This document shows positions 1 to 64,000 of a DNA stretch of 64,000 nt, one piece after another. A program made the position numbers and the translations under genes. The DNA comes from Bifidobacterium asteroides. Lineage in GTDB: Bacteria > Actinomycetota > Actinomycetes > Actinomycetales > Bifidobacteriaceae. The stretch lies in the NCBI RefSeq assembly GCF_009683175.1, contig NZ_WKKW01000001.1, positions 372,001 through 436,000 on the forward strand. The letters run 5' to 3'. Each line of letters begins with the position of its first letter. Position 1 is the first letter of the stretch. The notes beneath the pieces were generated by a model. That model was not told the origin of the DNA. It did not search any database and was given only the letters and a program-made list of their open reading frames with translations.

Positions 1-1
1 A

Positions 2-376
2 ACCCTGGGCCATTCCATGGTCGAAGGCCGGATCTCACAGGGGGTCGTGGTCGGCGACGGTTCGGACATCGGCGGAGGAGCCTCCATCATGGGCACCCTG
101 TCCGGCGGAGGCCGCCATCGGGTCTCCATCGGTCAGCACTCCCTGCTGGGGGCCAACGCCGGCATCGGTATCTCACTGGGCGACGACTGCGTGGTCGAAG
201 CCGGGCTCTACGTCACCGCCGGCACCAAGATCGGCCTGGGCGATCAGGTGGTCAAGGGGGCGGAGCTCAGCGGACGGGATCATCTGCTCTTCATCCGCGA
301 CTCCCGCACTGGCCAGGTCAAAGCCCTGCCCCGCAAGAAGGGCATCGAGCTGAACGAGCGGCTGCACGCCAACTGA
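2..376 (+). CDS. dapD: Tetrahydrodipicolinate N-succinyltransferase, C-terminal part (truncated by window edge)
   Basis: This is the C-terminal ~124 residues of a left-handed beta-helix acyltransferase; the 5' end lies outside the window and the frame is open to base 2. DapD transfers a succinyl group from succinyl-CoA to tetrahydrodipicolinate in the lysine/diaminopimelate branch that feeds peptidoglycan synthesis. The visible hexapeptide-like repeats ([52 protein letters not shown] in pieces) and the ending [12 protein letters not shown] are typical of the actinobacterial DapD type. It converges on gltA, and the two stop codons sit inside one shared hairpin. Family assignment is firm; only the length is unknown. 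Confidence 0.88.
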
Positions 377-397
377 GCCCGGCGGTCATGGGGCTCA
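374..397. terminator. Convergent hairpin containing both stop codons (dapD/gltA)
   Basis: TGAGCCC (374-380) is complementary to GGGCTCA (391-397), with a 10-nt loop. The first three bases are the dapD stop, and the last three are the reverse complement of the gltA stop. There is no clear U-tract, so terminator activity is likely but not certain. Confidence 0.5.
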
Positions 398-1684
398 GCG
401 CTGCTCCATGGGCAGGTAGTCGCGTGGGCCCTGACCGGTATAGACCTGCCTGGGACGCCCGATTTTCGTGTCAGGATCGTCCAGCATCTCCCGGTACTGG
501 GCGATCCATCCGGGGATGCGTCCCAATGCGAAGAGCGTGGTGAACATCTCCGGGTCGAAGCCGATGTCGCGGTAGATGAGCCCGGTGTAGAAGTCCACGT
601 TGGGATAGAGATGGCGTTCGACGAAATAGTCGTCATGCAGTGCCAGGTCCTCCAGCTCCAGAGCCACGTCGAAGAGCTCCGCATCCTCGGCATTCCTATC
701 CTGATCGGGTTCGTCCATGAGCTTGTAGAGCCACTGCTTGGCAATGGCCGCGCGCGGGTCATAGGACTTATAGACCCGGTGGCCCAGACCCGCGATTTTC
801 CGCCCCTCGCTCTTGGCCTGGTCCACATACCCCCGCACGCCCAGTCCGGAATCCCGTATGCTCTTCAACTGACGCAACACGGCCTCGTTGGCGCCGCCGT
901 GCAGGGGACCTGACAGGGTATTGATGCCGGCAGCCACTGCCGAATACAGGTTGGCCCGTGCTGATCCGGCAATCCGGACCACTGAGGTGGAGCAGTTCTG
1001 CTCATGGTCGGCATGTATGATCAGAAGCTTGTCCAGGGCCTGCACCTTGAGAGGATCGGCCTGATAGGGCTGGTAGGGCATGGCGAAGCTCATCCGCAGG
1101 AAGTCCTCCACATAGCCCCAGGTCCTGTCCGGGTAGAGCAGCGGCTGGTCACGGCGACGACGGTGGATCAGGGAGACGATGGTGCGCACCTTGGCCATGA
1201 TGATGGCACTGGCCTCATCCAGCTGGTCGGGATCATCAACATTGCAGGTGTCCGGGTGGAAGCCGGCCAGGGCATTGACCGCCGCAGCCAGCACACTCAT
1301 GGGATGAGCCTGGCGCGGGAAGGACGAGAGCAGATGGCGGAAGTCCTCCCCTACGACCGTGTAACCCAGGACATGGCTGCGGAACCGTTGGTACTGCTCG
1401 GCATCAGGCAACTCGCCGTGGGACAGCAGCCAGGCCACTTCAAGAAAATTGGATTGAGCGCACAGGTCCTCTATGGCATAGCCCCTGTAGCGCAGTATGG
1501 ACCGCTTGCCGTCAATGAAGGTGATTCCCGAAACACACTGGGCCGTGGTCTGGAAGCCCGGATCCAGCGTGACCCAGCCGTCGTTGCGCAGGGAGGAGAC
1601 CAGAATGCCATCGGGCCCTTCGGTGGCGCGAACCAGGGGAAGATCAACCTGTTCGGAATCGATGGACAACCGTGCTGTAGACAC
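395..1684 (-). CDS. gltA: Citrate synthase
   Basis: A 429-aa citrate synthase that condenses oxaloacetate and acetyl-CoA. In bifidobacteria it belongs to an incomplete TCA branch that supplies 2-oxoglutarate for glutamate. Family landmarks include a GPLHGGANEAVL active-site segment, GLGHRVYKSYDPRA and the N-terminal ITFIDGKRSILRYRGY domain. The start was chosen at the GTG at 1684 (MSTARLSIDS), because AGGAGG lies at 1691-1696 with 6-nt spacing; the tandem GTG at 1687 is too close. Longer ORF extensions upstream lack homologous sequence. The enzyme is cytoplasmic and monocistronic, convergent with dapD. Confidence 0.95.
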   Translation of the reverse strand: MSTARLSIDSEQVDLPLVRATEGPDGILVSSLRNDGWVTLDPGFQTTAQCVSGITFIDGKRSILRYRGYAIEDLCAQSNFLEVAWLLSHGELPDAEQYQRFRSHVLGYTVVGEDFRHLLSSFPRQAHPMSVLAAAVNALAGFHPDTCNVDDPDQLDEASAIIMAKVRTIVSLIHRRRRDQPLLYPDRTWGYVEDFLRMSFAMPYQPYQADPLKVQALDKLLIIHADHEQNCSTSVVRIAGSARANLYSAVAAGINTLSGPLHGGANEAVLRQLKSIRDSGLGVRGYVDQAKSEGRKIAGLGHRVYKSYDPRAAIAKQWLYKLMDEPDQDRNAEDAELFDVALELEDLALHDDYFVERHLYPNVDFYTGLIYRDIGFDPEMFTTLFALGRIPGWIAQYREMLDDPDTKIGRPRQVYTGQGPRDYLPMEQR

Positions 1685-1782
1685 CACGCACCTCCTGTTG
1701 ATCAACCAGTGAGGTGCCAGTGAGAGTCGGCGGCCAGGCCGGATCAGGCTACCGGCACCTGTACCGGCGTGGAATTGCCGAC

Positions 1783-1832
1783 ATGCTAGCAGAAACAACC
1801 ACGACTTCGATTACCGGCTTGTAACCACAAGC
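1783..1832 (-). promoter_or_regulatory. Candidate gltA promoter -10 and upstream palindrome
   Basis: On the minus strand a TAGCAT -10 element (1783-1788) lies about 95 nt before the gltA start. Its -35 region is weak. A perfect inverted repeat GCTTGT-N4-ACAAGC (1817-1832) lies upstream and could be an operator. This is pattern evidence only. Confidence 0.3.
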
Positions 1833-1959
1833 ATGAATCCGTCACCTCCACCAACGACGCGCAGGTCCAAGCCAGTGCCGTCTTCGTCCCCGCACCAGCG
1901 TGCCGGCACAGGGCAAGGAGGAAAGTGCAGGTATCAAACAGGGCCGGCATCAAAGAGGA

Positions 1960-1994
1960 ACCCAGGAGCATCCACATTGTGGACATTCCTGGGT
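1960..1994 (-). terminator. Terminator of map
   Basis: This is a fully symmetrical hairpin: ACCCAGGA, three unpaired bases, TCCAC, a 3-nt loop, GTGGA, three unpaired bases, TCCTGGGT. It lies just after the map stop codon. On the minus strand it runs into TCCTCTTTG, a weak U-tract. It separates map from the gltA leader, which otherwise shows no gene between 1685 and 2032. Confidence 0.7.
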
Positions 1995-2032
1995 CCCTTA
2001 TAGTCCTAATTCGACTTTGGACAGCCTTCGAC

Positions 2033-2809
2033 TCAGTCCCCGGTTGTCAGGATGACAGGCCCCTGCTCGGTGATGGCGATGGTGTGCTCGCTGTGGGCGC
2101 CGCGCGATCCGTCTGCAGAGCGCAGGGTCCAACCATCCTTGGGATCCTGGTAAATCTGATCGGTGGTCGCCAGGAACCAAGGTTCAATGGCGATGACCAG
2201 ACCCGGGCGCAGCTTGTAACCGTGATGAGGCGTGCCGTCGTTGGGCACATGGGGATCACCGTGCATGATTCGTCCTACCCCGTGTCCACCGAACTCCAGG
2301 TTGACGCTGTATCCGTTTTCATGGGCAACCTCACCGACTGCAGCGGAAATGTCACCCAGGCGGTTGCCAGGTTGAGCCTGTGCGATACCCGCCTTCAGGG
2401 CCTCTTCAGTGGTCCGAATCAGCCGCAGATCCTCTGGATCGGCATGCTCACCCACTACGAAGCTGATAGCCGAGTCGCCCACCCAGCCGTCCACGTTGAT
2501 GGCCAGATCCAGGGAAAGCAGGTCACCATCCTTGAGGTTGTAGTCATAAGGCACCCCGTGCAGGACGGCATCGTTGACGGACAGGCAGATGTAGTGAGCG
2601 AAGGGGCCGGTACCGAAATCAGGTGCGTAGTCCACATAGCAGGAGGTGGCTCCCTTACGGGAGTTGATCCTATCCTTGACGTAGTCGTCCAGCTCCAGCA
2701 GGTTGATCCCGGGTTTGCTCATGGCTTTGAGCTCCTTAAGGATGCTGCCGACGAACCTGCCCGCCGGCTTCATCTGTTCGATCTCCTGCTTGGTTTTGAG
2801 CTCGATCAT
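2033..2809 (-). CDS. map: Type I methionine aminopeptidase
   Basis: A 258-aa cytoplasmic metalloenzyme that removes the initiator methionine from new proteins. Metal-ligand and active-site segments are visible: NDAVLHGVPYD (His), LSLDLAINVDGWVGDSA (two Asp), GHGVGRIMHGDPHVPN (His), VIAIEPW (Glu) and SEHTIAI (Glu). Length and motif order fit the bacterial type I enzyme. The start was set at MIELKTKQEIEQ, preceded by AAAGGACGCAGAGG; 13 further upstream codons are possible but not conserved in character. It lies downstream of a HdeD-like gene on the same strand, about 100 nt apart. Confidence 0.93.
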   Translation of the reverse strand: MIELKTKQEIEQMKPAGRFVGSILKELKAMSKPGINLLELDDYVKDRINSRKGATSCYVDYAPDFGTGPFAHYICLSVNDAVLHGVPYDYNLKDGDLLSLDLAINVDGWVGDSAISFVVGEHADPEDLRLIRTTEEALKAGIAQAQPGNRLGDISAAVGEVAHENGYSVNLEFGGHGVGRIMHGDPHVPNDGTPHHGYKLRPGLVIAIEPWFLATTDQIYQDPKDGWTLRSADGSRGAHSEHTIAITEQGPVILTTGD

Positions 2810-2912
2810 CCTCTGCGTCCTTTCATAATTGGTGCCCGCGGGTGCCACCCCTCAGGATCCTGCCCAAGTACTACCTCTCAGTATTATCGGGTCAGTCGGA
2901 CGAGTCCGGCTC

Positions 2913-3626
2913 TCAGTTCCGGCCGAAGGTGAAGGCCCTGATGATGGATACGACTCCCAGCACCAGAAGGGCACACCCGCTGAAGATGACCAGGAAGATG
3001 ACGGAGCTCAGCGGGTAGATCATGACGATGATTCCGGCGATGATTGAAACGATGCCCGAGAAGATGGCCCAGCCTGAATGCGGGAGTCCCCAGGAGGCGG
3101 CCAGACTCATCACTCCCTCCATAATCCAGCTGATACCCACAATGATGGTGACCAGTAGGGTCAGCGCAGAAGCGGACAGGGCCGTGTTCCTGACGATGAC
3201 AATACCGCCGACGGCGATCAGAGCGCCAAAGAGGACGCCCAGCACACGCCAACCGCCAGGAAGCCCCTTGGTCACGATGGAGGTGGCCAGACGGACCACG
3301 CCGGAGATGATGAAGTAGATACCCAGCACCACGGTCACGGCGATCAGGGTCTTGTCCGGCCTGAGCAGAAGGGCCAGGCCCAGGATGACACCGATCACGC
3401 CCATGACGCCCATAATGATGCGGATGGCCCGCAGGGTTCTGAATCCCAGATCCTCGGCGATCATGGAGAATGGATCCATCCGTGGCGGGCGCCCTTGGTA
3501 GCCGGGGTATTGCCCATACTGGCCATAATTATTCTGGCCGTAATTGTTCTGATATTGGCCGTTATTCTGCGAAGAATCCTGGCCACCGTACTGATTGGGC
3601 TGACCGCCCTGCATGGGATCCGTCAT
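2913..3626 (-). CDS. HdeD/DUF308-like membrane protein with Gln/Asn/Tyr-rich N-terminus
   Basis: A 237-aa protein. Residues 1-50 are low-complexity, rich in Q, N, G and Y (repeated NNYGQ / QYGQ). From about residue 65 there are six hydrophobic segments with the internal symmetry of the HdeD/DUF308 family. In enterics HdeD-type proteins are linked to acid stress; the role here is unknown. A good Shine-Dalgarno (AGAGGA, 5-nt spacing) supports the start. The disordered head is presumably cytoplasmic and might mediate protein contacts; that is inference. Confidence 0.75.
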   Translation of the reverse strand: MTDPMQGGQPNQYGGQDSSQNNGQYQNNYGQNNYGQYGQYPGYQGRPPRMDPFSMIAEDLGFRTLRAIRIIMGVMGVIGVILGLALLLRPDKTLIAVTVVLGIYFIISGVVRLATSIVTKGLPGGWRVLGVLFGALIAVGGIVIVRNTALSASALTLLVTIIVGISWIMEGVMSLAASWGLPHSGWAIFSGIVSIIAGIIVMIYPLSSVIFLVIFSGCALLVLGVVSIIRAFTFGRN

Positions 3627-3800
3627 ACCGTCCTCTTTCGCTCACTCAGGGCAGCCGAGCCGCTGTCCTGTTACCGTCTTCCAAGTTTAAATCACCAAGG
3701 GGGCAATCGCTGCTTTTCCCTTCGGCGGATGGTTCGCCGGTCCGCTGATTTCCTGCAACCCAGGGCATGGCATGTCACCAAAGATGGCTAGGCTTGTGGC

Positions 3801-5894
3801 ATGGCACAATCTACTGAATCCAAGACCTCCTCCGGACTTGATCCGGCCTCCTTCTCCTCGGTCATTCGGCCGCAGGACGACCTCTTCCGCTTCGTCAACG
3901 GCCCCTGGATCGACACCTACAGTCTGCCCGAGGACCGCTCCCGGTTCGGCTCCTTCGACAAGCTTGCCGAGGATGCCGAAGCACAGATCCATGAAATCCT
4001 CGAGGACCCGGAGTCCCCAGCTGTCAAGTCAGCCCTGCTCTATCGCAGTTTCCTGGACACCGATGCCATCGAAGCCGCAGGAATGGAACCCATCCGCTCC
4101 GACCTGCAGGCCATTGATGCCGTGCCCGACAAGAAGGCACTGACCAACCTGCTGGGCCGGCTCAATCCCACTGGTGGCCCCGATCTGTTCGGCATTGCCA
4201 TCTACGGTGATCCGGGCAACGCCGGCGTCAACGTGGCGCATATGGAGCAGGCCGGACTCGGGCTTCCCGACGAGGCCTACTACCGGGAGAAGAGCTACGC
4301 ACCCGTACGCCAGGCCTACACCGACATGGTGGCCTCCCTGCTCAGGCTCTCCGGCTACGCTGACGACCAGGAGGATGCCCACAGGCAGGCGGAGTCCTTC
4401 CTTGAGGTCGAGACTCGTATAGCTTCACGCCACTGGGACAACGTGTCCACCCGTGATGAGGATCGTACCTATAACCCCACCACCCTGGCCGACCTGGAAT
4501 CAACGCTCGCCGATTTCGATCTGCACACCTGGATCGAGTCCTGGCAGAAGGCATATGCAGCCAGCCCTGTCGCCAATCTGCAACCGATCGATCTGAACAC
4601 AGCCCTGTCAAGGACCATTGTGCACGAACCCTCCTTCCTGCAGGGATTGAACGAGCTCTGGAAGACCAGCGACCTTGAGGATCTCAAGCTCTGGGCCCGA
4701 GTGCACACCCTGATCGAGTGGGCAGGCCTGCTCAGCAGCGACTTCGATCAGGCCAGGTTCGACTTCTACGGCAAGGTCCTTTCAGGCACGACCAAGATGC
4801 GTGACCGCTGGAAGCGAGCCGTTTCCCTGGTCAACGGCATTTGCGGCGAGGAGGTTGGACGCGAATATGTGCGCCGGCACTTCCCTGCCTCCAGCAAGGC
4901 CCGCATGGAGGCCCTGGTTGGGGACTTGATCGATGCCTACCGGGTCTCCATCACCTCAAGCGACTGGCTGGGCGAACAGACCAAGGTCAAGGCTCTGGCC
5001 AAGCTTGACAAATTCTCACCCAAGATCGGCTACACCGAGCACTGGCGCGACTATACGGCCCTGGCTGTGGACGAAAAGCTGGGCCTGGTCGACAACGTGC
5101 GGCGGGCCAACCTCTATGAGTCCGGCTACCAGTTCGGCAAAGCCGGTCAGGCTGTGGACAAGGAAGAGTGGCTGATGAATCCTCAGACGGTCAACGCCTA
5201 CTACGAGCCCACGCTGAACGTCATCGTCTTCCCAGCAGCCATTCTGCAACCGCCCTTCTTCGATCCAGAAGCCGACGATGCCGTCAACTACGGAGGCATC
5301 GGGTCGGTCATCGGCCACGAAATCGGCCACGGATTCGACGACCAGGGCTCCAAGTACGACGGTGACGGACGTCTGCAAGACTGGTGGACCCCGCAGGACC
5401 GTGAGAACTTCGAGCAGCGGACCAAGGCTCTCATCGAGCAGTACAACGGCTTCGTCCCCCAACAGCTTGCCGAGAAGTACGCCGACAAGCCCGAGCAGGC
5501 ACCCCATGTCAATGGAGCGCTGACCATCGGCGAGAACATCGGGGACCTGGGAGGCGTCAACATCGCCATCAAGGCCTATGCCCTCTCCTTGCAGAAGAAG
5601 GAGGGCGGCACGGTCGGGACAGACGATGCGGCTATGGACCAGGCACTGGCCTCGGCTCCGGTCATGGACGGCTACACCGGCCTGCAACGGTTCTTCCTGT
5701 CCTATGCCTCCATCTGGAGGACCAAGAACAGGGATCAGCTGGCCGAACAGTATCTGCAGATCGACCCCCACTCCCCTGCTGAATTCCGCACCAACGGCAT
5801 CGTCAGGAATGTGGATCGTTTCTATCAGGCCTTCGGGGTCACCGCCGACGACGGCATGTGGCTGGAACCCGACGCACGGGTCAAGATCTGGTAA
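3801..5894 (+). CDS. pepO: M13 family metallopeptidase (PepO/neprilysin type)
   Basis: A 697-aa zinc endopeptidase, the usual length for the M13 family. The catalytic motif HEIGHGFDD appears near residue 505, with the third zinc ligand in the family motif GENIGDLGG about 65 residues later. The substrate motif NAYYEP and the INFPAAILQPPFF-like segment (here VIVFPAAILQPPFF) precede the zinc site. There is no signal peptide or membrane segment, so it should be a cytoplasmic oligopeptidase that digests imported peptides. There is no clear Shine-Dalgarno. A TAGGCT hexamer ends 6 nt before the ATG, which would fit a leaderless transcript. Confidence 0.93.
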   Translation: MAQSTESKTSSGLDPASFSSVIRPQDDLFRFVNGPWIDTYSLPEDRSRFGSFDKLAEDAEAQIHEILEDPESPAVKSALLYRSFLDTDAIEAAGMEPIRSDLQAIDAVPDKKALTNLLGRLNPTGGPDLFGIAIYGDPGNAGVNVAHMEQAGLGLPDEAYYREKSYAPVRQAYTDMVASLLRLSGYADDQEDAHRQAESFLEVETRIASRHWDNVSTRDEDRTYNPTTLADLESTLADFDLHTWIESWQKAYAASPVANLQPIDLNTALSRTIVHEPSFLQGLNELWKTSDLEDLKLWARVHTLIEWAGLLSSDFDQARFDFYGKVLSGTTKMRDRWKRAVSLVNGICGEEVGREYVRRHFPASSKARMEALVGDLIDAYRVSITSSDWLGEQTKVKALAKLDKFSPKIGYTEHWRDYTALAVDEKLGLVDNVRRANLYESGYQFGKAGQAVDKEEWLMNPQTVNAYYEPTLNVIVFPAAILQPPFFDPEADDAVNYGGIGSVIGHEIGHGFDDQGSKYDGDGRLQDWWTPQDRENFEQRTKALIEQYNGFVPQQLAEKYADKPEQAPHVNGALTIGENIGDLGGVNIAIKAYALSLQKKEGGTVGTDDAAMDQALASAPVMDGYTGLQRFFLSYASIWRTKNRDQLAEQYLQIDPHSPAEFRTNGIVRNVDRFYQAFGVTADDGMWLEPDARVKIW

Positions 5895-5945
5895 ACCTGT
5901 TCTGATTGAAATCGTTATTTGACGGCTTCGATTAGCCCGCTGATC

Positions 5946-5985
5946 AAGGCGGGAGGTCGACGGCAATCAGTCGGCCTCCCGCCTT
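5946..5985. terminator. Bidirectional terminator between pepO and the SSB-like gene
   Basis: The stem AAGGCGGGAGG...CCTCCCGCCTT is extended by CGAC/GTCG toward the loop. It stands between two convergent genes and is followed by a short T-rich stretch on the plus strand. Confidence 0.8.
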
Positions 5986-6013
5986 CGTCTTGCTTGGCCG
6001 AAACAACCTTTGC

Positions 6014-6514
6014 TCATCCGGCATTGGGAGCCTTCACCGATGCCACCTCGGCTGCAGATGACGCAGAGGCAGTTTCGGACGGCGAAGATGACGGCGGCGT
6101 GGTCCACGGATCCGGACCGTCGGCCCCTTCATCAATAGGCGCATCACCAGATCTGATCCTGGTGAAGGTGTCCTGTCCACGTGCCAGGTCGTGACCGATG
6201 CCATCCGCCACCAAGACCAGACTGCTATGCGGCTGACCGTCACTGGTCCACTCCTCCGTTACCAAGGAGCCGGAAACCATTACCGGATCACCCTTGTGCA
6301 GACAGGCCAGGGCATTGACCGCCAGAGTCCTGAAGGCTTTGACCGTCAGCCAGGTGGTGGATTTCCGTTTCCACACCCCAGCTGCAGCATCGTAATAGGC
6401 CGGTGTAGAGCCCAATCTAAAGGAGCAGACAGGCGTGGACCCCGGCTGTCCCAAACGCGTTGGCTGGGTCCCCGTGAAGCCGAAGACGGTTGTTTTTATT
6501 TCGTTGATGGACAT
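6014..6514 (-). CDS. Single-stranded DNA-binding protein homologue
   Basis: A 166-aa protein with one OB fold (residues ~1-110: NEIKTTVFGFTGTQPT, FRLGSTPAYYD, WKRKSTTWLTVKAF, KGDPVMVSGSL). An acidic, Ser/Pro/Ala-rich tail follows. The tail does not end in the DDD(I/L)PF-type tip that the main bacterial SSB uses to dock partners, so this is probably an accessory SSB paralogue rather than the replicative one. GAGAGG with 7-nt spacing supports the start. It is divergent from xthA across a 369-nt gap. Confidence 0.8.
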   Translation of the reverse strand: MSINEIKTTVFGFTGTQPTRLGQPGSTPVCSFRLGSTPAYYDAAAGVWKRKSTTWLTVKAFRTLAVNALACLHKGDPVMVSGSLVTEEWTSDGQPHSSLVLVADGIGHDLARGQDTFTRIRSGDAPIDEGADGPDPWTTPPSSSPSETASASSAAEVASVKAPNAG

Positions 6515-6594
6515 ACCGGAACCTCTCTGTTGTTGTTATGAATCCGACGCTGTAAATCTGCCAGTTGATTCCTGATTCTGCAGCGGTGAGGCCA

Positions 6595-6675
6595 TTCGAC
6601 GGAGGATCCCCGACCGGAGCGCGGATAATCGGAGCGGGGGAAGGGACTGGCCCCAGCCAGGAACCCTCCGTCGAA
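6595..6675. ncRNA. Candidate three-way-junction structured RNA in the ssb-xthA divergent region
   Basis: TTCGACGGAGG (6595-6605) and CCTCCGTCGAA (6665-6675) pair perfectly over 11 bp. They enclose a second helix (TCCCC 6607-6611 with GGGGA 6637-6641) and a third hairpin, CTGGC-CCCA-GCCAG (6647-6660). The fold is similar on either strand, so strand is undecided. I do not recognise an Rfam family. The rest of 6515-6883 shows no gene; the antisense ORF there is a shadow of xthA. Confidence 0.4.
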
Positions 6676-6834
6676 CGGTGAATCCATCCTGCCTCCGCCC
6701 ACGTCTCCGCACCTGATTTGCAGACCATTGTGGTCGAACAGGCTCGGCTTGTTTCGCGAGGTGGACAACCCTGCCCATGGCTGGTTTGGCAATGTCCCTT
6801 TCAGCACCCAGGACAATCGAGCATTGGCCTGGGC

Positions 6835-6840
6835 TAAACT
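6835..6840 (+). promoter_or_regulatory. Possible -10 element for xthA
   Basis: TAAACT lies 43 nt before the xthA ATG. There is no convincing -35. Confidence 0.25.
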
Positions 6841-6883
6841 GTGAGAGCAGATACATCGGCACGGTTTGGAAGGACCCGCAGTC

Positions 6884-7738
6884 ATGGTTCACACGCTGGT
6901 CAGTTGGAATATCGATTCGCTCAACGCCGCCCTGCTGGGCAAAAGCAGCCGCAGCGCCCTCTCCTTGAAGGTGGTGGAGTCCATACGGGATTTGGACCCC
7001 GATGTCGTAGCCATCCAGGAGACCAAACTCAACGGTGACCAGAAGAAATCCGCGGGCATCCTTAAGGCGCTCATGCGCTACTTCCCCGATTATCAGGAGG
7101 TGGACCGCCGCTCCGAGGCCCCGGCCCGCACAGGCTATGCAGGCACGCTCATGCTCTACCGCAAGAGCCTGCCGGAACCTACAGTGACCCGTCCCCGCAT
7201 CGGCGCTCCGGACACCATGGACGACGAGGGCCGCATGCTCACTCTGGAGTTCCCGGACTGCTTCGTCACCACGGTCTACACCCCCAATTCCGGATCGGGA
7301 CTGGTCCGGCTCAAGCCGCGCGGCGTCTGGGACGATTGCTACCGTCAGTACCTGCAGGAACTGGATGCCCGCAAGCCGGTCCTGGCCTGTGGCGACTTCA
7401 ACGTGGCCCATGAGGAGATCGACATCGCCAACCCGGCATCCAACCACCATTCCGCCGGCTTCACTGATCAGGAGCGCGAGAAGTTCGGCCTTCTGCTGGA
7501 TGCAGGCTTCACCGACACCTTCCGAAAGATCCATGGCGATGCCGCCGGCTTCTACGATGACCACCGCAGCATCTACACTTGGTTCGCCCAGCGGGCTCCA
7601 AAAAGCAAGATCAACAACTCCGGTTGGCGCATCGACTACTGGCTGACCTCCAACAGAATCGCTGACCAGGTCAGCACCAGCGAACCCGTGGACACAGGCG
7701 AGCGCCAGGACCACCTGCCCATCCTGCTGCGCATCTGA
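6884..7738 (+). CDS. xthA: Exodeoxyribonuclease III (AP endonuclease)
   Basis: A 284-aa endonuclease/exonuclease/phosphatase-fold enzyme that cuts DNA 5' to abasic sites in base-excision repair. Motifs include LVSWNIDSL, DVVAIQETKL (catalytic Glu), TVYTPNSG, ACGDFNVAHEEID (Asn/Asp pair) and the C-terminal GWRIDYWL...DHLPILL (catalytic Asp/His). The start was chosen at MVHTLVSWNI because GGAAGGA lies 9 nt upstream and the fold begins here; the TTG-initiated extension adds only six residues. It converges on proS across a strong bidirectional terminator. Confidence 0.93.
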   Translation: MVHTLVSWNIDSLNAALLGKSSRSALSLKVVESIRDLDPDVVAIQETKLNGDQKKSAGILKALMRYFPDYQEVDRRSEAPARTGYAGTLMLYRKSLPEPTVTRPRIGAPDTMDDEGRMLTLEFPDCFVTTVYTPNSGSGLVRLKPRGVWDDCYRQYLQELDARKPVLACGDFNVAHEEIDIANPASNHHSAGFTDQEREKFGLLLDAGFTDTFRKIHGDAAGFYDDHRSIYTWFAQRAPKSKINNSGWRIDYWLTSNRIADQVSTSEPVDTGERQDHLPILLRI

Positions 7739-7776
7739 CCGGATAGGTTCCCGAACCAAAACCGATGCAACCAAAA

Positions 7777-7824
7777 GGGTGGGGCCTTGGTCGCATAGAT
7801 CATGACGCGGCCAAGGCCCCACCC
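7777..7824. terminator. Bidirectional terminator between xthA and proS
   Basis: A 14-bp perfect stem, GGGTGGGGCCTTGG...CCAAGGCCCCACCC. It has CCAAAA on the left (U-tract for the minus strand) and a T-rich sequence on the right. Confidence 0.9.
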
Positions 7825-7872
7825 CTCTATATTTATATTGGTTGCGGCAGGCAACTATAAGTGCGGCATATC

Positions 7873-9672
7873 CTACTGCAGAGCTGCAATCCGATCCACG
7901 ATTACCTGAGCGGCCTGATCGGCAGGAACTGCTTGCACCTCCGAGCCGTCGCGGTTGCGAATCTCGATGGTGCCGTTGGCAATGGTGTCGCGACCGGCGA
8001 TGGCGACCAGGGGGACCCCGATCAGCTCGGCATCCTTGAACTTGACCCCTGGAGACACCTTGGGCCGGTCGTCGTAGAGGACCTCCACGCCACGGTCCTC
8101 CAGGTCGGCAACCAGCTTCTCGGCGGCATCGAAAGCCTCCTGCTTCTTGCCAGTGGCCACCACATGAACCACAGCAGGGGCGACAGCCTTGGGCCAGGCC
8201 AGACCCTTGTCATCATGATGCATCTCGGCGATGCAGGCCAGCACGCGAGAGATGCCGATGCCATAGCAACCCATCCAGACCGGCACCGCCTTGCCATTGC
8301 GGTCCAGAACCTTCAGACCCAGTGCGTCAGAGTATTTCAGTCCGAGCTGGAAGACCTGGCCGATCTCCACGCCACGCTCGAAGCTGAGCGGCCCTGATCC
8401 GTCAGGGCTCATGTCACCGTGACGGACCTCAGCGGCCTCCACCACTCCGTCGGCCTGGAAGTCACGACCGTAGACCGCATTGGCCAGGTGCACGCCTTCG
8501 GCATCAGCACCGGTCACCCAGGCTGAGCCAGACGCCACATGGGCATCGAGGAAGTAGCGGATATGGGCGGCAGACTCGCTGTCCGAGCGCTGAGGACCCA
8601 GAACACGGGGACCGATATATCCCTTGACCAGCTCGGGGTGTGCAGCCAGGTCAGCCTCATTGGCCTCCTCGATTTCGGCCGGGGCGAACTGGGCCTCCAG
8701 CCGCTTCATGTCCACCTGACGGTCGCCCGGAAGGCCGACGGCCACCAGCTCCCGCCAGCCTTCGGGATGGTCATCATCCGCAGGGTGTTTGACGGCCACA
8801 ATCAGGTTCTTCAAAGTATCGGCAGCGGTCCAGTCACGACCGTCCTCACGAGGATGCAGCTGGTTGAACCGCTCTACCAGGGTGTCGATGGTGGTCGAGT
8901 CGGGGGTATCCAGCTCCTGCATGGCCGGGGTCTCGGCATAGTCGACGGGCTCAGGACGCGGGGTGGTCAGCGCCTCCACGTTCCACGCCTTCCCCGAGGG
9001 AGCCAGTGCAAAAGTGTCTTCGCCTATGGGCAGCGGAGCCAGGAATTCCTCGGACTCGGATCCCCCCATGGGCCCGGAGACCGCATGAACGATTACGTAA
9101 TTGACACCCAGTCGCTTGAAGATCCGCTCATAGGCGCCGCGCTCATCCTGGTAGGCCTTCTTCAGCCCCTCCTCATCCACGGTGAATGAGTAAGCATCCT
9201 TCATAATGAATTCGCGACCCCTGATCAGCCCGGCGCGGGGACGGAACTCGTCGCGGTACTTGGTCTGGATCTGATAGAGAACCACCGGCAGGTCCTTGTA
9301 TGAGGAGTACATGTCCTTGACCAAAAGGGTGAACATCTCCTCATGAGTGGGAGCCAGCAGGTAATCAGCGCCGTGCCTGTCCTGGAGGCGGAAGAGATTC
9401 TCGCCGTACTCCTCCCATCGGTGGGTGGCCTCGTAGGGCTCGCGAGGCAGCAGGGCCGGGAAGTGGACCTCCTGGGCGCCAATGCCGTTAATCTCCTCAC
9501 GGACCACGGCCTGGACCTTGTCAAGGACTTTCAGACCCAGTGGCAGCCAGGTAAAGATGCCCGGGGCCACCTTGCGGACGTATCCGGCACGCTGAAGGAG
9601 TTTGGCCGAGTCCACATCGGCGTCGGCCGGATCCTCCCTGAGGGTCCGCAGAAAGAGGGTTGACATGCGCAT
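7873..9672 (-). CDS. proS: Prolyl-tRNA synthetase
   Basis: About 599 aa, a class II synthetase of the bacterial type with an editing (INS) domain between motifs 2 and 3. Visible elements are [14 protein letters not shown] and [11 protein letters not shown] (motif 1/2 region), [54 protein letters not shown] in the C-terminal catalytic half, and the anticodon-binding end [24 protein letters not shown]. The start is uncertain. The conserved beginning is [15 protein letters not shown] (9672), and an alternative ATG at 9687 sits 1 nt after GGGAGG. Upstream codons are not conserved in character. Confidence 0.93.
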
Positions 9673-9921
9673 GGCTTTGGTTCTCATACCTCCCAAAGAT
9701 ATGCGCGCAAAGGGACAAGCAGCCATAAAAGATGACCTGTGACAATTTGCTGCAGGAGAGCCTGAAATCTGGAAATTATTGATCGCGTCCATCATACATA
9801 GTTCTGGCGGCCACGCCTCGGATCATCTCTTGAGATCAATCGAGACGCTGCGGAACACAGAGACTGCAACTTCTTAGAACAATGCCGAATACCGTTCATG
9901 CGCTTTGTCAAGCACACCGAT
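9673..9921. other. Intergenic region between proS and the ABC cassette
   Basis: No gene is seen here. It contains a 12-bp near-palindrome, ATCTC-TT-GAGAT (9825-9836), and presumably the proS promoter, but no convincing -35/-10 pair for proS. Confidence 0.4.
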
Positions 9922-9950
9922 TTGACTCGAGCAGTTGTGTAATGTACAAT
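9922..9950 (+). promoter_or_regulatory. Sigma-A-type promoter of the ABC cassette
   Basis: TTGACT (9922-9927), a 17-bp spacer, then TACAAT (9945-9950), in an unusually AT-rich setting for this genome. The predicted start is about 45 nt before the first ATG of the cassette. One of the best promoter matches in the window. Confidence 0.75.
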
Positions 9951-10001
9951 TAAATGAATTTTGAAGTAAAACTAGTTCAATCTTTTTATTAGTTTGGTTC
10001 A

Positions 10002-10787
10002 ATGGTGACTTATAAAGTAGACGTTTCTCTCTCGCACGTGTCTTTCTCCTACGGCCGTAAACAGGCGCTGTCAGATGTGTCCTTGAACTTCGGCAATGGC
10101 GTATTCGGGCTCTTGGGACCCAATGGTGCCGGCAAGACGACGCTGATGAATATTGTGACCACCTTGTCGCGTCCTTCGTCGGGCAGTGTCAGGATAGCCG
10201 GCGCGAATGTGCTGACCAACTCCGGACGACATCGGGCCAGGAGTCGGATCGGATATTTGCCGCAATCGTTCGAGCTGATGAATGCTTCCAGCCTGATGCG
10301 CAACGTGCGGTACGCCGCCTGGGCGCGCGGTCTGTCCTGGAATGCTTCCTGTGATGCAGCGGTGTGGGCATTGGAACAGGTGGGCTTGTCCGAGGAATCC
10401 CGGCATCAGGTGCGCAGCCTGTCCGGTGGCATGCGTCAACGTGCGGGCATCGCGTGTGCAATTGTCGCCCGTCCCGACGTGCTTGTCTTGGATGAGCCGA
10501 CCGTTGGCCTCGATCCAGTGCAGCGCATTGAGGTGCGTAAATTCCTCGATGCCTATGCCGACAGCCACACAGTGCTGGTGAGCACACATTTGGTCGAGGA
10601 CCTGGCCGCAATTGCCGACCGTGTACTGGTGCTCGATCACGGGCATCTGCTCCTGAACGGGGGCATGGATGATCTCGCCGCCTTGGCCGCTCCTGAGGAC
10701 TCTATGGCATCTCCTTGGGAATCCGGTTATCGACGACTGCTGACAGGGACCGAGCCTCTGCCATCCGACCAGGAATGGATTTCATGA
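10002..10787 (+). CDS. ABC transporter ATP-binding protein
   Basis: A 261-aa nucleotide-binding subunit. Walker A GPNGAGKTT lies near residue 40, the Q-loop is YLPQSF, the signature is SLSGGMRQR, Walker B is VLVLDEPTVGLDP and the H-loop is STHLVED. The single NBD with the D-loop GLDP resembles export-type (ABC-2/bacteriocin or drug) systems. It is first in a three-gene operon and its stop overlaps the next start (ATGA). No clear Shine-Dalgarno precedes the ATG, although a strong promoter does. Substrate unknown. Confidence 0.88.
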   Translation: MVTYKVDVSLSHVSFSYGRKQALSDVSLNFGNGVFGLLGPNGAGKTTLMNIVTTLSRPSSGSVRIAGANVLTNSGRHRARSRIGYLPQSFELMNASSLMRNVRYAAWARGLSWNASCDAAVWALEQVGLSEESRHQVRSLSGGMRQRAGIACAIVARPDVLVLDEPTVGLDPVQRIEVRKFLDAYADSHTVLVSTHLVEDLAAIADRVLVLDHGHLLLNGGMDDLAALAAPEDSMASPWESGYRRLLTGTEPLPSDQEWIS

Positions 10788-12289
10788 TGGCCCGGTTGCT
10801 TAATCCCTTGTCACCGGTGAGCTCGCTGGTGTTCTTTCTTGCAATGATGTCGTATCCGGCCGTAAGCTCGGTGAGCAACTACGGAATTGGCCGATCAGAC
10901 GTGTCTTTGTTCGCGTTGACAAATGCCCAATTACAGCTTGATCTGACCTTCATGCATCTGGTAACTGATGTAATCGCCTGCATGTTCGGGGCATGGGGCG
11001 CCTGGAAGGCATGCTCCCCTCGATCTATGGTGGCGCCACCCTGGATTGGAGGCTCGGCTGTCCGAAGATACGGCGTTCCTGTCCTCAAGGGTGCTACATT
11101 GTGTGCCCTGGCCTATGCGGCAGGATGTCTTCCTGCCATCGTCCAGACACTGCGGTTCACTGGCGGGTCGGTTCCCGTGGGAGCCTTGCTCATGGGAATG
11201 GCAGTGCCGGCAGCTATGTTCGCCCTAGGTTACTCATTCGGCACCATCATGGGTAGCCGCTGGTCCCTGGCTCCGGCCACGCTCCTGCCTGCCGCTCTGT
11301 GTTGGGTCAGCGTGATGCTGCTGATGCCACGCACCCCCAGGGGAGATGTGTTTCCCCAATCTTGGGGGTCGCCGCTTGCGGTGGCGATGCCCGTGATGAA
11401 CACGGGCATCGGTGCCGAGCCGGGACTCAGTATTAACCCTTCAGCGGTGACAGCACGCTGGGTCTTGGTCGTAGTAGTGCTGGCCGCGTCCACAGCGGCA
11501 TGCATTCTGACCGCGCACCGGTGGCGGCCCGGCCTGTCATGGATAGTCGCCCCCTTGGCGGTGCTTCTGCTTGTTCCGACTGCTGCCGGGGGCCTGGTCG
11601 CCATGTCCGGTCCGGCAGAATGGCGCCGGTCCGCTCCGTTCACCCCCGTCTGCAAAAGCATAGACGGCGTGCCGCTATCAGTGTGTGCCCACCCGGATGA
11701 TGATGCCCACCTGAGACGCTATATGCGATATATGCGGTCGGCCGCCTCATGGTTCCCCAAGGACAGTGTGGAGGACAGCTCGGGCCTTGTGCTTTTGCTG
11801 GGCAACGCCTTTACGCCCACAACCCATGGCCAGGCATGGAATCTCACCGGGCAAGGCATGACCGAACTGCAACACTTGGGCGGCAAAAAGATACAGGTAA
11901 TGACCGACACAGTCACCGAACGCACTGGACGATACAGCGGCCTAGAAAACGTTACAGAGGCCATCGTGAAGGAATTCGTCCATGCCGACTGCGCGGCTAC
12001 GGCACTTGAAAACGTTTATAAACAAGGGACGTTGGATGACGGTGCCAGCGTGTCCGCCTTCGTGCTGGAGCAGTTGCCCGTGCGCATGAGCGAGACCGCC
12101 TACGAGTCGATGGGTGGCAGAGGAAGCGGGGCATCCGGGATGGGAAGCGCCCGAGGCCCTGCCGCCGATCTGCTCAACGATGCCACTAATGAAGAGTTCC
12201 ATGCCTATGTGCGTCGCAACCTCTCTGAGATCGAACGCTGCGCCGTCACGCCGTCCAATGTCATCAATGATCTGGGGAAGAACCACTGA
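10784..12289 (+). CDS. ABC-cassette membrane protein with large C-terminal extracytoplasmic domain
   Basis: About 501 aa. The first ~270 residues hold about six hydrophobic segments. The last ~220 residues, after GPAEWRRSAPFTPVCKS, are hydrophilic with several Cys (VCKSIDGVPLSVCAHP) and probably lie outside the membrane. The start was set at the ATG overlapping the upstream TGA (ATGA), with AGGA 9 nt before it; a longer in-frame ORF exists inside the ATPase gene but is unlikely. Position and shape suggest an ABC-2-like permease. I recall actinobacterial transporters with a similar Cys-Val-His-Pro tail but cannot name a family. Confidence 0.65.
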   Translation: MMARLLNPLSPVSSLVFFLAMMSYPAVSSVSNYGIGRSDVSLFALTNAQLQLDLTFMHLVTDVIACMFGAWGAWKACSPRSMVAPPWIGGSAVRRYGVPVLKGATLCALAYAAGCLPAIVQTLRFTGGSVPVGALLMGMAVPAAMFALGYSFGTIMGSRWSLAPATLLPAALCWVSVMLLMPRTPRGDVFPQSWGSPLAVAMPVMNTGIGAEPGLSINPSAVTARWVLVVVVLAASTAACILTAHRWRPGLSWIVAPLAVLLLVPTAAGGLVAMSGPAEWRRSAPFTPVCKSIDGVPLSVCAHPDDDAHLRRYMRYMRSAASWFPKDSVEDSSGLVLLLGNAFTPTTHGQAWNLTGQGMTELQHLGGKKIQVMTDTVTERTGRYSGLENVTEAIVKEFVHADCAATALENVYKQGTLDDGASVSAFVLEQLPVRMSETAYESMGGRGSGASGMGSARGPAADLLNDATNEEFHAYVRRNLSEIERCAVTPSNVINDLGKNH

Positions 12290-13101
12290 TGGGCGGCCGG
12301 CATCGACGTGGTACCTTGAAAGGCGGAATCCCGGTCGGATGGCTGGCTGGGCGACGCCCATGGGCGGCTTTGGCATTTGTCGTGCTGGCTGTGACCGTGC
12401 CCTTCCTGCTTGCCACCGCCTCCGCTTCCGCTACCGGCGGGGAGATCTATGCCCGGCCAGCCTATTATGGGTACGTCTGCGTTCCTGACCCACATGCAGC
12501 GGTATTCAACGGCGCCGTACATACCCAATGCCCACAAGGCAAAAGCGCCGTGCCCAGTATGGTGCCCATGGCCGAGCTGGCCTACGCGGCGTTCAGCGCA
12601 TGCGCCTTGGTCATGCTTGCCCCGCTTATGCCCACCTGGGAGCGCCTGAACCTGGCACGCGTCCGTTGGCGAGCCCTGGCTGCCGGGACAGGCGTGCTGA
12701 TGCTGCCGTTTCTTTTCAGCCTCCTCCTTACCATACCTAGCTCCCACGGCGACCCGACCAACGCGCAGTCGCTACTTAGGCTGGCTTCCTGCAACGGCCT
12801 GGTCGACGCATCATTGGTCATGCTCGGCATCGCATTACTGGGCCGTTTCTACGGGCTTGGGCTGGGCGTAGGGCTGGCAGTGATCAATATCGCCAGCCAA
12901 GGTATGCAGGTAGGCATGGGGCTGACGCTTCGTCTATACCCCGAGGACATCAAACCGCCAGTTCCTGGACAGGGGATCTGGCCGGCGATTGCCACAGTCT
13001 TGACGGTCTTCGCCGTCATACTCTGGACGGTCACCGGAGGCCGGGGGAATGATCATGGACAAGAAATAAAAGCCAGCACAGCTGCTTGTGAGAGGTGTTA
13101 G
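12289..13101 (+). CDS. Membrane protein of the ABC cassette
   Basis: A 270-aa protein with five to six hydrophobic segments. The first (WAALAFVVLAVTVPFLLAT) is followed by an extracytoplasmic loop with two Cys (YGYVCVPDPH, HTQCPQGKS). It starts on the last base of the preceding stop codon (TGATG), so translation is coupled. It is probably a partner permease or accessory protein of the transporter; no known family is recognised. It is the last gene of the operon. Confidence 0.6.
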   Translation: MGGRHRRGTLKGGIPVGWLAGRRPWAALAFVVLAVTVPFLLATASASATGGEIYARPAYYGYVCVPDPHAAVFNGAVHTQCPQGKSAVPSMVPMAELAYAAFSACALVMLAPLMPTWERLNLARVRWRALAAGTGVLMLPFLFSLLLTIPSSHGDPTNAQSLLRLASCNGLVDASLVMLGIALLGRFYGLGLGVGLAVINIASQGMQVGMGLTLRLYPEDIKPPVPGQGIWPAIATVLTVFAVILWTVTGGRGNDHGQEIKASTAACERC

Positions 13102-13321
13102 ACCCTGCCGGCCTTAGCAGCGCAGGAGTTTGTCCGAGTCCACCTGGCCGTCAACCGAACCCAAACCAAACGGCGCATACCGGAAAAGGTCTGTAAATCC
13201 TCAACCTAACATCCTGACATCCGGCATCTCTCCAGTATTACCCTCTCCTATAAAGAGGGCCAAGATATGATGGTTGTATATCAAACAGGTTTTCTGATTT
13301 ACAAGGACAAGGCGGGCACCT
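13102..13321. promoter_or_regulatory. Region upstream of the GNAT gene with a small hairpin
   Basis: CTGACA with TATTAC 16 bp downstream is a weak promoter candidate. A CCCTCT-N7-AGAGGG hairpin follows near 13240. No gene is seen. Confidence 0.25.
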
Positions 13322-13792
13322 ATGTCATCAGAGCCGGGTGTTACCATCCAGACCTTCACCGACCTCGATGCAGAGCACATGACGCTTCTCCTGGAGGCAG
13401 ATCCTTCGGAACGGATAATCCATGACGTTTTCACCAATTCCCGCGCCTATGAAATCCGAGTGGAACAAGCCCTGGCCGGTGTCATGCTGCTTGTCAGACG
13501 AAACACGGATACCCTGGAAATCGCCGATATCAGCGTAGACCGTGCTTTTCGCAGACAGGGACTTGGAAGCAGATTAATAGAGCGAGCCAAGATGGAAACT
13601 GTCGGGCTGGGTCTGAGAAGATTGGAAGTGGGCACCGGATCCACCAGTTTTGGCGCCCTTTGCTTCTACCAGACATGCGGATTTCGCATGGACCGCATTG
13701 TGCGGGATTATTTTGTAGACCGCTACCAGAAGCCCATTGTCGAGAACGGAATCACCCTTAAAGACATGGTCCGCCTGTCATGGTGTCTCTAG
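13322..13792 (+). CDS. GNAT family N-acetyltransferase
   Basis: A 156-aa protein with the GNAT fold. The acetyl-CoA pyrophosphate loop is visible as RAFRRQGLGSRLIERA (Q/RxxGxG/A) near residue 80, preceded by DTLEIADISVD and followed by LRRLEVGTGSTSFGALCFYQTCGFR. Substrate cannot be inferred. The gene stands alone, convergent with the PIF1-like helicase, with AAGGACAAGG upstream as a probable ribosome binding site. Confidence 0.82.
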   Translation: MSSEPGVTIQTFTDLDAEHMTLLLEADPSERIIHDVFTNSRAYEIRVEQALAGVMLLVRRNTDTLEIADISVDRAFRRQGLGSRLIERAKMETVGLGLRRLEVGTGSTSFGALCFYQTCGFRMDRIVRDYFVDRYQKPIVENGITLKDMVRLSWCL

Positions 13793-13837
13793 CGACCCGA
13801 ACGACCGCACCGGCCCAAGACAGGTAAGGCCGACCCT

Positions 13838-15244
13838 TCAGAAAAGCCCGTCCTGGCTGAATTCGTCTTCCGGTTCCTGACCAACGGCGCGCTTGGTGAA
13901 GGACTCAGGACCTTCATCCTGCAGACGGGCACAGGCCGCCTTGGACTCAGCCCTCAAACCAGCATCCAGAACGATAGCATCGGGAGAGACCAGGAAGGCG
14001 TGCTCATTGATGCCTGTCAAGTAGAGCCCATCCAGACTTTCCACACGGGAGAGGGCCACGTATCCCATCCCTGGCGCAAAGGTCCGTCTCAGGTCCATGA
14101 CCGCCCTGTCCAAGGTCATCCCCTGGGACTTGTGGATGGTGATCCCCCAGGCACAGCGAAGAGGCACCTGGTTGACGGCGGCCAAGACCGTGTCCCCGTC
14201 CATGGTCTCCCAGGCGGCCGGCTTCATGGTGACCACGTTGCCGTTCTGGAAGGAGACGATCGGCCATCCCCCCTTGGCCGAGCTGGTGAATCCGCTGACT
14301 GTACCTATAGAGCCGTTGACATATTGATGATCCTGGTCATTGCGCAGGGCCATGACTGCGGCTCCGGTCTTCAGGGCCAGATCCTCGGGGGCCAGCATGT
14401 TCTTCTTCAGACGCTCCACAAGTCTGGCCTCGCCCCGGGATGTGGCCTGGTAATGGTGAGCCTCTTCGTCAATGGAGGCCAGGCGTTTGTCGTTGAGCGT
14501 GTCGGCCTGCTTGTTGACCGGGAAGAGGTGGACCGCCACCTGGCCAGGAGCGGGCACTGCGCCAACACGGGCGGCCAGGACATCATGGTCCTCCTGGGTG
14601 ACGCCGCCCTCCCTGATATCGGTCAGGACCGTCAACAACTGCCCATCGTCCTGGCGGTGCTGTTCGGTCAGGTAACAGATGACCGGGTCCAGGTCCTGCC
14701 AGACCAGTGATTCGGTTACAAACCCGTCCGGATCCTTACCGGCCTGGGCATAGCGTTCCCGGGCAGCCTGGAATTCAGGGCTGGGTAGTATTCCTGCAGC
14801 CCGGTTGGACCGAGTCACCGGTGGCAGCTGGAAGAAGTCCCCGGAAAGGACCACCTGGATTCCTCCGAAGGGTTCGGGGCTATGACGGACGGCCCGGCAT
14901 GCCTGGTCCACCATGTCGAAGAGCCAGGCATGCATCATGGAGACCTCGTCGATGACCAGGATGTCGGTGCCCTCAATCTGCCTGCGACGGCGGGTCTTGA
15001 TCCGCTTCAAGAGCGATTCGGTCATGCAGGTGGCGATGCCTACTCCGCTCCAGGAGTGGATGGTCTGGCCGTTGATGTGCGTGGCGGCGATGCCAGTCGA
15101 GGCTGTCACTGCGACAACCGCCCCGGCCTGACGAGCCTGAGCGACGAACTCATTGAGCACAAAGGTCTTGCCTGACCCGGGGGCGCCTGTGATGAAGGCA
15201 TTGGCCCCAGCACTCAATATGGTCAAGGCTTCGGATTGCTGCAT
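13838..15244 (-). CDS. PIF1/RecD-like SF1B DNA helicase
   Basis: About 468 aa. Walker A ITGAPGSGKT, motif Ia VAVTASTGIAATHINGQTIHSWSG, Walker B DILVIDEVSMM, motif III VVLSGDFFQLPPV and C-terminal YVALSRVESLDGLYL (motif VI) give the order of PIF1-type 5'-3' helicases. Such enzymes unwind G-quadruplexes and stalled structures; the specific role in bifidobacteria is not known. The start was chosen at MQQSEALTIL, where the fold begins. An upstream ATG at 15316 would overlap orn. It follows orn closely, so co-transcription is likely. Confidence 0.82.
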   Translation of the reverse strand: MQQSEALTILSAGANAFITGAPGSGKTFVLNEFVAQARQAGAVVAVTASTGIAATHINGQTIHSWSGVGIATCMTESLLKRIKTRRRRQIEGTDILVIDEVSMMHAWLFDMVDQACRAVRHSPEPFGGIQVVLSGDFFQLPPVTRSNRAAGILPSPEFQAARERYAQAGKDPDGFVTESLVWQDLDPVICYLTEQHRQDDGQLLTVLTDIREGGVTQEDHDVLAARVGAVPAPGQVAVHLFPVNKQADTLNDKRLASIDEEAHHYQATSRGEARLVERLKKNMLAPEDLALKTGAAVMALRNDQDHQYVNGSIGTVSGFTSSAKGGWPIVSFQNGNVVTMKPAAWETMDGDTVLAAVNQVPLRCAWGITIHKSQGMTLDRAVMDLRRTFAPGMGYVALSRVESLDGLYLTGINEHAFLVSPDAIVLDAGLRAESKAACARLQDEGPESFTKRAVGQEPEDEFSQDGLF

Positions 15245-15284
15245 GCCTCCATGGTGCCACGTCAGAGGTACATGGCCACGCCTG

Positions 15285-15986
15285 TCAGTAGTCGGTCTTC
15301 TCGGGCTTGTTGGCATCCTCGACAGGGTTGCCGGACTCTTCGTAATGGCGCAGCAGGCTGGTCTGCTCGATCAGTTCCGCACCGGCCTTGGACTGGGCCT
15401 GGTCGGGTCCGGGAGCCGGAAGGAAGAACATGGAGCGGTAGTAGCGCAGCTCGTCCATGGACTCGATGATGTCGGCCAGGGCCCTGTGGCCGCCGTGCTT
15501 GGCCGGCTTGTTCTTGTAGACGTCCGGGTACCAGCGGCGGGACAGCTCCTTGAGGGTGCTCACGTCGATGACCCGGTAATGCAGAAGAGCCATCAGGTCG
15601 GGCATGTACCTATCGAGGAACTTCTTGTCTGAACCTACCGAGTTGCCTGCTAGATGGGCCTTGCCGTTCTTGGGCAGGAAGGGCTTGACGTACTCGATTA
15701 CCTGGCGCTGGGCCTCCTCCAGGTCCAGGCCGGTTTTCATCTCTTCGATCAGGCCGGAGGAGGTGTGCATCTTCCTGACGAAGTCCCCCATATGATCCAG
15801 GGCCGCCTGGGAGGGCTTGATGACCAGATCGATGCCCTTGTCCAGGACCTTCATGTTGAAGTCGGTGGGTACCACAGAGACCTCACACAGCTCGTCATGG
15901 AAGATATCCAGACCGGTCATCTCGCAGTCTATCCAAATCATGCGGGATTCCTCCGCCGAGAAAGTCAGATCATTCTTATCGCTCAT
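15285..15986 (-). CDS. orn: Oligoribonuclease
   Basis: A 233-aa DnaQ-fold 3'-5' exonuclease that degrades 2-5-nt RNAs and linear dinucleotides. DEDDh motifs: [12 protein letters not shown] (Exo I), the Exo II region ([20 protein letters not shown]) and Exo [23 protein letters not shown] lies 6 nt before the ATG. The C-terminal ~30 residues after PAPGPDQAQ are a hydrophilic extension beyond the E. coli length. A gene on the same strand (PIF1-like) follows. Confidence 0.93.
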
Positions 15987-16180
15987 CTGTACGCCTTTCA
16001 GATCCGGGTTGCCTCCCGGATCGCTCCTTCCGCCGCCTTGGACGGAACATTACAAGATACCGCCAGCACGTGACCGGCGGAGGGTTCGCCAGCCCGGCCG
16101 ACCGGGCCATGACCGATTTGAGATATGCAATCGGCGCAGGTCCTGATGAGATCCTGCGCCGATCACCTGCCTATGTGGGC

Positions 16181-17740
<1,560 letters not shown>

Positions 17741-17794
17741 CAAGTGCTTCTTGACCGTTAACGGTACCGTGTCCGTACCATTTCATCTGGTGAA

Positions 17795-18985
17795 TCAGTC
17801 GACCCCATCTTTATCATGGCGGCCCTTGCGATGCCAGGGCGGTCTGGCCGCATGCTGTGAGCCTTGTGCGGCGAGAAGGGCGTTCTCGCGCCTGATTTCG
17901 GGAAGTCGACGACGGTAGTAAGGGTAGAGGGTGGCGAAGGTCAGCAGTATGGCGGCCAAGGCCAGACCAATCAGGACATATCGCAGGCGGAAGAAAAGGA
18001 TAAAGAGCGAACCGAAGGCGATCAAGGCGGCCCAGCCCCAGAGAATAAGGACAGCGGAACGAACCGTGTGGCCGATGCGCAGCATACGGTGGTGCAGGTG
18101 CATGCGGTCGGGGTGCATGGGGGATTGCCCGTGGCTGAGCCTTCGGACGATGGCCAGGCACATGTCCAGAACAGGCAGGAAAAGCACCAGGATGGGCAGA
18201 AGAATGGGCATGAAGGCCGGCAGATAGATACTGGCATGAATGGTGGCCGGATCCAAGCGGCCGGTGACCACAATGGATGCGCAAGTAATCAGGTATCCCA
18301 GCAGCATGGACCCTGAGTCGCCCATGAAGAGCTTGGCCGGATGCCAGTTGTGCAGGAGGAATCCCACGCAAATGCCCACCATGGCCACGTCGATCAGGGT
18401 GGCCAGTGAGGCGTAGTCGGGTGAGATGCGGGCAATGATATAGGAATAGATGGCGAAGGCGATGCCCCCGATGGCCACGATCCCTGCAGCCAGGCCGTCC
18501 AGTCCGTCCACAAAGTTGACCGCATTGATGGAGGCCACGATCAAAAACGCTGTGATGGCCATGGACAGGCTGGGCGAGGCCGCCACCAAGGATCCCAGTG
18601 GGAGGGAGATGATCTGGATACCACCCCAGGAGACGAAGACCGAAATCAACAGCTGGCCGGCCAGTTTGAGCATCCAATCCAGGTCCCAAAGGTCGTCCGC
18701 TATGCCCAGCAGACAGATGGCGACTGCCCCGGCCAGGATGACCCAGGCCTGATGGCCGGACTGGAAGAGGCCTGTAATAAAAGGAATGCGGGAGGCGAAG
18801 CACATGGCCACGGCAAAGCCGATCAGCATGCCCAGGCCGCCCATCCGAGGGGTGGGCACCTTATGCACGTCGCGAGCGCGGACCACACCTACGGCACCAA
18901 CCCGGATGGCGAGATGTCGGACCATGGGCATGACCAGCCAGGTGGCCCCGCCAGCGATGGCAGCGATGAACAGGTATACCCTCAC
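17795..18985 (-). CDS. Polyprenyl-phosphate N-acetylglucosaminyl-1-phosphate transferase (WecA/TagO family)
   Basis: A 396-aa integral membrane enzyme with about eleven hydrophobic segments. Motifs of the PNPT family are visible: KVPTPRMGG, ADDLWDLDW (Asp-Asp), AVNFVDGLDGLAAG, LFMGDSGSMLLGY and the basic HPDRMHLHHRML loop. These enzymes start glycopolymer or cell-wall polysaccharide synthesis by loading a sugar phosphate onto a polyprenyl carrier. The GTG start overlaps the stop of the preceding sua5 gene (GTGA) and is preceded by GGAGGGGAGGG, indicating translational coupling. A hydrophilic tail follows the last helix. Confidence 0.85.
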   Translation of the reverse strand: MRVYLFIAAIAGGATWLVMPMVRHLAIRVGAVGVVRARDVHKVPTPRMGGLGMLIGFAVAMCFASRIPFITGLFQSGHQAWVILAGAVAICLLGIADDLWDLDWMLKLAGQLLISVFVSWGGIQIISLPLGSLVAASPSLSMAITAFLIVASINAVNFVDGLDGLAAGIVAIGGIAFAIYSYIIARISPDYASLATLIDVAMVGICVGFLLHNWHPAKLFMGDSGSMLLGYLITCASIVVTGRLDPATIHASIYLPAFMPILLPILVLFLPVLDMCLAIVRRLSHGQSPMHPDRMHLHHRMLRIGHTVRSAVLILWGWAALIAFGSLFILFFRLRYVLIGLALAAILLTFATLYPYYRRRLPEIRRENALLAAQGSQHAARPPWHRKGRHDKDGVD

Positions 18986-19650
18986 TGACCCTCCCCTCCG
19001 CTGGAGCGGCCCGACAGCAGGGCACGGACCCGGGCCTCGCCGATTACACCCTGTCGCAGCACGTGTATCCCATCAGGATCGGTCCTGTCGGCTGCCACCA
19101 CCGTGCTGGCTACTGAACCAGGAGTCGGTCCCCCGTCCAGGTAAAGGTCGACGCTATCACCTAGCTCGGCTCTGGCCTGCTGGACGGTCTCCACGCTGGG
19201 ATTACCCGATCGGTTGGCACTGGAAGCGGCCAAAGGCCCGGTCACCTGCAGGAGTGCACGACAGATGGGCGAGTCAGGCACTCTGACGGCCTGGGTAGGA
19301 CCATCGGGCTCCAGCCGAGGGGTACGCAGAGGACAGGACTGCCCTACAAGGGCAATAGGTGAAAAAGGCCCCGGCAACAGGGCGTCGGCCAGGCGATCAA
19401 GAGGAGCAGGCAGGCTAAGATACAGCCGCTTCATGGCCTCGGCCCCATCCAGCAGCACCTGGATGGACTTGGTCCTGGGACGGTGCTTGGCCTGGAAGAG
19501 CCTATCGATGGCCTCGTCGTTGCATGGATCACAGACGATGCCATAGACCGTGTCGGTAGGAATGACCGCCAGCCCACCGGCGGCCACCACCTGGGCCAGC
19601 AACTGCGGCGACCGACTGTCATAGGTCATCACCTGGCTCATACCCTGCAT
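18982..19650 (-). CDS. tsaC: Threonylcarbamoyl-AMP synthase (Sua5/YrdC/TsaC family)
   Basis: About 222 aa. The enzyme makes threonylcarbamoyl-AMP for the t6A37 modification of ANN-reading tRNAs. Motifs: IPTDTVYGIVCDP, KHRPRTKSIQVLL, PGPFSPIAL and AASSANRSGNPS. The start was set at MQGMSQVMTYDSR because AAAGG lies 5 nt before it; a longer form from 19677 is possible. It lies between prmC and the wecA-type gene, a common actinobacterial arrangement. The Sua5 C-terminal domain is absent, so this is the short form. Confidence 0.9.
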   Translation of the reverse strand: MQGMSQVMTYDSRSPQLLAQVVAAGGLAVIPTDTVYGIVCDPCNDEAIDRLFQAKHRPRTKSIQVLLDGAEAMKRLYLSLPAPLDRLADALLPGPFSPIALVGQSCPLRTPRLEPDGPTQAVRVPDSPICRALLQVTGPLAASSANRSGNPSVETVQQARAELGDSVDLYLDGGPTPGSVASTVVAADRTDPDGIHVLRQGVIGEARVRALLSGRSSGGEGQ

Positions 19651-19717
19651 CACGACCTTTCGGCTCAAAATGTTCATGTGACCAGCTACTAATCTATCCC
19701 AGGACCATGGCAGGCCG

Positions 19718-20677
19718 CTAGGACGCGAAGACTGGCCGCCGGGCTGTCAGGTAACGGTCTCGACCAGTCAGGTCCTGATGGGTGCGTGCCTCAAGGTACC
19801 CCCGGGCCTGTGCAGCAGCGACCATGGCCGGCCCCTGGGAGGCATCATGTTCCATGACCAGCAGACCGCCGGGAGCCAGCAGCACCATGGCCCTGTCCAG
19901 AATGCGGCAGGGCAAGAGACACCCGTCAGGCGAACCGCCATAGAGGGCCAGGTCCGGATCCCAGTCACGCACCTCAGGCTGGCTGGGAATCGCATCCATG
20001 GGGACGTAGGGAGGGTTGCTGATGACCAGATCCACCCGGCCATCCAGATCAGACAGGGTGGCGGCATTTGCGGCATCGGCCAGCATCAGCCGATAATCGG
20101 ATCCAACCTCCCGGATGGCGGCCTCCTGAGCGGCGGCGTTCAACGCGCCCCACCGATATGCCTCCTTGTCGACCTCCACGGCCCGGACCCGCGCTCCTGG
20201 AACCTCTGTGGCCAGGGACAGGCCGATGGCCCCACTGCCCGAGCACAGATCCACTGCCAGTGGATGATCCACCCTGGTCAAGGCATCCACTCCCGCCTGG
20301 ACCACCGTTTCGGTCTCAGGACGGGGAATAAAGACCCCCTGTCCCAGGCGGAGATCCAAATAACGGAAGTAGGCATGGCCAAGAATGTACTGCAGGGGTT
20401 CGCGTCCGGCCCGCCGTTGCAGATGGGACCGATAACGGTCCAGGGCCGCCGACTGAAAACCATCAGCCTGTCTGCGACCAGCTTCATTCGTCAGCAGTTC
20501 CTCAGCTGTCCGGTCCAAGAGCAGGGCCTGATCCAGCTGATGAAGATCGCATCCAAGGGCATCGGCCAGCAGCAGCCTGGCATCATTGAGCGGCGTAGGC
20601 ACACCGGCCTGGGCCAGCAGGCGATGGCCCCTATCGACCAGCTCAGCCATACTGGTCCCATGCTCCTGCTGATTCAC
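19718..20677 (-). CDS. prmC: Release factor glutamine N5-methyltransferase
   Basis: A 319-aa SAM-dependent methyltransferase that methylates the Gln of the GGQ motif in release factors. It has an N-terminal helical domain, a SAM site (VDLCSGSGAIGLSLA) and the catalytic NPPYVP motif. The GTG start overlaps the prfA stop (GTGA), so prmC is translationally coupled to its substrate gene. A region of ~20 extra residues is present between ADGFQSAALDRYRSHLQRR and the core; otherwise normal. Confidence 0.93.
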   Translation of the reverse strand: MNQQEHGTSMAELVDRGHRLLAQAGVPTPLNDARLLLADALGCDLHQLDQALLLDRTAEELLTNEAGRRQADGFQSAALDRYRSHLQRRAGREPLQYILGHAYFRYLDLRLGQGVFIPRPETETVVQAGVDALTRVDHPLAVDLCSGSGAIGLSLATEVPGARVRAVEVDKEAYRWGALNAAAQEAAIREVGSDYRLMLADAANAATLSDLDGRVDLVISNPPYVPMDAIPSQPEVRDWDPDLALYGGSPDGCLLPCRILDRAMVLLAPGGLLVMEHDASQGPAMVAAAQARGYLEARTHQDLTGRDRYLTARRPVFAS

Positions 20678-21762
20678 CCCTGTGATGCCATTCTGCGGGC
20701 CTCATCGGCCTGAATATCGGAGTCGATAACGGCCTGCAGGTCGCCGTCCAGCACCTGTTCCAGGTTGTAGGCCTTGTAGCCGGTTCGGTGGTCCACGATC
20801 CGGCTCTCCGGGAAGTTGTAGGTCCTGATACGCTCGGACCGATCCAGGGAACGGACCTGGGAATGGCGCATGTCGGCGGCCTGGGCGGCCTCCTCCTCGT
20901 GCTTCATGGCCAGCAGACGGGACTTGAGCACCCGCAGGGCAGCCTGGCGATTCTGTATCTGGGATTTCTCATCCTGCATGGAGACCACGATGCCGGTGGG
21001 AATGTGGGTCATGCGCACAGCCGAGTAGGTGGTATTGACGGACTGTCCTCCCGGGCCGGAACTCATGAAGATGTCAACCTTGAGGTCCTTGGGGTCGATC
21101 TCGATCTCGTCGTCGTCCTCGTCGGCCTCAGGAAAGACGATGACTCCGGCGGCTGAAGTCTGAATGCGGCCCTGGGACTCGGTGACGGGAATACGCTGGA
21201 CCCGATGGACGCCGCCCTCGTACTTGAGTGAAGCCCAGACGCCGTCGGCAGGAGCCACCTGGCCGCGAGCGCGAATGGCCAGCTGGGCATCCTTGACCCC
21301 GCCCAGCTGAGTACGGTTCTCACTCATGATTTCGGTGGTCCAGCCACGCTTTTCGGCATACCGCACGTACATGCGCATCAGATCGCCGGCGAAGAGGGCC
21401 GCCTCCTCGCCGCCGCTGCCGGCCTTGATTTCCATGATCGTGTCGCGGCCGTCATCGGGGTCGCGCGGAATAAGAGCGGTGCGCAGGGTCTGCTCCAGGT
21501 CCGGTATCCGGTCAGCCATGGCCTTGGCCTCTTGCGCGAAGTCAGGATCCTCCCGTGCCATCTGCTCGGCCGCCTGGCTGTCTTCCAAGGCGCTCTGGTA
21601 GGCCTTATAGGCTTCAACAATGGGAGCGAGCTCAGCATGTCTGCGACCCAACTTGCGGATCTGCGCCGGATCTGAAGCCGTTTCGGGTTGACTCATCTGC
21701 TTTTCCAGGCGACCGTACTCCTCGACGGCAGCCACCGCCGCCGGAAACTGCTCCTCGCTCAT
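20674..21762 (-). CDS. prfA: Peptide chain release factor 1
   Basis: A 362-aa protein that terminates translation at UAA and UAG. The GGQ catalytic motif is in MSSGPGGQSVNTTYSAVR, and the codon-recognition loop follows the usual RF1 order. The start MSEEQFPAAV is supported by GGGAAGGG at 6-nt spacing; the 71 upstream codons in frame are not RF1-like and cross the rpmE terminator. It is the first gene of the prfA-prmC unit. Confidence 0.96.
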   Translation of the reverse strand: MSEEQFPAAVAAVEEYGRLEKQMSQPETASDPAQIRKLGRRHAELAPIVEAYKAYQSALEDSQAAEQMAREDPDFAQEAKAMADRIPDLEQTLRTALIPRDPDDGRDTIMEIKAGSGGEEAALFAGDLMRMYVRYAEKRGWTTEIMSENRTQLGGVKDAQLAIRARGQVAPADGVWASLKYEGGVHRVQRIPVTESQGRIQTSAAGVIVFPEADEDDDEIEIDPKDLKVDIFMSSGPGGQSVNTTYSAVRMTHIPTGIVVSMQDEKSQIQNRQAALRVLKSRLLAMKHEEEAAQAADMRHSQVRSLDRSERIRTYNFPESRIVDHRTGYKAYNLEQVLDGDLQAVIDSDIQADEARRMASQG

Positions 21763-21803
21763 CTGCACCCTTCCCGTCCGCTTATCCGCATGGTTCAAGT
21801 CAT

Positions 21804-21858
21804 AAAAAACGCCAGTCCCCACCGGGCATAGCAGAGCGACCCGGAAGGGACTGGCGTT
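21804..21858 (-). terminator. rpmE terminator
   Basis: A 12-bp perfect stem, AACGCCAGTCCC / GGGACTGGCGTT, followed by a T6 run on the minus strand. It is placed right after rpmE and before prfA. Confidence 0.92.
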
Positions 21859-21865
21859 GGAAGTG

Positions 21866-22078
21866 CTACTTGGTCCTCTTGCCGTAACGGGCTTCGAACC
21901 GAGCCACGCGACCACCGGTGTCCAGAATCTTCTGCTTGCCGGTGTAGAAGGGGTGGCAGTGCGAGCAGACATCAACCGTCATATGATCGCCGGGAGCGGT
22001 CGAACGGGTGATGAAGGTATTGCCGCACGAGCACGTGACCTCAACGGGATGATAATCGGGATGAATTCCCTGCTTCAT
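21866..22078 (-). CDS. rpmE: 50S ribosomal protein L31
   Basis: A 70-aa protein. It carries the zinc-binding cysteines of the C+ form (CSCG near residue 16 and CSHC near residue 37). This indicates the zinc-loaded housekeeping paralogue rather than the zinc-independent YtiA-type. The start is [10 protein letters not shown], with AGGAG 6 nt upstream. It is monocistronic with a strong terminator. Confidence 0.96.
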
Positions 22079-22234
22079 GGTTACTCCTAGATCCAAGGGC
22101 CCCGGGTCGACCGCCCCTGTGGCGGACGTGAACCGGCAACCGCGTAATAGTCTAGCGCAACCCGGGGAGAATACGACCCCCTTGCGCCACACGCCGAATC
22201 AGCCAACCGGTGTGGCGGACCGCTCGCCCTTTAG

Positions 22235-23059
<825 letters not shown>

Positions 23060-23088
23060 GTTTTTAGCAAGGATTCGCCCGCATATGA

Positions 23089-23129
23089 TGGACCCTCGCC
23101 GATCGGCTCTGTCCGACAGCGAGGGTCCA
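23089..23129. terminator. Bidirectional hairpin between SDR and aminotransferase genes
   Basis: An 11-bp perfect stem, TGGACCCTCGC...GCGAGGGTCCA, between convergent genes. There is no strong U-tract on either side. Confidence 0.6.
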
Positions 23130-23147
23130 CGATCGTTCAGGGATCAT

Positions 23148-24359
23148 TCAGGCGTTGAAGACGTACTTGTCCAGACGGTCCATGGCCTCCTGGACACGGC
23201 TCAAAGGCAGAGCCAGGTTCATGCGGATGGCGCAGGGAGCCTTGAACTGCCGCCCGTCCTGGACGGCCACACCCACATCCCAGGCACGCTTGAGCAGCTG
23301 GTCCAGGTTGAGATCATGGTTCTTGCACCACTGCGTGCAATCAAGGAAGAGCATGTAGGTGCCCTGAGGCTTGGAAAGCTCGACTCCCTCGAAATGCTGC
23401 CGGATGTAATCGTAGGCGTAGTCCACATTCCCGGTCAAAACCTGCCGGAGTTCATCCACCCACTCCTGTCCCTGGGGCTTGTAGGCCCCGATCAGGGCAT
23501 GCATGGACAGCACGTTCATGTCGTTGTAGTGGGCCTTGGACCCCTTGGCCACAATCCTGTCACGCAGATACTTGTTGTAGATGATGTGGTAGGAGCCGAC
23601 CAGCCCGGCCAGGTTGAAGGTCTTGCTGGGTGCATAGAAGGCAGCCGTCCTGTTGCGGGCATCCTCACTGACCGACTGGGTGGGGATGTGCTTGTGGCCC
23701 GACAGGATCAGATCCGACCAGATCTCGTCGGAGATGACCACGCAGTCGTTCTCCTTATATACCTCCATGGCCTTCTCGATCTCCCACTTCTCCCAGACGC
23801 GGCCGCAGGGGTTGTGCGGACTGCAGAAGACCGCCACATGGATGTTGTTCTCCTTGAGCTTGCGGTCCATATCCTCGAAGTCCATCCGCCAGACGCCCTT
23901 ATCGTCCTTCTTCAAGGGGCTGTGCACGATGTGGTAGCCGTTGTTCTCGATGCAGGACGTGAAGCCGACATAGGTAGGGCTGTGGAGCAATACCGCATCG
24001 CCGGGAGCGGCAAAGGCAGTCAAAGTCGAGACAACCCCGCCCAGGACCCCGTTCTCATAGCCGATGTCCCCGGCCGTCAGGCCCTCCACACCATTGCGGG
24101 TGCGCTGCCAGTTGATGATGGCATCGTAGTACTCGTCAGTGGGATTGAAATAGCCGAAGGCCGGATGCTTGGCACGCTCGATGATGGCCTCGGGTATGGT
24201 CGGCACCGTGGGGAAATTCATATCGGCCACCCACATGGGGATGACATCGAAGCCCTCTTTGGGAGGGTCGGGGGCGAATCCAGGCTCGGCGCCCAGGCCG
24301 TCAACCGCGATTGCGTCCTTACCGTGCCTATCCATGATGCTGGTGAAATCGTATGTCAT
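23148..24359 (-). CDS. MalY/PatB-type PLP-dependent aminotransferase / C-S lyase
   Basis: A 403-aa fold-type I PLP enzyme. PatB/MalY hallmarks: IPMWVADMNFPT, HSPTYVGF, FCSPHNPCGRVW, VVISDEIWSDL and APSKTFNLAGL with the Schiff-base lysine. Enzymes of this family cleave cystathionine or cysteine conjugates (beta C-S lyase); some also act as aminotransferases or regulators. The start is MTYDFTSIMDRHG, with GAGAGG 6 nt before it. It is divergent from a YheO/DauR-type regulator that may control it. Confidence 0.85.
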   Translation of the reverse strand: MTYDFTSIMDRHGKDAIAVDGLGAEPGFAPDPPKEGFDVIPMWVADMNFPTVPTIPEAIIERAKHPAFGYFNPTDEYYDAIINWQRTRNGVEGLTAGDIGYENGVLGGVVSTLTAFAAPGDAVLLHSPTYVGFTSCIENNGYHIVHSPLKKDDKGVWRMDFEDMDRKLKENNIHVAVFCSPHNPCGRVWEKWEIEKAMEVYKENDCVVISDEIWSDLILSGHKHIPTQSVSEDARNRTAAFYAPSKTFNLAGLVGSYHIIYNKYLRDRIVAKGSKAHYNDMNVLSMHALIGAYKPQGQEWVDELRQVLTGNVDYAYDYIRQHFEGVELSKPQGTYMLFLDCTQWCKNHDLNLDQLLKRAWDVGVAVQDGRQFKAPCAIRMNLALPLSRVQEAMDRLDKYVFNA

Positions 24360-24499
24360 AGTCAACCTCTCATCCCGTGCAGATGCGCTCGCAGCGACCT
24401 TCCGCCAGTCTACAGCCGTGGGCTCCGTCCGAGTGTCTGCGTCCAATACGAAAGCAGCGATGGTACTATCTGGCCTTAGTCAGAGGATGGGGTGACAAA

Positions 24500-25254
24500 A
24501 TGAGTGCATCAAAGCCCGTTTCATCTTCTCTGCAGCTTTTCGTCCCGCTAGTGGACTTCCTGGGTAAAATCCTCGGACCTAAGACGGAAGTGGTGCTTCA
24601 GAACGTCAGGGATTTCTCACATTCGGTGGTTGCCATCGCCAACGGCAATTTGAGCGGGCGAACCATAGGCAGCCCAGCCACCGACCTGGTCCGGCACATC
24701 TGGCAGAACCACGAATACGACCAGCACAACTATCTGACCCATTACACGAGCTACACCGTCCATGGACACCCTATGGTCTCCTCTACTTTGTTCGTGCGAA
24801 ACTCGAGGCTCGGGTGATCGGCTTTCTCTGCATCAATTTTGACAATTCCGCCTTCCGACAGGCCAGCCAAGAGCTCAGGCGGGCCAGTGCTTATCTGGAT
24901 GCTCTGGGACTGTCCGATCCTATTGCGGAGCTGAACGACGATGCGACCGCCCCGGAAGAATCAGATGTCGAGACCGGGACCGACCAATCGACCCGTGAAG
25001 TCCTCTCCGTCAACGCAGACGAAGTGGTTACGCATAATATCGCCAAGTTCGCCACAGAGCTCGGTATTTCTCCGGCAAGGATGAACCGGCAGGAGCGAAT
25101 GCAGCTTATTTCGCGACTGGACGGGTCAGGGGTCTTTCTGGTCAAGGGCTCAGTGGACACGGTTGCCCGGGCTCTAGGGATCTCCTCCCCCAGCGTCTAC
25201 CGCTATTTGCATACGATACGCAATGCCGCTGTAGGCCCTGATCAGAGCACCTAG
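24500..25254 (+). pseudogene. YheO/DauR-type transcriptional regulator broken by a frameshift
   Basis: Two adjacent reading frames together encode one ~250-aa regulator. The first (from MSASKPVSSSLQ) is the YheO-like PAS domain and stops at TGA 24815-24817. The second continues as VIGFLCINFDNSAF and ends in a DauR-type helix-turn-helix (STVARALGISSPSVYRYLHTI-like). After codon TCG at 24803-24805, a -1 shift gives Ser-Glu-Ala-Arg-Val-Ile-Gly, the expected continuation. A single base deletion near 24806 is therefore the simplest reading. The gene may be inactive, or it may be a sequencing error; no slippery sequence is seen. Confidence 0.75.
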
Positions 25255-25271
25255 GCTCGCCCTGCTCAGCT

Positions 25272-25299
25272 TTGACACACCCCCTCCAGGGTGTATGAT
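25272..25299 (+). promoter_or_regulatory. Strong promoter with operator-like repeats
   Basis: TTGACA (25272-25277), a 16-bp spacer, then TATGAT (25294-25299). The spacer is occupied by a perfect inverted repeat, ACACCC-N6-GGGTGT (25277-25294). A second one, TATACG-N5-CGTATA, lies at 25310-25326, just after the predicted start site. The arrangement looks like a repressible promoter. Confidence 0.6.
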
Positions 25300-25330
25300 T
25301 GAAAACAGATATACGGGGGACGTATACACG

Positions 25331-25387
25331 ATGGACCTACAGGGGTTGAACTATTTTCAGCTCCAGAGGAGATGTACATGCGTATAG
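25331..25387 (+). CDS. Possible leader peptide, 18 aa
   Basis: ATG at 25331 opens MDLQGLNYFQLQRRCTCV and then a stop. GGGGGA lies about 10 nt upstream. A Cys-Thr-Cys near the end recalls leader peptides that sense amino acid supply, but no attenuator gene follows. Its stop overlaps the next small ORF by 10 nt. Confidence 0.25.
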   Translation: MDLQGLNYFQLQRRCTCV

Positions 25388-25461
25388 TTTCCCGGCATAT
25401 GCCGACGGCTCCGACTCGAGCTCGTCCCGTATTCTTTTCCCTGATAAATTCTCATACTTAG
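25378..25461 (+). CDS. Small ORF, 27 aa, with strong ribosome binding site
   Basis: It encodes MRIVSRHMPTAPTRARPVFF plus seven residues. AGAGGAG lies 6 nt before the ATG, better than at many real genes here, and the strong promoter at 25272 drives it. A 12-bp palindrome, CGGCATATGCCG (25393-25404), lies inside it. It is basic, with no recognisable family. It may be a true microprotein, a leader peptide or the 5' remnant of a lost gene. Confidence 0.35.
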   Translation: MRIVSRHMPTAPTRARPVFFSLINSHT

Positions 25462-25581
25462 CGCTTCTGCGGAAACGCTTCCGGATTATTGCGACATGCG
25501 CAGATCTTATGGCTGTCTACGTATGCACGCTTGGGGCACCGAAAAGTGGATATACACCGAAGGTGTCCTGTGATCCGACAT

Positions 25582-25698
25582 AAAAAACGCGCCTAGCTCT
25601 TTTCCCCCGGCTTACATGTGAAGCCATACATATTGCATCGGTGAATCATGGATGCTAGAGCTAGGCGGCGAGAGGATGGCCCCGACAATAGCCGGGGC
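25582..25698 (-). ncRNA. Candidate small structured RNA with its own U-tract
   Basis: On the minus strand, reading 5' to 3', a GCCCCG/CGGGGC hairpin (25698-25679) comes first. Then an 11-bp perfect stem CGCCTAGCTCT/AGAGCTAGGCG (arms 25657-25667 and 25590-25600) encloses two further hairpins, GCATC/GATGC and GGCTT/AAGCC. A T6 run follows (25587-25582), like an intrinsic terminator. No promoter of quality is seen upstream. No known RNA family is recognised. Confidence 0.45.
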
Positions 25699-25824
25699 TG
25701 TCCTTCTACTAAGACTATCAAGAAAGTTCGGGGCACAAAACCCTCGCTATTGCACTGGCAGTCATTGAAGACGTGAACCAGTGTTCAGGCAAAAACCTTG
25801 AGCTCTTAATTCAATCCACTAATA

Positions 25825-25855
25825 AAGCCCCGGAACTTTCAAGGTTCCGGGGCTT
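25825..25855 (-). terminator. Terminator behind the displaced tRNA-Met fragment
   Basis: A 12-bp perfect stem, AAGCCCCGGAAC / GTTCCGGGGCTT, with TATT after it on the minus strand. It probably was the original terminator of tRNA-Met before an element inserted between it and the gene. Confidence 0.75.
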
Positions 25856-25867
25856 GCTTGTGTGGGA

Positions 25868-25904
25868 CCTCAGGGGCTTGAACCCTGGACCGAACGATTA
25901 TGAG
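25868..25904 (-). repeat. Displaced tRNA-Met 3' fragment (att copy)
   Basis: A 37-bp exact copy of part of the tRNA-Met gene at 27118-27191. Identity continues with one mismatch for six more bases on the left (GTGGGA versus GTGGGG). To the right the sequences diverge completely. It is not a functional tRNA because the 5' half is missing. Confidence 0.85.
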
Positions 25905-26395
25905 GCCGTGAGTGGCTTCCCTTTTTTATGTCCTGTAGAGCCCTTCTCTGGGCTTCACTCGAGCATCTGTGCGAACGCTTTAAAGATACGACGGGACACA
26001 ATAAGTGTCAATTTGGTCCGTATATGCCTGAGTGGCAATTCGCTTTTTGTTGGGTCTGCGGTAGTGCACCGAGATCTGGCTCCTAAGTCATGCCGTCTGC
26101 GAGGCGGCTCTTGTCGGTGACATGCCCCACTGCACCCGACCCGCAGGTGATGACAAAACGATACATCAACTGGTATTATTGAGACCTCTAGCCCTCAAAC
26201 AATCTTTGAGAAGCCTTCTGCTGGCTACCGTCAAACGATTGCCAAATATGGCACGGATCGTCGTATTCGCAGTCTAGTCACACCTTGTGTTCGCTACACC
26301 TGAACAATTCAGGAAACATCCAGAGAACTATGCAATTCGGCCGCTCCTGATAATCTGCTGATAATCACTGAAGACGCAAGGAGAGGACGAATGAA
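25905..26395 (+). promoter_or_regulatory. Repeat-rich non-coding control region of the element
   Basis: No gene is seen. Three perfect inverted repeats lie within 120 bp: CTCAAA-N5-TTTGAG (26194-26210), TGCCA-AATA-TGGCA (26240-26253) and CCTGAA-CAA-TTCAGG (26299-26313). A direct repeat, CTGATAATC, occurs at 26347-26355 and 26358-26366 (11-bp period). These precede the first cargo gene and could be operators or recombinase/replication sites. Confidence 0.4.
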
Positions 26396-26746
26396 ATGGG
26401 ACTATTCGGCGGAAATCAGGATGCGCAGGAGCGTTATTACAATCTCCCGGTCAGCACTGTGTACAACGGGATGAAAGGGATGCTAGAAAAGTCAAGACGC
26501 TTCGCCCTTAAGCACGCCGACGACCTGTCCTGCACCTGCACTTTCAACACCGGCATCAGCATGACCACATGGGGCGAGAAGATGACAGCAGTCGTCTCCC
26601 CCAGCGGAGACGGAGCGAAAGTCAACGTCACTGTGGCGGCGAAGATTGGTGGCAACACCGTATGGCAGGGTTCCAAGAATGCGAAGAACCTCACGACCTT
26701 CTTTGATAGCCTTTCCGAGTACTTGCAGTCCCATATGGGAAAGTAG
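26396..26746 (+). CDS. Hypothetical protein of the tRNA-Met element (116 aa)
   Basis: A small protein with no signal peptide or membrane segment. It begins MGLFGGNQDAQERYY and continues with a predicted alternating alpha/beta pattern. Short hallmarks are TWGEKMTAVVSP and the lysine-rich end KNAKNLTTFFDSL. I recall small proteins with a MGLFG start and a WGE motif in other bacteria, but cannot name a function. AAGGAGAGG about 9 nt upstream supports the start. An out-of-frame ATG 5 nt earlier is ignored. It lies 2 nt before the next gene, so the two form an operon. Confidence 0.65.
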   Translation: MGLFGGNQDAQERYYNLPVSTVYNGMKGMLEKSRRFALKHADDLSCTCTFNTGISMTTWGEKMTAVVSPSGDGAKVNVTVAAKIGGNTVWQGSKNAKNLTTFFDSLSEYLQSHMGK

Positions 26747-26748
26747 CC

Positions 26749-26949
26749 ATGAAGATCGGCATGCGCACCCCAAGCCCCAGACGCTCATTCAAGGCGCGAA
26801 CCACGGGCAAGTGGAAGCGGCAGGCGAGAAAGGCCCTCATCCCCGGATACGGGAGGAAGGGCATGGGGTGGATACGGAACCCCGGGAAAGCCGCCTACAA
26901 CAAGATCTACCGGAAGACGACGTTCAGCATCTGGGACCTGTTCGTGTAA
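26749..26949 (+). CDS. Small very basic hypothetical protein of the tRNA-Met element (66 aa)
   Basis: It begins MKIGMRTPSPRRSFKARTTG and is rich in Lys/Arg, with a GRKGMGWIRNPGKAAYNKIY stretch in the middle. From memory, short proteins of this pattern (KxGMGxIxxPKKAxYNKxY) are common in prophages and integrative elements of Firmicutes and bifidobacteria. Their function is unknown. It starts 2 nt after the previous stop, and a terminator follows the gene. High charge suggests nucleic-acid binding; that is inference. Confidence 0.65.
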   Translation: MKIGMRTPSPRRSFKARTTGKWKRQARKALIPGYGRKGMGWIRNPGKAAYNKIYRKTTFSIWDLFV

Positions 26950-26962
26950 GGCAAAATATGAA

Positions 26963-26984
26963 CCCCACTCCGGCGGGGCTTTTT
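26963..26984 (+). terminator. Terminator of the two-gene cargo operon
   Basis: The stem CCCC...GGGG (compact, GC-rich) is followed by CT5 on the plus strand, 14 nt after the 66-aa gene. Confidence 0.75.
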
Positions 26985-27022
26985 CTATGCCCGCCCGACC
27001 GTACCGGTTTTCCCGTGCAACA

Positions 27023-27044
27023 TAGTATACATTTAGTATACATT
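27023..27044. repeat. Tandem 11-bp repeat near the attachment site
   Basis: TAGTATACATT occurs twice in direct tandem, each copy with a palindromic GTATAC core, 79 bp from the tRNA repeat. Position and helical-turn period fit arm-type integrase or excisionase binding sites. Confidence 0.5.
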
Positions 27045-27077
27045 TTGAGCTCGAACCCCATCCCCGTAAGCATGAGA

Positions 27078-27110
27078 AAACCCCCGCAGGCTTTGTGCCT
27101 GTAGGGGTTT
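27078..27110 (-). terminator. Terminator of tRNA-Met (carried by the element)
   Basis: The stem AAACCCC-ACAGGC / GCCTGC-GGGGTTT, with minor mismatch, is followed by TTTTCTC on the minus strand, right after the tRNA 3' end. Confidence 0.8.
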
Positions 27111-27117
27111 CGTTTGG

Positions 27118-27191
27118 TGGGGCCTCAGGGGCTTGAACCCTGGACCGAACGATTATGAGTCGTTTGCTCTAACCGACTGAGCTAAGGCCCC
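27118..27191 (-). tRNA. tRNA-Met (anticodon CAT)
   Basis: A 74-nt cloverleaf on the minus strand: acceptor GGGGCCT/AGGCCCC, D arm AGCTCAGTCGGTTAGAGC, anticodon loop CTCATAA, T loop GGTTCAAGCC, discriminator A and encoded CCA (27115-27117). CAT may mean elongator Met or lysidine-modified Ile2; elongator Met is the more likely call. Its 3' half is the integration site of the neighbouring element. Confidence 0.92.
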
Positions 27192-27197
27192 GCGCCG

Positions 27198-27225
27198 AAC
27201 ATATCGGCCAGAGTCATGGTATCAA
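27198..27225 (-). promoter_or_regulatory. tRNA-Met promoter
   Basis: TTGATA (minus strand, 27220-27225), a 16-bp spacer, then TATGTT (27198-27203), with the tRNA 5' end 7 nt after the -10. Confidence 0.6.
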
Positions 27226-27261
27226 AACGACTCGTCATCAGCCAGGTCCGGGTCGTCGGAC

Positions 27262-28890
27262 CTACTTGGTGACCTGATTGTAGACAGGCAGACCCATGTA
27301 TCCGAAAGGAGCCTGGCGAACCTGCTTGCCGGCCACTGCCGAGACCTTCCTATACCAGAGCGGCAGCACCGGCAGATCCTTGAAGAGGACGGACTCGGCC
27401 TGGCGGTAATCCTGCATGGCTTCGTCCTGGTCGGTCTTGGAGGCGGCCCGGGTAAGGATGGCATCATATTCCGCGCTCTTGTAGTCCCCGTTATTTAGCC
27501 CCTTGCCATCGGCCTGGCTGGAGGCATATCCCTGAACCAGGTAGCCTTCGGGGTGGGGATAGTCCGAGGTGATGCCCGAATTGAAGATACTGTTGACCTG
27601 ACGGTTATGAACCGCCGTATTGAATTCCTTACCCGTCGGGAAGATATTCGGTGCCGTCTTGATGCCCAGAACCTGGGCGTACTCATGCAGAACCGCATCA
27701 ACCCAGTCCTTGTCGGTCCCGTCGGCGCTGTAAGCGATGCGAAGCGTGCCCTCCCAGGGAGCGATGGCGTCAGCCTTCTTCCAGAGTTTGCGGGCCAGGT
27801 CCGGATCGTGGTCCAGCACCTCCCGGCCTTTGATGTCGGAGGCATTCCCCCTGATGGTCGGGGCAAGGAAATCAGTGGCCGGCGTAACTGAGCCAGCGAA
27901 GACCTTGTCCGCTATTTTCGCGCGATCCAGGGCATATGACAGGGACGCCCGGCGAAGGGCGCCTTCCTGCCCCTGGAAATGCTGCAGACCCTGCGGGATG
28001 GTCAGGGAGCGGAAGGCCGGACCCGGCTTAATCAAAGGCTGCAGGCCCGAATCGGTATGGAAGGTTTTCAGGCGGGAGACCGGAACCGTATCGAGCACGT
28101 CCAGGTGGCCGGCTTGGACATCGGCATAGGCGGCATCAAGACTCTGGTAGTCTCTGAACTCCAGGCTTCCGTTCCGAGCCTTGCGTGGTCCCTTGTATGA
28201 GGGATCCTTCTCCAGCTTGATTCCCTGATTAGGCACCCATGATTTGAAGCGGTAGGGCCCGTTCCCGATCGGTTTCTTGCCGAAGGCCTTGATGTCCCTG
28301 TAGGCGGATGCCGGCAGCGGCAGGAAGGCCACATCTCCCACCTTGTAGGGGAAGGAGGAATCCGGCTTGCTCATGGTCACCTCCAAGGTCAGGTCGTCAA
28401 CCACCCGAAGACCAGACAGAGGAGCCTTGGGGTCGCCATGCTCATCCTGCACCTGCTCGTACCCAGCGATGGTCGAAAAAGCCGAGGCACCCAGCTGCCC
28501 ATTGGCTGCATTCGCCGCGAAAGACCAGGAATCCGCATAGGTCTTGGCTGTGATCTTCTCCCCATCACTGAAGGTGAGTCCCGGTTTGAGGACAATCGTG
28601 TACCGGCTGGCATCCTCATTGGGAGTAATCGATTTGGCCTCGACCAGGGTCATCCCGCCTTTGGCATCGAAGGTGACCAACCCATCGAAGAGCTGGGTCA
28701 CCACCTTCCAGCCCGCAGTGTCGTTGGTGCTGGAGGGAATTAGGGGGGCAGTAGGTTCGGCATTGTTGACGCTGATGGCGGCCTGAGGGTCAATCCGGTC
28801 TTCTCGGGAAGCCTGTGAGGTGCCACAGGCACCCGCTACCAGGATGAGCGGGAGCACCGCTGCTGCGAGATAGGAACGAAGCTTGGTCAT
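27262..28890 (-). CDS. ABC transporter substrate-binding lipoprotein, peptide (SBP family 5)
   Basis: A 542-aa protein. Signal peptide MTKLRSYLAAAVLPLILVAG is followed by the lipobox cysteine (AGAC), so it is anchored to the outer face of the membrane. Family 5 landmarks are TAPLIPSSTNDTAGWKVVTQLFDGLVTFD, LKPGLTFSDGEKITA, DSWSF, FPYKVGD, GNGPYRFKSW and the C-terminal DYRQAESVLFKDLPVLPLWY. It should bind oligopeptides. No permease or ATPase gene is adjacent, so it is an orphan subunit that may serve a distant Opp system. Its stop lies about 70 nt from tRNA-Met. Confidence 0.9.
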   Translation of the reverse strand: MTKLRSYLAAAVLPLILVAGACGTSQASREDRIDPQAAISVNNAEPTAPLIPSSTNDTAGWKVVTQLFDGLVTFDAKGGMTLVEAKSITPNEDASRYTIVLKPGLTFSDGEKITAKTYADSWSFAANAANGQLGASAFSTIAGYEQVQDEHGDPKAPLSGLRVVDDLTLEVTMSKPDSSFPYKVGDVAFLPLPASAYRDIKAFGKKPIGNGPYRFKSWVPNQGIKLEKDPSYKGPRKARNGSLEFRDYQSLDAAYADVQAGHLDVLDTVPVSRLKTFHTDSGLQPLIKPGPAFRSLTIPQGLQHFQGQEGALRRASLSYALDRAKIADKVFAGSVTPATDFLAPTIRGNASDIKGREVLDHDPDLARKLWKKADAIAPWEGTLRIAYSADGTDKDWVDAVLHEYAQVLGIKTAPNIFPTGKEFNTAVHNRQVNSIFNSGITSDYPHPEGYLVQGYASSQADGKGLNNGDYKSAEYDAILTRAASKTDQDEAMQDYRQAESVLFKDLPVLPLWYRKVSAVAGKQVRQAPFGYMGLPVYNQVTK

Positions 28891-28927
28891 AATAGGACCC
28901 TTCCTGCCCGTTACGGGCTGTCACAGC

Positions 28928-28966
28928 TGTATAAGAAACACTGAGTCAATAAACATATGGTCAATA
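28928..28966 (-). promoter_or_regulatory. Upstream region of the peptide-binding gene with a repeated motif
   Basis: On the minus strand, TATTGAC occurs twice with a 15-bp period (28945-28951, 28960-28966). A TATACA -10-like hexamer follows (28928-28933). The repeats could be an activator site. Confidence 0.3.
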
Positions 28967-28993
28967 CAGTCGGTTTGTCGAGGATGCCGATAT

Positions 28994-29620
28994 TCAGACC
29001 TGCCTGACATCCTGCCCGGATGCAAGCCGATCCAGAGCACCAGTGCTGCCGATGGCCCGGAAGAGGAACCAGCTGGTCAGACCAGCCAGGACCACTCCGC
29101 TGATCAGTTCGCAGACGGTGCCGATAATCCCCCTCGGGCTGAGGAGGGAGACCCCCTGATAGTAGAAGGCCAGGAGAAAAGCGTTATAGACCAAGGCTAT
29201 CAGGACGCCCCCCAGAACGGTCGTTCCCAGGGTCCAGCGGCGATAGCGGAATATTCCGAAAGCCAATTCCGCGCAAAGGGCCTCGACGATAGCCTCCACC
29301 AAAATCATCGGCACGTTATAGGCGTTGCCAGGCAGAATCTCGACCAGGACGCTGATGATGCCGACGTAGACGGCCGCGCCGGGCTTGCGCAGTATCAACA
29401 GGGACAGGGTACAGGGAAAGTAGAAGACCCCATGCAAAAGGGCCGCCATCCCCGGAAGCAGGGCCGTCATCAGCGGGAATATCCACGAGGCCAGCAGGCT
29501 GGCCAACCAGTAGATCAACCCCGACACCGCGCCCAGGCCGGCGCCTACCGCAATGTCAAGTGGCCTCCAGCGCAACCGATGAGATGCGGAAATCCGACCC
29601 TGTTGCTGTTTCACCGTCAT
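28994..29620 (-). CDS. ykoE: YkoE-family ECF transporter S component (thiamine/HMP)
   Basis: A 208-aa membrane protein with about six hydrophobic segments. It matches the YkoE family in order: a long first pair of helices, LHGVFYFPCTLSLLILRKPGAA, then NVPMILVEAIVEALCAELAFGIFRYRRW and a final helix pair. YkoE is the substrate-binding subunit of an energy-coupling-factor transporter, usually for hydroxymethylpyrimidine or thiamine. Normally it is followed by ykoD and ykoC; here they are absent, so it must use a shared ECF module. No TPP riboswitch is seen upstream. Confidence 0.75.
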   Translation of the reverse strand: MTVKQQQGRISASHRLRWRPLDIAVGAGLGAVSGLIYWLASLLASWIFPLMTALLPGMAALLHGVFYFPCTLSLLILRKPGAAVYVGIISVLVEILPGNAYNVPMILVEAIVEALCAELAFGIFRYRRWTLGTTVLGGVLIALVYNAFLLAFYYQGVSLLSPRGIIGTVCELISGVVLAGLTSWFLFRAIGSTGALDRLASGQDVRQV

Positions 29621-29924
29621 TGATACTCCCTTACGACCGCCATAGAACAGACGGTCCGTTCCTCATGCGCACAGCGATAGGAAGGAACCCACCCAAGCCG
29701 GCAAAGGCCCGTCCGGCGTTCCTTGACCTGCGCATGCCGGGCGGGAACGCCGACTCAAGGCTACCCCGACCAAGGCGGCAGGACCAGGGTCTGGCCATAG
29801 GTCTTGTTTATAGGCGGCCATCCGCCTGCCTCGGCTTGCTTATCAGCCCGGCGCATAAGTCAGAAGTTCCCACTACGATGAATGCAGTTTGCACTGTCTT
29901 TCTATGGTTCTGTGAGGTAGCTTC
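29621..29924. other. ykoE-ettA divergent intergenic region
   Basis: No gene is seen in 304 nt. An 8-bp inverted repeat GGCGTTCC...GGAACGCC (29715-29751) with a 21-nt loop would fold in the ykoE leader. The probable ettA ribosome binding site GAGG lies near 29913. Confidence 0.35.
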
Positions 29925-31601
29925 TTGGCCGAATTCATTTATCAGATGATCAAGGCGCGCAAGTCCTTCGGCGACCGCGTCATCCTGGACGATGTGACCC
30001 TGAGTTTCCTGCCCGGCGCCAAGATCGGCGTGGTGGGCCCCAACGGCATGGGCAAATCCACCCTGCTGCGGATCATGGCCGGCCTGGACACGGTCAGCAA
30101 CGGCGAGGCACAGCTCACCCCCGGCTATACGGTAGGCATCCTCCAGCAGGAGCCACCGCTGGACGAGGACAAGACCGTTGGTGAGAACATTCGCATGGCC
30201 TTCGGCGACATCATGAGCAAGGTGGATCGCTTCAACCAGATCGGCGAGCAGATGGCCGATCCCAACGCTGATTACGACGCTCTCATGACCGAGATGGGCC
30301 AGCTTCAGGAGCAGATCGATGCCGCCAACGGCTGGGACCTTGACTCCCAGCTGGACCAGGCCATGGATGCCCTGCAGTGCCCCGACCCGGACACCCCGGT
30401 TTCGGTCATCTCGGGAGGTGAGCGCCGCCGGGTGGCTCTATGCCGGCTTTTGCTTGAGGCCCCCGATCTGCTGCTGCTGGACGAGCCCACCAACCACCTG
30501 GATGCTGAGTCCATCCTCTGGCTGGAGCAGTACCTGCACACCTACAAGGGCGCCGTCCTGGCCGTGACCCACGACCGGTACTTCCTGGACAATGTGGCCG
30601 AGTGGATCTGCGAGGTGGACCGTGGCCACCTCTACCCCTACCAGGGCAACTACTCCACATACTTGGAGACCAAGGCCAAGCGTCTTGAGGTCCAGGGGCA
30701 GAAGGATGCCAAACTGGCCAAGCGTCTCAACAACGAACTTGAATGGGTCCGCTCCTCCCCCAAGGCCCGGCAAGCCAAGAACAAGGCTCGTCTGGAACGC
30801 TACGAGCAGATGGAGAATGAGGCCCGGAACAACAAGAAGCTGGACTTCTCGGAGATTCAGATTCCGCCGGGGCCCCGCCTGGGCTCCAAGGTGCTGGAGG
30901 CCGAGCACATCCACAAGGCCTTTGGCGACCGCGTCCTGATCGACGATCTGAGCTTCACCCTGCCTCGAAACGGCATTGTGGGCGTCATAGGCCCCAATGG
31001 CGTGGGCAAGTCCACGCTCTTCAAGACCATCGTGGGCCTGGAGCCACTGACATCCGGCACCTTGGAGGTCGGCGACACGGTCAAGATCTCCTACGTGGAT
31101 CAGAACCGCGAGGGCATCGACCCCAACAAGAACCTCTGGGAGGTGGTCTCCGGGGGGCTGGACTTCATCGAGGTCGGCGGCGTCGAGGTGCCCACCCGCG
31201 CCTACGTAGCCTCCTTCGGCTTCAAGGGCTCGGATCAGCAGAAACCGGCCGGCGTCCTGTCGGGCGGCGAGCGCAACAGGCTGAACCTGGCACTCACCCT
31301 CAAGCAGGGCGGCAACCTGCTCCTCCTGGACGAGCCCACCAACGATCTTGACGTGGAGACACTGGAAAGTCTGGAGAATGCTCTGCTGGCCTTCCCCGGC
31401 TGCGCTGTGGTCATCTCCCACGACCGCTGGTTCCTGGACCGTATCGCCACCCATATCCTGGCCTGGGAGGGCACGGACGAGAATCCGGCTTCCTGGTATT
31501 GGTTCGAAGGCAACTTCCAGGCCTACCAGGAGAACAAGGTCAAGCGTCTGGGCGAGGAGGCCTCCAGGCCCCACCGTATCCACCGCAAGCTGACCCGCTG
31601 A
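29925..31601 (+). CDS. ettA: Energy-dependent translational throttle protein (ABC-F ATPase)
   Basis: A 558-aa protein with two ATP-binding cassettes. Walker A motifs: GPNGMGKST (~residue 40) and GPNGVGKST (~residue 358). Signatures: VISGGERRRVALC and LSGGERNRLNLA. Walker B: LLLLDEPTNHLD and LLLLDEPTNDLD. The interdomain linker carries EWVRSSPKARQAKNKARL, the PtIM arm that contacts the ribosome, and no membrane domain exists. EttA gates the first peptide bond in response to the ATP/ADP ratio. The start is TTG (TTGGCCGAATTC) with GAGG 7 nt upstream. Confidence 0.95.
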   Translation: MAEFIYQMIKARKSFGDRVILDDVTLSFLPGAKIGVVGPNGMGKSTLLRIMAGLDTVSNGEAQLTPGYTVGILQQEPPLDEDKTVGENIRMAFGDIMSKVDRFNQIGEQMADPNADYDALMTEMGQLQEQIDAANGWDLDSQLDQAMDALQCPDPDTPVSVISGGERRRVALCRLLLEAPDLLLLDEPTNHLDAESILWLEQYLHTYKGAVLAVTHDRYFLDNVAEWICEVDRGHLYPYQGNYSTYLETKAKRLEVQGQKDAKLAKRLNNELEWVRSSPKARQAKNKARLERYEQMENEARNNKKLDFSEIQIPPGPRLGSKVLEAEHIHKAFGDRVLIDDLSFTLPRNGIVGVIGPNGVGKSTLFKTIVGLEPLTSGTLEVGDTVKISYVDQNREGIDPNKNLWEVVSGGLDFIEVGGVEVPTRAYVASFGFKGSDQQKPAGVLSGGERNRLNLALTLKQGGNLLLLDEPTNDLDVETLESLENALLAFPGCAVVISHDRWFLDRIATHILAWEGTDENPASWYWFEGNFQAYQENKVKRLGEEASRPHRIHRKLTR

Positions 31602-31640
31602 GCGGAGCAAATCACAAGGGATCGAGGGCCAAGGAGAAGC

Positions 31641-32555
31641 ATGAGCGTCGAGGATGAATCACTGGCCCAGGCCATCGCCGGGCTGAACCTGCTGGAGCAG
31701 CAGTCTGCCGATGGCCGTTCCCGTTTCCTGGGCAAATCGCTGGACTTCCCCACCGGCCGCCTCTACGGGGGCCAGATGTTGGGCCAGGCCATCATGGCCG
31801 GCGGGCGGACCGTGCCCGAAGGCCGACTGCCCCACTCGATGCACGCCTATTACCTGCGCACTGGACTGCTTGATCAGGATGTTCAGGCGGATGTGGAGAC
31901 CATCCGTGACGGGCGTTCCTTCTCCTCCCGACGGGTCGATTTGCACCAGGGGGAACGGACCATCCTGAACGCCCTGCTCTCCTACCAGCAGGTCGGCCAG
32001 GAGGGCGTCCGCTATGACGACCCCATGCCGACGGGGCTGCCCGATCCGGAGGACCTGCCTGGCTCCCGGGAGCTGATGGAACCCTATGCCGACAAGTCCT
32101 CCTTCGCGGACTACTACGCCCATCAGAGTCCCTTCGATATGCGTCATGTCGGCGGCACGGTCCTGCTGGACGATGCAGATGATGCAGAACATGGGGATTC
32201 CAAGGATGACAGCAGGAGTCGCCAGGCCATTTGGAGCCGTACCCAGGGGAGAGCCGAACTGGACCCGCTGATGCGCCGGGCCCTGCTGGCCATGGAATGC
32301 GATCAGATCATGATGGAGCCCGCCCTGCGCCGTGCCGGGCTGAGTATGACCACCCCGGGGATCTCCTTCGCCTCCATCGACCATGCCATGTGGTGGTATC
32401 AGGATCTGGACCCCTGTGACTGGCACTGCTTCATCCAGGAGTCCCCTGTAGCCGACCACGGCCGCAGCCTGTGCATGGCCAAGGTCTACAACCGCCAGGG
32501 TGACCTGGCCGCCTACATGGTTCAGGAGGCCATGATCAGGGTGCCCAAGGACTGA
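31641..32555 (+). CDS. tesB: Acyl-CoA thioesterase II
   Basis: A 304-aa double hot-dog enzyme that hydrolyses acyl-CoA. Typical pieces: GRLYGGQMLGQAIMAGGRTV, LPHSMHAYYLRTG, RDGRSFSSRRVDLHQG in the first half, and ASIDHAMWWYQDLDPCDWHCFIQESP...GRSLCMAKVYNRQGDLAAYMVQE in the second half, which includes the Asp/Gln catalytic network. AAGGAG lies 5 nt before the ATG. It follows ettA at 40 nt and is probably co-transcribed. Confidence 0.92.
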   Translation: MSVEDESLAQAIAGLNLLEQQSADGRSRFLGKSLDFPTGRLYGGQMLGQAIMAGGRTVPEGRLPHSMHAYYLRTGLLDQDVQADVETIRDGRSFSSRRVDLHQGERTILNALLSYQQVGQEGVRYDDPMPTGLPDPEDLPGSRELMEPYADKSSFADYYAHQSPFDMRHVGGTVLLDDADDAEHGDSKDDSRSRQAIWSRTQGRAELDPLMRRALLAMECDQIMMEPALRRAGLSMTTPGISFASIDHAMWWYQDLDPCDWHCFIQESPVADHGRSLCMAKVYNRQGDLAAYMVQEAMIRVPKD

Positions 32556-32660
32556 ACGTCCACTGGGTCAACGTATTCCCCCGCTCGAAGGGTCCACAGC
32601 CTGGTCGACAGCAGGCCGACCATCTTCCGGAATGTTGTGAGCTATGGCCTCGAACCTTGT

Positions 32661-33218
32661 TCAGCCATGCTTCTGATTGGATTCAGCCTTTATCTCCGCC
32701 CTATCAGCGGTATCGGCCGCATCGGCCATGGGTCTTCGTGAGGACTTCTTGCGCCGATCGGGGTTCTCAGGTCCGTCATCCGGTGGCAGTTGACAGAGCC
32801 ACTCCCCCACGGCTCCGGCCACCACATCGAGCAGACAGACCAGGGAGGCGACCAGGCACTCCTGCATGACCCGTGTGTAATAGGGCGCGCCTGCATGACC
32901 CATGCTGATCAGGGCCTGACTGCCGTACCAGCCCAACAGAGCCGCACAAGCGATGCCCAAGGCCTTGCTCATGATCAGCACATTGACCGCGAAGCGCAAA
33001 TCCATCTCCTTACGGTCTCCCTTGGCGTAGCGATGCACCTGGAAGGCCATGATCAGGATGGCCACCCCCAGCAGGAAGAGCAATACGCTGACCAGCCAGG
33101 GAACCCCCATGAGGTCCGTCCTGGTGGACATGCCCAGTTTCGAGATGCCGGCGCCTCCCATCAGCCCAAGGACCAGGGCAACCAGATAGTGCACGAGCGG
33201 TGTGCGGCGGGCCCTCAT
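32661..33218 (-). CDS. DUF3180 membrane protein
   Basis: A 185-aa protein with four hydrophobic segments (LVHYLVALVLGLMGG, WLVSVLLFLLGVAIL, SKALGIACAALLGWYGSQ, CLVASLVCLLDVVAG) and a charged cytoplasmic tail of ~50 residues. In actinobacteria DUF3180 genes regularly follow folK; here the start overlaps the end of the FolB-FolK gene (ATGA). Function is unknown. The conserved pairing is the main reason for the call. Confidence 0.75.
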   Translation of the reverse strand: MRARRTPLVHYLVALVLGLMGGAGISKLGMSTRTDLMGVPWLVSVLLFLLGVAILIMAFQVHRYAKGDRKEMDLRFAVNVLIMSKALGIACAALLGWYGSQALISMGHAGAPYYTRVMQECLVASLVCLLDVVAGAVGEWLCQLPPDDGPENPDRRKKSSRRPMADAADTADRAEIKAESNQKHG

Positions 33219-34297
33219 GACAAACCGTCCAGTATCCAGTCTTCCGAGACCAGGCTGATGCGATCGCGGTCAAGAGCACGGTTGGCCAGGCTTGCCAGGC
33301 AGGACCCGTCAGCACCAGGCAGGCGGTGTTCCGGCTCCAAATAGGCCCAGGGAATCAAAATGCGCGATGGAGCATCAGCAGTCAGCAGAGGAGGACGGTC
33401 TTGTGAAGGCAGAATCGAGCCGTCCGAGGTCTCCACCTCCACCACATCGGCATCCAGCCCGCCCATCTTTCTGATAGGAGCGGCCACCATGTCCAGGGCA
33501 GACCGCAGCTCCTCCAGATTCAGAGGCGTCTGTAGGATAACCACAGCCGATAGACGCTGATCCCCCTGATCATCCCGGTAGGCATATAGGGGCGAGATGC
33601 CGACCAGCTGACTGCCGGGAATTCCGTCCAGGGCTGCCAGAGCACGGAGCATGGTCAACCGGTCGGTTCCCGATGCTCCTTCCAGCGCAATCACATCACG
33701 CATCAGAAAGCCCTGTGGCTTGGCTCCTCCAACAGACGGCTGAGTGGACGCTTCGTTATCACTATCCGGATCCGAGGACAGGCCGCTCTGCGTGGAGGAG
33801 GTCAGTGGGTGACGCAGCCGGGCCTGTGCCGCATGGCCAGAATCAGCCTGACCAGACAGCAGGAAGGAGGGATGTCCTAAAGAAGCATTCCCGCCGCCGC
33901 TAACCCGCCCGGATTCCATGCTGGCAGGGTTGCCTTCCACCTGATCGTCGGCTGCACGCTCAAGGGTGACGCCCACCTGAAAATCGACCCCAGTTCCCTG
34001 GTCAGCACCCAGACGGGTGACTGTGACCCGTGTGCGGCGAATCTGGTGGGAGAGCAGGATGGCATCAGCCACCTTGGCAGTCAGGGATTCCAGAATCTCA
34101 TCAGCCGGCTCGTTCTGGATCAGGTTGACGATCCGACGGACAATCTGCACATAGTCCACGGTCTGGGTGCCGTCGTTGAGCCTGCCTGCCTCACTCAAAT
34201 CCAGGTAAAGGACGGCATCGACCTGGTAGCCCAACCCAGGCTTCTGCTGGCCGTGCAGGGGTGCGACCTTGATGGAACTCAAACGGATGGAATCCAT
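33215..34297 (-). CDS. FolB-FolK fusion (dihydroneopterin aldolase / HPPK), degenerate
   Basis: About 360 aa. An N-terminal FolB-like domain (1-105), a low-complexity linker (~110-195) and a C-terminal FolK-like domain (~200-345). In FolB the TVDY motif and an ILESL segment remain. The conserved Glu after HG is missing (HGQQKPG), and the catalytic Lys near residue 95 is Arg (VTVTRLG). In FolK the LGSNLGD start is LEGASGTD, the RWGPR motif before the Asp-x-Asp pair is gone (KMGGLDADVV), and the HPR motif is lost. The start MDSIRLSSIKV follows GGAGGAG. Activity is doubtful. Confidence 0.75.
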   Translation of the reverse strand: MDSIRLSSIKVAPLHGQQKPGLGYQVDAVLYLDLSEAGRLNDGTQTVDYVQIVRRIVNLIQNEPADEILESLTAKVADAILLSHQIRRTRVTVTRLGADQGTGVDFQVGVTLERAADDQVEGNPASMESGRVSGGGNASLGHPSFLLSGQADSGHAAQARLRHPLTSSTQSGLSSDPDSDNEASTQPSVGGAKPQGFLMRDVIALEGASGTDRLTMLRALAALDGIPGSQLVGISPLYAYRDDQGDQRLSAVVILQTPLNLEELRSALDMVAAPIRKMGGLDADVVEVETSDGSILPSQDRPPLLTADAPSRILIPWAYLEPEHRLPGADGSCLASLANRALDRDRISLVSEDWILDGLS

Positions 34298-34377
34298 GAT
34301 GTACGCTCCTCCCTCGCCTTGGAACATCCACTGCCACTTGGTCCTGGACCATTTACTTCACCGGGCCAATCCGGAAT

Positions 34378-36492
34378 TCAGTGCTGGTCCTCTGTGGACG
34401 ACCCGTTCACGCTGCGCCTGAGCTCCTCGGGGATCTCCACCGGGGGCTGCTCGGAATCCGGCCGATCCGGCGCAGACAGCCAGAGCTGACGCTCGGGAGC
34501 CTTGCGCAGGCCAGCGAAGACCGCAGCCAACTCGTCCTTGTTCAGGGTCTCTTTGACCAGGAGCTGTCGAACGAGCTCGTCCAGCACGTCACGGTTCTCG
34601 GTGATGATCTGCCAGGCCTCTTGGTGGGCCGTCTCGATGAGATTGTGGACTTCCTCATCGATGGCCTCGGCGGTTTTCTCCGAATAGTTGTGGGGCTTCA
34701 GGGCATCGAGTCCGGCATCCTGGTCGTTCTCATCAGCCCACTTGATGGCCCCCAGCTTGGATGAGAATCCATACTGCAGGACCATCTGCCGGGCGATGCT
34801 GGTGGCCTTCTCGATGTCGTTAGAGGCGCCGGTGGTCGGGTCATGGAAGACCACCTCTTCCGCCACCCGGCCACCCATGGCGTAGGCCATCTGGTCCAGC
34901 AGCTCGTTGCGGGACTGCGAGTAGCGGTCTGTGGTAGGCATGACCGCGGTGTAACCCAGGGCCCGTCCACGCGGCAGAATGGTCACCTTGGTGACCGGGT
35001 CGGTGTGGTGCAGGGCCGCAGCAACCATGGCGTGGCCGCCCTCGTGGTAGGCGGTGTTGCGCATCTCAGCCAGGGCCATGCCCTTGGTCCGCCGCCGAGG
35101 TCCGCTCAGCACACGGTCGATGGCCTCGTCGATAGCCCGGTTGTCGATCAGCTGGGCATCCGAGCGAGCGGTCAACAGAGCCGCCTCGTTAAGCACATTG
35201 GCCAGGTCGGCGCCGGTGAAGCCAGGCGTACGCACGGCCACAGTGTGCAGATCCACATCCGGCACGAAGGGCTTGCCCTTGGCGTGGACCTTGAGGATGG
35301 CCTCGCGGCCCTCCAGGTCCGGGGCCTCCACGGCCACCTGCCGGTCGAACCGGCCGGGCCTGAGCAGGGCCGGGTCCAGGATGTCCGGGCGGTTGGTGGC
35401 TGCAATGATGATCAGGTTGGTGTCGTTGTCGAAGCCGTCCATCTCGACCAGCAGCTGGTTCAGGGTCTGCTCGCGCTCATCGTGGCCGCCACTCATGCCG
35501 GAGCCGCGCTTGCCGCCCACTGCATCGATCTCGTCGATGAAGATGATGGCCGGCGCATTCTTCTTGGCCTCGTCGAACAGGTCGCGCACTCGGGAGGCGC
35601 CCAGACCGACGAACATCTCGACAAAGTCTGATCCTGCCATGGAGTAGAAGGGCACGCTGGCCTCACCGGCGATGGCCCTGGCCAGCAGTGTCTTGCCGGT
35701 TCCGGGGGGACCATAGAGCAGGACGCCACGGGGTATGCGGGCGCCCAGGGCCTTGTACTTGGAGGGATCCTTGAGGAACTCCTTGATCTCCTCCACCTCC
35801 TGGACTGCGGCCTCCTCGCCGGCCACGTCCGAGAACTTGGTCTTGGGGGTCTGCCCGTCGCTGAGCTTGGCGGAGTTCTTTTTGCCCCCCATGCCGAACA
35901 TGCCGCCGCCGGCCGCCGAGGACATGCGCGAGAGCAGGAACCAGAAGACCCCCAGAATGATCAGCATGGGCAGGATGGAGGAGATCAGGTAGCTCATCAT
36001 GCTGGTCTGCGGCACCACCGAGTTGTACCCCTCGGAGGGCTTGGCCTTTTCGACGGCCTTGACAACCTGCTCCCCCTGGGCCTCCACGTAGTAGAACTGC
36101 ACGTCCTTGCCGAAGTTCTTGGAGGTGCGGTTGCCGCGGAAGCCGGGTACATCCTTGACAAAGTCGCTGTTGAGCTTGAGCTCGACGACCTGCATCTTCT
36201 CGGTGATCTCGGCCTTCTTGACCATGCTGCTGCGGTCGTTCAGCAGCTCCAGGCCATCCTGGGTGTCGATGGTCTGGGCGCCGTTCTGGCTGCTGAAGAA
36301 GCCGAAAATGGCCAGGATGATGACCACGGCCAGAATCCCCCAGAGCCAGGGGGAACGCCAGAATGATCGGTTGCCCCCGTTGGGGCCGGAACCGTTGTTG
36401 CCCAGGTTGAAGTTGAAGGGGTTGTTGCCCTTGTCCCCATTGTCCCTGCCTCCATTGGGCGGACCCTGCTGCGGTCCCTGCGAGTAGCTCAT
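34378..36492 (-). CDS. ftsH: ATP-dependent zinc metalloprotease FtsH
   Basis: A 704-aa membrane AAA+ protease for quality control. It has a disordered Gly/Asn/Gln head (~45 residues), a first membrane helix ([18 protein letters not shown]), an extracytoplasmic domain (~70-160), a second helix, then AAA motifs [28 protein letters not shown] and the arginine-finger region, and the protease motif HEGGHAMV. The C-terminus is hydrophilic ([17 protein letters not shown]). Its start overlaps the hpt stop (ATGA). In related genomes folE and folP follow; here folB-folK follows directly. Confidence 0.95.
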
Positions 36493-37091
36493 GACTGCTC
36501 CCCCTGATCCTGATGATCCTGTTCCTGGGTCGGGTCCATGTATTCCTCGGACCTGAGTACGGCTATCGAGTCGAGATTACGGTACTGCTCGTCGTAATCC
36601 AACCCGAAGCCCACAACGAATTCGTCGGGTATGGCGAACCCTGGATACTTGACATCCACCTCGACCTCGTGTCGCGAGGTCTTGTCCAGCAGGGTGAAGA
36701 TCTCCACCGATGCGGCTCCTCGCTCCTTGAGATGCTCGACCAGCCAGTGCAAGGTGTAGCCGGAATCGATAATATCCTCAACGATCAGAATATGCCGTCC
36801 GCGCACATCGCAGTCCAGATCCATCCTGATGTCCAGGTCCCCCCTGGAAACGCTGGTCTTGCCTGCCGGATAGCTGGAGATGCTCATGAACTCGATCTGC
36901 ACCGGTATGGTGACGGCCTGTGAGAGGGCGGCGAGCGTGTTGAAAGCCCCCTTGAGCACGGCCAGCATGATCGGGTTCTTACCCTGATAATCCCGGCTGA
37001 CCTGCTCGGCCGTCCGGTTGATCAGCTCTTCTATCCGTTCCTTGGACACCAGTTCATGGTCGATATGGGATTGAATATCAGCGATGCGCAT
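36489..37091 (-). CDS. hpt: Hypoxanthine-guanine phosphoribosyltransferase
   Basis: A 200-aa enzyme that salvages hypoxanthine and guanine with PRPP. Motifs: VLKGAFNTLAALSQ (PPi loop), SISSYPAGKTSVSRG (flexible loop) and the PRPP site IVEDIIDSGYTL. The start MRIADIQSHIDHE has GGAG 4 nt before it and overlaps tilS by 14 nt; alternatives 3-4 codons upstream exist. It lies in the tilS-hpt-ftsH run common to Actinobacteria. Confidence 0.93.
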   Translation of the reverse strand: MRIADIQSHIDHELVSKERIEELINRTAEQVSRDYQGKNPIMLAVLKGAFNTLAALSQAVTIPVQIEFMSISSYPAGKTSVSRGDLDIRMDLDCDVRGRHILIVEDIIDSGYTLHWLVEHLKERGAASVEIFTLLDKTSRHEVEVDVKYPGFAIPDEFVVGFGLDYDEQYRNLDSIAVLRSEEYMDPTQEQDHQDQGEQS

Positions 37092-38187
37092 GGTCTCCAT
37101 CATTGCATATGAGAATGACTTGACCCTTACGGATTGCTGTATGGGAGCTGGGAAAGCGAGGGCCCTGCTGCCCGTGCCATCGGCAGACCAAATCATCCAG
37201 GGCCCGGACCTGCACGGCAGTGAACCGTATGCCCAGCCTGGTCAGCACCTGGGCCAGCAGACGGGTGCGCAGGGCCGGGTGGCAGTCGGCCAATCCGTGG
37301 GCATCCAAGCAGGCCAGCACCCCTTCGGCCTTTTGGTCCGTGTCAGGGCAGGCCACCAGTCGCTGGAACAACCCATCCACCTGGGAATCCAGGTAATCCT
37401 GATCCAGACGGGCCATATCCGCGCCCAGGGCCAGTCGGCGGACCATGTCCCGGCCTGCGAAGCGATTCAAGGCGGGCAGCAGGTCATGACGGATCCGCGA
37501 GCGCAGCGGCAGCGTCTCGGGAAGCGTGGAACCAGCCGGCTGATCATCGCCGTTGGTGGGGTCGTCCCACCAAGCGATGCCCTGTTGGCGGCAAATGGCC
37601 GTGGTATCCTTCCGGTCCAGGTCCAGGAATGGACGCAGATAGCACATTCCTCTACGTTCCACACGCCGGGCCATACCGGTGATGGCCTCCAGCCCCTGGG
37701 AGCGGATCAGGCCGATCAGCACCGTTTCGGCCTGATCGTCACGGGTGTGCGCCAGAAGAACGGCCCTGGCACCCAACCCGAGGGCCTGCTCGGAGAGGGC
37801 CTGGTAGCGGGCCGCACGGGCATCGGCCTCAGGGCCGGCCGAAGTGACGGGTACCTTCACTCTGGTGACGCGGACAGGATCCATTCCCAGCTCCCGGCAG
37901 GTTCCAGCCGCACGTTCGGCGATACGATCCGAATCAGGCACCAGACCATGATCGATCAGCAGTGCCCCACACCGCAGCCCGGTCATATCGGCCACCAGGT
38001 GGGCCACGCAGGCCAGAGCCAGCGAATCACGGCCTCCAGAGCAGGCCACCAGGATCAATGGGGCATCCGAATCGGGCCGATGAACCCCGTGATGGGTGAA
38101 CCGCCTATCCTGCAGACCCAGGCCCTCCCGGTCCAGGTTCGAGCGCAGGAGCCCCACCGCCTTTTTCATCTCTGCCGAATAGACCAT
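37078..38187 (-). CDS. tilS: tRNA(Ile)-lysidine synthase
   Basis: About 369 aa. The PP-loop ATPase motif SGGRDSLALA is near residue 55, followed by IDHGLVPDSD, LLAHTRDDQAETVL and RPFLDLDR. TilS converts C34 of tRNA-Ile2 (CAT) to lysidine so that it reads AUA. The C-terminal domain is short, as in other actinobacteria. The start MVYSAEMKKAV was chosen; longer forms would run into dacB. No strong Shine-Dalgarno is seen. Confidence 0.9.
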   Translation of the reverse strand: MVYSAEMKKAVGLLRSNLDREGLGLQDRRFTHHGVHRPDSDAPLILVACSGGRDSLALACVAHLVADMTGLRCGALLIDHGLVPDSDRIAERAAGTCRELGMDPVRVTRVKVPVTSAGPEADARAARYQALSEQALGLGARAVLLAHTRDDQAETVLIGLIRSQGLEAITGMARRVERRGMCYLRPFLDLDRKDTTAICRQQGIAWWDDPTNGDDQPAGSTLPETLPLRSRIRHDLLPALNRFAGRDMVRRLALGADMARLDQDYLDSQVDGLFQRLVACPDTDQKAEGVLACLDAHGLADCHPALRTRLLAQVLTRLGIRFTAVQVRALDDLVCRWHGQQGPRFPSSHTAIRKGQVILICNDGDHAHR

Positions 38188-38206
38188 GATCCAGGCCGCT
38201 TCCCGC

Positions 38207-39712
38207 TCAGAGCCGATCCAGGGATCCGACCAGGGTGTCCACAGCGTGCCGGGCAGCAGCCACATCCTCGGGATCGTTGACGACTACGGCAAAGACCAGA
38301 ACACCGCCTGAGCGCCGAATCACGTTGCCCGCCAGTGAAGTCACATGGTCCAAGGTGCCGGTCTTGACCCGGATCAGCCCGTCAGCCTGATTGTCTATTT
38401 TCCGCCTGGCTGCTGTGCCGGTCAGCCCCACCACCGACAGACCCTTGACCAGGGGGGTGAGCCCCTTCTCGGACAGGGCCAGCTGCTGGACGTCCGCCAA
38501 GGTGCCCACCTTGAGGCTGGAGCCAGGGGTCAGCCCCGAGCAGTCGGCCATGTTGAGGCCCGTGGTATCTACGCCCAGCTTGTTCAGCGTGCTGGTCACG
38601 GCTTTCACAGCCCCGGCCGGGCTGTTGGGCATGTTCAGGGCCAAGGCGGTCAGACGGCCGAAGAGCTCGGCCAGGCTGTTGTCGGAGTTGCGCAGCATCA
38701 GCGACATGATCTCGCTGAGCCGTGCCGAGCGGATACGGGCCACAACCTTGCCCTGGGCATGGTCGGTCCGATCAGGACCCTGGGCATTGTCCACCTGGAT
38801 CCCGGAATCCTTCAGGCGACTGGCAAAGACTGCTGCAGCAGCCCCTGCGGGGTTTTGGACCCTAGGCAGGTAGACCCCGCCCGCGTCCGGATAGGCAAAA
38901 GGCTCGGCCCGTCCCTGCCTGGCCTCATCCACGGCCATAGCGACAGGTTCCTGGAAGTAGATTCCATCAGCATTGTTTGCTTCAATTCCCTTCGGCGACC
39001 GATCGTCACCAAAGAGTGTGTCCTGGTAGGCCAGGGTCACTCGGCTGATCCCCTGCTGGTGCAGGGCTTGGGCCGTCTTCTCGGCCAGAGTCCGCAGGCC
39101 GGCCCGGCCATTGACGTGCAGAGGATCGTCCTTGCCGACCCCCAGCAGCATATCGCCGTGACCGCGCAGGGTCAGCGTCGCCTGCGAGGAGGAAGAGGAA
39201 TTCAGAACCGCCTCAGTATCCAGTTGTGAGGACATATCCAGAACGGATGCTGCGGCGGCTGCTGTCAAGGTCTTCATGGTGGAGGCCGGCTGGCGCGCCT
39301 GGTCGGCGTTCTTCTGAGCAAGCACGCGCCCATCAGCCTGCCGGACGACCAGCGAGTATGCATTGCCCAGGCCCGGCGTGCCGGCGAAAGTGTTAACCAA
39401 CTGCTGAACCTGACCGGCATCCACTGCGGACCCAGGCTTGTCTGCGACCAGGGTGGGCGGCTCGCCCATCATGACCGCAGGGGGAGCCGAAGAATGACTG
39501 GTCTTGGCCAAGGTCAGCGGTCCGGGAGCCAGGTCGGCCAAGTCCATGCATGCATAGCCGAGGACCAACATGATAGCCACAAGCGCTGCCAGGGCCACCC
39601 GCCAGCGTCGCTTGGTTTGACGACGGCGTGTCATGCGCAGCTGATGTCTGTCACCCAATTGCTCACTCCCTGGCTTGTGTTCGCCAACCGAGTTCGGCTC
39701 GGTCGGCATCAT
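38207..39712 (-). CDS. dacB: D-alanyl-D-alanine carboxypeptidase/endopeptidase (PBP4 type, S13)
   Basis: A 501-aa protein with an N-terminal membrane anchor or signal (VALAALVAIMLVLGYACM, after a basic TRRRQTKRRWR stretch). Catalytic motifs: SxxK in PASTMKTLTAAA, SxN in SDNSLAEL and KTG in VKTGTLDHV. It trims D-Ala from peptidoglycan stem peptides on the outside of the cell. The spacing between SxxK and SxN is large, as expected for class C enzymes. It is the first gene of the dacB-tilS-hpt-ftsH run. Confidence 0.9.
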   Translation of the reverse strand: MMPTEPNSVGEHKPGSEQLGDRHQLRMTRRRQTKRRWRVALAALVAIMLVLGYACMDLADLAPGPLTLAKTSHSSAPPAVMMGEPPTLVADKPGSAVDAGQVQQLVNTFAGTPGLGNAYSLVVRQADGRVLAQKNADQARQPASTMKTLTAAAAASVLDMSSQLDTEAVLNSSSSSQATLTLRGHGDMLLGVGKDDPLHVNGRAGLRTLAEKTAQALHQQGISRVTLAYQDTLFGDDRSPKGIEANNADGIYFQEPVAMAVDEARQGRAEPFAYPDAGGVYLPRVQNPAGAAAAVFASRLKDSGIQVDNAQGPDRTDHAQGKVVARIRSARLSEIMSLMLRNSDNSLAELFGRLTALALNMPNSPAGAVKAVTSTLNKLGVDTTGLNMADCSGLTPGSSLKVGTLADVQQLALSEKGLTPLVKGLSVVGLTGTAARRKIDNQADGLIRVKTGTLDHVTSLAGNVIRRSGGVLVFAVVVNDPEDVAAARHAVDTLVGSLDRL

Positions 39713-39744
39713 CCAATCAGCCTAGTACTGGTCCTGTCACCGTC

Positions 39745-41376
39745 TCAGGACTGCAGAGAGGCATAGCGATCCAGTGTCAGCAGAATGGCCGACTGTCGAC
39801 GATCGAAGATCCGGGACCCCAAAGCGACGCCTATGGCAAGCACAATCAGGCCGTTGGCCAGTGCGACCGGCATAGGCAGCCAGGACGGAAGAATCCCGCC
39901 CGTGATCATGGCCAGCAATGCCACTAGGAAGGTGGGCAGCATGATCACCAGGCTGGCCAGCAACTGCAGCATGGGCAGGAAGCCTTGGGCAACGGCACGT
40001 CCCTGCGGCGAGGTGAAGGGCTGATCCATGGAGGGTACCGGGTAAATCAGCAGGGCCGAGAAGACCTGGGCAACTCCCAATCCGGACAGGAGCAATCCTA
40101 TGGTCGCGGCCAACATATCCAAGGAGATGACCAGATCTCGACCGCCCTTCATCGCCCCGGAGAGTACCAAAGTCACCAGCCCAAGCAGGAGTATGCAGGG
40201 CAGAGCTACAATCAGATGGCTGCGGACACGGGACAGCCGGTCCTCACGACCCTTCACCCCCGCCGCTATCTCCATGCGCAGGGCGAGCCCATCGTAGGCC
40301 AAGGCGTTGCCCTCGGGAATCTCCAGCATCAGGACGCCCAAAATCGGTCCCAGCCATAACATCATGGGCATCTGACGGAAGATTACCGCGTACAGAATCA
40401 CCACAACCAGCAGAAGCGGATAGCTGACAAGTCTGCGGGGGTCCTGACGAAGATAGATCAGCAATCGCGCAGCCATGGCGTCCACAACGTCCCGGGACCG
40501 ACCCAGCATCCCAAGCCCTTTGGGGGCAGTCGACCGTTCAGTCCTCGCCCCGGCATGCAAACGGCTATGGCGCAGACACAGCATGCCGATCATGGAACAG
40601 AGAGCCAGGGTGACCAGCTCCATACACAGACGTCCGACCAGAACCCACCACGATCCCGCAAGGAAATCCTCCGGCAGACGGACGGCGGCGCCCAGTGGTG
40701 TCCAGGCCAGTATGTCGGCCACGGACTTGAGGGAGTCAGTGTCGACTGCCATGCCATCCGTAATCCCGCTGTCCAGCAGAGAGGGCAGCATGCACAAAAG
40801 CATGATCACCATGGTGACCAGCAGGTAGAGCCCGGATCGGGTGCGCCGGGAGACCACCAGGGTACCGACCAGCTCCAAAACAGCCCGGGACAAGGCCAGC
40901 ATCACCATGACAGCCAGCAGGGCTGCGATCAAAGCCACGATTGCGGCTCCGACACCCATGCGGGCATAGATGGCTGTCAGGGCCAGGAAACAGACAAGGC
41001 CGGTCAATCCCGCAGGCCCGGTCAATCCGGCCAGGTAGAGGCCTACCTGCAGCTGGCCGTCAGGAATCCCGTACAGGACGAATCGCGAAGGGCTCAGGTT
41101 CGACCCCTGGCCCAGAAAGGCCAGTTGAATCAGGATCACTCCCAGAGTCAGTCCGGCCAGGAACAGAACCAATATGGATCCCATACGCTGCCGGTCACCC
41201 GGACCGGCACTGGGCAGCCAGATCCCCAGCGTCAGCGCAGCCTGCCACGAGGCCAGGCAGATGGCTATGGCCATGAGCAGGCTGATGATGGCCCCGACCA
41301 CCTGCCAGGAGGAGTGCTTGATTGTGCCCCAGGTCATGGACCAACGCATGGCGATGATGGTGGCTGCCGTGCTCAT
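39745..41376 (-). CDS. ABC transporter permease, 12-helix type
   Basis: A 543-aa protein made almost entirely of hydrophobic segments (about twelve), with a longer cytoplasmic loop around residue 290 (RHSRLHAGARTERSTAPKG). Its first base overlaps the stop of the ATPase gene (ATGA), so the two are one transporter. The architecture is that of two fused ABC-2-like halves. Substrate unknown; export of a peptide or drug is possible. Confidence 0.75.
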   Translation of the reverse strand: MSTAATIIAMRWSMTWGTIKHSSWQVVGAIISLLMAIAICLASWQAALTLGIWLPSAGPGDRQRMGSILVLFLAGLTLGVILIQLAFLGQGSNLSPSRFVLYGIPDGQLQVGLYLAGLTGPAGLTGLVCFLALTAIYARMGVGAAIVALIAALLAVMVMLALSRAVLELVGTLVVSRRTRSGLYLLVTMVIMLLCMLPSLLDSGITDGMAVDTDSLKSVADILAWTPLGAAVRLPEDFLAGSWWVLVGRLCMELVTLALCSMIGMLCLRHSRLHAGARTERSTAPKGLGMLGRSRDVVDAMAARLLIYLRQDPRRLVSYPLLLVVVILYAVIFRQMPMMLWLGPILGVLMLEIPEGNALAYDGLALRMEIAAGVKGREDRLSRVRSHLIVALPCILLLGLVTLVLSGAMKGGRDLVISLDMLAATIGLLLSGLGVAQVFSALLIYPVPSMDQPFTSPQGRAVAQGFLPMLQLLASLVIMLPTFLVALLAMITGGILPSWLPMPVALANGLIVLAIGVALGSRIFDRRQSAILLTLDRYASLQS

Positions 41377-42218
41377 TGCGTCTCCTGGTCTTCCTCGGAC
41401 CCGGAGCCGTTCAGCCAGGCGATTCGCTTAGCCTGATGACGGCCGCCGACAAGCTCCAGGAAGCGATCCTCCAGATCCTCGCCGGCAGCGACCTGGGCCA
41501 CCGTGCCATCAGCCCGAACCAGACCATGGTCGATGATGGCCACATGGGTGCACATCCGCTCCACCAGGGCCATGACATGGGAGGAAATGACCACCGTCCC
41601 TCCGGTATCGACATACTCGGCCAGAATGTCCTTGAGATTGGCGCTGGAGACCGGGTCGACCGATTCGAAGGGCTCGTCCAGCACGAGAAGCCTGGGGGAA
41701 TGAATCATGGCCGTAGCCAGGCAGATCTTCTTGGTCATGCCCGATGAATAATCACAGACCCGCTTGCCGCCGGCATCAGTCAGGTCGAAGGCCTCCAGCA
41801 GGTCCTTGGCACGGCCCAGGGCCTCATTGCGCGGCATCCGTCGAAGCATGCCCGAGTAGACCAGCAGTTGCAGACCCGTCAGCCTGTCGAAGATCTGATC
41901 GCCCTGGGGCATGACACCGATGACCCGCTTGGCCGTATCCACATCCGACCACACGTCCCTGCCCAGAATCATGACGTTGCCGGAGTCGGGCACCAGGAGA
42001 CCGGTCATCATGTTCAGCGTGGTGGTCTTCCCTGCACCATTGGGGCCGACTATCCCGTAGAAGGATCCCCTGGGAATGTCCACAGAGAGGGCGTTGACAG
42101 CAGGCCGGCCCTGGTAGCACTTGACCAGGGCACGGATAGAAACCGCCGCCTGCGGATCTGGCGGAGGAACCACCGCCGTCTGGGCGGTCATGCTGGTTGC
42201 TTGCGCTTCATCGGACAT
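41373..42218 (-). CDS. ABC transporter ATP-binding protein
   Basis: A 281-aa NBD. Walker A VGPNGAGKTTTLNMM, Q-loop VMPQGDQIF, signature CDYSSGMTKKICLA, Walker B LLVLDEPFESVDP and H-loop VVISSHVMALVERM. The signature SSGM and short helical domain match export-type (drug/bacteriocin) ATPases. About 25 residues precede the core. It is upstream of and coupled to the 543-aa permease. Confidence 0.88.
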   Translation of the reverse strand: MSDEAQATSMTAQTAVVPPPDPQAAVSIRALVKCYQGRPAVNALSVDIPRGSFYGIVGPNGAGKTTTLNMMTGLLVPDSGNVMILGRDVWSDVDTAKRVIGVMPQGDQIFDRLTGLQLLVYSGMLRRMPRNEALGRAKDLLEAFDLTDAGGKRVCDYSSGMTKKICLATAMIHSPRLLVLDEPFESVDPVSSANLKDILAEYVDTGGTVVISSHVMALVERMCTHVAIIDHGLVRADGTVAQVAAGEDLEDRFLELVGGRHQAKRIAWLNGSGSEEDQETQ

Positions 42219-42252
42219 GGCCTTAAGTCTATCATTCGAGGAATGACCGGCC

Positions 42253-43479
42253 TTAATGCCCCGAGTGCTCGATGGGCTTCCATCCCGGATTGGCGAAAAT
42301 GGCCTGGAAGGAGATGGGCACGTAGCTGAGCATGAAGATGGGGAAGCTCAGGCAGTAGGCAAAAAGCTCCTTGTTGGATGCGCCGATCTTGTCCCGCTCG
42401 GCCAGCACGGTCAGGGCAGCCAGGCCCATCATGGCCAGGAGGCCCAGAATCCCAGCTGCAATGCCATCGATCAGGGTGGTCACCTGGCTGGTCCAGGTCA
42501 CAAAACCCAGAGCCGGGAAGAGCAGGCCGAAGAAGCAGCGGACCAGGCCCAAGACGGTCAAGGGACAGATCAGGATGGTCAGGTCCACGGCTGAGAAGTC
42601 GCGTTCACGGAAGGCCCGGGAGATCAGGGCAGGCCCGTAGTAGCGGAAGACCTGGAGGAAGCCCTTGCTCCAACGCAGCCGCTGTCGCCAGCTCTGCTTG
42701 AAGGTGACCGGCTGCTCGTCATAGAGGATGGCGGTGCCGCAATAGCCGATGCGCTCGCCATGCAGAACCGAGTCCATGGTGAACTCCAGGTCCTCGGTCA
42801 GCAGATGGAACTTCCAGCCGTTGTTGCGCTCCATAACCTCCCTGGAGAACATGAAGCCGGTGCCACCCACATGGCAACTGGAGCCGATGACCATCCTTGA
42901 TGTGTTGAGGAACCGGGATTCGCGGATGAACCATAGGGCCGAGCCTGAGGAGACCCAGTTGTCCGAGAAGTTGACCGAGTTCCGGTAGCTGGTCAGTATG
43001 CGGAAGCCGGACTGGAAGGCCTTGTTCATCTCTTCGATGTAATGACGGTCCAGGATGTTGTCCGCGTCGAAGACGAAGTAGGCATCATAACGGGAGTCAA
43101 GACCCCGATCGAGTATCTGCTCCAGCAGGAAGGTCAGAGCGTAGCCCTTGCCCACCCGGTCCGGGTCCTGCCGCTCGACCACGTGACAGCCGAGGGATCT
43201 GGCCAGCCCGGCTGTGTTGTCGGTGCAGTTGTCGGCCACCAGCCATATATCGACCATGGAGAATGGATAGGTCTGCTCCTTGATGGAGTTGATCAGATGA
43301 CCGACCACGTTCTCCTCGTTGCGGGCGGAAATAAGGACGGCGAACCGCTTGTCGAAGAGAGCCTCGGGAAAGACCACCGGCTTGGAGACGAAGGAGATGA
43401 CGATGCAGATGGCCTGGTAGACGATGCCAACTCCACCCAGCAGCAGCATCAGAACGTCCAGTACTTTGAGCAGAGCCAT
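42253..43479 (-). CDS. Glycosyltransferase family 2, membrane-bound (processive type)
   Basis: A 408-aa protein. An N-terminal helix (VLDVLMLLLGGVGIVYQAICIVISF) precedes a GT-A domain with ISARNEENVVGHLINS, VADNCTDNT, FVFDADNILD (D-x-D), LTEDLEF and the RQRLRWSKG (QxxRW-like) motif; four helices close the protein. This resembles beta-glycan or N-acetylglucosaminyl polymerases. The ATG overlaps the stop of the AI-2E gene (TGATG). The longer ORF running to 44313 is the wrong start. The polymer product is unknown. Confidence 0.85.
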   Translation of the reverse strand: MALLKVLDVLMLLLGGVGIVYQAICIVISFVSKPVVFPEALFDKRFAVLISARNEENVVGHLINSIKEQTYPFSMVDIWLVADNCTDNTAGLARSLGCHVVERQDPDRVGKGYALTFLLEQILDRGLDSRYDAYFVFDADNILDRHYIEEMNKAFQSGFRILTSYRNSVNFSDNWVSSGSALWFIRESRFLNTSRMVIGSSCHVGGTGFMFSREVMERNNGWKFHLLTEDLEFTMDSVLHGERIGYCGTAILYDEQPVTFKQSWRQRLRWSKGFLQVFRYYGPALISRAFRERDFSAVDLTILICPLTVLGLVRCFFGLLFPALGFVTWTSQVTTLIDGIAAGILGLLAMMGLAALTVLAERDKIGASNKELFAYCLSFPIFMLSYVPISFQAIFANPGWKPIEHSGH

Positions 43480-44918
43480 CAGCGCCACTCCTTGCGGGGG
43501 TTGTCCTCCCCCTCGGAGGCCTCGTCCCCGGTCTCGGTACCCTTGAGCGGCCTGTGCTTTACCGGAGCCGATGCCGACTTGGGTATGGGCACCGTAGCCG
43601 ACTCGTCCAGATCCTTGGCCGTCGGCGAGGATGTCGGATAGAGCTGGCTGGCAATGGTCATGACAGGGTCCTCCACTCGAACCCTGGCGCTGCTCCCTTT
43701 GGCGGACCGGCTGCCCACGTGGCTGGCCACCGGCTGGACCACGTGCTCGTTGAAGGCCTCGACACCCTCGACCACCTTGGACTTGCCTACCGGCTTGGGA
43801 TCCTGCATGAGCGGTGAGTCGATCAGCTCGTAATGCTTGACCGAAGCCGAGAAGATGGCCTGGAAGCTGGCCGCCAGAGGCAGGGCCAGGAAGGCGCCCA
43901 GGGCGCCGAAGACCGCGCCCAGTGCCAGTACGGAGAGGAAGGCGATGGCCGGGTTGAGGTCCATGGTCCGCTGGGAGATCTTGGGGGCCAGGATCATGTT
44001 TTCGATCTGCTGGTAGATGATGATGTAGACCAGCACAATAACAGCCATCAGCAGTCCACGGCTCCCCCAGGCCACCACTATGGGAACGGCCCCGCCTATG
44101 TATGTGCCGATGGTGGGCACGAACTGGGAGACTAGCCCGCAGAAGAGGGCCAGCGGCAGCCAGTAGGGCACCTTGAGAATGACCAGGAAGACCGACATAC
44201 AGGCCGCGGAGATGAGCGCCAGGATGGTCCTGCTGAACAGGAAGCTGGAGATCTGGTCCTGGGCGATGGTCCAGACGAAGAGGAAGCGGCGCTGGCTCCT
44301 GGGGGCCAGCCACTGGCAGAGGCTGCGGCGCAGCTTGGGGCCTGCAGCGGAGATGTAGTAGATGACCAGCAGAACGGTCATTATATTGATGAAGGACCCT
44401 GCCAGACCCACGGTCGTGGTCAAGGCCTGCCCGGCGAAGTCAGTCACCCAGGATGTCTGGATGTTCTTGACGATCTCCCCGCCCAGATCCTGCATGGCCG
44501 GCAGGTGCCAGGGGGTGCGGCTGGCGATGAATTCCGCCACCTGCTCATAGAGGGCCGGCAAGCCGTTGGCCATGCCGATGACCTGCTGGACCAGCAGATT
44601 GCCGAACATGCCCAGGAGGACGATCACAATAATGATCAGGCCTATCAGGGTGACCGCCGAGGCCGCTCCCCGTCGCCAGCCATGCTTGACCAGCCTGAGC
44701 ACCAGGGGCTCCATGGCCAGGGAGACGAAGATGGCGATCACCACGTCCAGCACCAGGAATTCGATCTTCCACCAGGAGGAGTAGGCGAACCAGGCCAGGA
44801 AGACGGCTATGACCACGTAGAGGAGGGCGCGGCCGAACCATTCCGGAGGTCGGCGCGGATCCCCCTTGGGCGGGAAGACCGTCGCGAAATCGAAGCGCTG
44901 CTTTTGCTCGTTGGCCAT
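43479..44918 (-). CDS. AI-2E family transporter (PerM-like)
   Basis: About 479 aa with eight hydrophobic segments in the AI-2E/PerM arrangement: two helix pairs, a long loop (VTDFAGQALTTTVGLA region), then FCGLVSQFVPTIGTYIGGAVP and NMILAPKISQRTMDLNPAIAFLSVLALGAVFG. A hydrophilic tail of about 130 residues follows, rich in Ser, Lys and Glu. Members act as Na+/H+ antiporters or small-molecule exporters; the substrate here is unknown. The start among ATGs 44957, 44927 and 44918 is uncertain. Confidence 0.82.
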   Translation of the reverse strand: MANEQKQRFDFATVFPPKGDPRRPPEWFGRALLYVVIAVFLAWFAYSSWWKIEFLVLDVVIAIFVSLAMEPLVLRLVKHGWRRGAASAVTLIGLIIIVIVLLGMFGNLLVQQVIGMANGLPALYEQVAEFIASRTPWHLPAMQDLGGEIVKNIQTSWVTDFAGQALTTTVGLAGSFINIMTVLLVIYYISAAGPKLRRSLCQWLAPRSQRRFLFVWTIAQDQISSFLFSRTILALISAACMSVFLVILKVPYWLPLALFCGLVSQFVPTIGTYIGGAVPIVVAWGSRGLLMAVIVLVYIIIYQQIENMILAPKISQRTMDLNPAIAFLSVLALGAVFGALGAFLALPLAASFQAIFSASVKHYELIDSPLMQDPKPVGKSKVVEGVEAFNEHVVQPVASHVGSRSAKGSSARVRVEDPVMTIASQLYPTSSPTAKDLDESATVPIPKSASAPVKHRPLKGTETGDEASEGEDNPRKEWR

Positions 44919-44972
44919 ATGTTCCATTATCCCAAGATGGCTGACATGGCGGGGCATGGGACGCAGGTTGAG

Positions 44973-45001
44973 CCGACAGTGTATCCGGGCACACGTATCC
45001 T
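44973..45001 (+). promoter_or_regulatory. Promoter suggesting a leaderless GT2 transcript
   Basis: CCGACA (44973-44978), a 17-bp spacer, then TATCCT (44996-45001), which ends 7 nt before the ATG at 45009. Transcription would begin at the start codon. Confidence 0.4.
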
Positions 45002-45008
45002 AATGGGT

Positions 45009-45902
45009 ATGTTGACCGTTTCCATAGTCATACCCGCCTGGAATGAGGAAGAACGCATTGAAGACTGCCTCCTGAACGCCACCAGGCAGAGCCAGGCACC
45101 CAAGGAGGTGCTGGTAGTCGACAACCACTCCACGGACGCAACGGCCTCCATCGTCCAGCAATTCATCGACCAGCACCCTGACCAGCATGTCAAGCTCCTC
45201 CACCAGGACAGCGAACAGGGGCTGATCCCCACCCGCAATTACGGACTTGACCGGGCCACCGGCGACGTGCTGGGCCGGATCGACGCCGACTGCATGCTGC
45301 GTCCCAACTGGGTCGAGGTGGTCTCCGGCATCTTCACCCGGGACCCCAAGGCCATGGGCGCCACCGGGCCAGTGGCTTATTACGACATGCCGGGCAAGAA
45401 GATCGGGCTCAAGGGCGACAACACCATCCGCCGGGCCATCTACCGGGCGGACGACGGGCAATACCTGCTCTACGGATCCAATATGGCCCTGCGAGCCACG
45501 GCCTGGCGGGCCATACGCAACCAGGTCTGCAGGGACAAGGAGGACATCATGCACGAGGATGTCGATATCTCCCTGCACCTGATCGATCAGGGATTCAAGA
45601 CGGTCTACTGCAAGGACATGAACGTGGGCATCAGCGCCCGCCGGATGGACACCTCCTTCACATCCTTCCGCCACTACATGCAGCGATTCAAGAACACCTT
45701 CGACGCCCACCCGCAGCACACCCGGGAGCAGAAGCCCGAGCACACCCTCTACGCCATCTACCCCATCCTGCGAGCCTTCTACCCCGTTTACCAGAAGTAC
45801 CTGGAATCCGCAGACATCAACCCTGCGGAACGTGTCTGGATCCGCGAACAGATGGAGCTCTTCCACCGGCGCGACCAGGAACTGGATCAGGAGGACCACT
45901 GA
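45009..45902 (+). CDS. Glycosyltransferase family 2
   Basis: A 297-aa soluble GT-A enzyme. VSIVIPAWNEEERIEDCL at the start, VVDNHSTDAT, LGRIDADCMLRPNW (D-x-D metal site) and DIMHEDVDISLHLIDQG (acidic catalytic region) are visible. No membrane helix is present. The start at ATG 45009 is favoured because of the leaderless promoter; ATG 45003 adds two residues. The 166-codon upstream extension is antisense to the AI-2E gene and rejected. It probably adds sugars to a surface glycan, in line with the divergent membrane GT2 and the PNPT gene elsewhere in the window. Confidence 0.85.
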   Translation: MLTVSIVIPAWNEEERIEDCLLNATRQSQAPKEVLVVDNHSTDATASIVQQFIDQHPDQHVKLLHQDSEQGLIPTRNYGLDRATGDVLGRIDADCMLRPNWVEVVSGIFTRDPKAMGATGPVAYYDMPGKKIGLKGDNTIRRAIYRADDGQYLLYGSNMALRATAWRAIRNQVCRDKEDIMHEDVDISLHLIDQGFKTVYCKDMNVGISARRMDTSFTSFRHYMQRFKNTFDAHPQHTREQKPEHTLYAIYPILRAFYPVYQKYLESADINPAERVWIREQMELFHRRDQELDQEDH

Positions 45903-45923
45903 CCAGCGGACGGCACACCAGGC

Positions 45924-45952
45924 TTGCCTGGTCCATAGGGGGCGGGTATCAT
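45924..45952 (+). promoter_or_regulatory. tRNA-Glu promoter
   Basis: TTGCCT (45924-45929), a 17-bp spacer, then TATCAT (45947-45952), 10 nt before the tRNA. The -35 overlaps a CCAGGC-TT-GCCTGG palindrome. Confidence 0.65.
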
Positions 45953-45962
45953 GGGCACGTTC

Positions 45963-46034
45963 GCCCCCGTCGTCTAACGGTTAGGACACCAGACTTTCAA
46001 TCTGACAGCGAGAGTTCGACTCTCTCCGGGGGTA
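45963..46034 (+). tRNA. tRNA-Glu (anticodon TTC)
   Basis: A 72-nt cloverleaf. Acceptor GCCCCCG pairs with CGGGGGT (the first pair is a G-U wobble); anticodon loop CTTTCAA; T loop GAGTTCGACTC; discriminator A. CCA is not encoded. Confidence 0.93.
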
Positions 46035-46335
46035 CAAGTCACAGAGCCGGAAATGGCGGAATATCGCCGCAGCAGGCTCGTACAAAATTCAGTGAAAAAC
46101 CAAAATCGGGCCGTTTAGAGCTCTATCAAGCTAAGATAGTGCACACTATAGTACACACGTATAACTCGCCTTGGAGGGAAAATCCCTAGCAAAATGACGA
46201 CTTCCTTGTTTGAATTTCTGTAGCTTTGCTTGGTGTAGTCTGCGAGCATGCGAAAGCAATCAAGCCTGTTGCCATCCGTAGGCCAGTCTGAATCATCATT
46301 GCCAGCCATGAGCGACGACTGCATCTGATGGGCGC
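46035..46335. other. Gene-free region after tRNA-Glu
   Basis: No credible gene is seen in 301 nt. Small hairpins GGCG-N6-CGCC (near 46056) and AGGGA-AAA-TCCCT (near 46180), and an ACTATAGT palindrome, are present. No copy of the tRNA-Glu 3' end was found here, so there is no sign of an integration event. Confidence 0.4.
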
Positions 46336-47868
46336 TTACCGGAGGGAATCCAAAGCCGGATATAACCGTCGGAACCGGTTGTAACCAGCATCGTACACAT
46401 GGCGGTTTGCGTCGTCGGGTAAATAGACCCGTCCAACAAGGTTCGCTTCCACCAACTTTTCCAAGGCCTGCAGATCGGGCCGGGAAGACGAGCCGGTCTG
46501 CTTGCCAACAGAGACCAGCTCGGCCAAGGCCACTGCAGGCATGAGATGGGCATCATCAAGCACCTGAACGGGCGCGTCAAGGATATCCGCCAGCATCTGG
46601 CACCACTGGGGTTCACGTGCACCACCACCAATCAGAGTGACGCGTTCGATAGGCGTGCCCATCAGGTCAAGCCCCTGGCGAATCGAATAGGACACGCCTT
46701 CCAGCGCCGCTCGGGCAAGGTCGCAGGCCTCGGTCTCGGAAGAAATGCCGACATAGGCTCCACGGATCGAAGGATTCATCATCGGGAAGCGCTCCCCCAC
46801 CAGATAGGGCAGGCATGTCACACCGCGCGCTCCTGCCGGGCTGGATTCCAACAAGTGCCTCATGCGTCGATAGGGGTCGCCGTCGCCCTCGGTCGGACCG
46901 CCCCCTACAAAGACTCCGGCGGCCCAAGCATGCACGTTGCCGGCATTCAAGAAAGGCACCGTGTTGATGATGCTGTCTGTACCCAGATAGGCCAGATTGA
47001 CCATTCCAGGGCGGTCAGTTACAGCCCGGTCTGTCACTGTGGCGATCCACCCGGATGTGCCCAGGTTGATATTGAACTGACCAGGATGGAACACCCCGCC
47101 GGCCAAGGTGGACGCCCCAGCATCCCCCATACCCGCATAGACCGTGGTTCCCGGAGCAAACCCTGTGGCAGCGGACGCGCCCGACGTGCTGGTACCAACG
47201 CTTTCCCATGGCCAATGGAGTTCCGGGAAGATCGCGGCATCCACGCCTGCTGCCTCCAGGATGTCCCTTCTCCACGTTCGCGAGCGCAGATCCATGGCAC
47301 CTGCCGTCGAGCAGGCCGTCACATCGCCGCAGTAGACACCGGTCAGCCACCAAATCAGATAATCCTTGGCATCGATGAGTACATGGCGAACCCGCGCATA
47401 CCGGTGGGGCTGATGCCTGGACATCCACATCAGCTTGGCTACAGGTAGGGATCCATCGCACGGGTTCCCCACGTGGGCGCGGAAGGACTCAGCCCCATAG
47501 GCTTCAACCAGCTCGGCAGACTCCTCTTCGGCCCTGCCGTCCGCGTACAGGATCGCTGGTCCGACGGGCTGGCCCTGTGCATCCAGGGCGATCAGGTCCT
47601 GCATCTGCCCACTCATGATGATGCCGGTGACCTGGTCGCTCTTGAAGTGCTCGATGCTCCCCCCGGCCCTGGCCAAAAGGTCACGGGACACCTCGATGAA
47701 GGCCTGTAGCCAATCCTCGGGATTCTGCTCGATACGCCCGTCACCCGTGTCAATCGGCAGAAGACCGCTGGACGCGCATTCTCTTGCAGAGCCCTGGCCA
47801 TCCACAAGAACGGCCTTGACCTGCGTGGTCCCCACGTCGAATGCGGCTGTATAGGTCATACCGGTCAT
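46336..47868 (-). CDS. xylB: FGGY-family carbohydrate kinase, xylulokinase-like
   Basis: About 510 aa. N-terminal FDVGTTQVKAVLVD (phosphate loop), SGQMQDLIALD, YADGRAEEES, GMGDAGASTLAGG and INLGTSGW mark the FGGY fold. C-terminal TLIGGGAREPQWCQMLADI is the family signature for adenine binding. Xylulose is the likeliest substrate and would feed xylulose-5-phosphate into the bifid shunt; other pentuloses cannot be excluded. No isomerase or transporter is adjacent. ATG 47868 or 47859 is the start. Confidence 0.82.
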   Translation of the reverse strand: MTGMTYTAAFDVGTTQVKAVLVDGQGSARECASSGLLPIDTGDGRIEQNPEDWLQAFIEVSRDLLARAGGSIEHFKSDQVTGIIMSGQMQDLIALDAQGQPVGPAILYADGRAEEESAELVEAYGAESFRAHVGNPCDGSLPVAKLMWMSRHQPHRYARVRHVLIDAKDYLIWWLTGVYCGDVTACSTAGAMDLRSRTWRRDILEAAGVDAAIFPELHWPWESVGTSTSGASAATGFAPGTTVYAGMGDAGASTLAGGVFHPGQFNINLGTSGWIATVTDRAVTDRPGMVNLAYLGTDSIINTVPFLNAGNVHAWAAGVFVGGGPTEGDGDPYRRMRHLLESSPAGARGVTCLPYLVGERFPMMNPSIRGAYVGISSETEACDLARAALEGVSYSIRQGLDLMGTPIERVTLIGGGAREPQWCQMLADILDAPVQVLDDAHLMPAVALAELVSVGKQTGSSSRPDLQALEKLVEANLVGRVYLPDDANRHVYDAGYNRFRRLYPALDSLR

Positions 47869-47925
47869 ACTAGGCTTTCCCAGCCGCCCGGATACTGACA
47901 TGATCCCGTATGTGGACTGACGCAG

Positions 47926-48312
47926 TTACCCCTGGGCACCTGACCAGTCCACCACAGCTTCGACATTGTTCCCGTCCGGATCCAAGACGAAAGCCGAGTA
48001 GTACTTGGGATGATAATCGCGCAGCCCCGGAGCACCATTGTCACGGCCTCCGGCAGCGAGCGCCGCCCTGTGGAAGGCATCCACCGTTGCAGCATCGGCG
48101 GCCCTGAAGGCTATGTGGGTCACCGGTGAGCCAGTTCCTTCCTCGTACGGCGTCAGATAAAAGTCCGAGTGGGCCCCGTCATCCTCTGCACCGAACCCAA
48201 TGGTGGGCTCGTGGTGGGCCTTGGCCACGTACCCCAATGGCGCCAGGGCCTTGCTATAGAAATCGATGGAAGCCTGGATGTCACGGACCTTCAGCGTCAG
48301 ATGATCAATCAT
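47926..48312 (-). CDS. VOC (glyoxalase/bleomycin-resistance fold) family protein
   Basis: A 128-aa protein with two beta-alpha-beta-beta-beta units: MIDHLTLKVRDIQASIDFYSKALAPLGY, then PVTHIAFRAADAATVDAFHRAALAAGG and FVLDPDGNNVEAVVDW. Metal-ligand positions His3 and Glu near the C-terminus are present. Lyase, dioxygenase or binding roles are all possible. The upstream 30-codon extension is not VOC-like. It lies just behind the FGGY kinase on the same strand. Confidence 0.82.
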   Translation of the reverse strand: MIDHLTLKVRDIQASIDFYSKALAPLGYVAKAHHEPTIGFGAEDDGAHSDFYLTPYEEGTGSPVTHIAFRAADAATVDAFHRAALAAGGRDNGAPGLRDYHPKYYSAFVLDPDGNNVEAVVDWSGAQG

Positions 48313-48424
48313 GCCCGTAATTCTAGGTGAATCATCAAGCAACAATGGCAAACCGCCCAGAATTATCCTTCCCTCGTACCGCTCGATGCCGAGGATAACC
48401 AAGCGCAGACCTCAAGGCTGTGCT

Positions 48425-50446
48425 TCAGATGTACCGGCCGCCGGGCAGGTGCATGAAGTCCTCCACCTTGTTCCATTTGACCGGGTACCCTGCTCCGTGG
48501 GCGCAGAAGACCGAGTCAGGGGTGTTCTCCAGGTCGGACTCGGGGTCATAGCCGATGGAATCCACCACGGCATTTTGGTCCTGGCAGGGACGATACCCGT
48601 TGAAGACAAATGTCAGATGCCCGCAACCGTGGCTATAGGCACTGACCTCCATGGCATAATCACGCATCTGCGATACCGGTGCATCCCCCTCCAGCTCGAC
48701 AACATCCCCGTCTGCCTGTGGCTCCGCAAAGTTACCCTTCATCCGATAAATGTCTGACATGGCCCTGCCAAGATTCGCCTGGGGAACGGTGAGTCTGAAA
48801 TGGTACCAGGGCTCCAGCAGTATATTGCGGGCCTTCATCAGCCCCTGCCGGACGGCCCGGTATGTGGCCTGGCGAAAGTCCCCTCCTTCGGTGTGCTTGA
48901 TGTGCCCGCGGCCGTCCAGCAGGGTGATGCGCATATCGGTGATGGGCGACCCCGTCAGAACGCCCAGATGCTCCTTCTCCGCCAGGTGGGTCATGATAAG
49001 CCGCTGCCAGTTCCCGTCAAGGCGGTCCAAACTGCAGGTCGACGCGAAACTGAGGCCCCTGCCCGGCTCCGTGGGTTCGAGGAGCAGGTGGACTTCGGCG
49101 TAGTGGCGGAGGGGCTCAAAATGTCCAACTCCTTCGACGGGGGCCGCGATGGTCTCCCTGTATAGGATCCCGCCCTGGCTGAAGGAGACCTGCATGCCGA
49201 ACCGTCGATCCAGCTCCTCCTGAATCACCTCCAACTGAACCTGGCCCATGATACGCAGGTGAATCTCCTGGAGCCGTTCCTGCCAGACAACATGCAAGAG
49301 GGGATCCTCATCCTCCAGGATGCACAAGGCGCTCAACAGGCGGTGCGGGTCCACCCCTTCGGCCTCGACTGCATAGGACAACACCGGCTCCAGCACAGGA
49401 GTCAGATCCTTCCGCTCGCACCCAAGCCCCTGCCCCGGACGTGTCAGGTCAAGGCCGGTTGCTGCCACGATGCTTCCAGCCTGGGCGCAGTCCGTCAAGG
49501 TATAGGAAGCTCCCGAGTATACACGAAGCTGATCAACCGTCTCCCTGGTCTCAACGTGCCCGTTTTCCCCCATATCTCCGGCTGTCCCGTACGCCTTAAC
49601 AACGGAACCCGATGTCTTGCTGGATTCATCTCCATGACGGAGTTCGGTAGTCAAAGAGGATTTGACCGGCAGGTCGCCACCGGTCACCTTGAGCCAGGTC
49701 AACCTGGCACCCTTGTCATCATGCGATATTTTAAATACTCTTGCCCCGAACTGTTTGCCGTACACCGGCGAAAGGGTGTACCGCTCCAGCCCCTCCAGGA
49801 GGGCGTCGACCCCGTTCAGACGCAGGGCAGACCCAAGGAAGCATGGAAAGAGACGGCGGTCGGCAACCAACCTTGCCAGACTCTCATCCGATATACCCTC
49901 AGTCTTGAGGTACTCATCCATGACATCCGCATCAAGCAGGGCCACATCCTCCATATCGCCATGCTCGAGTCCACGGCTCAAATCGAAGCAACCCGGAGAC
50001 CAGCGTTGCTTGCAGCTTTGAAGGATGCGGGCGGCATCAGCACCAGGGGAATCCAACTTGTTGACGAAAATGAAAGTGGGTACCTCGTAGCGTGCCAGAA
50101 GCCGCCAAAGTGTATCGACATACCCTTCCAATCCAGCGGTTGCGTCGACGACCAGAAGAGCATAATCCAAGACCGACAGGACGCGCTCCATCTCGGCCGA
50201 GAAATCCACATGGCCGGGTGTATCGATGAGGGTCAGATCGACATCGTGGTAGGTCAGCCGGGCTGGCTTGGAGAAAATGGTGATGCCACGTTGACGCTCC
50301 AGATCGTTGGTGTCCAGAAAGGCATCGCCATGGTCCACCCTGCCCAGACGGCGAATTTCCCCGACCCGGTAGAGCATGGCCTCCGAGAGCGTGGTCTTGC
50401 CGGCATCGACATGTGCCAGCATCCCCACCACTATTTTCTTGACCAT
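48425..50446 (-). CDS. TetM/EF-G-like ribosome-binding GTPase, not a canonical resistance protein
   Basis: A 673-aa translational GTPase. G1 AHVDAGKTT, G2 RQRGITIF, G3 DTPGHVDF, G4 NKLD and G5 GSA give a complete G domain, and the EF-G-like domains II-V follow. It aligns with TetM/TetO. At the domain IV loop where TetM has YSPVSTPADFR, this protein has GHIKHTEGGDFR, so the Pro that displaces tetracycline is missing. The C-terminus (CQDQNAVVDSIGYDPESD...FCAHGAGYPV) differs as well. Probably a housekeeping or stress translation factor of unknown role. It lies 12 nt downstream of trmB. Confidence 0.8.
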   Translation of the reverse strand: MVKKIVVGMLAHVDAGKTTLSEAMLYRVGEIRRLGRVDHGDAFLDTNDLERQRGITIFSKPARLTYHDVDLTLIDTPGHVDFSAEMERVLSVLDYALLVVDATAGLEGYVDTLWRLLARYEVPTFIFVNKLDSPGADAARILQSCKQRWSPGCFDLSRGLEHGDMEDVALLDADVMDEYLKTEGISDESLARLVADRRLFPCFLGSALRLNGVDALLEGLERYTLSPVYGKQFGARVFKISHDDKGARLTWLKVTGGDLPVKSSLTTELRHGDESSKTSGSVVKAYGTAGDMGENGHVETRETVDQLRVYSGASYTLTDCAQAGSIVAATGLDLTRPGQGLGCERKDLTPVLEPVLSYAVEAEGVDPHRLLSALCILEDEDPLLHVVWQERLQEIHLRIMGQVQLEVIQEELDRRFGMQVSFSQGGILYRETIAAPVEGVGHFEPLRHYAEVHLLLEPTEPGRGLSFASTCSLDRLDGNWQRLIMTHLAEKEHLGVLTGSPITDMRITLLDGRGHIKHTEGGDFRQATYRAVRQGLMKARNILLEPWYHFRLTVPQANLGRAMSDIYRMKGNFAEPQADGDVVELEGDAPVSQMRDYAMEVSAYSHGCGHLTFVFNGYRPCQDQNAVVDSIGYDPESDLENTPDSVFCAHGAGYPVKWNKVEDFMHLPGGRYI

Positions 50447-50457
50447 CGAGGCCTCCC

Positions 50458-51303
50458 TCAGGCTTCACGTTTATGCGCATTCTGTGGTCGGTCTGCCGAA
50501 ACCTGATAAGTCAGGTCGTGAATGACCCGGCCGGCCTGAATCCCCTTGCGCTCAAAGTTGGTTACGATTCTGCCTTCGAACCGCTCCGACTCCATGAACA
50601 TGGTATGAGGCAGGGATTTGGCCTTATCAGCCGTCCCCTTGCCGACATGCTGAGTGGGCAGACTGACCGGCAGAGTGCCCAGGTTTTTGAATTTCGGATT
50701 GCCATCCATCACTTCATGCACATGCAGGGCGTAATCCTCGATGTCGGTTGCGATTCGCCAGATGCCGCCTGGTACCAAACACTTCGCCAGTTCTTCAGCC
50801 AGGGCCGGCTGGACAAGACGACGCTTGTGGTGCTTCATCTTGGGCCAGGGGTCGGGGAAGAAGGTCCAGACTTCCTTGATCAGTCCGGAATCCATCCGGG
50901 CCAAAAAATCTGGAGCGTTGACCTGGGCCAGCCGCAGATTATCAAGGTCGGATTTACCGGCCATCAGCATGGTATGGGCCAACCCCGGCTGATAGACTTC
51001 CAGTGCTAGGTAGTTCAGATCAGGATGCTCCCGCGCGCTGGCGACGACGTTCTCCCCCTGGCCGGATCCGATCTCGACGATCAGCGGCGCATCCCGTCCC
51101 CAGACCGACCTGATCATTGCTGCATCGCAACGCAGGTCCTCGGCTACCATCAACGAGCCCTCAGCCTGGCCCAAATCGAGCAGGTATCTGGAGGAATACT
51201 GAGCCCAAGCCCTCCCCAGCCGGCCGTTCAGCTTCTCGGACCGCCTCACATAGGAGACGATGGATCTCATGGGAGCCTTGCCCTGTTCTTCTGCACTCAT
51301 CAC
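50458..51303 (-). CDS. trmB: tRNA (guanine-N7-)-methyltransferase
   Basis: A 281-aa enzyme that methylates G46 in the variable loop of tRNAs. The SAM site [15 protein letters not shown], the conserved [12 protein letters not shown] and the [17 protein letters not shown] motif are all present. An N-terminal extension of ~55 residues ([20 protein letters not shown]) is usual in actinobacteria. The gene overlaps nothing and is followed by the TetM-like GTPase. Confidence 0.92.
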
Positions 51304-51336
51304 AGCTCATATATATCCTAGAAAGCGGATACGAGC

Positions 51337-51369
51337 GGGCACAACGGTCACATGTGCCCGTGATATACT
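51337..51369 (+). promoter_or_regulatory. galE promoter with operator-like palindrome
   Basis: TATACT (51364-51369) is a good -10, but the -35 is poor. An inverted repeat, GGGCAC-N11-GTGCCC (51337-51359), spans the -35 region, as expected for a regulated promoter. The predicted 5' UTR is about 75 nt. Confidence 0.5.
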
Positions 51370-51448
51370 CAATCTAGAACAAAAAACAACAAAAGATTGC
51401 AAAACCGAACAAGCTCTTTCGTCCGGTTTCGACAGGAAAGGCATGCAG

Positions 51449-52459
51449 ATGTCAGTTTTGGTTACAGGTGGCTGCGGATATATCGGCGCCCATGTGGTCC
51501 ACGCCCTGCAGGAGGCCGACAAGGAGGTCGTCGTGGTTGACGACCTCAGCTATGGCAAGCCCAGCCGGATAGGCAATGCCCGCCTTTATGGCGCCGATGT
51601 GTCCGCACCGGGCGCCGACCAGCGTCTGGCTGAGATCATCAAGGAGAACAAGGTCGACTCGGTCATCCATTTCGCTGCCCGCAAGCAGGTGGGCGAGTCC
51701 GTGGAGAAGCCCATCTGGTACTACCAGCAGAACCTGAACGGCATGATCAACGTGCTGTCGGCCATGGCAAAGACCGATGCCAAGAAGCTGGTCTTCTCCA
51801 GCTCGGCCGCAACCTATGGCGAGCCCCCGGTCGACGTGGTCCCCGAAGACGTGCAGCCCATGGTCCCCATCAACCCCTACGGCCAGACCAAGCTGGTCGG
51901 CGAATGGATGGCCCGGGCCTGCGAGCAGCCTTACGGCATCCGCTTCTGCGCCCTGCGGTACTTCAACGTGGCCGGCTGCGGACCAGTCAGCCTGGAGGAC
52001 CCGGCCGTCCTCAACCTGATCCCCATGCTCTTCGACAGGCTGCGGCAGGGCAAGGCACCCGCCATCTTCGGCGACGACTACCCCACCCCCGACGGCACCT
52101 GCGTGCGCGACTACATCCACGTCTCCGATCTGGCCGACGCCCACATCGCCGCCCTGGACTACCTGGACCGCGACCAGCGCCGCTACGACGCCTTCAACGT
52201 GGGCACCGGCCAGGGCACATCCGTTCGCCAGATCGTGGACGAGGTCAAGAAAGTGACCGGCCTGCCCTTCACCGAGGCCATCAAGCCCCGCCGGGCTGGC
52301 GACCCGCCGCACCTGATCGGCGACCCCACCCGGATCAACACCGAGATGGGCTGGCATGCCAAGTACGGCGTCGAGGAGATCGTCGAATCAGCCTGGAAGG
52401 CCTGGCAGGCCAACCCCGCCCACCACATCGACACGGATGGCTGGCAGCAGCAGGACTAG
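51449..52459 (+). CDS. galE: UDP-glucose 4-epimerase
   Basis: A 336-aa extended SDR. NAD site VTGGCGYIGAHVV, active-site Ser in FSSSAATYG and Tyr-x-x-x-Lys in NPYGQTK. It converts UDP-glucose and UDP-galactose for the Leloir and lacto-N-biose pathways and for surface glycans. The start ATG at 51449 (MSVLVTGG) has AGGAAAGG 7 nt before it; the ATG at 51443 lies too close. It stands alone, upstream of tRNA-Asp. Confidence 0.95.
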   Translation: MSVLVTGGCGYIGAHVVHALQEADKEVVVVDDLSYGKPSRIGNARLYGADVSAPGADQRLAEIIKENKVDSVIHFAARKQVGESVEKPIWYYQQNLNGMINVLSAMAKTDAKKLVFSSSAATYGEPPVDVVPEDVQPMVPINPYGQTKLVGEWMARACEQPYGIRFCALRYFNVAGCGPVSLEDPAVLNLIPMLFDRLRQGKAPAIFGDDYPTPDGTCVRDYIHVSDLADAHIAALDYLDRDQRRYDAFNVGTGQGTSVRQIVDEVKKVTGLPFTEAIKPRRAGDPPHLIGDPTRINTEMGWHAKYGVEEIVESAWKAWQANPAHHIDTDGWQQQD

Positions 52460-52477
52460 GCAGCGACGCGCCGGGGC

Positions 52478-52505
52478 TTGCATTCCTCCGGCGCTCATGT
52501 AAACT
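52478..52505 (+). promoter_or_regulatory. tRNA-Asp promoter
   Basis: TTGCAT (52478-52483), a 16-bp spacer, then TAAACT (52500-52505), 26 nt before the tRNA 5' end. Confidence 0.5.
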
Positions 52506-52531
52506 TTCCTCTTGGCTGTTCGAGCAGCCTC

Positions 52532-52605
52532 GGCTCCGTAGCTCAGTTGGTTAGAGCGCCGCCCTGTCACGGCGGAGGTCACCGGTTCAAGTCCGGCCGG
52601 AGTCG
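52532..52605 (+). tRNA. tRNA-Asp (anticodon GTC)
   Basis: Acceptor GGCTCCG/CGGAGTC with one G-U pair, D arm AGCTCAGTTGGTTAGAGC, anticodon loop CTGTCAC, T loop GGTTCAAGTCC and discriminator G. CCA not encoded. Confidence 0.93.
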
Positions 52606-52618
52606 CTGGGAATGGTCT

Positions 52619-52641
52619 GACCCGGTTTGTCCGGGTCTTTT
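52619..52641 (+). terminator. Hairpin with U-tract between tRNA-Asp and tRNA-Phe
   Basis: GACCCGG-TTTGT-CCGGGTC followed by TTTT. It may process or partly terminate the tRNA-Asp transcript. Confidence 0.65.
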
Positions 52642-52652
52642 CGACTGTTCAT

Positions 52653-52725
52653 GGCTCTGTAGCTCAGTTGGTAGAGCGAGCGACTGAAAATCGCTAGGTC
52701 AACGGTTCGATCCCGCTCGGAGCCA
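52653..52725 (+). tRNA. tRNA-Phe (anticodon GAA)
   Basis: Acceptor GGCTCTG/CGGAGCC, D arm AGCTCAGTTGGTAGAGC, anticodon loop CTGAAAA, T loop GGTTCGATCCC and discriminator A, with encoded CCA at 52726-52728. Confidence 0.94.
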
Positions 52726-52732
52726 CCAGCCA

Positions 52733-52770
52733 TTAAGCCCCTGAGATTCATAAGGAATCCAGGGGCTTAA
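52733..52770. terminator. Bidirectional terminator after tRNA-Phe
   Basis: TTAAGCCCCTG...CAGGGGCTTAA, 11-bp perfect, with an inner GATTC/GAATC pairing. It serves tRNA-Phe and the convergent phosphatase gene. Confidence 0.88.
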
Positions 52771-52794
52771 TTGATATTTGCACCCATCTATCGT

Positions 52795-53334
52795 TCAGGA
52801 CAGTTGACGGACCACCCAATCGACGATGTAAGGCGCAGTGTGCTCAATCTGATCGATGGCCACCTCGAACTCACGGGGGCCGCCATACCAGGGGTCCACC
52901 AGATCGATTTGACTCTCCCGGCCCGGCGCTGGCTTAGGCAAATCCGGGTCGAAGCCACGGTAGAGATGAACTGCAGATCGCTTGCCTGAGGGCAGCAGAC
53001 GCAACAGGGCGCGCATATGATCGACAGTCATGGGCAGCAGCAGGTCGGCGTCTTCGGCCTCCTCCCGGGTGATCCGGTGGGCGAAGTGGTCAGCAGGCAC
53101 CTCATAGCCCCGCTCGCGCAGCACCTTCTGGGCACGCCGATCTATGGGGTTGCCGAACTCCTCGTCGCTGACTCCGCTGGATTCCACCCTCACCCGGTCC
53201 TCGTCCAGTCCGCGATCTTGGAAGAACTTGCGCAGGATGACCTCAGCCATGGGTGACCGGCAGATGTTGCCGGTGCAGACGGTCATGACGTTGTAGGGAC
53301 CCCGTGAGGCCTTTCCTTCAGAATCCTGACCCAT
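52795..53334 (-). CDS. Low-molecular-weight protein tyrosine phosphatase
   Basis: A 179-aa protein with the P-loop CTGNICRS (Cys-x5-Arg) near residue 18 and the general-acid loop LVDPWYGG. Such enzymes often oppose tyrosine kinases that control polysaccharide export. The ATG overlaps the dfrA stop by one base (TGATG), so the two are translationally coupled. A 26-codon longer ORF upstream lies inside dfrA and is rejected. Confidence 0.9.
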   Translation of the reverse strand: MGQDSEGKASRGPYNVMTVCTGNICRSPMAEVILRKFFQDRGLDEDRVRVESSGVSDEEFGNPIDRRAQKVLRERGYEVPADHFAHRITREEAEDADLLLPMTVDHMRALLRLLPSGKRSAVHLYRGFDPDLPKPAPGRESQIDLVDPWYGGPREFEVAIDQIEHTAPYIVDWVVRQLS

Positions 53335-54002
53335 CAACGCACCTTCCCATAGGTGACGTACCGGAACCGCGGGATGGCAGCCGCCTGGTCTGGTTTGGCC
53401 GGGGTCATCCACCGGGTCTTATCACGCACATGCCAGAACCGCTTGTTGACCAACTCCTCCATATCGGGCACAAAGACGTCGGCCGGAGTCTGCAGGTCCA
53501 GGTCGGTCACGTAGGCCGCATCCGCCAACGGAAAGAAGGTGCTGAAGACCCCTGCCCCGCCGATGACCCATATTTCACTGCGATCCATCCCATCGTCGGG
53601 AATGGCCTCCTGCCTGGCCAACTCCAGAGCATCGTCGGCCGCAGATACCACGGTAGCGCCGGGTGCATGGAACCCTGGGTCGCTGGACAGGATGATGTTG
53701 TCCCTCTTGGGCAGGGGCCGCTCCCCCATGGACACCCAGGTCCGCCGCCCCATGATGACAGGATGGGATACGGTCAGCTCCTTGAAGTGCCGCATGTCCT
53801 CGCTCAAATGCCAAGGCAGGGCATTGTGGTAACCGATGGCGCCGCGCCGGCCGTCAGTGGCCCGCGCCTGCGCCCAGATCATATTCACCGATGAGCGATG
53901 GCCTATCTCTTCTTCCTGATGCCGCCATTCCTCATCGCCTAGAAGCCCGGCCTGACCGGGCTCGGGTTCGTGATAGCCGCTTCGACTATTGTCATGCTCC
54001 AT
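53334..54002 (-). CDS. folA: Dihydrofolate reductase
   Basis: A 222-aa protein. The DHFR core starts at about residue 40 (NMIWAQARATDGRRGAIGYHNALPWHLSEDMRHF, with Trp/Asp of the active site) and continues with VIMGRRTWVSMG and IWVIGGAGVFSTF. The extra ~38 N-terminal residues are hydrophilic and unusual. AGGAG lies 12 nt before the ATG, and no better internal start is seen. It reduces dihydrofolate made by the thyA product encoded just upstream. Confidence 0.92.
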   Translation of the reverse strand: MEHDNSRSGYHEPEPGQAGLLGDEEWRHQEEEIGHRSSVNMIWAQARATDGRRGAIGYHNALPWHLSEDMRHFKELTVSHPVIMGRRTWVSMGERPLPKRDNIILSSDPGFHAPGATVVSAADDALELARQEAIPDDGMDRSEIWVIGGAGVFSTFFPLADAAYVTDLDLQTPADVFVPDMEELVNKRFWHVRDKTRWMTPAKPDQAAAIPRFRYVTYGKVR

Positions 54003-54091
54003 CTGTTGCGTTCACTCCTCATAGTGAGTAGATATACGAGTACATTCTAATCTTCGGATCCGACGGTGCCCGTATTCGGCTCAGCGCAGCA

Positions 54092-54967
54092 TCAGACCGC
54101 CACGGGGGCCTTGATGGCGGGGTGGCATCGATAATCCACCACTTCGAAGTCCTCGTACTGATAGGAGAAGATTGAGTCGGCTTTGCGAATGCGCATGGTC
54201 GGATATGGATAGGGCTTGCGCGACAGCTGCTCCAGAACCTGCTCCACATGATTGTCGTATATGTGGCAGTCACCGCCGGTCCAGACAAACTCCCCAGGCT
54301 CAAGACCCGCCTGCTGGGCCATCATCAGGGTTAGCAGTGCATAGGATGCGATGTTGAAGGGCACCCCCAGGAACATGTCGCAGGAGCGCTGGTAGAGCTG
54401 GCAACTCAGCCTGCCGTCCGCCACATAGAACTGGAAGAGCGCATGACAGGGCGGCAGGGCCATGCTGTCAACCTGGGCTGGATTCCAAGCAGTGACGATC
54501 ATCCGACGGGAATCCGGGTGGGTGCGGATCAAATCCAGCACCTTGGCGATCTGGTCGATGGTGTGATGGGGGTCCTCTGGGGTCGGATCGGGCCAGCTAC
54601 GCCACTGAACACCGTAGACCGGGCCCAGATCCCCGGTCTCCGGGTCGGCCCACTCGTCCCAGATATGGACGCGGTTCTCCTGCAGCCAGCGCACATTCTG
54701 TGACCCTTTCAGGAACCAAAGCAGCTCGTAGGCGATGCCACGGAAGTAGACCTTTTTGGTGGTGATCAGCGGGAAGGAATGCGACAGGTCGAAGCGCATC
54801 TGTCGCCCGAACAGGGATATGGTCCCAGTTCCCGTCCTGTCGGACTTCAAAGTACCCTCGCGCAGGATGGTGCGCACCAGATCCTCATAGGGAGTTGGAA
54901 TGTCCGAGTCGGGACGCTCAGGGATACGTGTACGGATGCGTTGCAGTTCTTCGGAAGTCAAGGCCAT
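54092..54967 (-). CDS. thyA: Thymidylate synthase
   Basis: A 291-aa enzyme of the classical ThyA type. It methylates dUMP with methylene-THF and releases dihydrofolate. Landmarks: [52 protein letters not shown] with the catalytic Cys, and [20 protein letters not shown]. It heads the thyA-folA-phosphatase run on the minus strand. No Shine-Dalgarno is evident before the ATG. Confidence 0.95.
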
Positions 54968-55110
54968 GCGGCCATACTATCAAGTCCTCGGTCAGCTGAG
55001 CGCGCCCCTGTGACGAATCGCCAAGTCCGGGTTAGATTGGAGGAACAGGTCCGGCCACAGGGTCGGATCCGGATGACGCACCCGGCCGGGTGCCGGACAA
55101 GGAGGAACAG

Positions 55111-55524
55111 ATGGGCAAGAGACTTTGGGTCGAACGCGACGAAAACGGCACTTGGAACGCCTATGGCGACAACGGTGCCCACATCACCTTCGGCAAGGGC
55201 GAGGATCAGTTCAACCCCGGCGACCTGATGAAAATCGCTCTGGCCGCCTGTGGAGCCCTCTCCAGCCAATTCGCCGTGGAGAGCGCCCTAGGCAAGGGCA
55301 AGGGGGCGAAAATCGTGGTGGACGGCACCTATGATGCCGACGATGACGCCTACCTGAGCTTCGACGAGCAGGTGGACGTCGATGCCACTTCGGCCAGGCT
55401 GGCCCAGGATGATGCAGACAAGCTGGAGGAGCGGGTCCGCCGCCATATCGCCAAGTCCTGCACCGTGGCACACACCTATCAGCGGGAGACCCCGGTAAGG
55501 ATCTCCGTCAAGGTTCGCCACTGA
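55111..55524 (+). CDS. OsmC/Ohr-fold family protein
   Basis: A 137-aa protein. NPGDLMKIALAACGALSSQFAVESAL corresponds to the OsmC helix region; VRRHIAKSCTVAHTYQRETPVRISV holds the second conserved Cys. Peroxidatic OsmC proteins use two Cys, and here one lies in the AACG segment and one in KSCTV, so thiol peroxidase activity is plausible. AAGGAGG at 5-nt spacing fixes the start at MGKRLWVERD. Confidence 0.85.
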   Translation: MGKRLWVERDENGTWNAYGDNGAHITFGKGEDQFNPGDLMKIALAACGALSSQFAVESALGKGKGAKIVVDGTYDADDDAYLSFDEQVDVDATSARLAQDDADKLEERVRRHIAKSCTVAHTYQRETPVRISVKVRH

Positions 55525-55544
55525 TCCGACAGGACAAGAAGAGA

Positions 55545-55590
55545 GGAGCGGGGACCCCCAGGTTCATGGAACTTCCGGGGTCTCCGCTCC
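55545..55590. terminator. Bidirectional terminator between osmC-like and usp genes
   Basis: A 14-bp stem, GGAGCGGGGACCCC / GGGGTCTCCGCTCC, with one G-U pair, between convergent genes. Confidence 0.85.
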
Positions 55591-55596
55591 TTGCTC

Positions 55597-56643
55597 TTAC
55601 TCCTCGTGCTCGGGGTCGATGGTCGACTCCAGGTCGGCCAACTGCTCAGGCTTGGCCGAATCCACAGAGACCTGCTCCACACCGGTGATCTCAGCCACGT
55701 CGGTGGTTTCAGCCGCCTCTGCAGCAGCTTTGAGCCCGGACTCCTCGGCCTCCACGTACTTGCGCGGCACCACGTAGACGGGGCTGACGGCATGCTGCAG
55801 GAGCCCCTGGCTGGTCGATCCCAGCAGGAGCCCGGTGAAGCCGCCGCGACCACGCGAGCCGACCACGACCACATCATGGGTCTTACTGGCCTGTGTCAGG
55901 GCTTCAACAGCCGATCCCGGCACCACGGTCTTGTTGATGCGCAGATCGGGATAGGTCTTCATGAGCGGTTCGATTCGGGTATTGAGGTCATCCAGGTAGG
56001 AGTCCATGACGCTGCGCTCCTCGGACGAACCCGTACCGGTCAGTCCGGAGATATTGGGTACCGCCGACATGACATCCAGCTCAGCATTCCAGCTGTCAGC
56101 GAAGGCGGCGGCGATCTGCAGGGCCTTAAGCCCCCACTTGGACTCGTCAGAACCCACGGCAACCCGCTTGATGTCGTTACTCAGATGCATCAGGTTGCCG
56201 TCGTCGTCGGTGTAAGGAACGACCACGATAGGGCAGTAAGCGTAGGCGGGCAGGCTGGAGCTGGTGGTGCCCAGCAGGCGCTCAGCCAGGCCGCCCTTGC
56301 CCCGGTTCCCGATGACAATCAGCCGGTAGTTGCGGCTCAGCTCCACGAAGACCGATGAAGGATCCCCCGTCACAATCAGCGTGGCTGCCCCTACACCTTG
56401 CTCATCGGCGATGGCCTTGGCCTTGGAGAGAATCTCCTGGGCGTCGTTGTGAGCCGCAACGTCGTCTCCCATGGTGGTGTATGTCGCGTCGAAGGAGACG
56501 GCCGCATACGAGGGAAGAGAATATGCGCAGACGATTTGCAGGGTCAACCCTGCATGCTTAGCGTAGTTGGCGGCCCACCACGCCGCCTTGTAGCTGGCGT
56601 CCGAGCCATCGACGCCTACCAGAACAGCCTTGTCGTTGCTCAT
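55597..56643 (-). CDS. Universal stress protein, two Usp domains
   Basis: A 348-aa protein made of tandem UspA folds (residues ~5-150 and ~165-300). Both carry the ATP-binding G-x2-G-x9-G-S/T pattern: GNRGKGGLAERLLGTTSS and GSRGRGGFTGLLLGSTSQ. A glutamate-rich tail of ~45 residues follows. AAAGGAGGT 7 nt before the ATG gives one of the strongest translation signals in the window. Probably an abundant stress or energy-limitation protein; the exact role is unknown. Confidence 0.9.
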   Translation of the reverse strand: MSNDKAVLVGVDGSDASYKAAWWAANYAKHAGLTLQIVCAYSLPSYAAVSFDATYTTMGDDVAAHNDAQEILSKAKAIADEQGVGAATLIVTGDPSSVFVELSRNYRLIVIGNRGKGGLAERLLGTTSSSLPAYAYCPIVVVPYTDDDGNLMHLSNDIKRVAVGSDESKWGLKALQIAAAFADSWNAELDVMSAVPNISGLTGTGSSEERSVMDSYLDDLNTRIEPLMKTYPDLRINKTVVPGSAVEALTQASKTHDVVVVGSRGRGGFTGLLLGSTSQGLLQHAVSPVYVVPRKYVEAEESGLKAAAEAAETTDVAEITGVEQVSVDSAKPEQLADLESTIDPEHEE

Positions 56644-56771
56644 CCGACGACCTCCTTTAAACTTGGCGATGACAAACCGACATCGCTCTTTCTGTCAGAA
56701 TATCGCATGCAGACCTCATCAATAAGTTGGCAGGGGCCAACACGCGAGGAACTTCGACTCCGAATATGCAA

Positions 56772-56791
56772 AACGCCCCCGTAGGGGCGTT
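56772..56791 (-). terminator. Terminator of the NlpC/P60 gene
   Basis: AACGCCCC-CGTA-GGGGCGTT, followed on the minus strand by TTTTGC. Confidence 0.85.
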
Positions 56792-56813
56792 GAGCCTGCG
56801 CAACAACTATGCC

Positions 56814-57554
56814 TTAGACCAGACGACGATACTCGAAATCCCGATAAAGCTTCTGAACTGTTACGGTCCGACCGGGACGCGGGGCATGAATCATGCGGCC
56901 ACCGCCGACATAAATGCCCACATGGCTACCATCAGAGGTCACCAGCAGGTCGCCAGGAGCAGGATCCGTGACCGGTACACCCGCTGAACGTTGCGCATCG
57001 GCCGTCCGGGGCAGGCTGATGCCGAAGTGGGCGAACACATACTGGGTGAATCCAGAGCAGTCGAAGCCCGTGGCTGGATCGGTCCCGCCATACACATAAG
57101 GAATCCCCTGGAACTGAAGGGCGTAGTTGACCACATCTGCACCCGTGCCGGAGACCGGCGCATCCGTAACCGTGTTGGTGGTGCTGGCACGAGCAGCCGA
57201 ACGACTGACCTGCTGCGCGGACTGACGCCGACTGGCTGCAGCCTGGGCCTGCTCTTGAGCCTGCTCTTGAGCCTGCTGGGCCCTGGCTTCAGCATCCTTC
57301 TCGGCCTGGGACTTGGTGGCAGGAACGTTCAAAGACTCAATGCCACCCCAGCTGCTGTCCTTTTCGACGGTGGTAGCCGTCGACTCGGTCAATAGGTCGG
57401 CACGCACCTTGCTGCCGGGAGTGAATGAACGCGACGAAGTAACTACGGCTTCACTGCCGTCACTGGCCTGGGCCACGGCGGGTATACCGATGGAGAGCAT
57501 GCCACAGATTGTGGCAGCTGCCATCATGCTCACATACTTGCGTGTTTTTTTCAT
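56814..57554 (-). CDS. Secreted NlpC/P60 peptidoglycan hydrolase
   Basis: A 246-aa protein. Signal peptide MKKTRKYVSMMAAATICGML... ends near AQAS. A variable region with a short coiled stretch (repeated QAQEQ) follows. The C-terminal NlpC/P60 domain (~140-246) shows the catalytic Cys in FDCSGFTQYVF, His in GSHVGIYVGGG and a third polar residue (HAPRPG). It cleaves stem peptides (D-Glu-diamino acid bond) during cell separation. A TAGAAT -10 element 8 nt before the ATG suggests a near-leaderless transcript. Confidence 0.9.
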   Translation of the reverse strand: MKKTRKYVSMMAAATICGMLSIGIPAVAQASDGSEAVVTSSRSFTPGSKVRADLLTESTATTVEKDSSWGGIESLNVPATKSQAEKDAEARAQQAQEQAQEQAQAAASRRQSAQQVSRSAARASTTNTVTDAPVSGTGADVVNYALQFQGIPYVYGGTDPATGFDCSGFTQYVFAHFGISLPRTADAQRSAGVPVTDPAPGDLLVTSDGSHVGIYVGGGRMIHAPRPGRTVTVQKLYRDFEYRRLV

Positions 57555-57562
57555 CGGTCACA

Positions 57563-57592
57563 ATTCTATCACGTATTAGGAACAAGAATGAA
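57563..57592 (-). promoter_or_regulatory. Promoter of the NlpC/P60 gene
   Basis: Minus strand TTCATT (57587-57592), an 18-bp spacer, then TAGAAT (57563-57568), 8 nt before the ATG. Confidence 0.4.
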
Positions 57593-57603
57593 CTAGCCAA
57601 GAA

Positions 57604-58515
57604 TCAGTAGTGGATGTAGTTGAAAGCGTGCACATTGGACAAGGTGCGGGAGTAGGTCTTTCCGTTCATGACGGCACCGCACTCCGAGGTGACAATGGAG
57701 CCGTCGGGGTTGATCTTCTCAACGATGGCCACGTGGCCGTAGGTGGAATCCGAACCCTCCTGGCCGGCCTGGAAGACCACGATGTCGCCGACATTGCGCG
57801 GCGTGTTGTCCACCCAATAGCCCAGGGAGCGGGCAGAGCCGGACCAATCCTTGGCATTGCCCATGTGTGAACCCACCGGCAGACCCAGCTGGTGACGCCG
57901 GACGTAGGCCCACCAGGTGCACTGGCTGAACTCGTAGACATTGCCAGCATCTCCAGTGGCATGGTTGGGGTTGAACCCTGAAGGCAGAACCGATCGATTG
58001 GCATCCATCAGCACAGCCACGACCGGATTGTTGGCCAGGGATTTGGACATCTGTCCGGCATCGAGTTCGGATTCGCCCAGCTCCCAGCTGCCCTCGTTAC
58101 GTTGTGAGGCCGTCGGCAGGGGCTGACGGTAATCAGAGCGGGAGACCCTTGCACCACCATTTGAGTCAGAGGAGCCAGCAGAAGATGAAGGGGTGACCAA
58201 ATTGATGGCGACACTATCAGCCAAGGGCAGGGACCAATCCCCGCGAGCCTGACTGACCGCCATAGAGGAAGCGGCAGCACCGACCAGGACAGTCAGGGCC
58301 GAACCGGTCATGATATGGGAGCGACGGGCTGAGGCTTTTGCCGCCAGACGGATGGAACGACGGGTTCGAGGGGCCGCCTGGTTGAGCTTGGCCGCCAGAG
58401 CATCATCAAGACCCTCAATGCCCGCTGCCTGGGTTACGCCTGAAGATCGGCCGGTCGACCAACTGCCGACACCTGCGCCTCGCCTGGCCGAAGCCCTGTG
58501 CGCAGCATGCTTCAT
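57604..58515 (-). CDS. CHAP-domain cell-wall amidase/peptidase
   Basis: A 303-aa protein. An arginine-rich N-terminus (~70 residues) precedes one hydrophobic segment (IMTGSALTVLVGAAASSMAV), so it is membrane-anchored or exported by a long signal. A Ser-rich linker follows, then the C-terminal CHAP domain with the catalytic Cys in FSQCTWWAYVRR, His in YGHVAIVEKI and an acidic/Asn residue after it. It should cut peptidoglycan peptide bonds. It lies directly upstream of the NlpC/P60 gene with its own promoter each. Confidence 0.87.
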   Translation of the reverse strand: MKHAAHRASARRGAGVGSWSTGRSSGVTQAAGIEGLDDALAAKLNQAAPRTRRSIRLAAKASARRSHIMTGSALTVLVGAAASSMAVSQARGDWSLPLADSVAINLVTPSSSAGSSDSNGGARVSRSDYRQPLPTASQRNEGSWELGESELDAGQMSKSLANNPVVAVLMDANRSVLPSGFNPNHATGDAGNVYEFSQCTWWAYVRRHQLGLPVGSHMGNAKDWSGSARSLGYWVDNTPRNVGDIVVFQAGQEGSDSTYGHVAIVEKINPDGSIVTSECGAVMNGKTYSRTLSNVHAFNYIHY

Positions 58516-58549
58516 CTAGAATCACTCCCGTTTATGTTCCGACGCGACT

Positions 58550-58722
58550 TTCGTGCCGTATCACGAACCATCACAAGGGAACACCATAACGCAAGCGAGA
58601 ACCCAGGCCAAATGACCTGAATTGTCCATACTGGTGTACTCAAGCATGGCTTCGGTGGTCGCTCATCTTCGACAACCACGGAATACGCTAGGATTATACG
58701 GACATGAGGCGAACATGAGCAA
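58550..58722 (-). promoter_or_regulatory. CHAP-gene promoter and long 5' UTR
   Basis: Minus strand TTGCTC (58717-58722), an 18-bp spacer, then TATAAT (58693-58698). This implies a ~175-nt leader. A TTCGTG-N6-CACGAA hairpin (58550-58567) lies about 35 nt before the ATG. The c-di-AMP riboswitch motifs are not seen. The rest of 58516-58808 shows no gene. Confidence 0.5.
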
Positions 58723-58808
58723 ACCGGCATGCGTGCCGTCCGCCACGGCGTGTCCCTCGGTTTTGAACCCTGCCTGGTCCACCCTGAGCGAACCAGGATC
58801 AAAAAAGG

Positions 58809-60194
58809 TCAGACCGGGGTCGAGGCCAGGAGGAAGGACCCGCCGGCATCGTCGGAATCCTGAGGCATGGTGATGTCGACACGGCCATCCTCGGACGGGA
58901 CGAAAAGGGCCTGTCCCTGGTCCAATACACAGGACTGGTCGGCGGCTGCGCAACGGATCCGCCCATCAGTGCAGACGATGATGCGCGGTCCTCTGCGGGG
59001 GATCATCAGGTGGCGAGGCCCCAGACGCTCTATCAGATCCCCATAACGCTGCTGAAGCCTGTTGAGCAGGGGCCAGGTGGCGCCACCCTCCTGCACATGC
59101 CCGTAGACCAGCATGTACTCGTTGATTTTGGGCCGGTAGGTCACCATATTGTGCATGATCAGGGTGGCGATCATGGAGCTGGATGGATCGATGGGGGCTG
59201 AAGGCTGGCAGTCCAGGCTGCGCAGGAGGTTGGGAATGTCACGATGCTTGGGGGTCATACCGGCCCTGAGTACATTGTCGGAGTTGGTCATGATCTCTGC
59301 TGCAGTGCCATGGATGTATGCGTGAGGGGTCCCGGCGGGGATATAGACCGAATCGCCCTCCTCCAGGTCCACGGGGTTGAGCATAAGCAAGCAGAGCACG
59401 GCGGGGTCATTCGGAAAGGACCGGGCTGCACACAGGGCATGGTCCAGCACGGCCCCTGCCCGCCTGGACCGCAGCCGCCCGGCAGCTGCCTCCAAGGCTT
59501 CGTCCAGGCCTTGGGCGGCCTCCGGCTCGGCAGTCACGGCAGCGTGGAAGGCCCGGAAGATACGTCGGCGGGAGTCAGGCCAAATTAAGGAGGAGACCGG
59601 CATCATGGCATCGGCCGAAGCGAAACGGGCCGGAGGGACCCCCAGATGGAAGGTGCGGGCGGTCAGAGCCTCGGTCATCAGCTCGGCCAGGGGATGATCC
59701 ACGGCGCGCAGGAGGGTCAGCTGTGTGGAGATGGTTGCGAAGCCCACACAGGCCTGGAAGGGCTCCAGGGCCACCACCATCTCGTTCTTGGCCAGACTGT
59801 CATGAAAGGAGCGGCTGGGATCGTCGTCAGGTACCCCCAGGGCATTCTCACGGTTGAAGCCGGCGCGAGCCTCGAAATCCAGCGGATGCACCTGCAGGGA
59901 CAGAGGGATGCGGGCCGAGATGATCTTGAACAGGTAGGGCAGGGTGGGGCCGAAGAGGCGGGAGTCGCGCTCACCCAGCATTGCCATGGGATTGCGACGA
60001 ATGGCCTCGGTCAGCGGTATGAGCGACCCGTCGGGCAGGGTCAGGGGCGAGGGGGATTCGGTGTGCCCACTGAACCACATCTCCGCCAAGGTATCCCCCT
60101 GGCATCCCTCCGGCTCATGCAGATGGAACATGCGCTGCAGTCGGTCATGTGAGCCCCAGGCGTAGTGCTTCTCCACAGCTTGGATCGGATACAC
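58809..60194 (-). CDS. manA: Mannose-6-phosphate isomerase, class I
   Basis: About 461 aa. The zinc site begins with LQVHPLDFEA; NEMVVALEPFQACVGF, IPAGTPHAYIHGTAAEIMTNSDNVLRAG and TPKHRDIPNLL complete the PMI fold. The conserved start of the family is VYPIQAVEKHYAWGS, which fits a GTG at 60194 preceded by AAGGGGAG; an upstream ATG (60260) is possible. The enzyme links fructose-6-P and mannose-6-P for mannose use and glycan precursors. It is divergent from a DUF2530 gene. Confidence 0.9.
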   Translation of the reverse strand: MYPIQAVEKHYAWGSHDRLQRMFHLHEPEGCQGDTLAEMWFSGHTESPSPLTLPDGSLIPLTEAIRRNPMAMLGERDSRLFGPTLPYLFKIISARIPLSLQVHPLDFEARAGFNRENALGVPDDDPSRSFHDSLAKNEMVVALEPFQACVGFATISTQLTLLRAVDHPLAELMTEALTARTFHLGVPPARFASADAMMPVSSLIWPDSRRRIFRAFHAAVTAEPEAAQGLDEALEAAAGRLRSRRAGAVLDHALCAARSFPNDPAVLCLLMLNPVDLEEGDSVYIPAGTPHAYIHGTAAEIMTNSDNVLRAGMTPKHRDIPNLLRSLDCQPSAPIDPSSSMIATLIMHNMVTYRPKINEYMLVYGHVQEGGATWPLLNRLQQRYGDLIERLGPRHLMIPRRGPRIIVCTDGRIRCAAADQSCVLDQGQALFVPSEDGRVDITMPQDSDDAGGSFLLASTPV

Positions 60195-60333
60195 GCACTC
60201 CCCTTTCCACGGGAAATCCCTCCATGGGCCGGTGCATACGAACCCACCAATCTCCGTCATAATATGACACGGGTCGAAGCCTGGGCAAGGCGTGGGGGTC
60301 ACCGCATGTCATTGCAAACGGTACAGTGGGGGT

Positions 60334-60621
60334 ATGAAGCTGGCTCCCATTTTCGACCCGGATGCCCGAAGGCCATCGCCTCGGCCCGTGCAGGTGGACC
60401 TGCGACGCATCTTCCTGTTCGGTACCGGTGCCTGGATTCTGGCGCTGGTCGTGGTGGGCATTCTGGCCCTGACCGGGATGACGGTCACCAAGCCCCTGAT
60501 TGTCTGCCTGTCCGGGGTTGGCGTGGGCATTCTGCTGATGATCTGGGAGCACTTCAATCGTTGGGATTATCGCCGTCTTGCCCAGCAACCGGACCCTGAG
60601 CCAGAGGAAGCATCAGTGTGA
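60334..60621 (+). CDS. DUF2530-like small membrane protein
   Basis: A 95-aa protein with two hydrophobic segments (IFLFGTGAWILALVVVGILAL and PLIVCLSGVGVGILLMIWEHF) and charged ends. It resembles DUF2530 proteins found in many actinobacteria, function unknown. The start is MKLAPIFDPDAR. Its last 68 nt overlap the 3' end of the histidine kinase gene on the other strand. Confidence 0.65.
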   Translation: MKLAPIFDPDARRPSPRPVQVDLRRIFLFGTGAWILALVVVGILALTGMTVTKPLIVCLSGVGVGILLMIWEHFNRWDYRRLAQQPDPEPEEASV

Positions 60622-61804
60622 AGGTGCTCCCCTCTCCCGGCGCGCTCCAGACAGTGACCGAGCCATGGTGGGTCAAAGCGACATGCTTGACGATGGCCAG
60701 CCCCAGACCGATGCCTACGGCAGTCTCTTCATTCTGGTTGTCGGCCCGGTAGAAGCGCTCGAAGATCCTGCCCTGGTCGGCCTTGGATATGCCTCGGCCG
60801 TGGTCGACCACCCTGATGATTCCGTAGTTCCCGTCCTTGGAGGCCTGTGCCACCAGGGAGACGATAGAGCCCGAAGGCGAATAGGAGATAGCATTCTCCA
60901 CCAGCTTGGCTAGAGCCACTCTGATCTGCTGCCCGTCGCCATGAATAGTCAGCGGCCGGTCGCATCGCCATCGCAGGGTCACATGGGCCTGGTCGGCTCT
61001 ATCCTGCTCATCCTGTACCACTGCACGAATCTGCTCAGCCACGTCAAGCACATTCTCCCTGCTGGGTTTGATCCGCTCCTGAGCCCGGATCAGCAGAAGG
61101 AGATCCTTGAGCACATGCCCCAGATAAGCACTGTAGCGCTGGACCGAGGAGGCATCCTTGGAGATGCTGCGCAGGTGGCTGCGAAGAAGTTCTGGGTCAT
61201 CACCCTCCAGGTGGGAGGTGTTTTTGAGCTGTGCCGCCAGCTCCTCCAGGGCCTGGACCGGCTTGAGCATCTGCTCGGATACGTTGGTCATGAAGGCGTC
61301 CCTGGTCCGAACGAACCTGACCGAATCGCTCACATCATCGATAAGCACCACCACCAAGGACTGGTCGATGCGACCCAGGGTGACCTTGAGCCAGTTCCTT
61401 CTGGATACTGCCTGGGCCTGAACACGGGTCGTACCCACAGGATCCTCGGCCTCGTCAATATCCCAGTCATCGGATTCCGTGCTCTCAGCTGCAGCATCCA
61501 AAGCGAATTCGGTAGGCGTTCGCGTGATCAGATTAAAACTGCGTCGACCGCCCGAACGCCGTACCTGCCCGATGGCTTCGATGATCTTCGGATTTGAGAT
61601 CTCGTCGTTGCTGACGATTCCCAGCCTGTAGGCATCCGGGCTGGAGCGGACAACCTCGTCATCGCCATCAACCACAACCGCGGCGGCGGGGATAAGCGCA
61701 AGCAAGGCCTGGGTCGAGCCCTCCAAAGCCTCACCATCGGCCTGTTCACCATCCTTGCTCCGGTTGCCCATAAGGCTGCGTAGGCGGTCCATGAACCGTC
61801 TCAT
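60554..61804 (-). CDS. SenX3/PhoR-like sensor kinase lacking the phosphoacceptor histidine
   Basis: A 416-aa protein. There is no membrane segment; a PAS-like region (~30-150) comes first. The dimerisation helix reads FMTNVSEQMLKPVQAL, where SenX3 has a VSHELKTPV pattern, so the phosphorylated His is Glu177. The ATPase domain is intact: LVENAISYSPSG (N box), VDHGRGISKADQGRIFERFYR (G1/F) and GIGLGLAIVKH (G2). It may be an inactive or allosteric kinase. It is divergent from phoU, and no response regulator gene is adjacent. It overlaps the DUF2530 gene tail to tail. Confidence 0.8.
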   Translation of the reverse strand: MRRFMDRLRSLMGNRSKDGEQADGEALEGSTQALLALIPAAAVVVDGDDEVVRSSPDAYRLGIVSNDEISNPKIIEAIGQVRRSGGRRSFNLITRTPTEFALDAAAESTESDDWDIDEAEDPVGTTRVQAQAVSRRNWLKVTLGRIDQSLVVVLIDDVSDSVRFVRTRDAFMTNVSEQMLKPVQALEELAAQLKNTSHLEGDDPELLRSHLRSISKDASSVQRYSAYLGHVLKDLLLLIRAQERIKPSRENVLDVAEQIRAVVQDEQDRADQAHVTLRWRCDRPLTIHGDGQQIRVALAKLVENAISYSPSGSIVSLVAQASKDGNYGIIRVVDHGRGISKADQGRIFERFYRADNQNEETAVGIGLGLAIVKHVALTHHGSVTVWSAPGEGSTFTLMLPLAQGPVAGQDGDNPND

Positions 61805-62005
61805 AAGGACTTCCCTCCAGTCCGGCGCCGACCCCGGACGCTACGACATCAACCAAGTCTCATCGGCAGTTCCGGCTTTATTCTCGCATATCCGACATCG
61901 ATTGCCGCTCCTATGGCCCGACATTCTTCGGTTCTGACTTTTTCTTGCCACCTTGGTCACATAGACTGGAGTCATATCGTTGACCGAGGCCGAAAGGGAA
62001 GAACA
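61805..62005. promoter_or_regulatory. Divergent promoter region of the kinase and phoU
   Basis: About 200 nt without a gene. I see no clear PHO box or strong -35/-10 pair. AAGGGAAG before phoU is its ribosome binding site. Confidence 0.35.
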
Positions 62006-62683
62006 ATGCGCGTGATTTTCAACGAGGAGCTGGGGTTGGTGGCCGACGATCTCGATCGAATGGCCGCCAAGGTTCGCGATGCCATCAAAAAAGCCGGGCG
62101 ATCCCTGATGAACAGCGACGTAGAGACCGCCCAGGAAGTCATCGACGGGGATGCCGATATAGACAACCTCCAGGCCAGCATCATCGACCAATGCATCAGG
62201 CTCCTGGCCAAGCAGAGCCCCGTGGCCACCGATCTGCGGGTGGTGGTCTCCACGCTGAGTCTGTCAGCCACCTTCGAACGCATGGGAGACCTGGCTAGGC
62301 ACATCGCCGAGACCGCAAGGCGCTCCTACCCCGAACCGACCCTACCCGACGAGGTCATCCCCCTGTTCAAACAGATGCAGGACTTTCTGGATGTCATGGC
62401 CGACCGCTTGGTCGAGATGCTCTCCGACAGAGACACGACCATAGCCGAGCAGATTATCGTCAGCGATGACCAGATGGACAAGCTCCACCAGCAGACATTC
62501 GGCTATGCCCTCTCAGACGACTGGAAGGGAACCAGGCAGCAGCTGATCGACCTGGTCCTGGTGGCACGTTTCATGGAGCGACTGGGAGACCATGGCGTCT
62601 CGGCGGCCCGGCGCGTGGTATATATCGTCTCGGGCTTCGACCCCTCCAAGGACCCCAAGGATCTCGACCTCGATCTGGACTGA
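62006..62683 (+). CDS. phoU: Phosphate-signalling protein PhoU
   Basis: A 225-aa all-helical protein of two three-helix bundles. Conserved acidic motifs: DLVRHIAETARR-like (here MGDLARHIAETARR) and MERLGDHGVSAARRVVYIVSG. PhoU restrains phosphate uptake and couples the Pst transporter to the sensor kinase. The start MRVIFNEELG follows AAGGGAAG. It is transcribed away from the SenX3-like kinase. Confidence 0.93.
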   Translation: MRVIFNEELGLVADDLDRMAAKVRDAIKKAGRSLMNSDVETAQEVIDGDADIDNLQASIIDQCIRLLAKQSPVATDLRVVVSTLSLSATFERMGDLARHIAETARRSYPEPTLPDEVIPLFKQMQDFLDVMADRLVEMLSDRDTTIAEQIIVSDDQMDKLHQQTFGYALSDDWKGTRQQLIDLVLVARFMERLGDHGVSAARRVVYIVSGFDPSKDPKDLDLDLD

Positions 62684-62700
62684 ACAGACAGCAGAGGGGC

Positions 62701-62741
62701 GGCCCGTCACCTGATAGTTGGTCGGATGACGGTCCTTTTTT
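62701..62741 (+). terminator. phoU terminator
   Basis: The stem GGCCCGTCA / TGACGGTCC (one mismatch) is followed by TTTTTT. Confidence 0.85.
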
Positions 62742-62771
62742 ACTCCCCCAACCACCAAGAATAACTACGAA

Positions 62772-62807
62772 AGGTGGTGCCTTCCACAAAGGGAGAAGAC
62801 ACCACCT
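62772..62807. terminator. Hairpin between phoU and gpmA
   Basis: AGGTGGTG...CACCACCT, 8-bp perfect. It may end gpmA transcription; the U-tract is weak. Confidence 0.5.
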
Positions 62808-62867
62808 CAATAACTTTGGATGCTCTGTATCCAAGGTCCGATTCACATCATCAGATGGATCTGGGGC

Positions 62868-63608
62868 TCACTTCTGACCCTGGGCCGCCACGGCAGCAGC
62901 ACCGGCTGCGGCTGCCTCCGGATCCAGGTACTCGCCGCGAGGCTTGATGGGCTTGAAGTTCTCGTCCAGCTCGTAGACCAGGGGGATGGCCGTGGGGATG
63001 TTGACCTTGGCGATCTCGTCCTCGGTCAGGTTGTCGAGCATCTTGACGATGGCCCTCAGCGAGTTGCCATGAGCGGCAATCAGGACGGTCTTGCCGGTCT
63101 TGAGCTCCGGGACAATGTCGCTCTCCCAGTAAGGGGTGACGCGCTTGACCACGTTGGCCAGTGCCTCGGCGCGGGGCACTGGGGCTCCGGCATACCGAGG
63201 ATCATGGGACTGCGAGTATTCGTCGTCAGGGTCGATCTCGGGCGGCGGGGTGGCATAGGAGCGGCGCCAGAGCATGAACTTCTCGTCGCCGTACTTCTCA
63301 CGGATCTCGGTCTTGTTCTTGCCCTGCAATGCTCCGTAATGACGCTCGTTCAGCCTCCAGTCACGCTTGACGGGGATCCAAAGACGGTCAGCCTCATCCA
63401 GAGCTATGTTGGCGGTGTTGATGGCGCGGCGCAGCAGCGAGGTGAAGACGATGTCCGGCAGAACACCCTTATCCTTGAGCAGCCTGCCGCCCTTGCGGGC
63501 CTCCTGCTCGCCCTGCTCGGTCAGCGGGACGTCCACCCAGCCGGTGAACTGATTGGTGTTGTTCCATGCGCTCTGGCCGTGCCTGAGCAATACTAGTTTG
63601 TAGGTCAT
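62868..63608 (-). CDS. gpmA: 2,3-bisphosphoglycerate-dependent phosphoglycerate mutase
   Basis: A 246-aa glycolytic enzyme. The histidine-phosphatase motif [20 protein letters not shown] is at the start; [18 protein letters not shown] and [14 protein letters not shown] carry the second active-site His. The fixed start is [11 protein letters not shown]. Upstream codons (28 more) are not conserved, and no strong Shine-Dalgarno is present. The C-terminal Ala-rich tail ([16 protein letters not shown]) is slightly extended. Confidence 0.95.
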
Positions 63609-63675
63609 AGTGAAAATTCTAAGACCTGAGAGGGACCGTTTGGCGGATCTACAGCTCCCCCTATAGAACAGTCTC

Positions 63676-64000
63676 TTAAAGCAGACAGACACCCAGCCAG
63701 CAGAACCCTGTCAGCAGATCCGTATAGCCCGACAGCGCGAATGCCCTACTGAAGCGATTCCGACAGCTGGCCACTGTGGTGGCAATGGCCAGCACCACGA
63801 CAGGCAACAGGCAGAGCAGGCGCGGCCAGACGTTCGCAAAGGAGCCGCCGGACAGGGACCATGACTCGACCACACCCAGGATCACAGCCAGTACATAGCA
63901 GGACCCCATCAGAATCAGCGTGCCTTTGGCTCCGATGAATGAAGACAGCGTGTACTTGCCGGCCAAGGGGTCCGCATCAATGTCCCGATAGTTGTTGATC
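63676..64000 (-). CDS. UbiA-type prenyltransferase, C-terminal part (truncated by window edge)
   Basis: The gene runs off the right end; about 107 C-terminal residues are visible. [27 protein letters not shown] at the window edge matches the second Asp-rich motif of MenA/UbiA enzymes (NNxRDIDxDxxAGKxTL). Three hydrophobic segments follow. It probably attaches a polyprenyl chain to dihydroxynaphthoate in menaquinone synthesis. Most bifidobacteria lack this pathway; members of the insect-gut asteroides group have respiratory genes. Confidence 0.75.

Follow-up and report, generated by a model that had tools for sequence, protein, structure and literature searches.

A 1.25-kb element at the tRNA-Met gene of Bifidobacterium asteroides is very probably a prophage remnant

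A tRNA-Met gene of Bifidobacterium asteroides is accompanied by a second copy of its own 3' half, and the two enclose an element of 1.25 kb with two small open reading frames, ORF1 and ORF2. Is this a very small satellite that moves with a borrowed integrase? Or is it what remains of a larger island, and if so, of what kind? The first-pass annotation, made from the letters of the 64,000-nucleotide stretch analysed here (the window), put both readings forward. In earlier work, bifidobacterial prophages have reportedly been located in tRNA-Met genes. Here we compare the locus with those of related genomes and phages, and we conclude that the element is very probably a grounded prophage remnant.

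The intact tRNA-Met (CAT) gene lies on the minus strand at 27115-27191 (ARAGORN; the tRNA is also confirmed by Rfam). A segment of 56 nt is present twice, 1,255 bp apart and 89% identical overall, and its last 37 bases are identical between 25868-25904 and 27123-27159, so the exact repeat of the tRNA 3' half that the first-pass annotation saw bounding the region is real. This 37-bp core covers tRNA-Met from the start of its 7-nt anticodon loop to the 3' end. A chance origin of the second copy is negligible. At up to three mismatches the 37-mer was matched in 89 of 189 genomes of the family, with two copies in the host (G000) and exactly one in each of the 26 other genomes of the genus. Because each of those 26 has a single core, the objection that the repeat is a common, dispersed tRNA relic was rejected.

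The outer copy (25868-25904, minus strand, exact over 37 bp) is the original chromosomal 3' half, now displaced, and forms the attL core; from 25860 to 25904 it is identical to the empty site at 44 of 45 bases. Beyond it, at 25825-25855, a 15-bp inverted repeat forms the chromosomal terminator of the original tRNA-Met, which now lies outside the element, and a variant of this hairpin is found directly 3' of tRNA-Met in the empty sites of G004, G007, G011, G018, G019 and G022. The intact gene is attR, and its functional 3' half came with the element and encodes the CCA end. On this side a second, phage-borne terminator, a hairpin at about 27078-27110 recognised by eye and by comparison among relatives, now ends the tRNA-Met transcript. 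Similar hairpins are present in G000, G003, G008, G009, G013, G014 and G020, and a different one in the six empty sites. The two terminators noted in the first pass are both present, one for each copy. Farther out, between an HTH gene and tRNA-Met, the stretch 25585-25682 contains an inverted repeat, GCCTAGCTC..GAGCTAGGC (by eye), and is 76% conserved in G013 and G014; it may be a small RNA or a long hairpin, and it matched no Rfam family above the gathering score.

The flank of tRNA-Met was compared in 14 of the 26 other genomes of the genus, and the classes given here leave aside G002, G005, G006, G010, G012, G015, G016, G021 and G023-G026 (12 genomes). Six sites are empty, five hold larger occupants without a tyrosine integrase, two are scars and one falls at a contig break (G017). 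In the empty sites the chromosomal flank joins the tRNA at the point equivalent to 25904/27117 of the window. The window sequence 22000-25904 is a single match of 92-94% in five of them (G004, G007, G011, G018 and G019), and in G022 it is split into three matches of 91.7, 73.2 and 87.6%, the last one extending to the tRNA. The check for an empty site proposed in the first pass thus succeeded in 6 of 14 relatives, and the 1.25 kb is not common to all. The same check was to look for larger elements with the same core; larger occupants do exist in 5 of the 14, but a second core at three or fewer mismatches was found in none of the 26 genomes, and no intact prophage was seen at tRNA-Met.

A 243-aa ORF, which matched no Pfam family in G020, is present at tRNA-Met in G003 and G020, and no core was detected in these two occupants. 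The occupant in G009 contains a 634-aa ORF in which repeat and cell-wall-anchor domains were recognised. In G008 there are two tandem units with a degenerate core between them (L031 17288-17309), and in G001 a degenerate core (L045 13801-13834) is followed by ORF2 together with a pair of type I restriction-modification genes (PF02384, PF01420). The G001 occupant is about 4.8 kb (L045 13801-18697) and contains no tyrosine integrase. The scars in G013 and G014 retain the phage-type terminator and the CCA end, and their cargo is almost absent. No PF00589 match was found inside the eight occupied or scar tRNA-Met loci, the window included.

Preservation is graded, from the 37-bp core of G000 through the degenerate cores of G008, G009 and G001 to the scars of G013 and G014. 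When 16 loci were searched for degenerate cores, four beat all 200 shuffles (the window, stub 2 of G008, tRNA-Met of G009, and G001) and 12 did not; the cores of tRNA-Lys and tRNA-Arg in G009 come from searches separate from this shuffle test. The CCA is encoded, in a 77-nt tRNA gene, in G000, G003, G008, G009, G013, G014 and G020, and all six empty loci have a 75-nt gene without it. It is also encoded (by eye) in G010, G012, G015 and G021, which are outside the 14 compared. As a perfect marker of occupation the CCA fails, since G001 is occupied without it. We place an integration at tRNA-Met on four grounds: the 37-bp core that was displaced, the empty sites, the terminator of phage type and the CCA that the gene encodes. 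The core pair and the empty sites agree with the earlier claim that this integration restored the 3' half of the gene.

What, then, was integrated? Sequence comparison identifies the cargo as the right-hand end of a family of temperate phages. It begins on the plus strand with a region that is non-coding as far as seen (25905-26395) and corresponds to a phage leader upstream of the last phage gene or genes. Positions 25905-26382 are 79% identical to G000:C1:163317-163796, within an intact prophage at tRNA-Arg of the same genome, where the leader homologue sits just before the last gene (SHOCT domain). Positions 26005-26386 are 78% identical to 12458-12837 of BigBern1 (MT006237.1), a Bifidobacterium asteroides phage isolate from the honeybee gut in which the leader homologue is followed by an Ltp-type gene and then by the integrase gene. 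The leader is also 77% identical to that of a stub at tRNA-Lys in G008.

Within the leader, a promoter-like site on the plus strand (26150-26179; ATGACA-18-TATTAT with TG before the second hexamer, 10/12 in a consensus scan) is mostly conserved in an alignment of four phage and stub copies. The alignment also contains a palindrome, CTCAAACAATCTTTGAG, at 26194-26210, a possible operator, which is perfect in the G008 tRNA-Lys stub as well, reads GTCAAA..TTTGAC in G009 and is imperfect in the G000 prophage and BigBern1. This promoter-like site and 17-bp palindrome are largely conserved in the leaders of phages with different last genes. Together, at 26150-26210, they may act as a promoter under repressor control that these phages share while the cargo behind it is exchanged. 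The idea that the left part contains a structured RNA was considered and rejected, the tRNA being the sole Rfam match above the gathering score, and folding of 26180-26400 was barely better than that of shuffled sequences (z -1.4; 20 of 200 as good). An exact search of IMG/VR with a conserved 28-bp pattern from the leader found nothing.

ORF1 (26396-26746, plus strand, 116 aa) and ORF2 (26749-26949, plus strand, 66 aa) correspond to the penultimate and the last gene of the parental phage type. They are the last two genes of IMGVR_UViG_2684622918_000001, a prophage record of 35,988 bp (about 36 kb) that terminates at the ORF2 stop. Amino acid identity to this record is 92% for ORF1 and 88% (57 of 65 residues) for ORF2, and window positions 26347-26949 are 86% identical to it. 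A terminator-like hairpin follows ORF2 at 26961-26980 (listed on the minus strand; on the plus strand the stem is followed by TTTTTC).

ORF1 matched no Pfam family above the cut-off and no NCBIfam family, reached only E 0.016 in PADLOC and found nothing below E 0.17 among the sequences of solved structures; it had no match in the phages collection and none that was confirmed in the genome contigs collection. Alignment searches found a single locus in IMG/VR, the prophage just described, and seven loci in genomes, from Bifidobacterium, Propionibacterium and Ruminococcus. In Bifidobacterium sp. B-bin1 the ORF1 relative directly adjoins tRNA-Arg(CCG) (L120 5001-5457) and also neighbours an argS-like gene (named by eye). 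The protein is predicted as strand-helix-four strands-helix (mean pLDDT 77.8, from 9 sequences). Helix-grip proteins are the closest to this model in the PDB, with 41 matches at E <= 0.001, the best of them E 8.6e-05 at 12% identity, and identities of 7-17% among the matches listed. The predicted helix-grip-like fold of ORF1 is a hint of its fold, not of its function.

ORF2 aligns with the first 65 residues of phage proteins that are longer than itself. It belongs with four PHROG families (E 7e-28 to 2e-31), reached no Pfam cut-off and had no match in PADLOC. With tblastn it was found in 87 phage records, and 5 of the 40 listed are labelled as HIRAN domain protein. In G018, G024 and G025 its homologues lie within 2 kb of an integrase. 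The dN/dS is 0.086 for ORF1 against its phage relative (28.5 synonymous and 11.5 non-synonymous differences) and 0.087 to 0.357 for 45 ORF2 pairs, and 7 of the 7 remnant copies of ORF2 that were compared are open. These values fit selection, short of proof; because they mix phage and stub history, they are no proof of selection after the deletion. ORF2 also decays, since 6 of its 20 places in the genus are broken or partial: it has stops in G017 and is partial in G006, twice in G014 and once each in G007 and G020.

The host's own prophage at tRNA-Arg(ACG) is intact-looking and 39.8 kb long (G000:C1:125042-164940; L084 7543 to L046 11441). Its attL (G000:C1:125042-125102) leads into the gene of a 496-aa integrase, the tRNA-Arg gene (164864-164940) forms attR, and the proteins identified in between are terminase, portal, major head, tape measure and tail proteins. 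An Ltp-lipoprotein stub lies just outside this attL (L084 6528-7403), a case of tandem accretion. The integrase of IMGVR_UViG_2684622918_000001 begins at base 1 and shares 90% identity with the one in the tRNA-Arg prophage, so this phage probably uses tRNA-Arg too. Since the leader matches one phage and ORF1-ORF2 another, the parent was presumably a mosaic. Comparison with records of 36-41 kb places the leader in the same end region of BigBern1, ORF1-ORF2 in that of IMG/VR record G189, and ORF2 with the arm repeats in that of IMG/VR record G190; each of the three has an integrase gene. An exact search of IMG/VR with a 34-bp core pattern found nothing.

Repeats beside att cores are usually arm-type sites of tyrosine integrases. 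Two direct repeats of TAGTATACATT on the plus strand at 27023-27044 are probably the right-arm (P') sites of the integrase; they are the only two matches at one or fewer mismatches in 64 kb, where 0.08 would be expected, and left arm repeats are absent from the window at the same threshold. Prophage record G190 (41,169 bp, two PF00589 matches) has a direct-repeat pair of TAGTATACAT(A/T) near both ends, the left pair 20 bp before the first integrase gene (L114 114-135) and the right pair before the right terminator (L111 10700-10721). With the pair at both ends of G190 and only on the right in the window, the left arm appears to have been lost with the integrase. Direct repeats are likewise listed as putative integrase-binding sites for Oenococcus prophages in PMC8074189.

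Could the element still move, as a 1.25-kb circle served by the integrase of a co-resident phage? In favour of this, 37 bp are intact in each of the two cores and the right arm pair is undamaged; the unit is also small and compact, and other tRNA genes have remnants with the same features. The host also has two phage-type integrase genes, that of the tRNA-Arg prophage and one of 356 aa on contig C4 (G000:C4:190035-191105; L096 10036-11106), which lies near a guaA-like gene (by eye). We nevertheless give such a satellite very little credence, mainly because the left arm is missing. The arm motif of the tRNA-Arg prophage differs from the TAGTATACATT pair, there is no TAGTATACAT in the 20 kb surrounding the C4 gene, and the host genome has no other exact arm pair, only one copy with two mismatches at a tRNA-Lys scar. 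A borrowed integrase is thus an unlikely mobiliser. The cargo, moreover, is the end of full-length phages, and other occupants vary in content and scars exist, as decay predicts. The tRNA-Lys scar itself (G000:C1:732549-732710; L125 10550 onward) consists of the degenerate arm pair and a phage-type terminator, with no cargo between these and a LacI-type gene (named by eye).

The element has no integrase ORF and only two small genes, as the first-pass annotation had stated, and none of the integrase, regulation or replication families that a PICI-like satellite would bring was matched. Packaging and helper-interference families are absent from the Pfam, PHROG, NCBIfam and PADLOC matches, and neither ORF carries a named function. 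As for a remnant, the element lies between attL and attR of a known integration-site type, and its content is homologous to the same end of intact phages, no single one of which holds all of it. Of the two readings first proposed, the remnant of a larger island is upheld by cargo that is a phage end, and the satellite is not, with the left arm sites missing. There is another way in which such cargo could have arrived: an old scar at tRNA-Met might have acquired it by homologous recombination with an infecting phage, swapping everything from leader to right arm. Similar right terminators with different cargo in G000, G003, G008, G009 and G020, and a leader common to phages with different last genes, are what such a swap would leave. 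In the window, however, the leader adjoins an attL core that is almost perfect and has the outer terminator beside it. This points to a single integration that made an attL of its own, and we regard the swap as highly unlikely.

In the preferred reading the element is a grounded prophage remnant. Its source would be a temperate phage of the bee-bifidobacteria type that integrated into the anticodon loop/3' half of tRNA-Met, with an integrase that would have used TAGTATACATT arm sites flanking attP on both sides; a related prophage has such sites at both ends. A deletion, probably a single event, would then have brought the leader of the last phage operon right up to the attL core and removed the left arm and the integrase, replication, structural and repressor genes. 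The remaining unit would comprise the leader with its promoter-like site, ORF1, ORF2, the terminator, the right arm and the tRNA, and the loss would lock it in place.

The left edge of the leader would then be the deletion junction; homology to the parent-like prophage begins at 25905, the first base past the core. At tRNA-Met of G008, the core of unit 2 leads into sequence that aligns with HTH genes; in one tRNA-Lys unit of G009 the core leads into a metallopeptidase-like gene (DUF6782, below cut-off in relatives). The phage integrase itself could have made such deletions, with att-like secondary sites of the immunity region as partners for the attL core, and would thereby repeatedly cut prophages down to their protective end; this is a mechanism for the remnant reading, not an alternative to it. 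Tyrosine integrases exchange strands at the anticodon stem-loop, and in the three stubs whose phage homology starts at the core (the window, stub 2 at tRNA-Met of G008, and tRNA-Lys of G009) the junction falls within this structure or at its edge. Parent-like sequence and core are identical at 6 of 10 bases at the window junction (top 1.5% of positions), 6 of 10 at that of G008 stub 2 (top 1.9%; 5 of 10 and 7.4% against a second relative) and 8 of 11 at that of G009 tRNA-Lys (top 0.09%), but the parents compared are relatives, not ancestors, and two of the registers were set by eye. Core-edge junctions are, however, present in only three of the six remnant cores found. The first phage match lies 330 bp beyond the core at tRNA-Arg of G009, and no phage match starts at the core in G001, where the first is ORF2 about 1.1 kb on, or at tRNA-Met of G009, where it is the right arm about 2.8 kb on. 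The shared 5-bp stretches (CAGCT, ATGAG) fit ordinary microhomology deletion too. Integrase-driven exchange and microhomology deletion are both possible at this junction, and we consider deletion by the integrase conceivable but rather doubtful. A bolder version, which seems unlikely to us, is that bee-gut bifidobacteria make minimal immunity stubs of their prophages: a one-step exchange by the integrase, between attL and att-like sites beside the immunity region, would excise the phage body and spare a promoter, the exclusion genes, the right arm and the tRNA, with ORF1 as a new phage-exclusion factor under selection.

Units that share the leader, ORF2, the right arm or the terminator with the element in the window are also found at tRNA-Lys or tRNA-Arg genes in G000, G007, G008, G009, G014, G018 and G020. 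Those in G007, G008, G009, G018 and G020 include remnants without a nearby integrase, and some units exceed 1.25 kb and contain other phage DNA (G007, G018, G020 tRNA-Arg). A PF00589 search of G007, G009 and G020 found two integrases in each, probably XerC/XerD-like to judge by position and score, and no more than a single short fragment besides. In BigBern1, as in the stubs L047 and L084, Ltp-type genes (PF07553) occupy the slot in which the window has ORF1-ORF2. The Ltp prototype of S. thermophilus phages blocks phage DNA injection (PMC3952083); unlike the superinfection-exclusion lipoproteins described there, ORF1 and ORF2 are not Ltp, and neither has a convincing match to a known defence family. 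As the retained genes occupy the slot of Ltp-type exclusion genes and other genes in sister phages, protection against related phages would be their likeliest benefit.

How does the element compare with described systems? Prophages grounded by loss of att function or of the recombinase, and then trimmed, are described in PMC6379469, together with the hypothesis that their hosts retain immunity without the risk of induction. Like the prophages described there the element would be locked in place; unlike them it keeps only one terminal operon. Remnants in Oenococcus oeni are reported at 5.2-19.5 kb, some with Sie or restriction-modification genes (PMC8074189); they share the location at tRNA genes, whereas the element in the window is 1.25 kb and its left arm is gone. 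By the definitions of CIMEs and tandem accretion in PMC5704250, the element resembles a CIME in that attL and attR cores flank it and there is no recombinase, and tandem accretion is seen at tRNA-Met of G008, tRNA-Lys of G009 and tRNA-Arg of G000. It differs in its derivation, from tailed-phage ends and not from an ICE or IME. A CIME keeps attL and attR and loses its genes for integration and transfer; here both cores are kept and the left arm sites are missing, so that mobilisation of the element as a CIME is doubtful. Of actinobacterial prophages, 47% are classed as remnants in PMC10023795, and intact prophages are reported in 3 of 12 B. asteroides isolates in PMC10259446.

We class the element as a very small prophage remnant, one of a series and ordinary in kind. 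To the specialist the decay series and the core-edge junctions are its most noteworthy aspects. Across sibling species one tRNA gene is found empty, with a remnant and its attL, with a remnant and no detectable attL, and as a bare scar, and with such a graded series one can ask which part of a prophage persists longest, and for what reason. The phage-borne terminator, the encoded CCA end and the leftover integrase arm repeats are small traces of an old integration that might escape a prophage caller. Should ORF1 and ORF2 block phages, these stubs would be small domesticated defence units in a gut symbiont.
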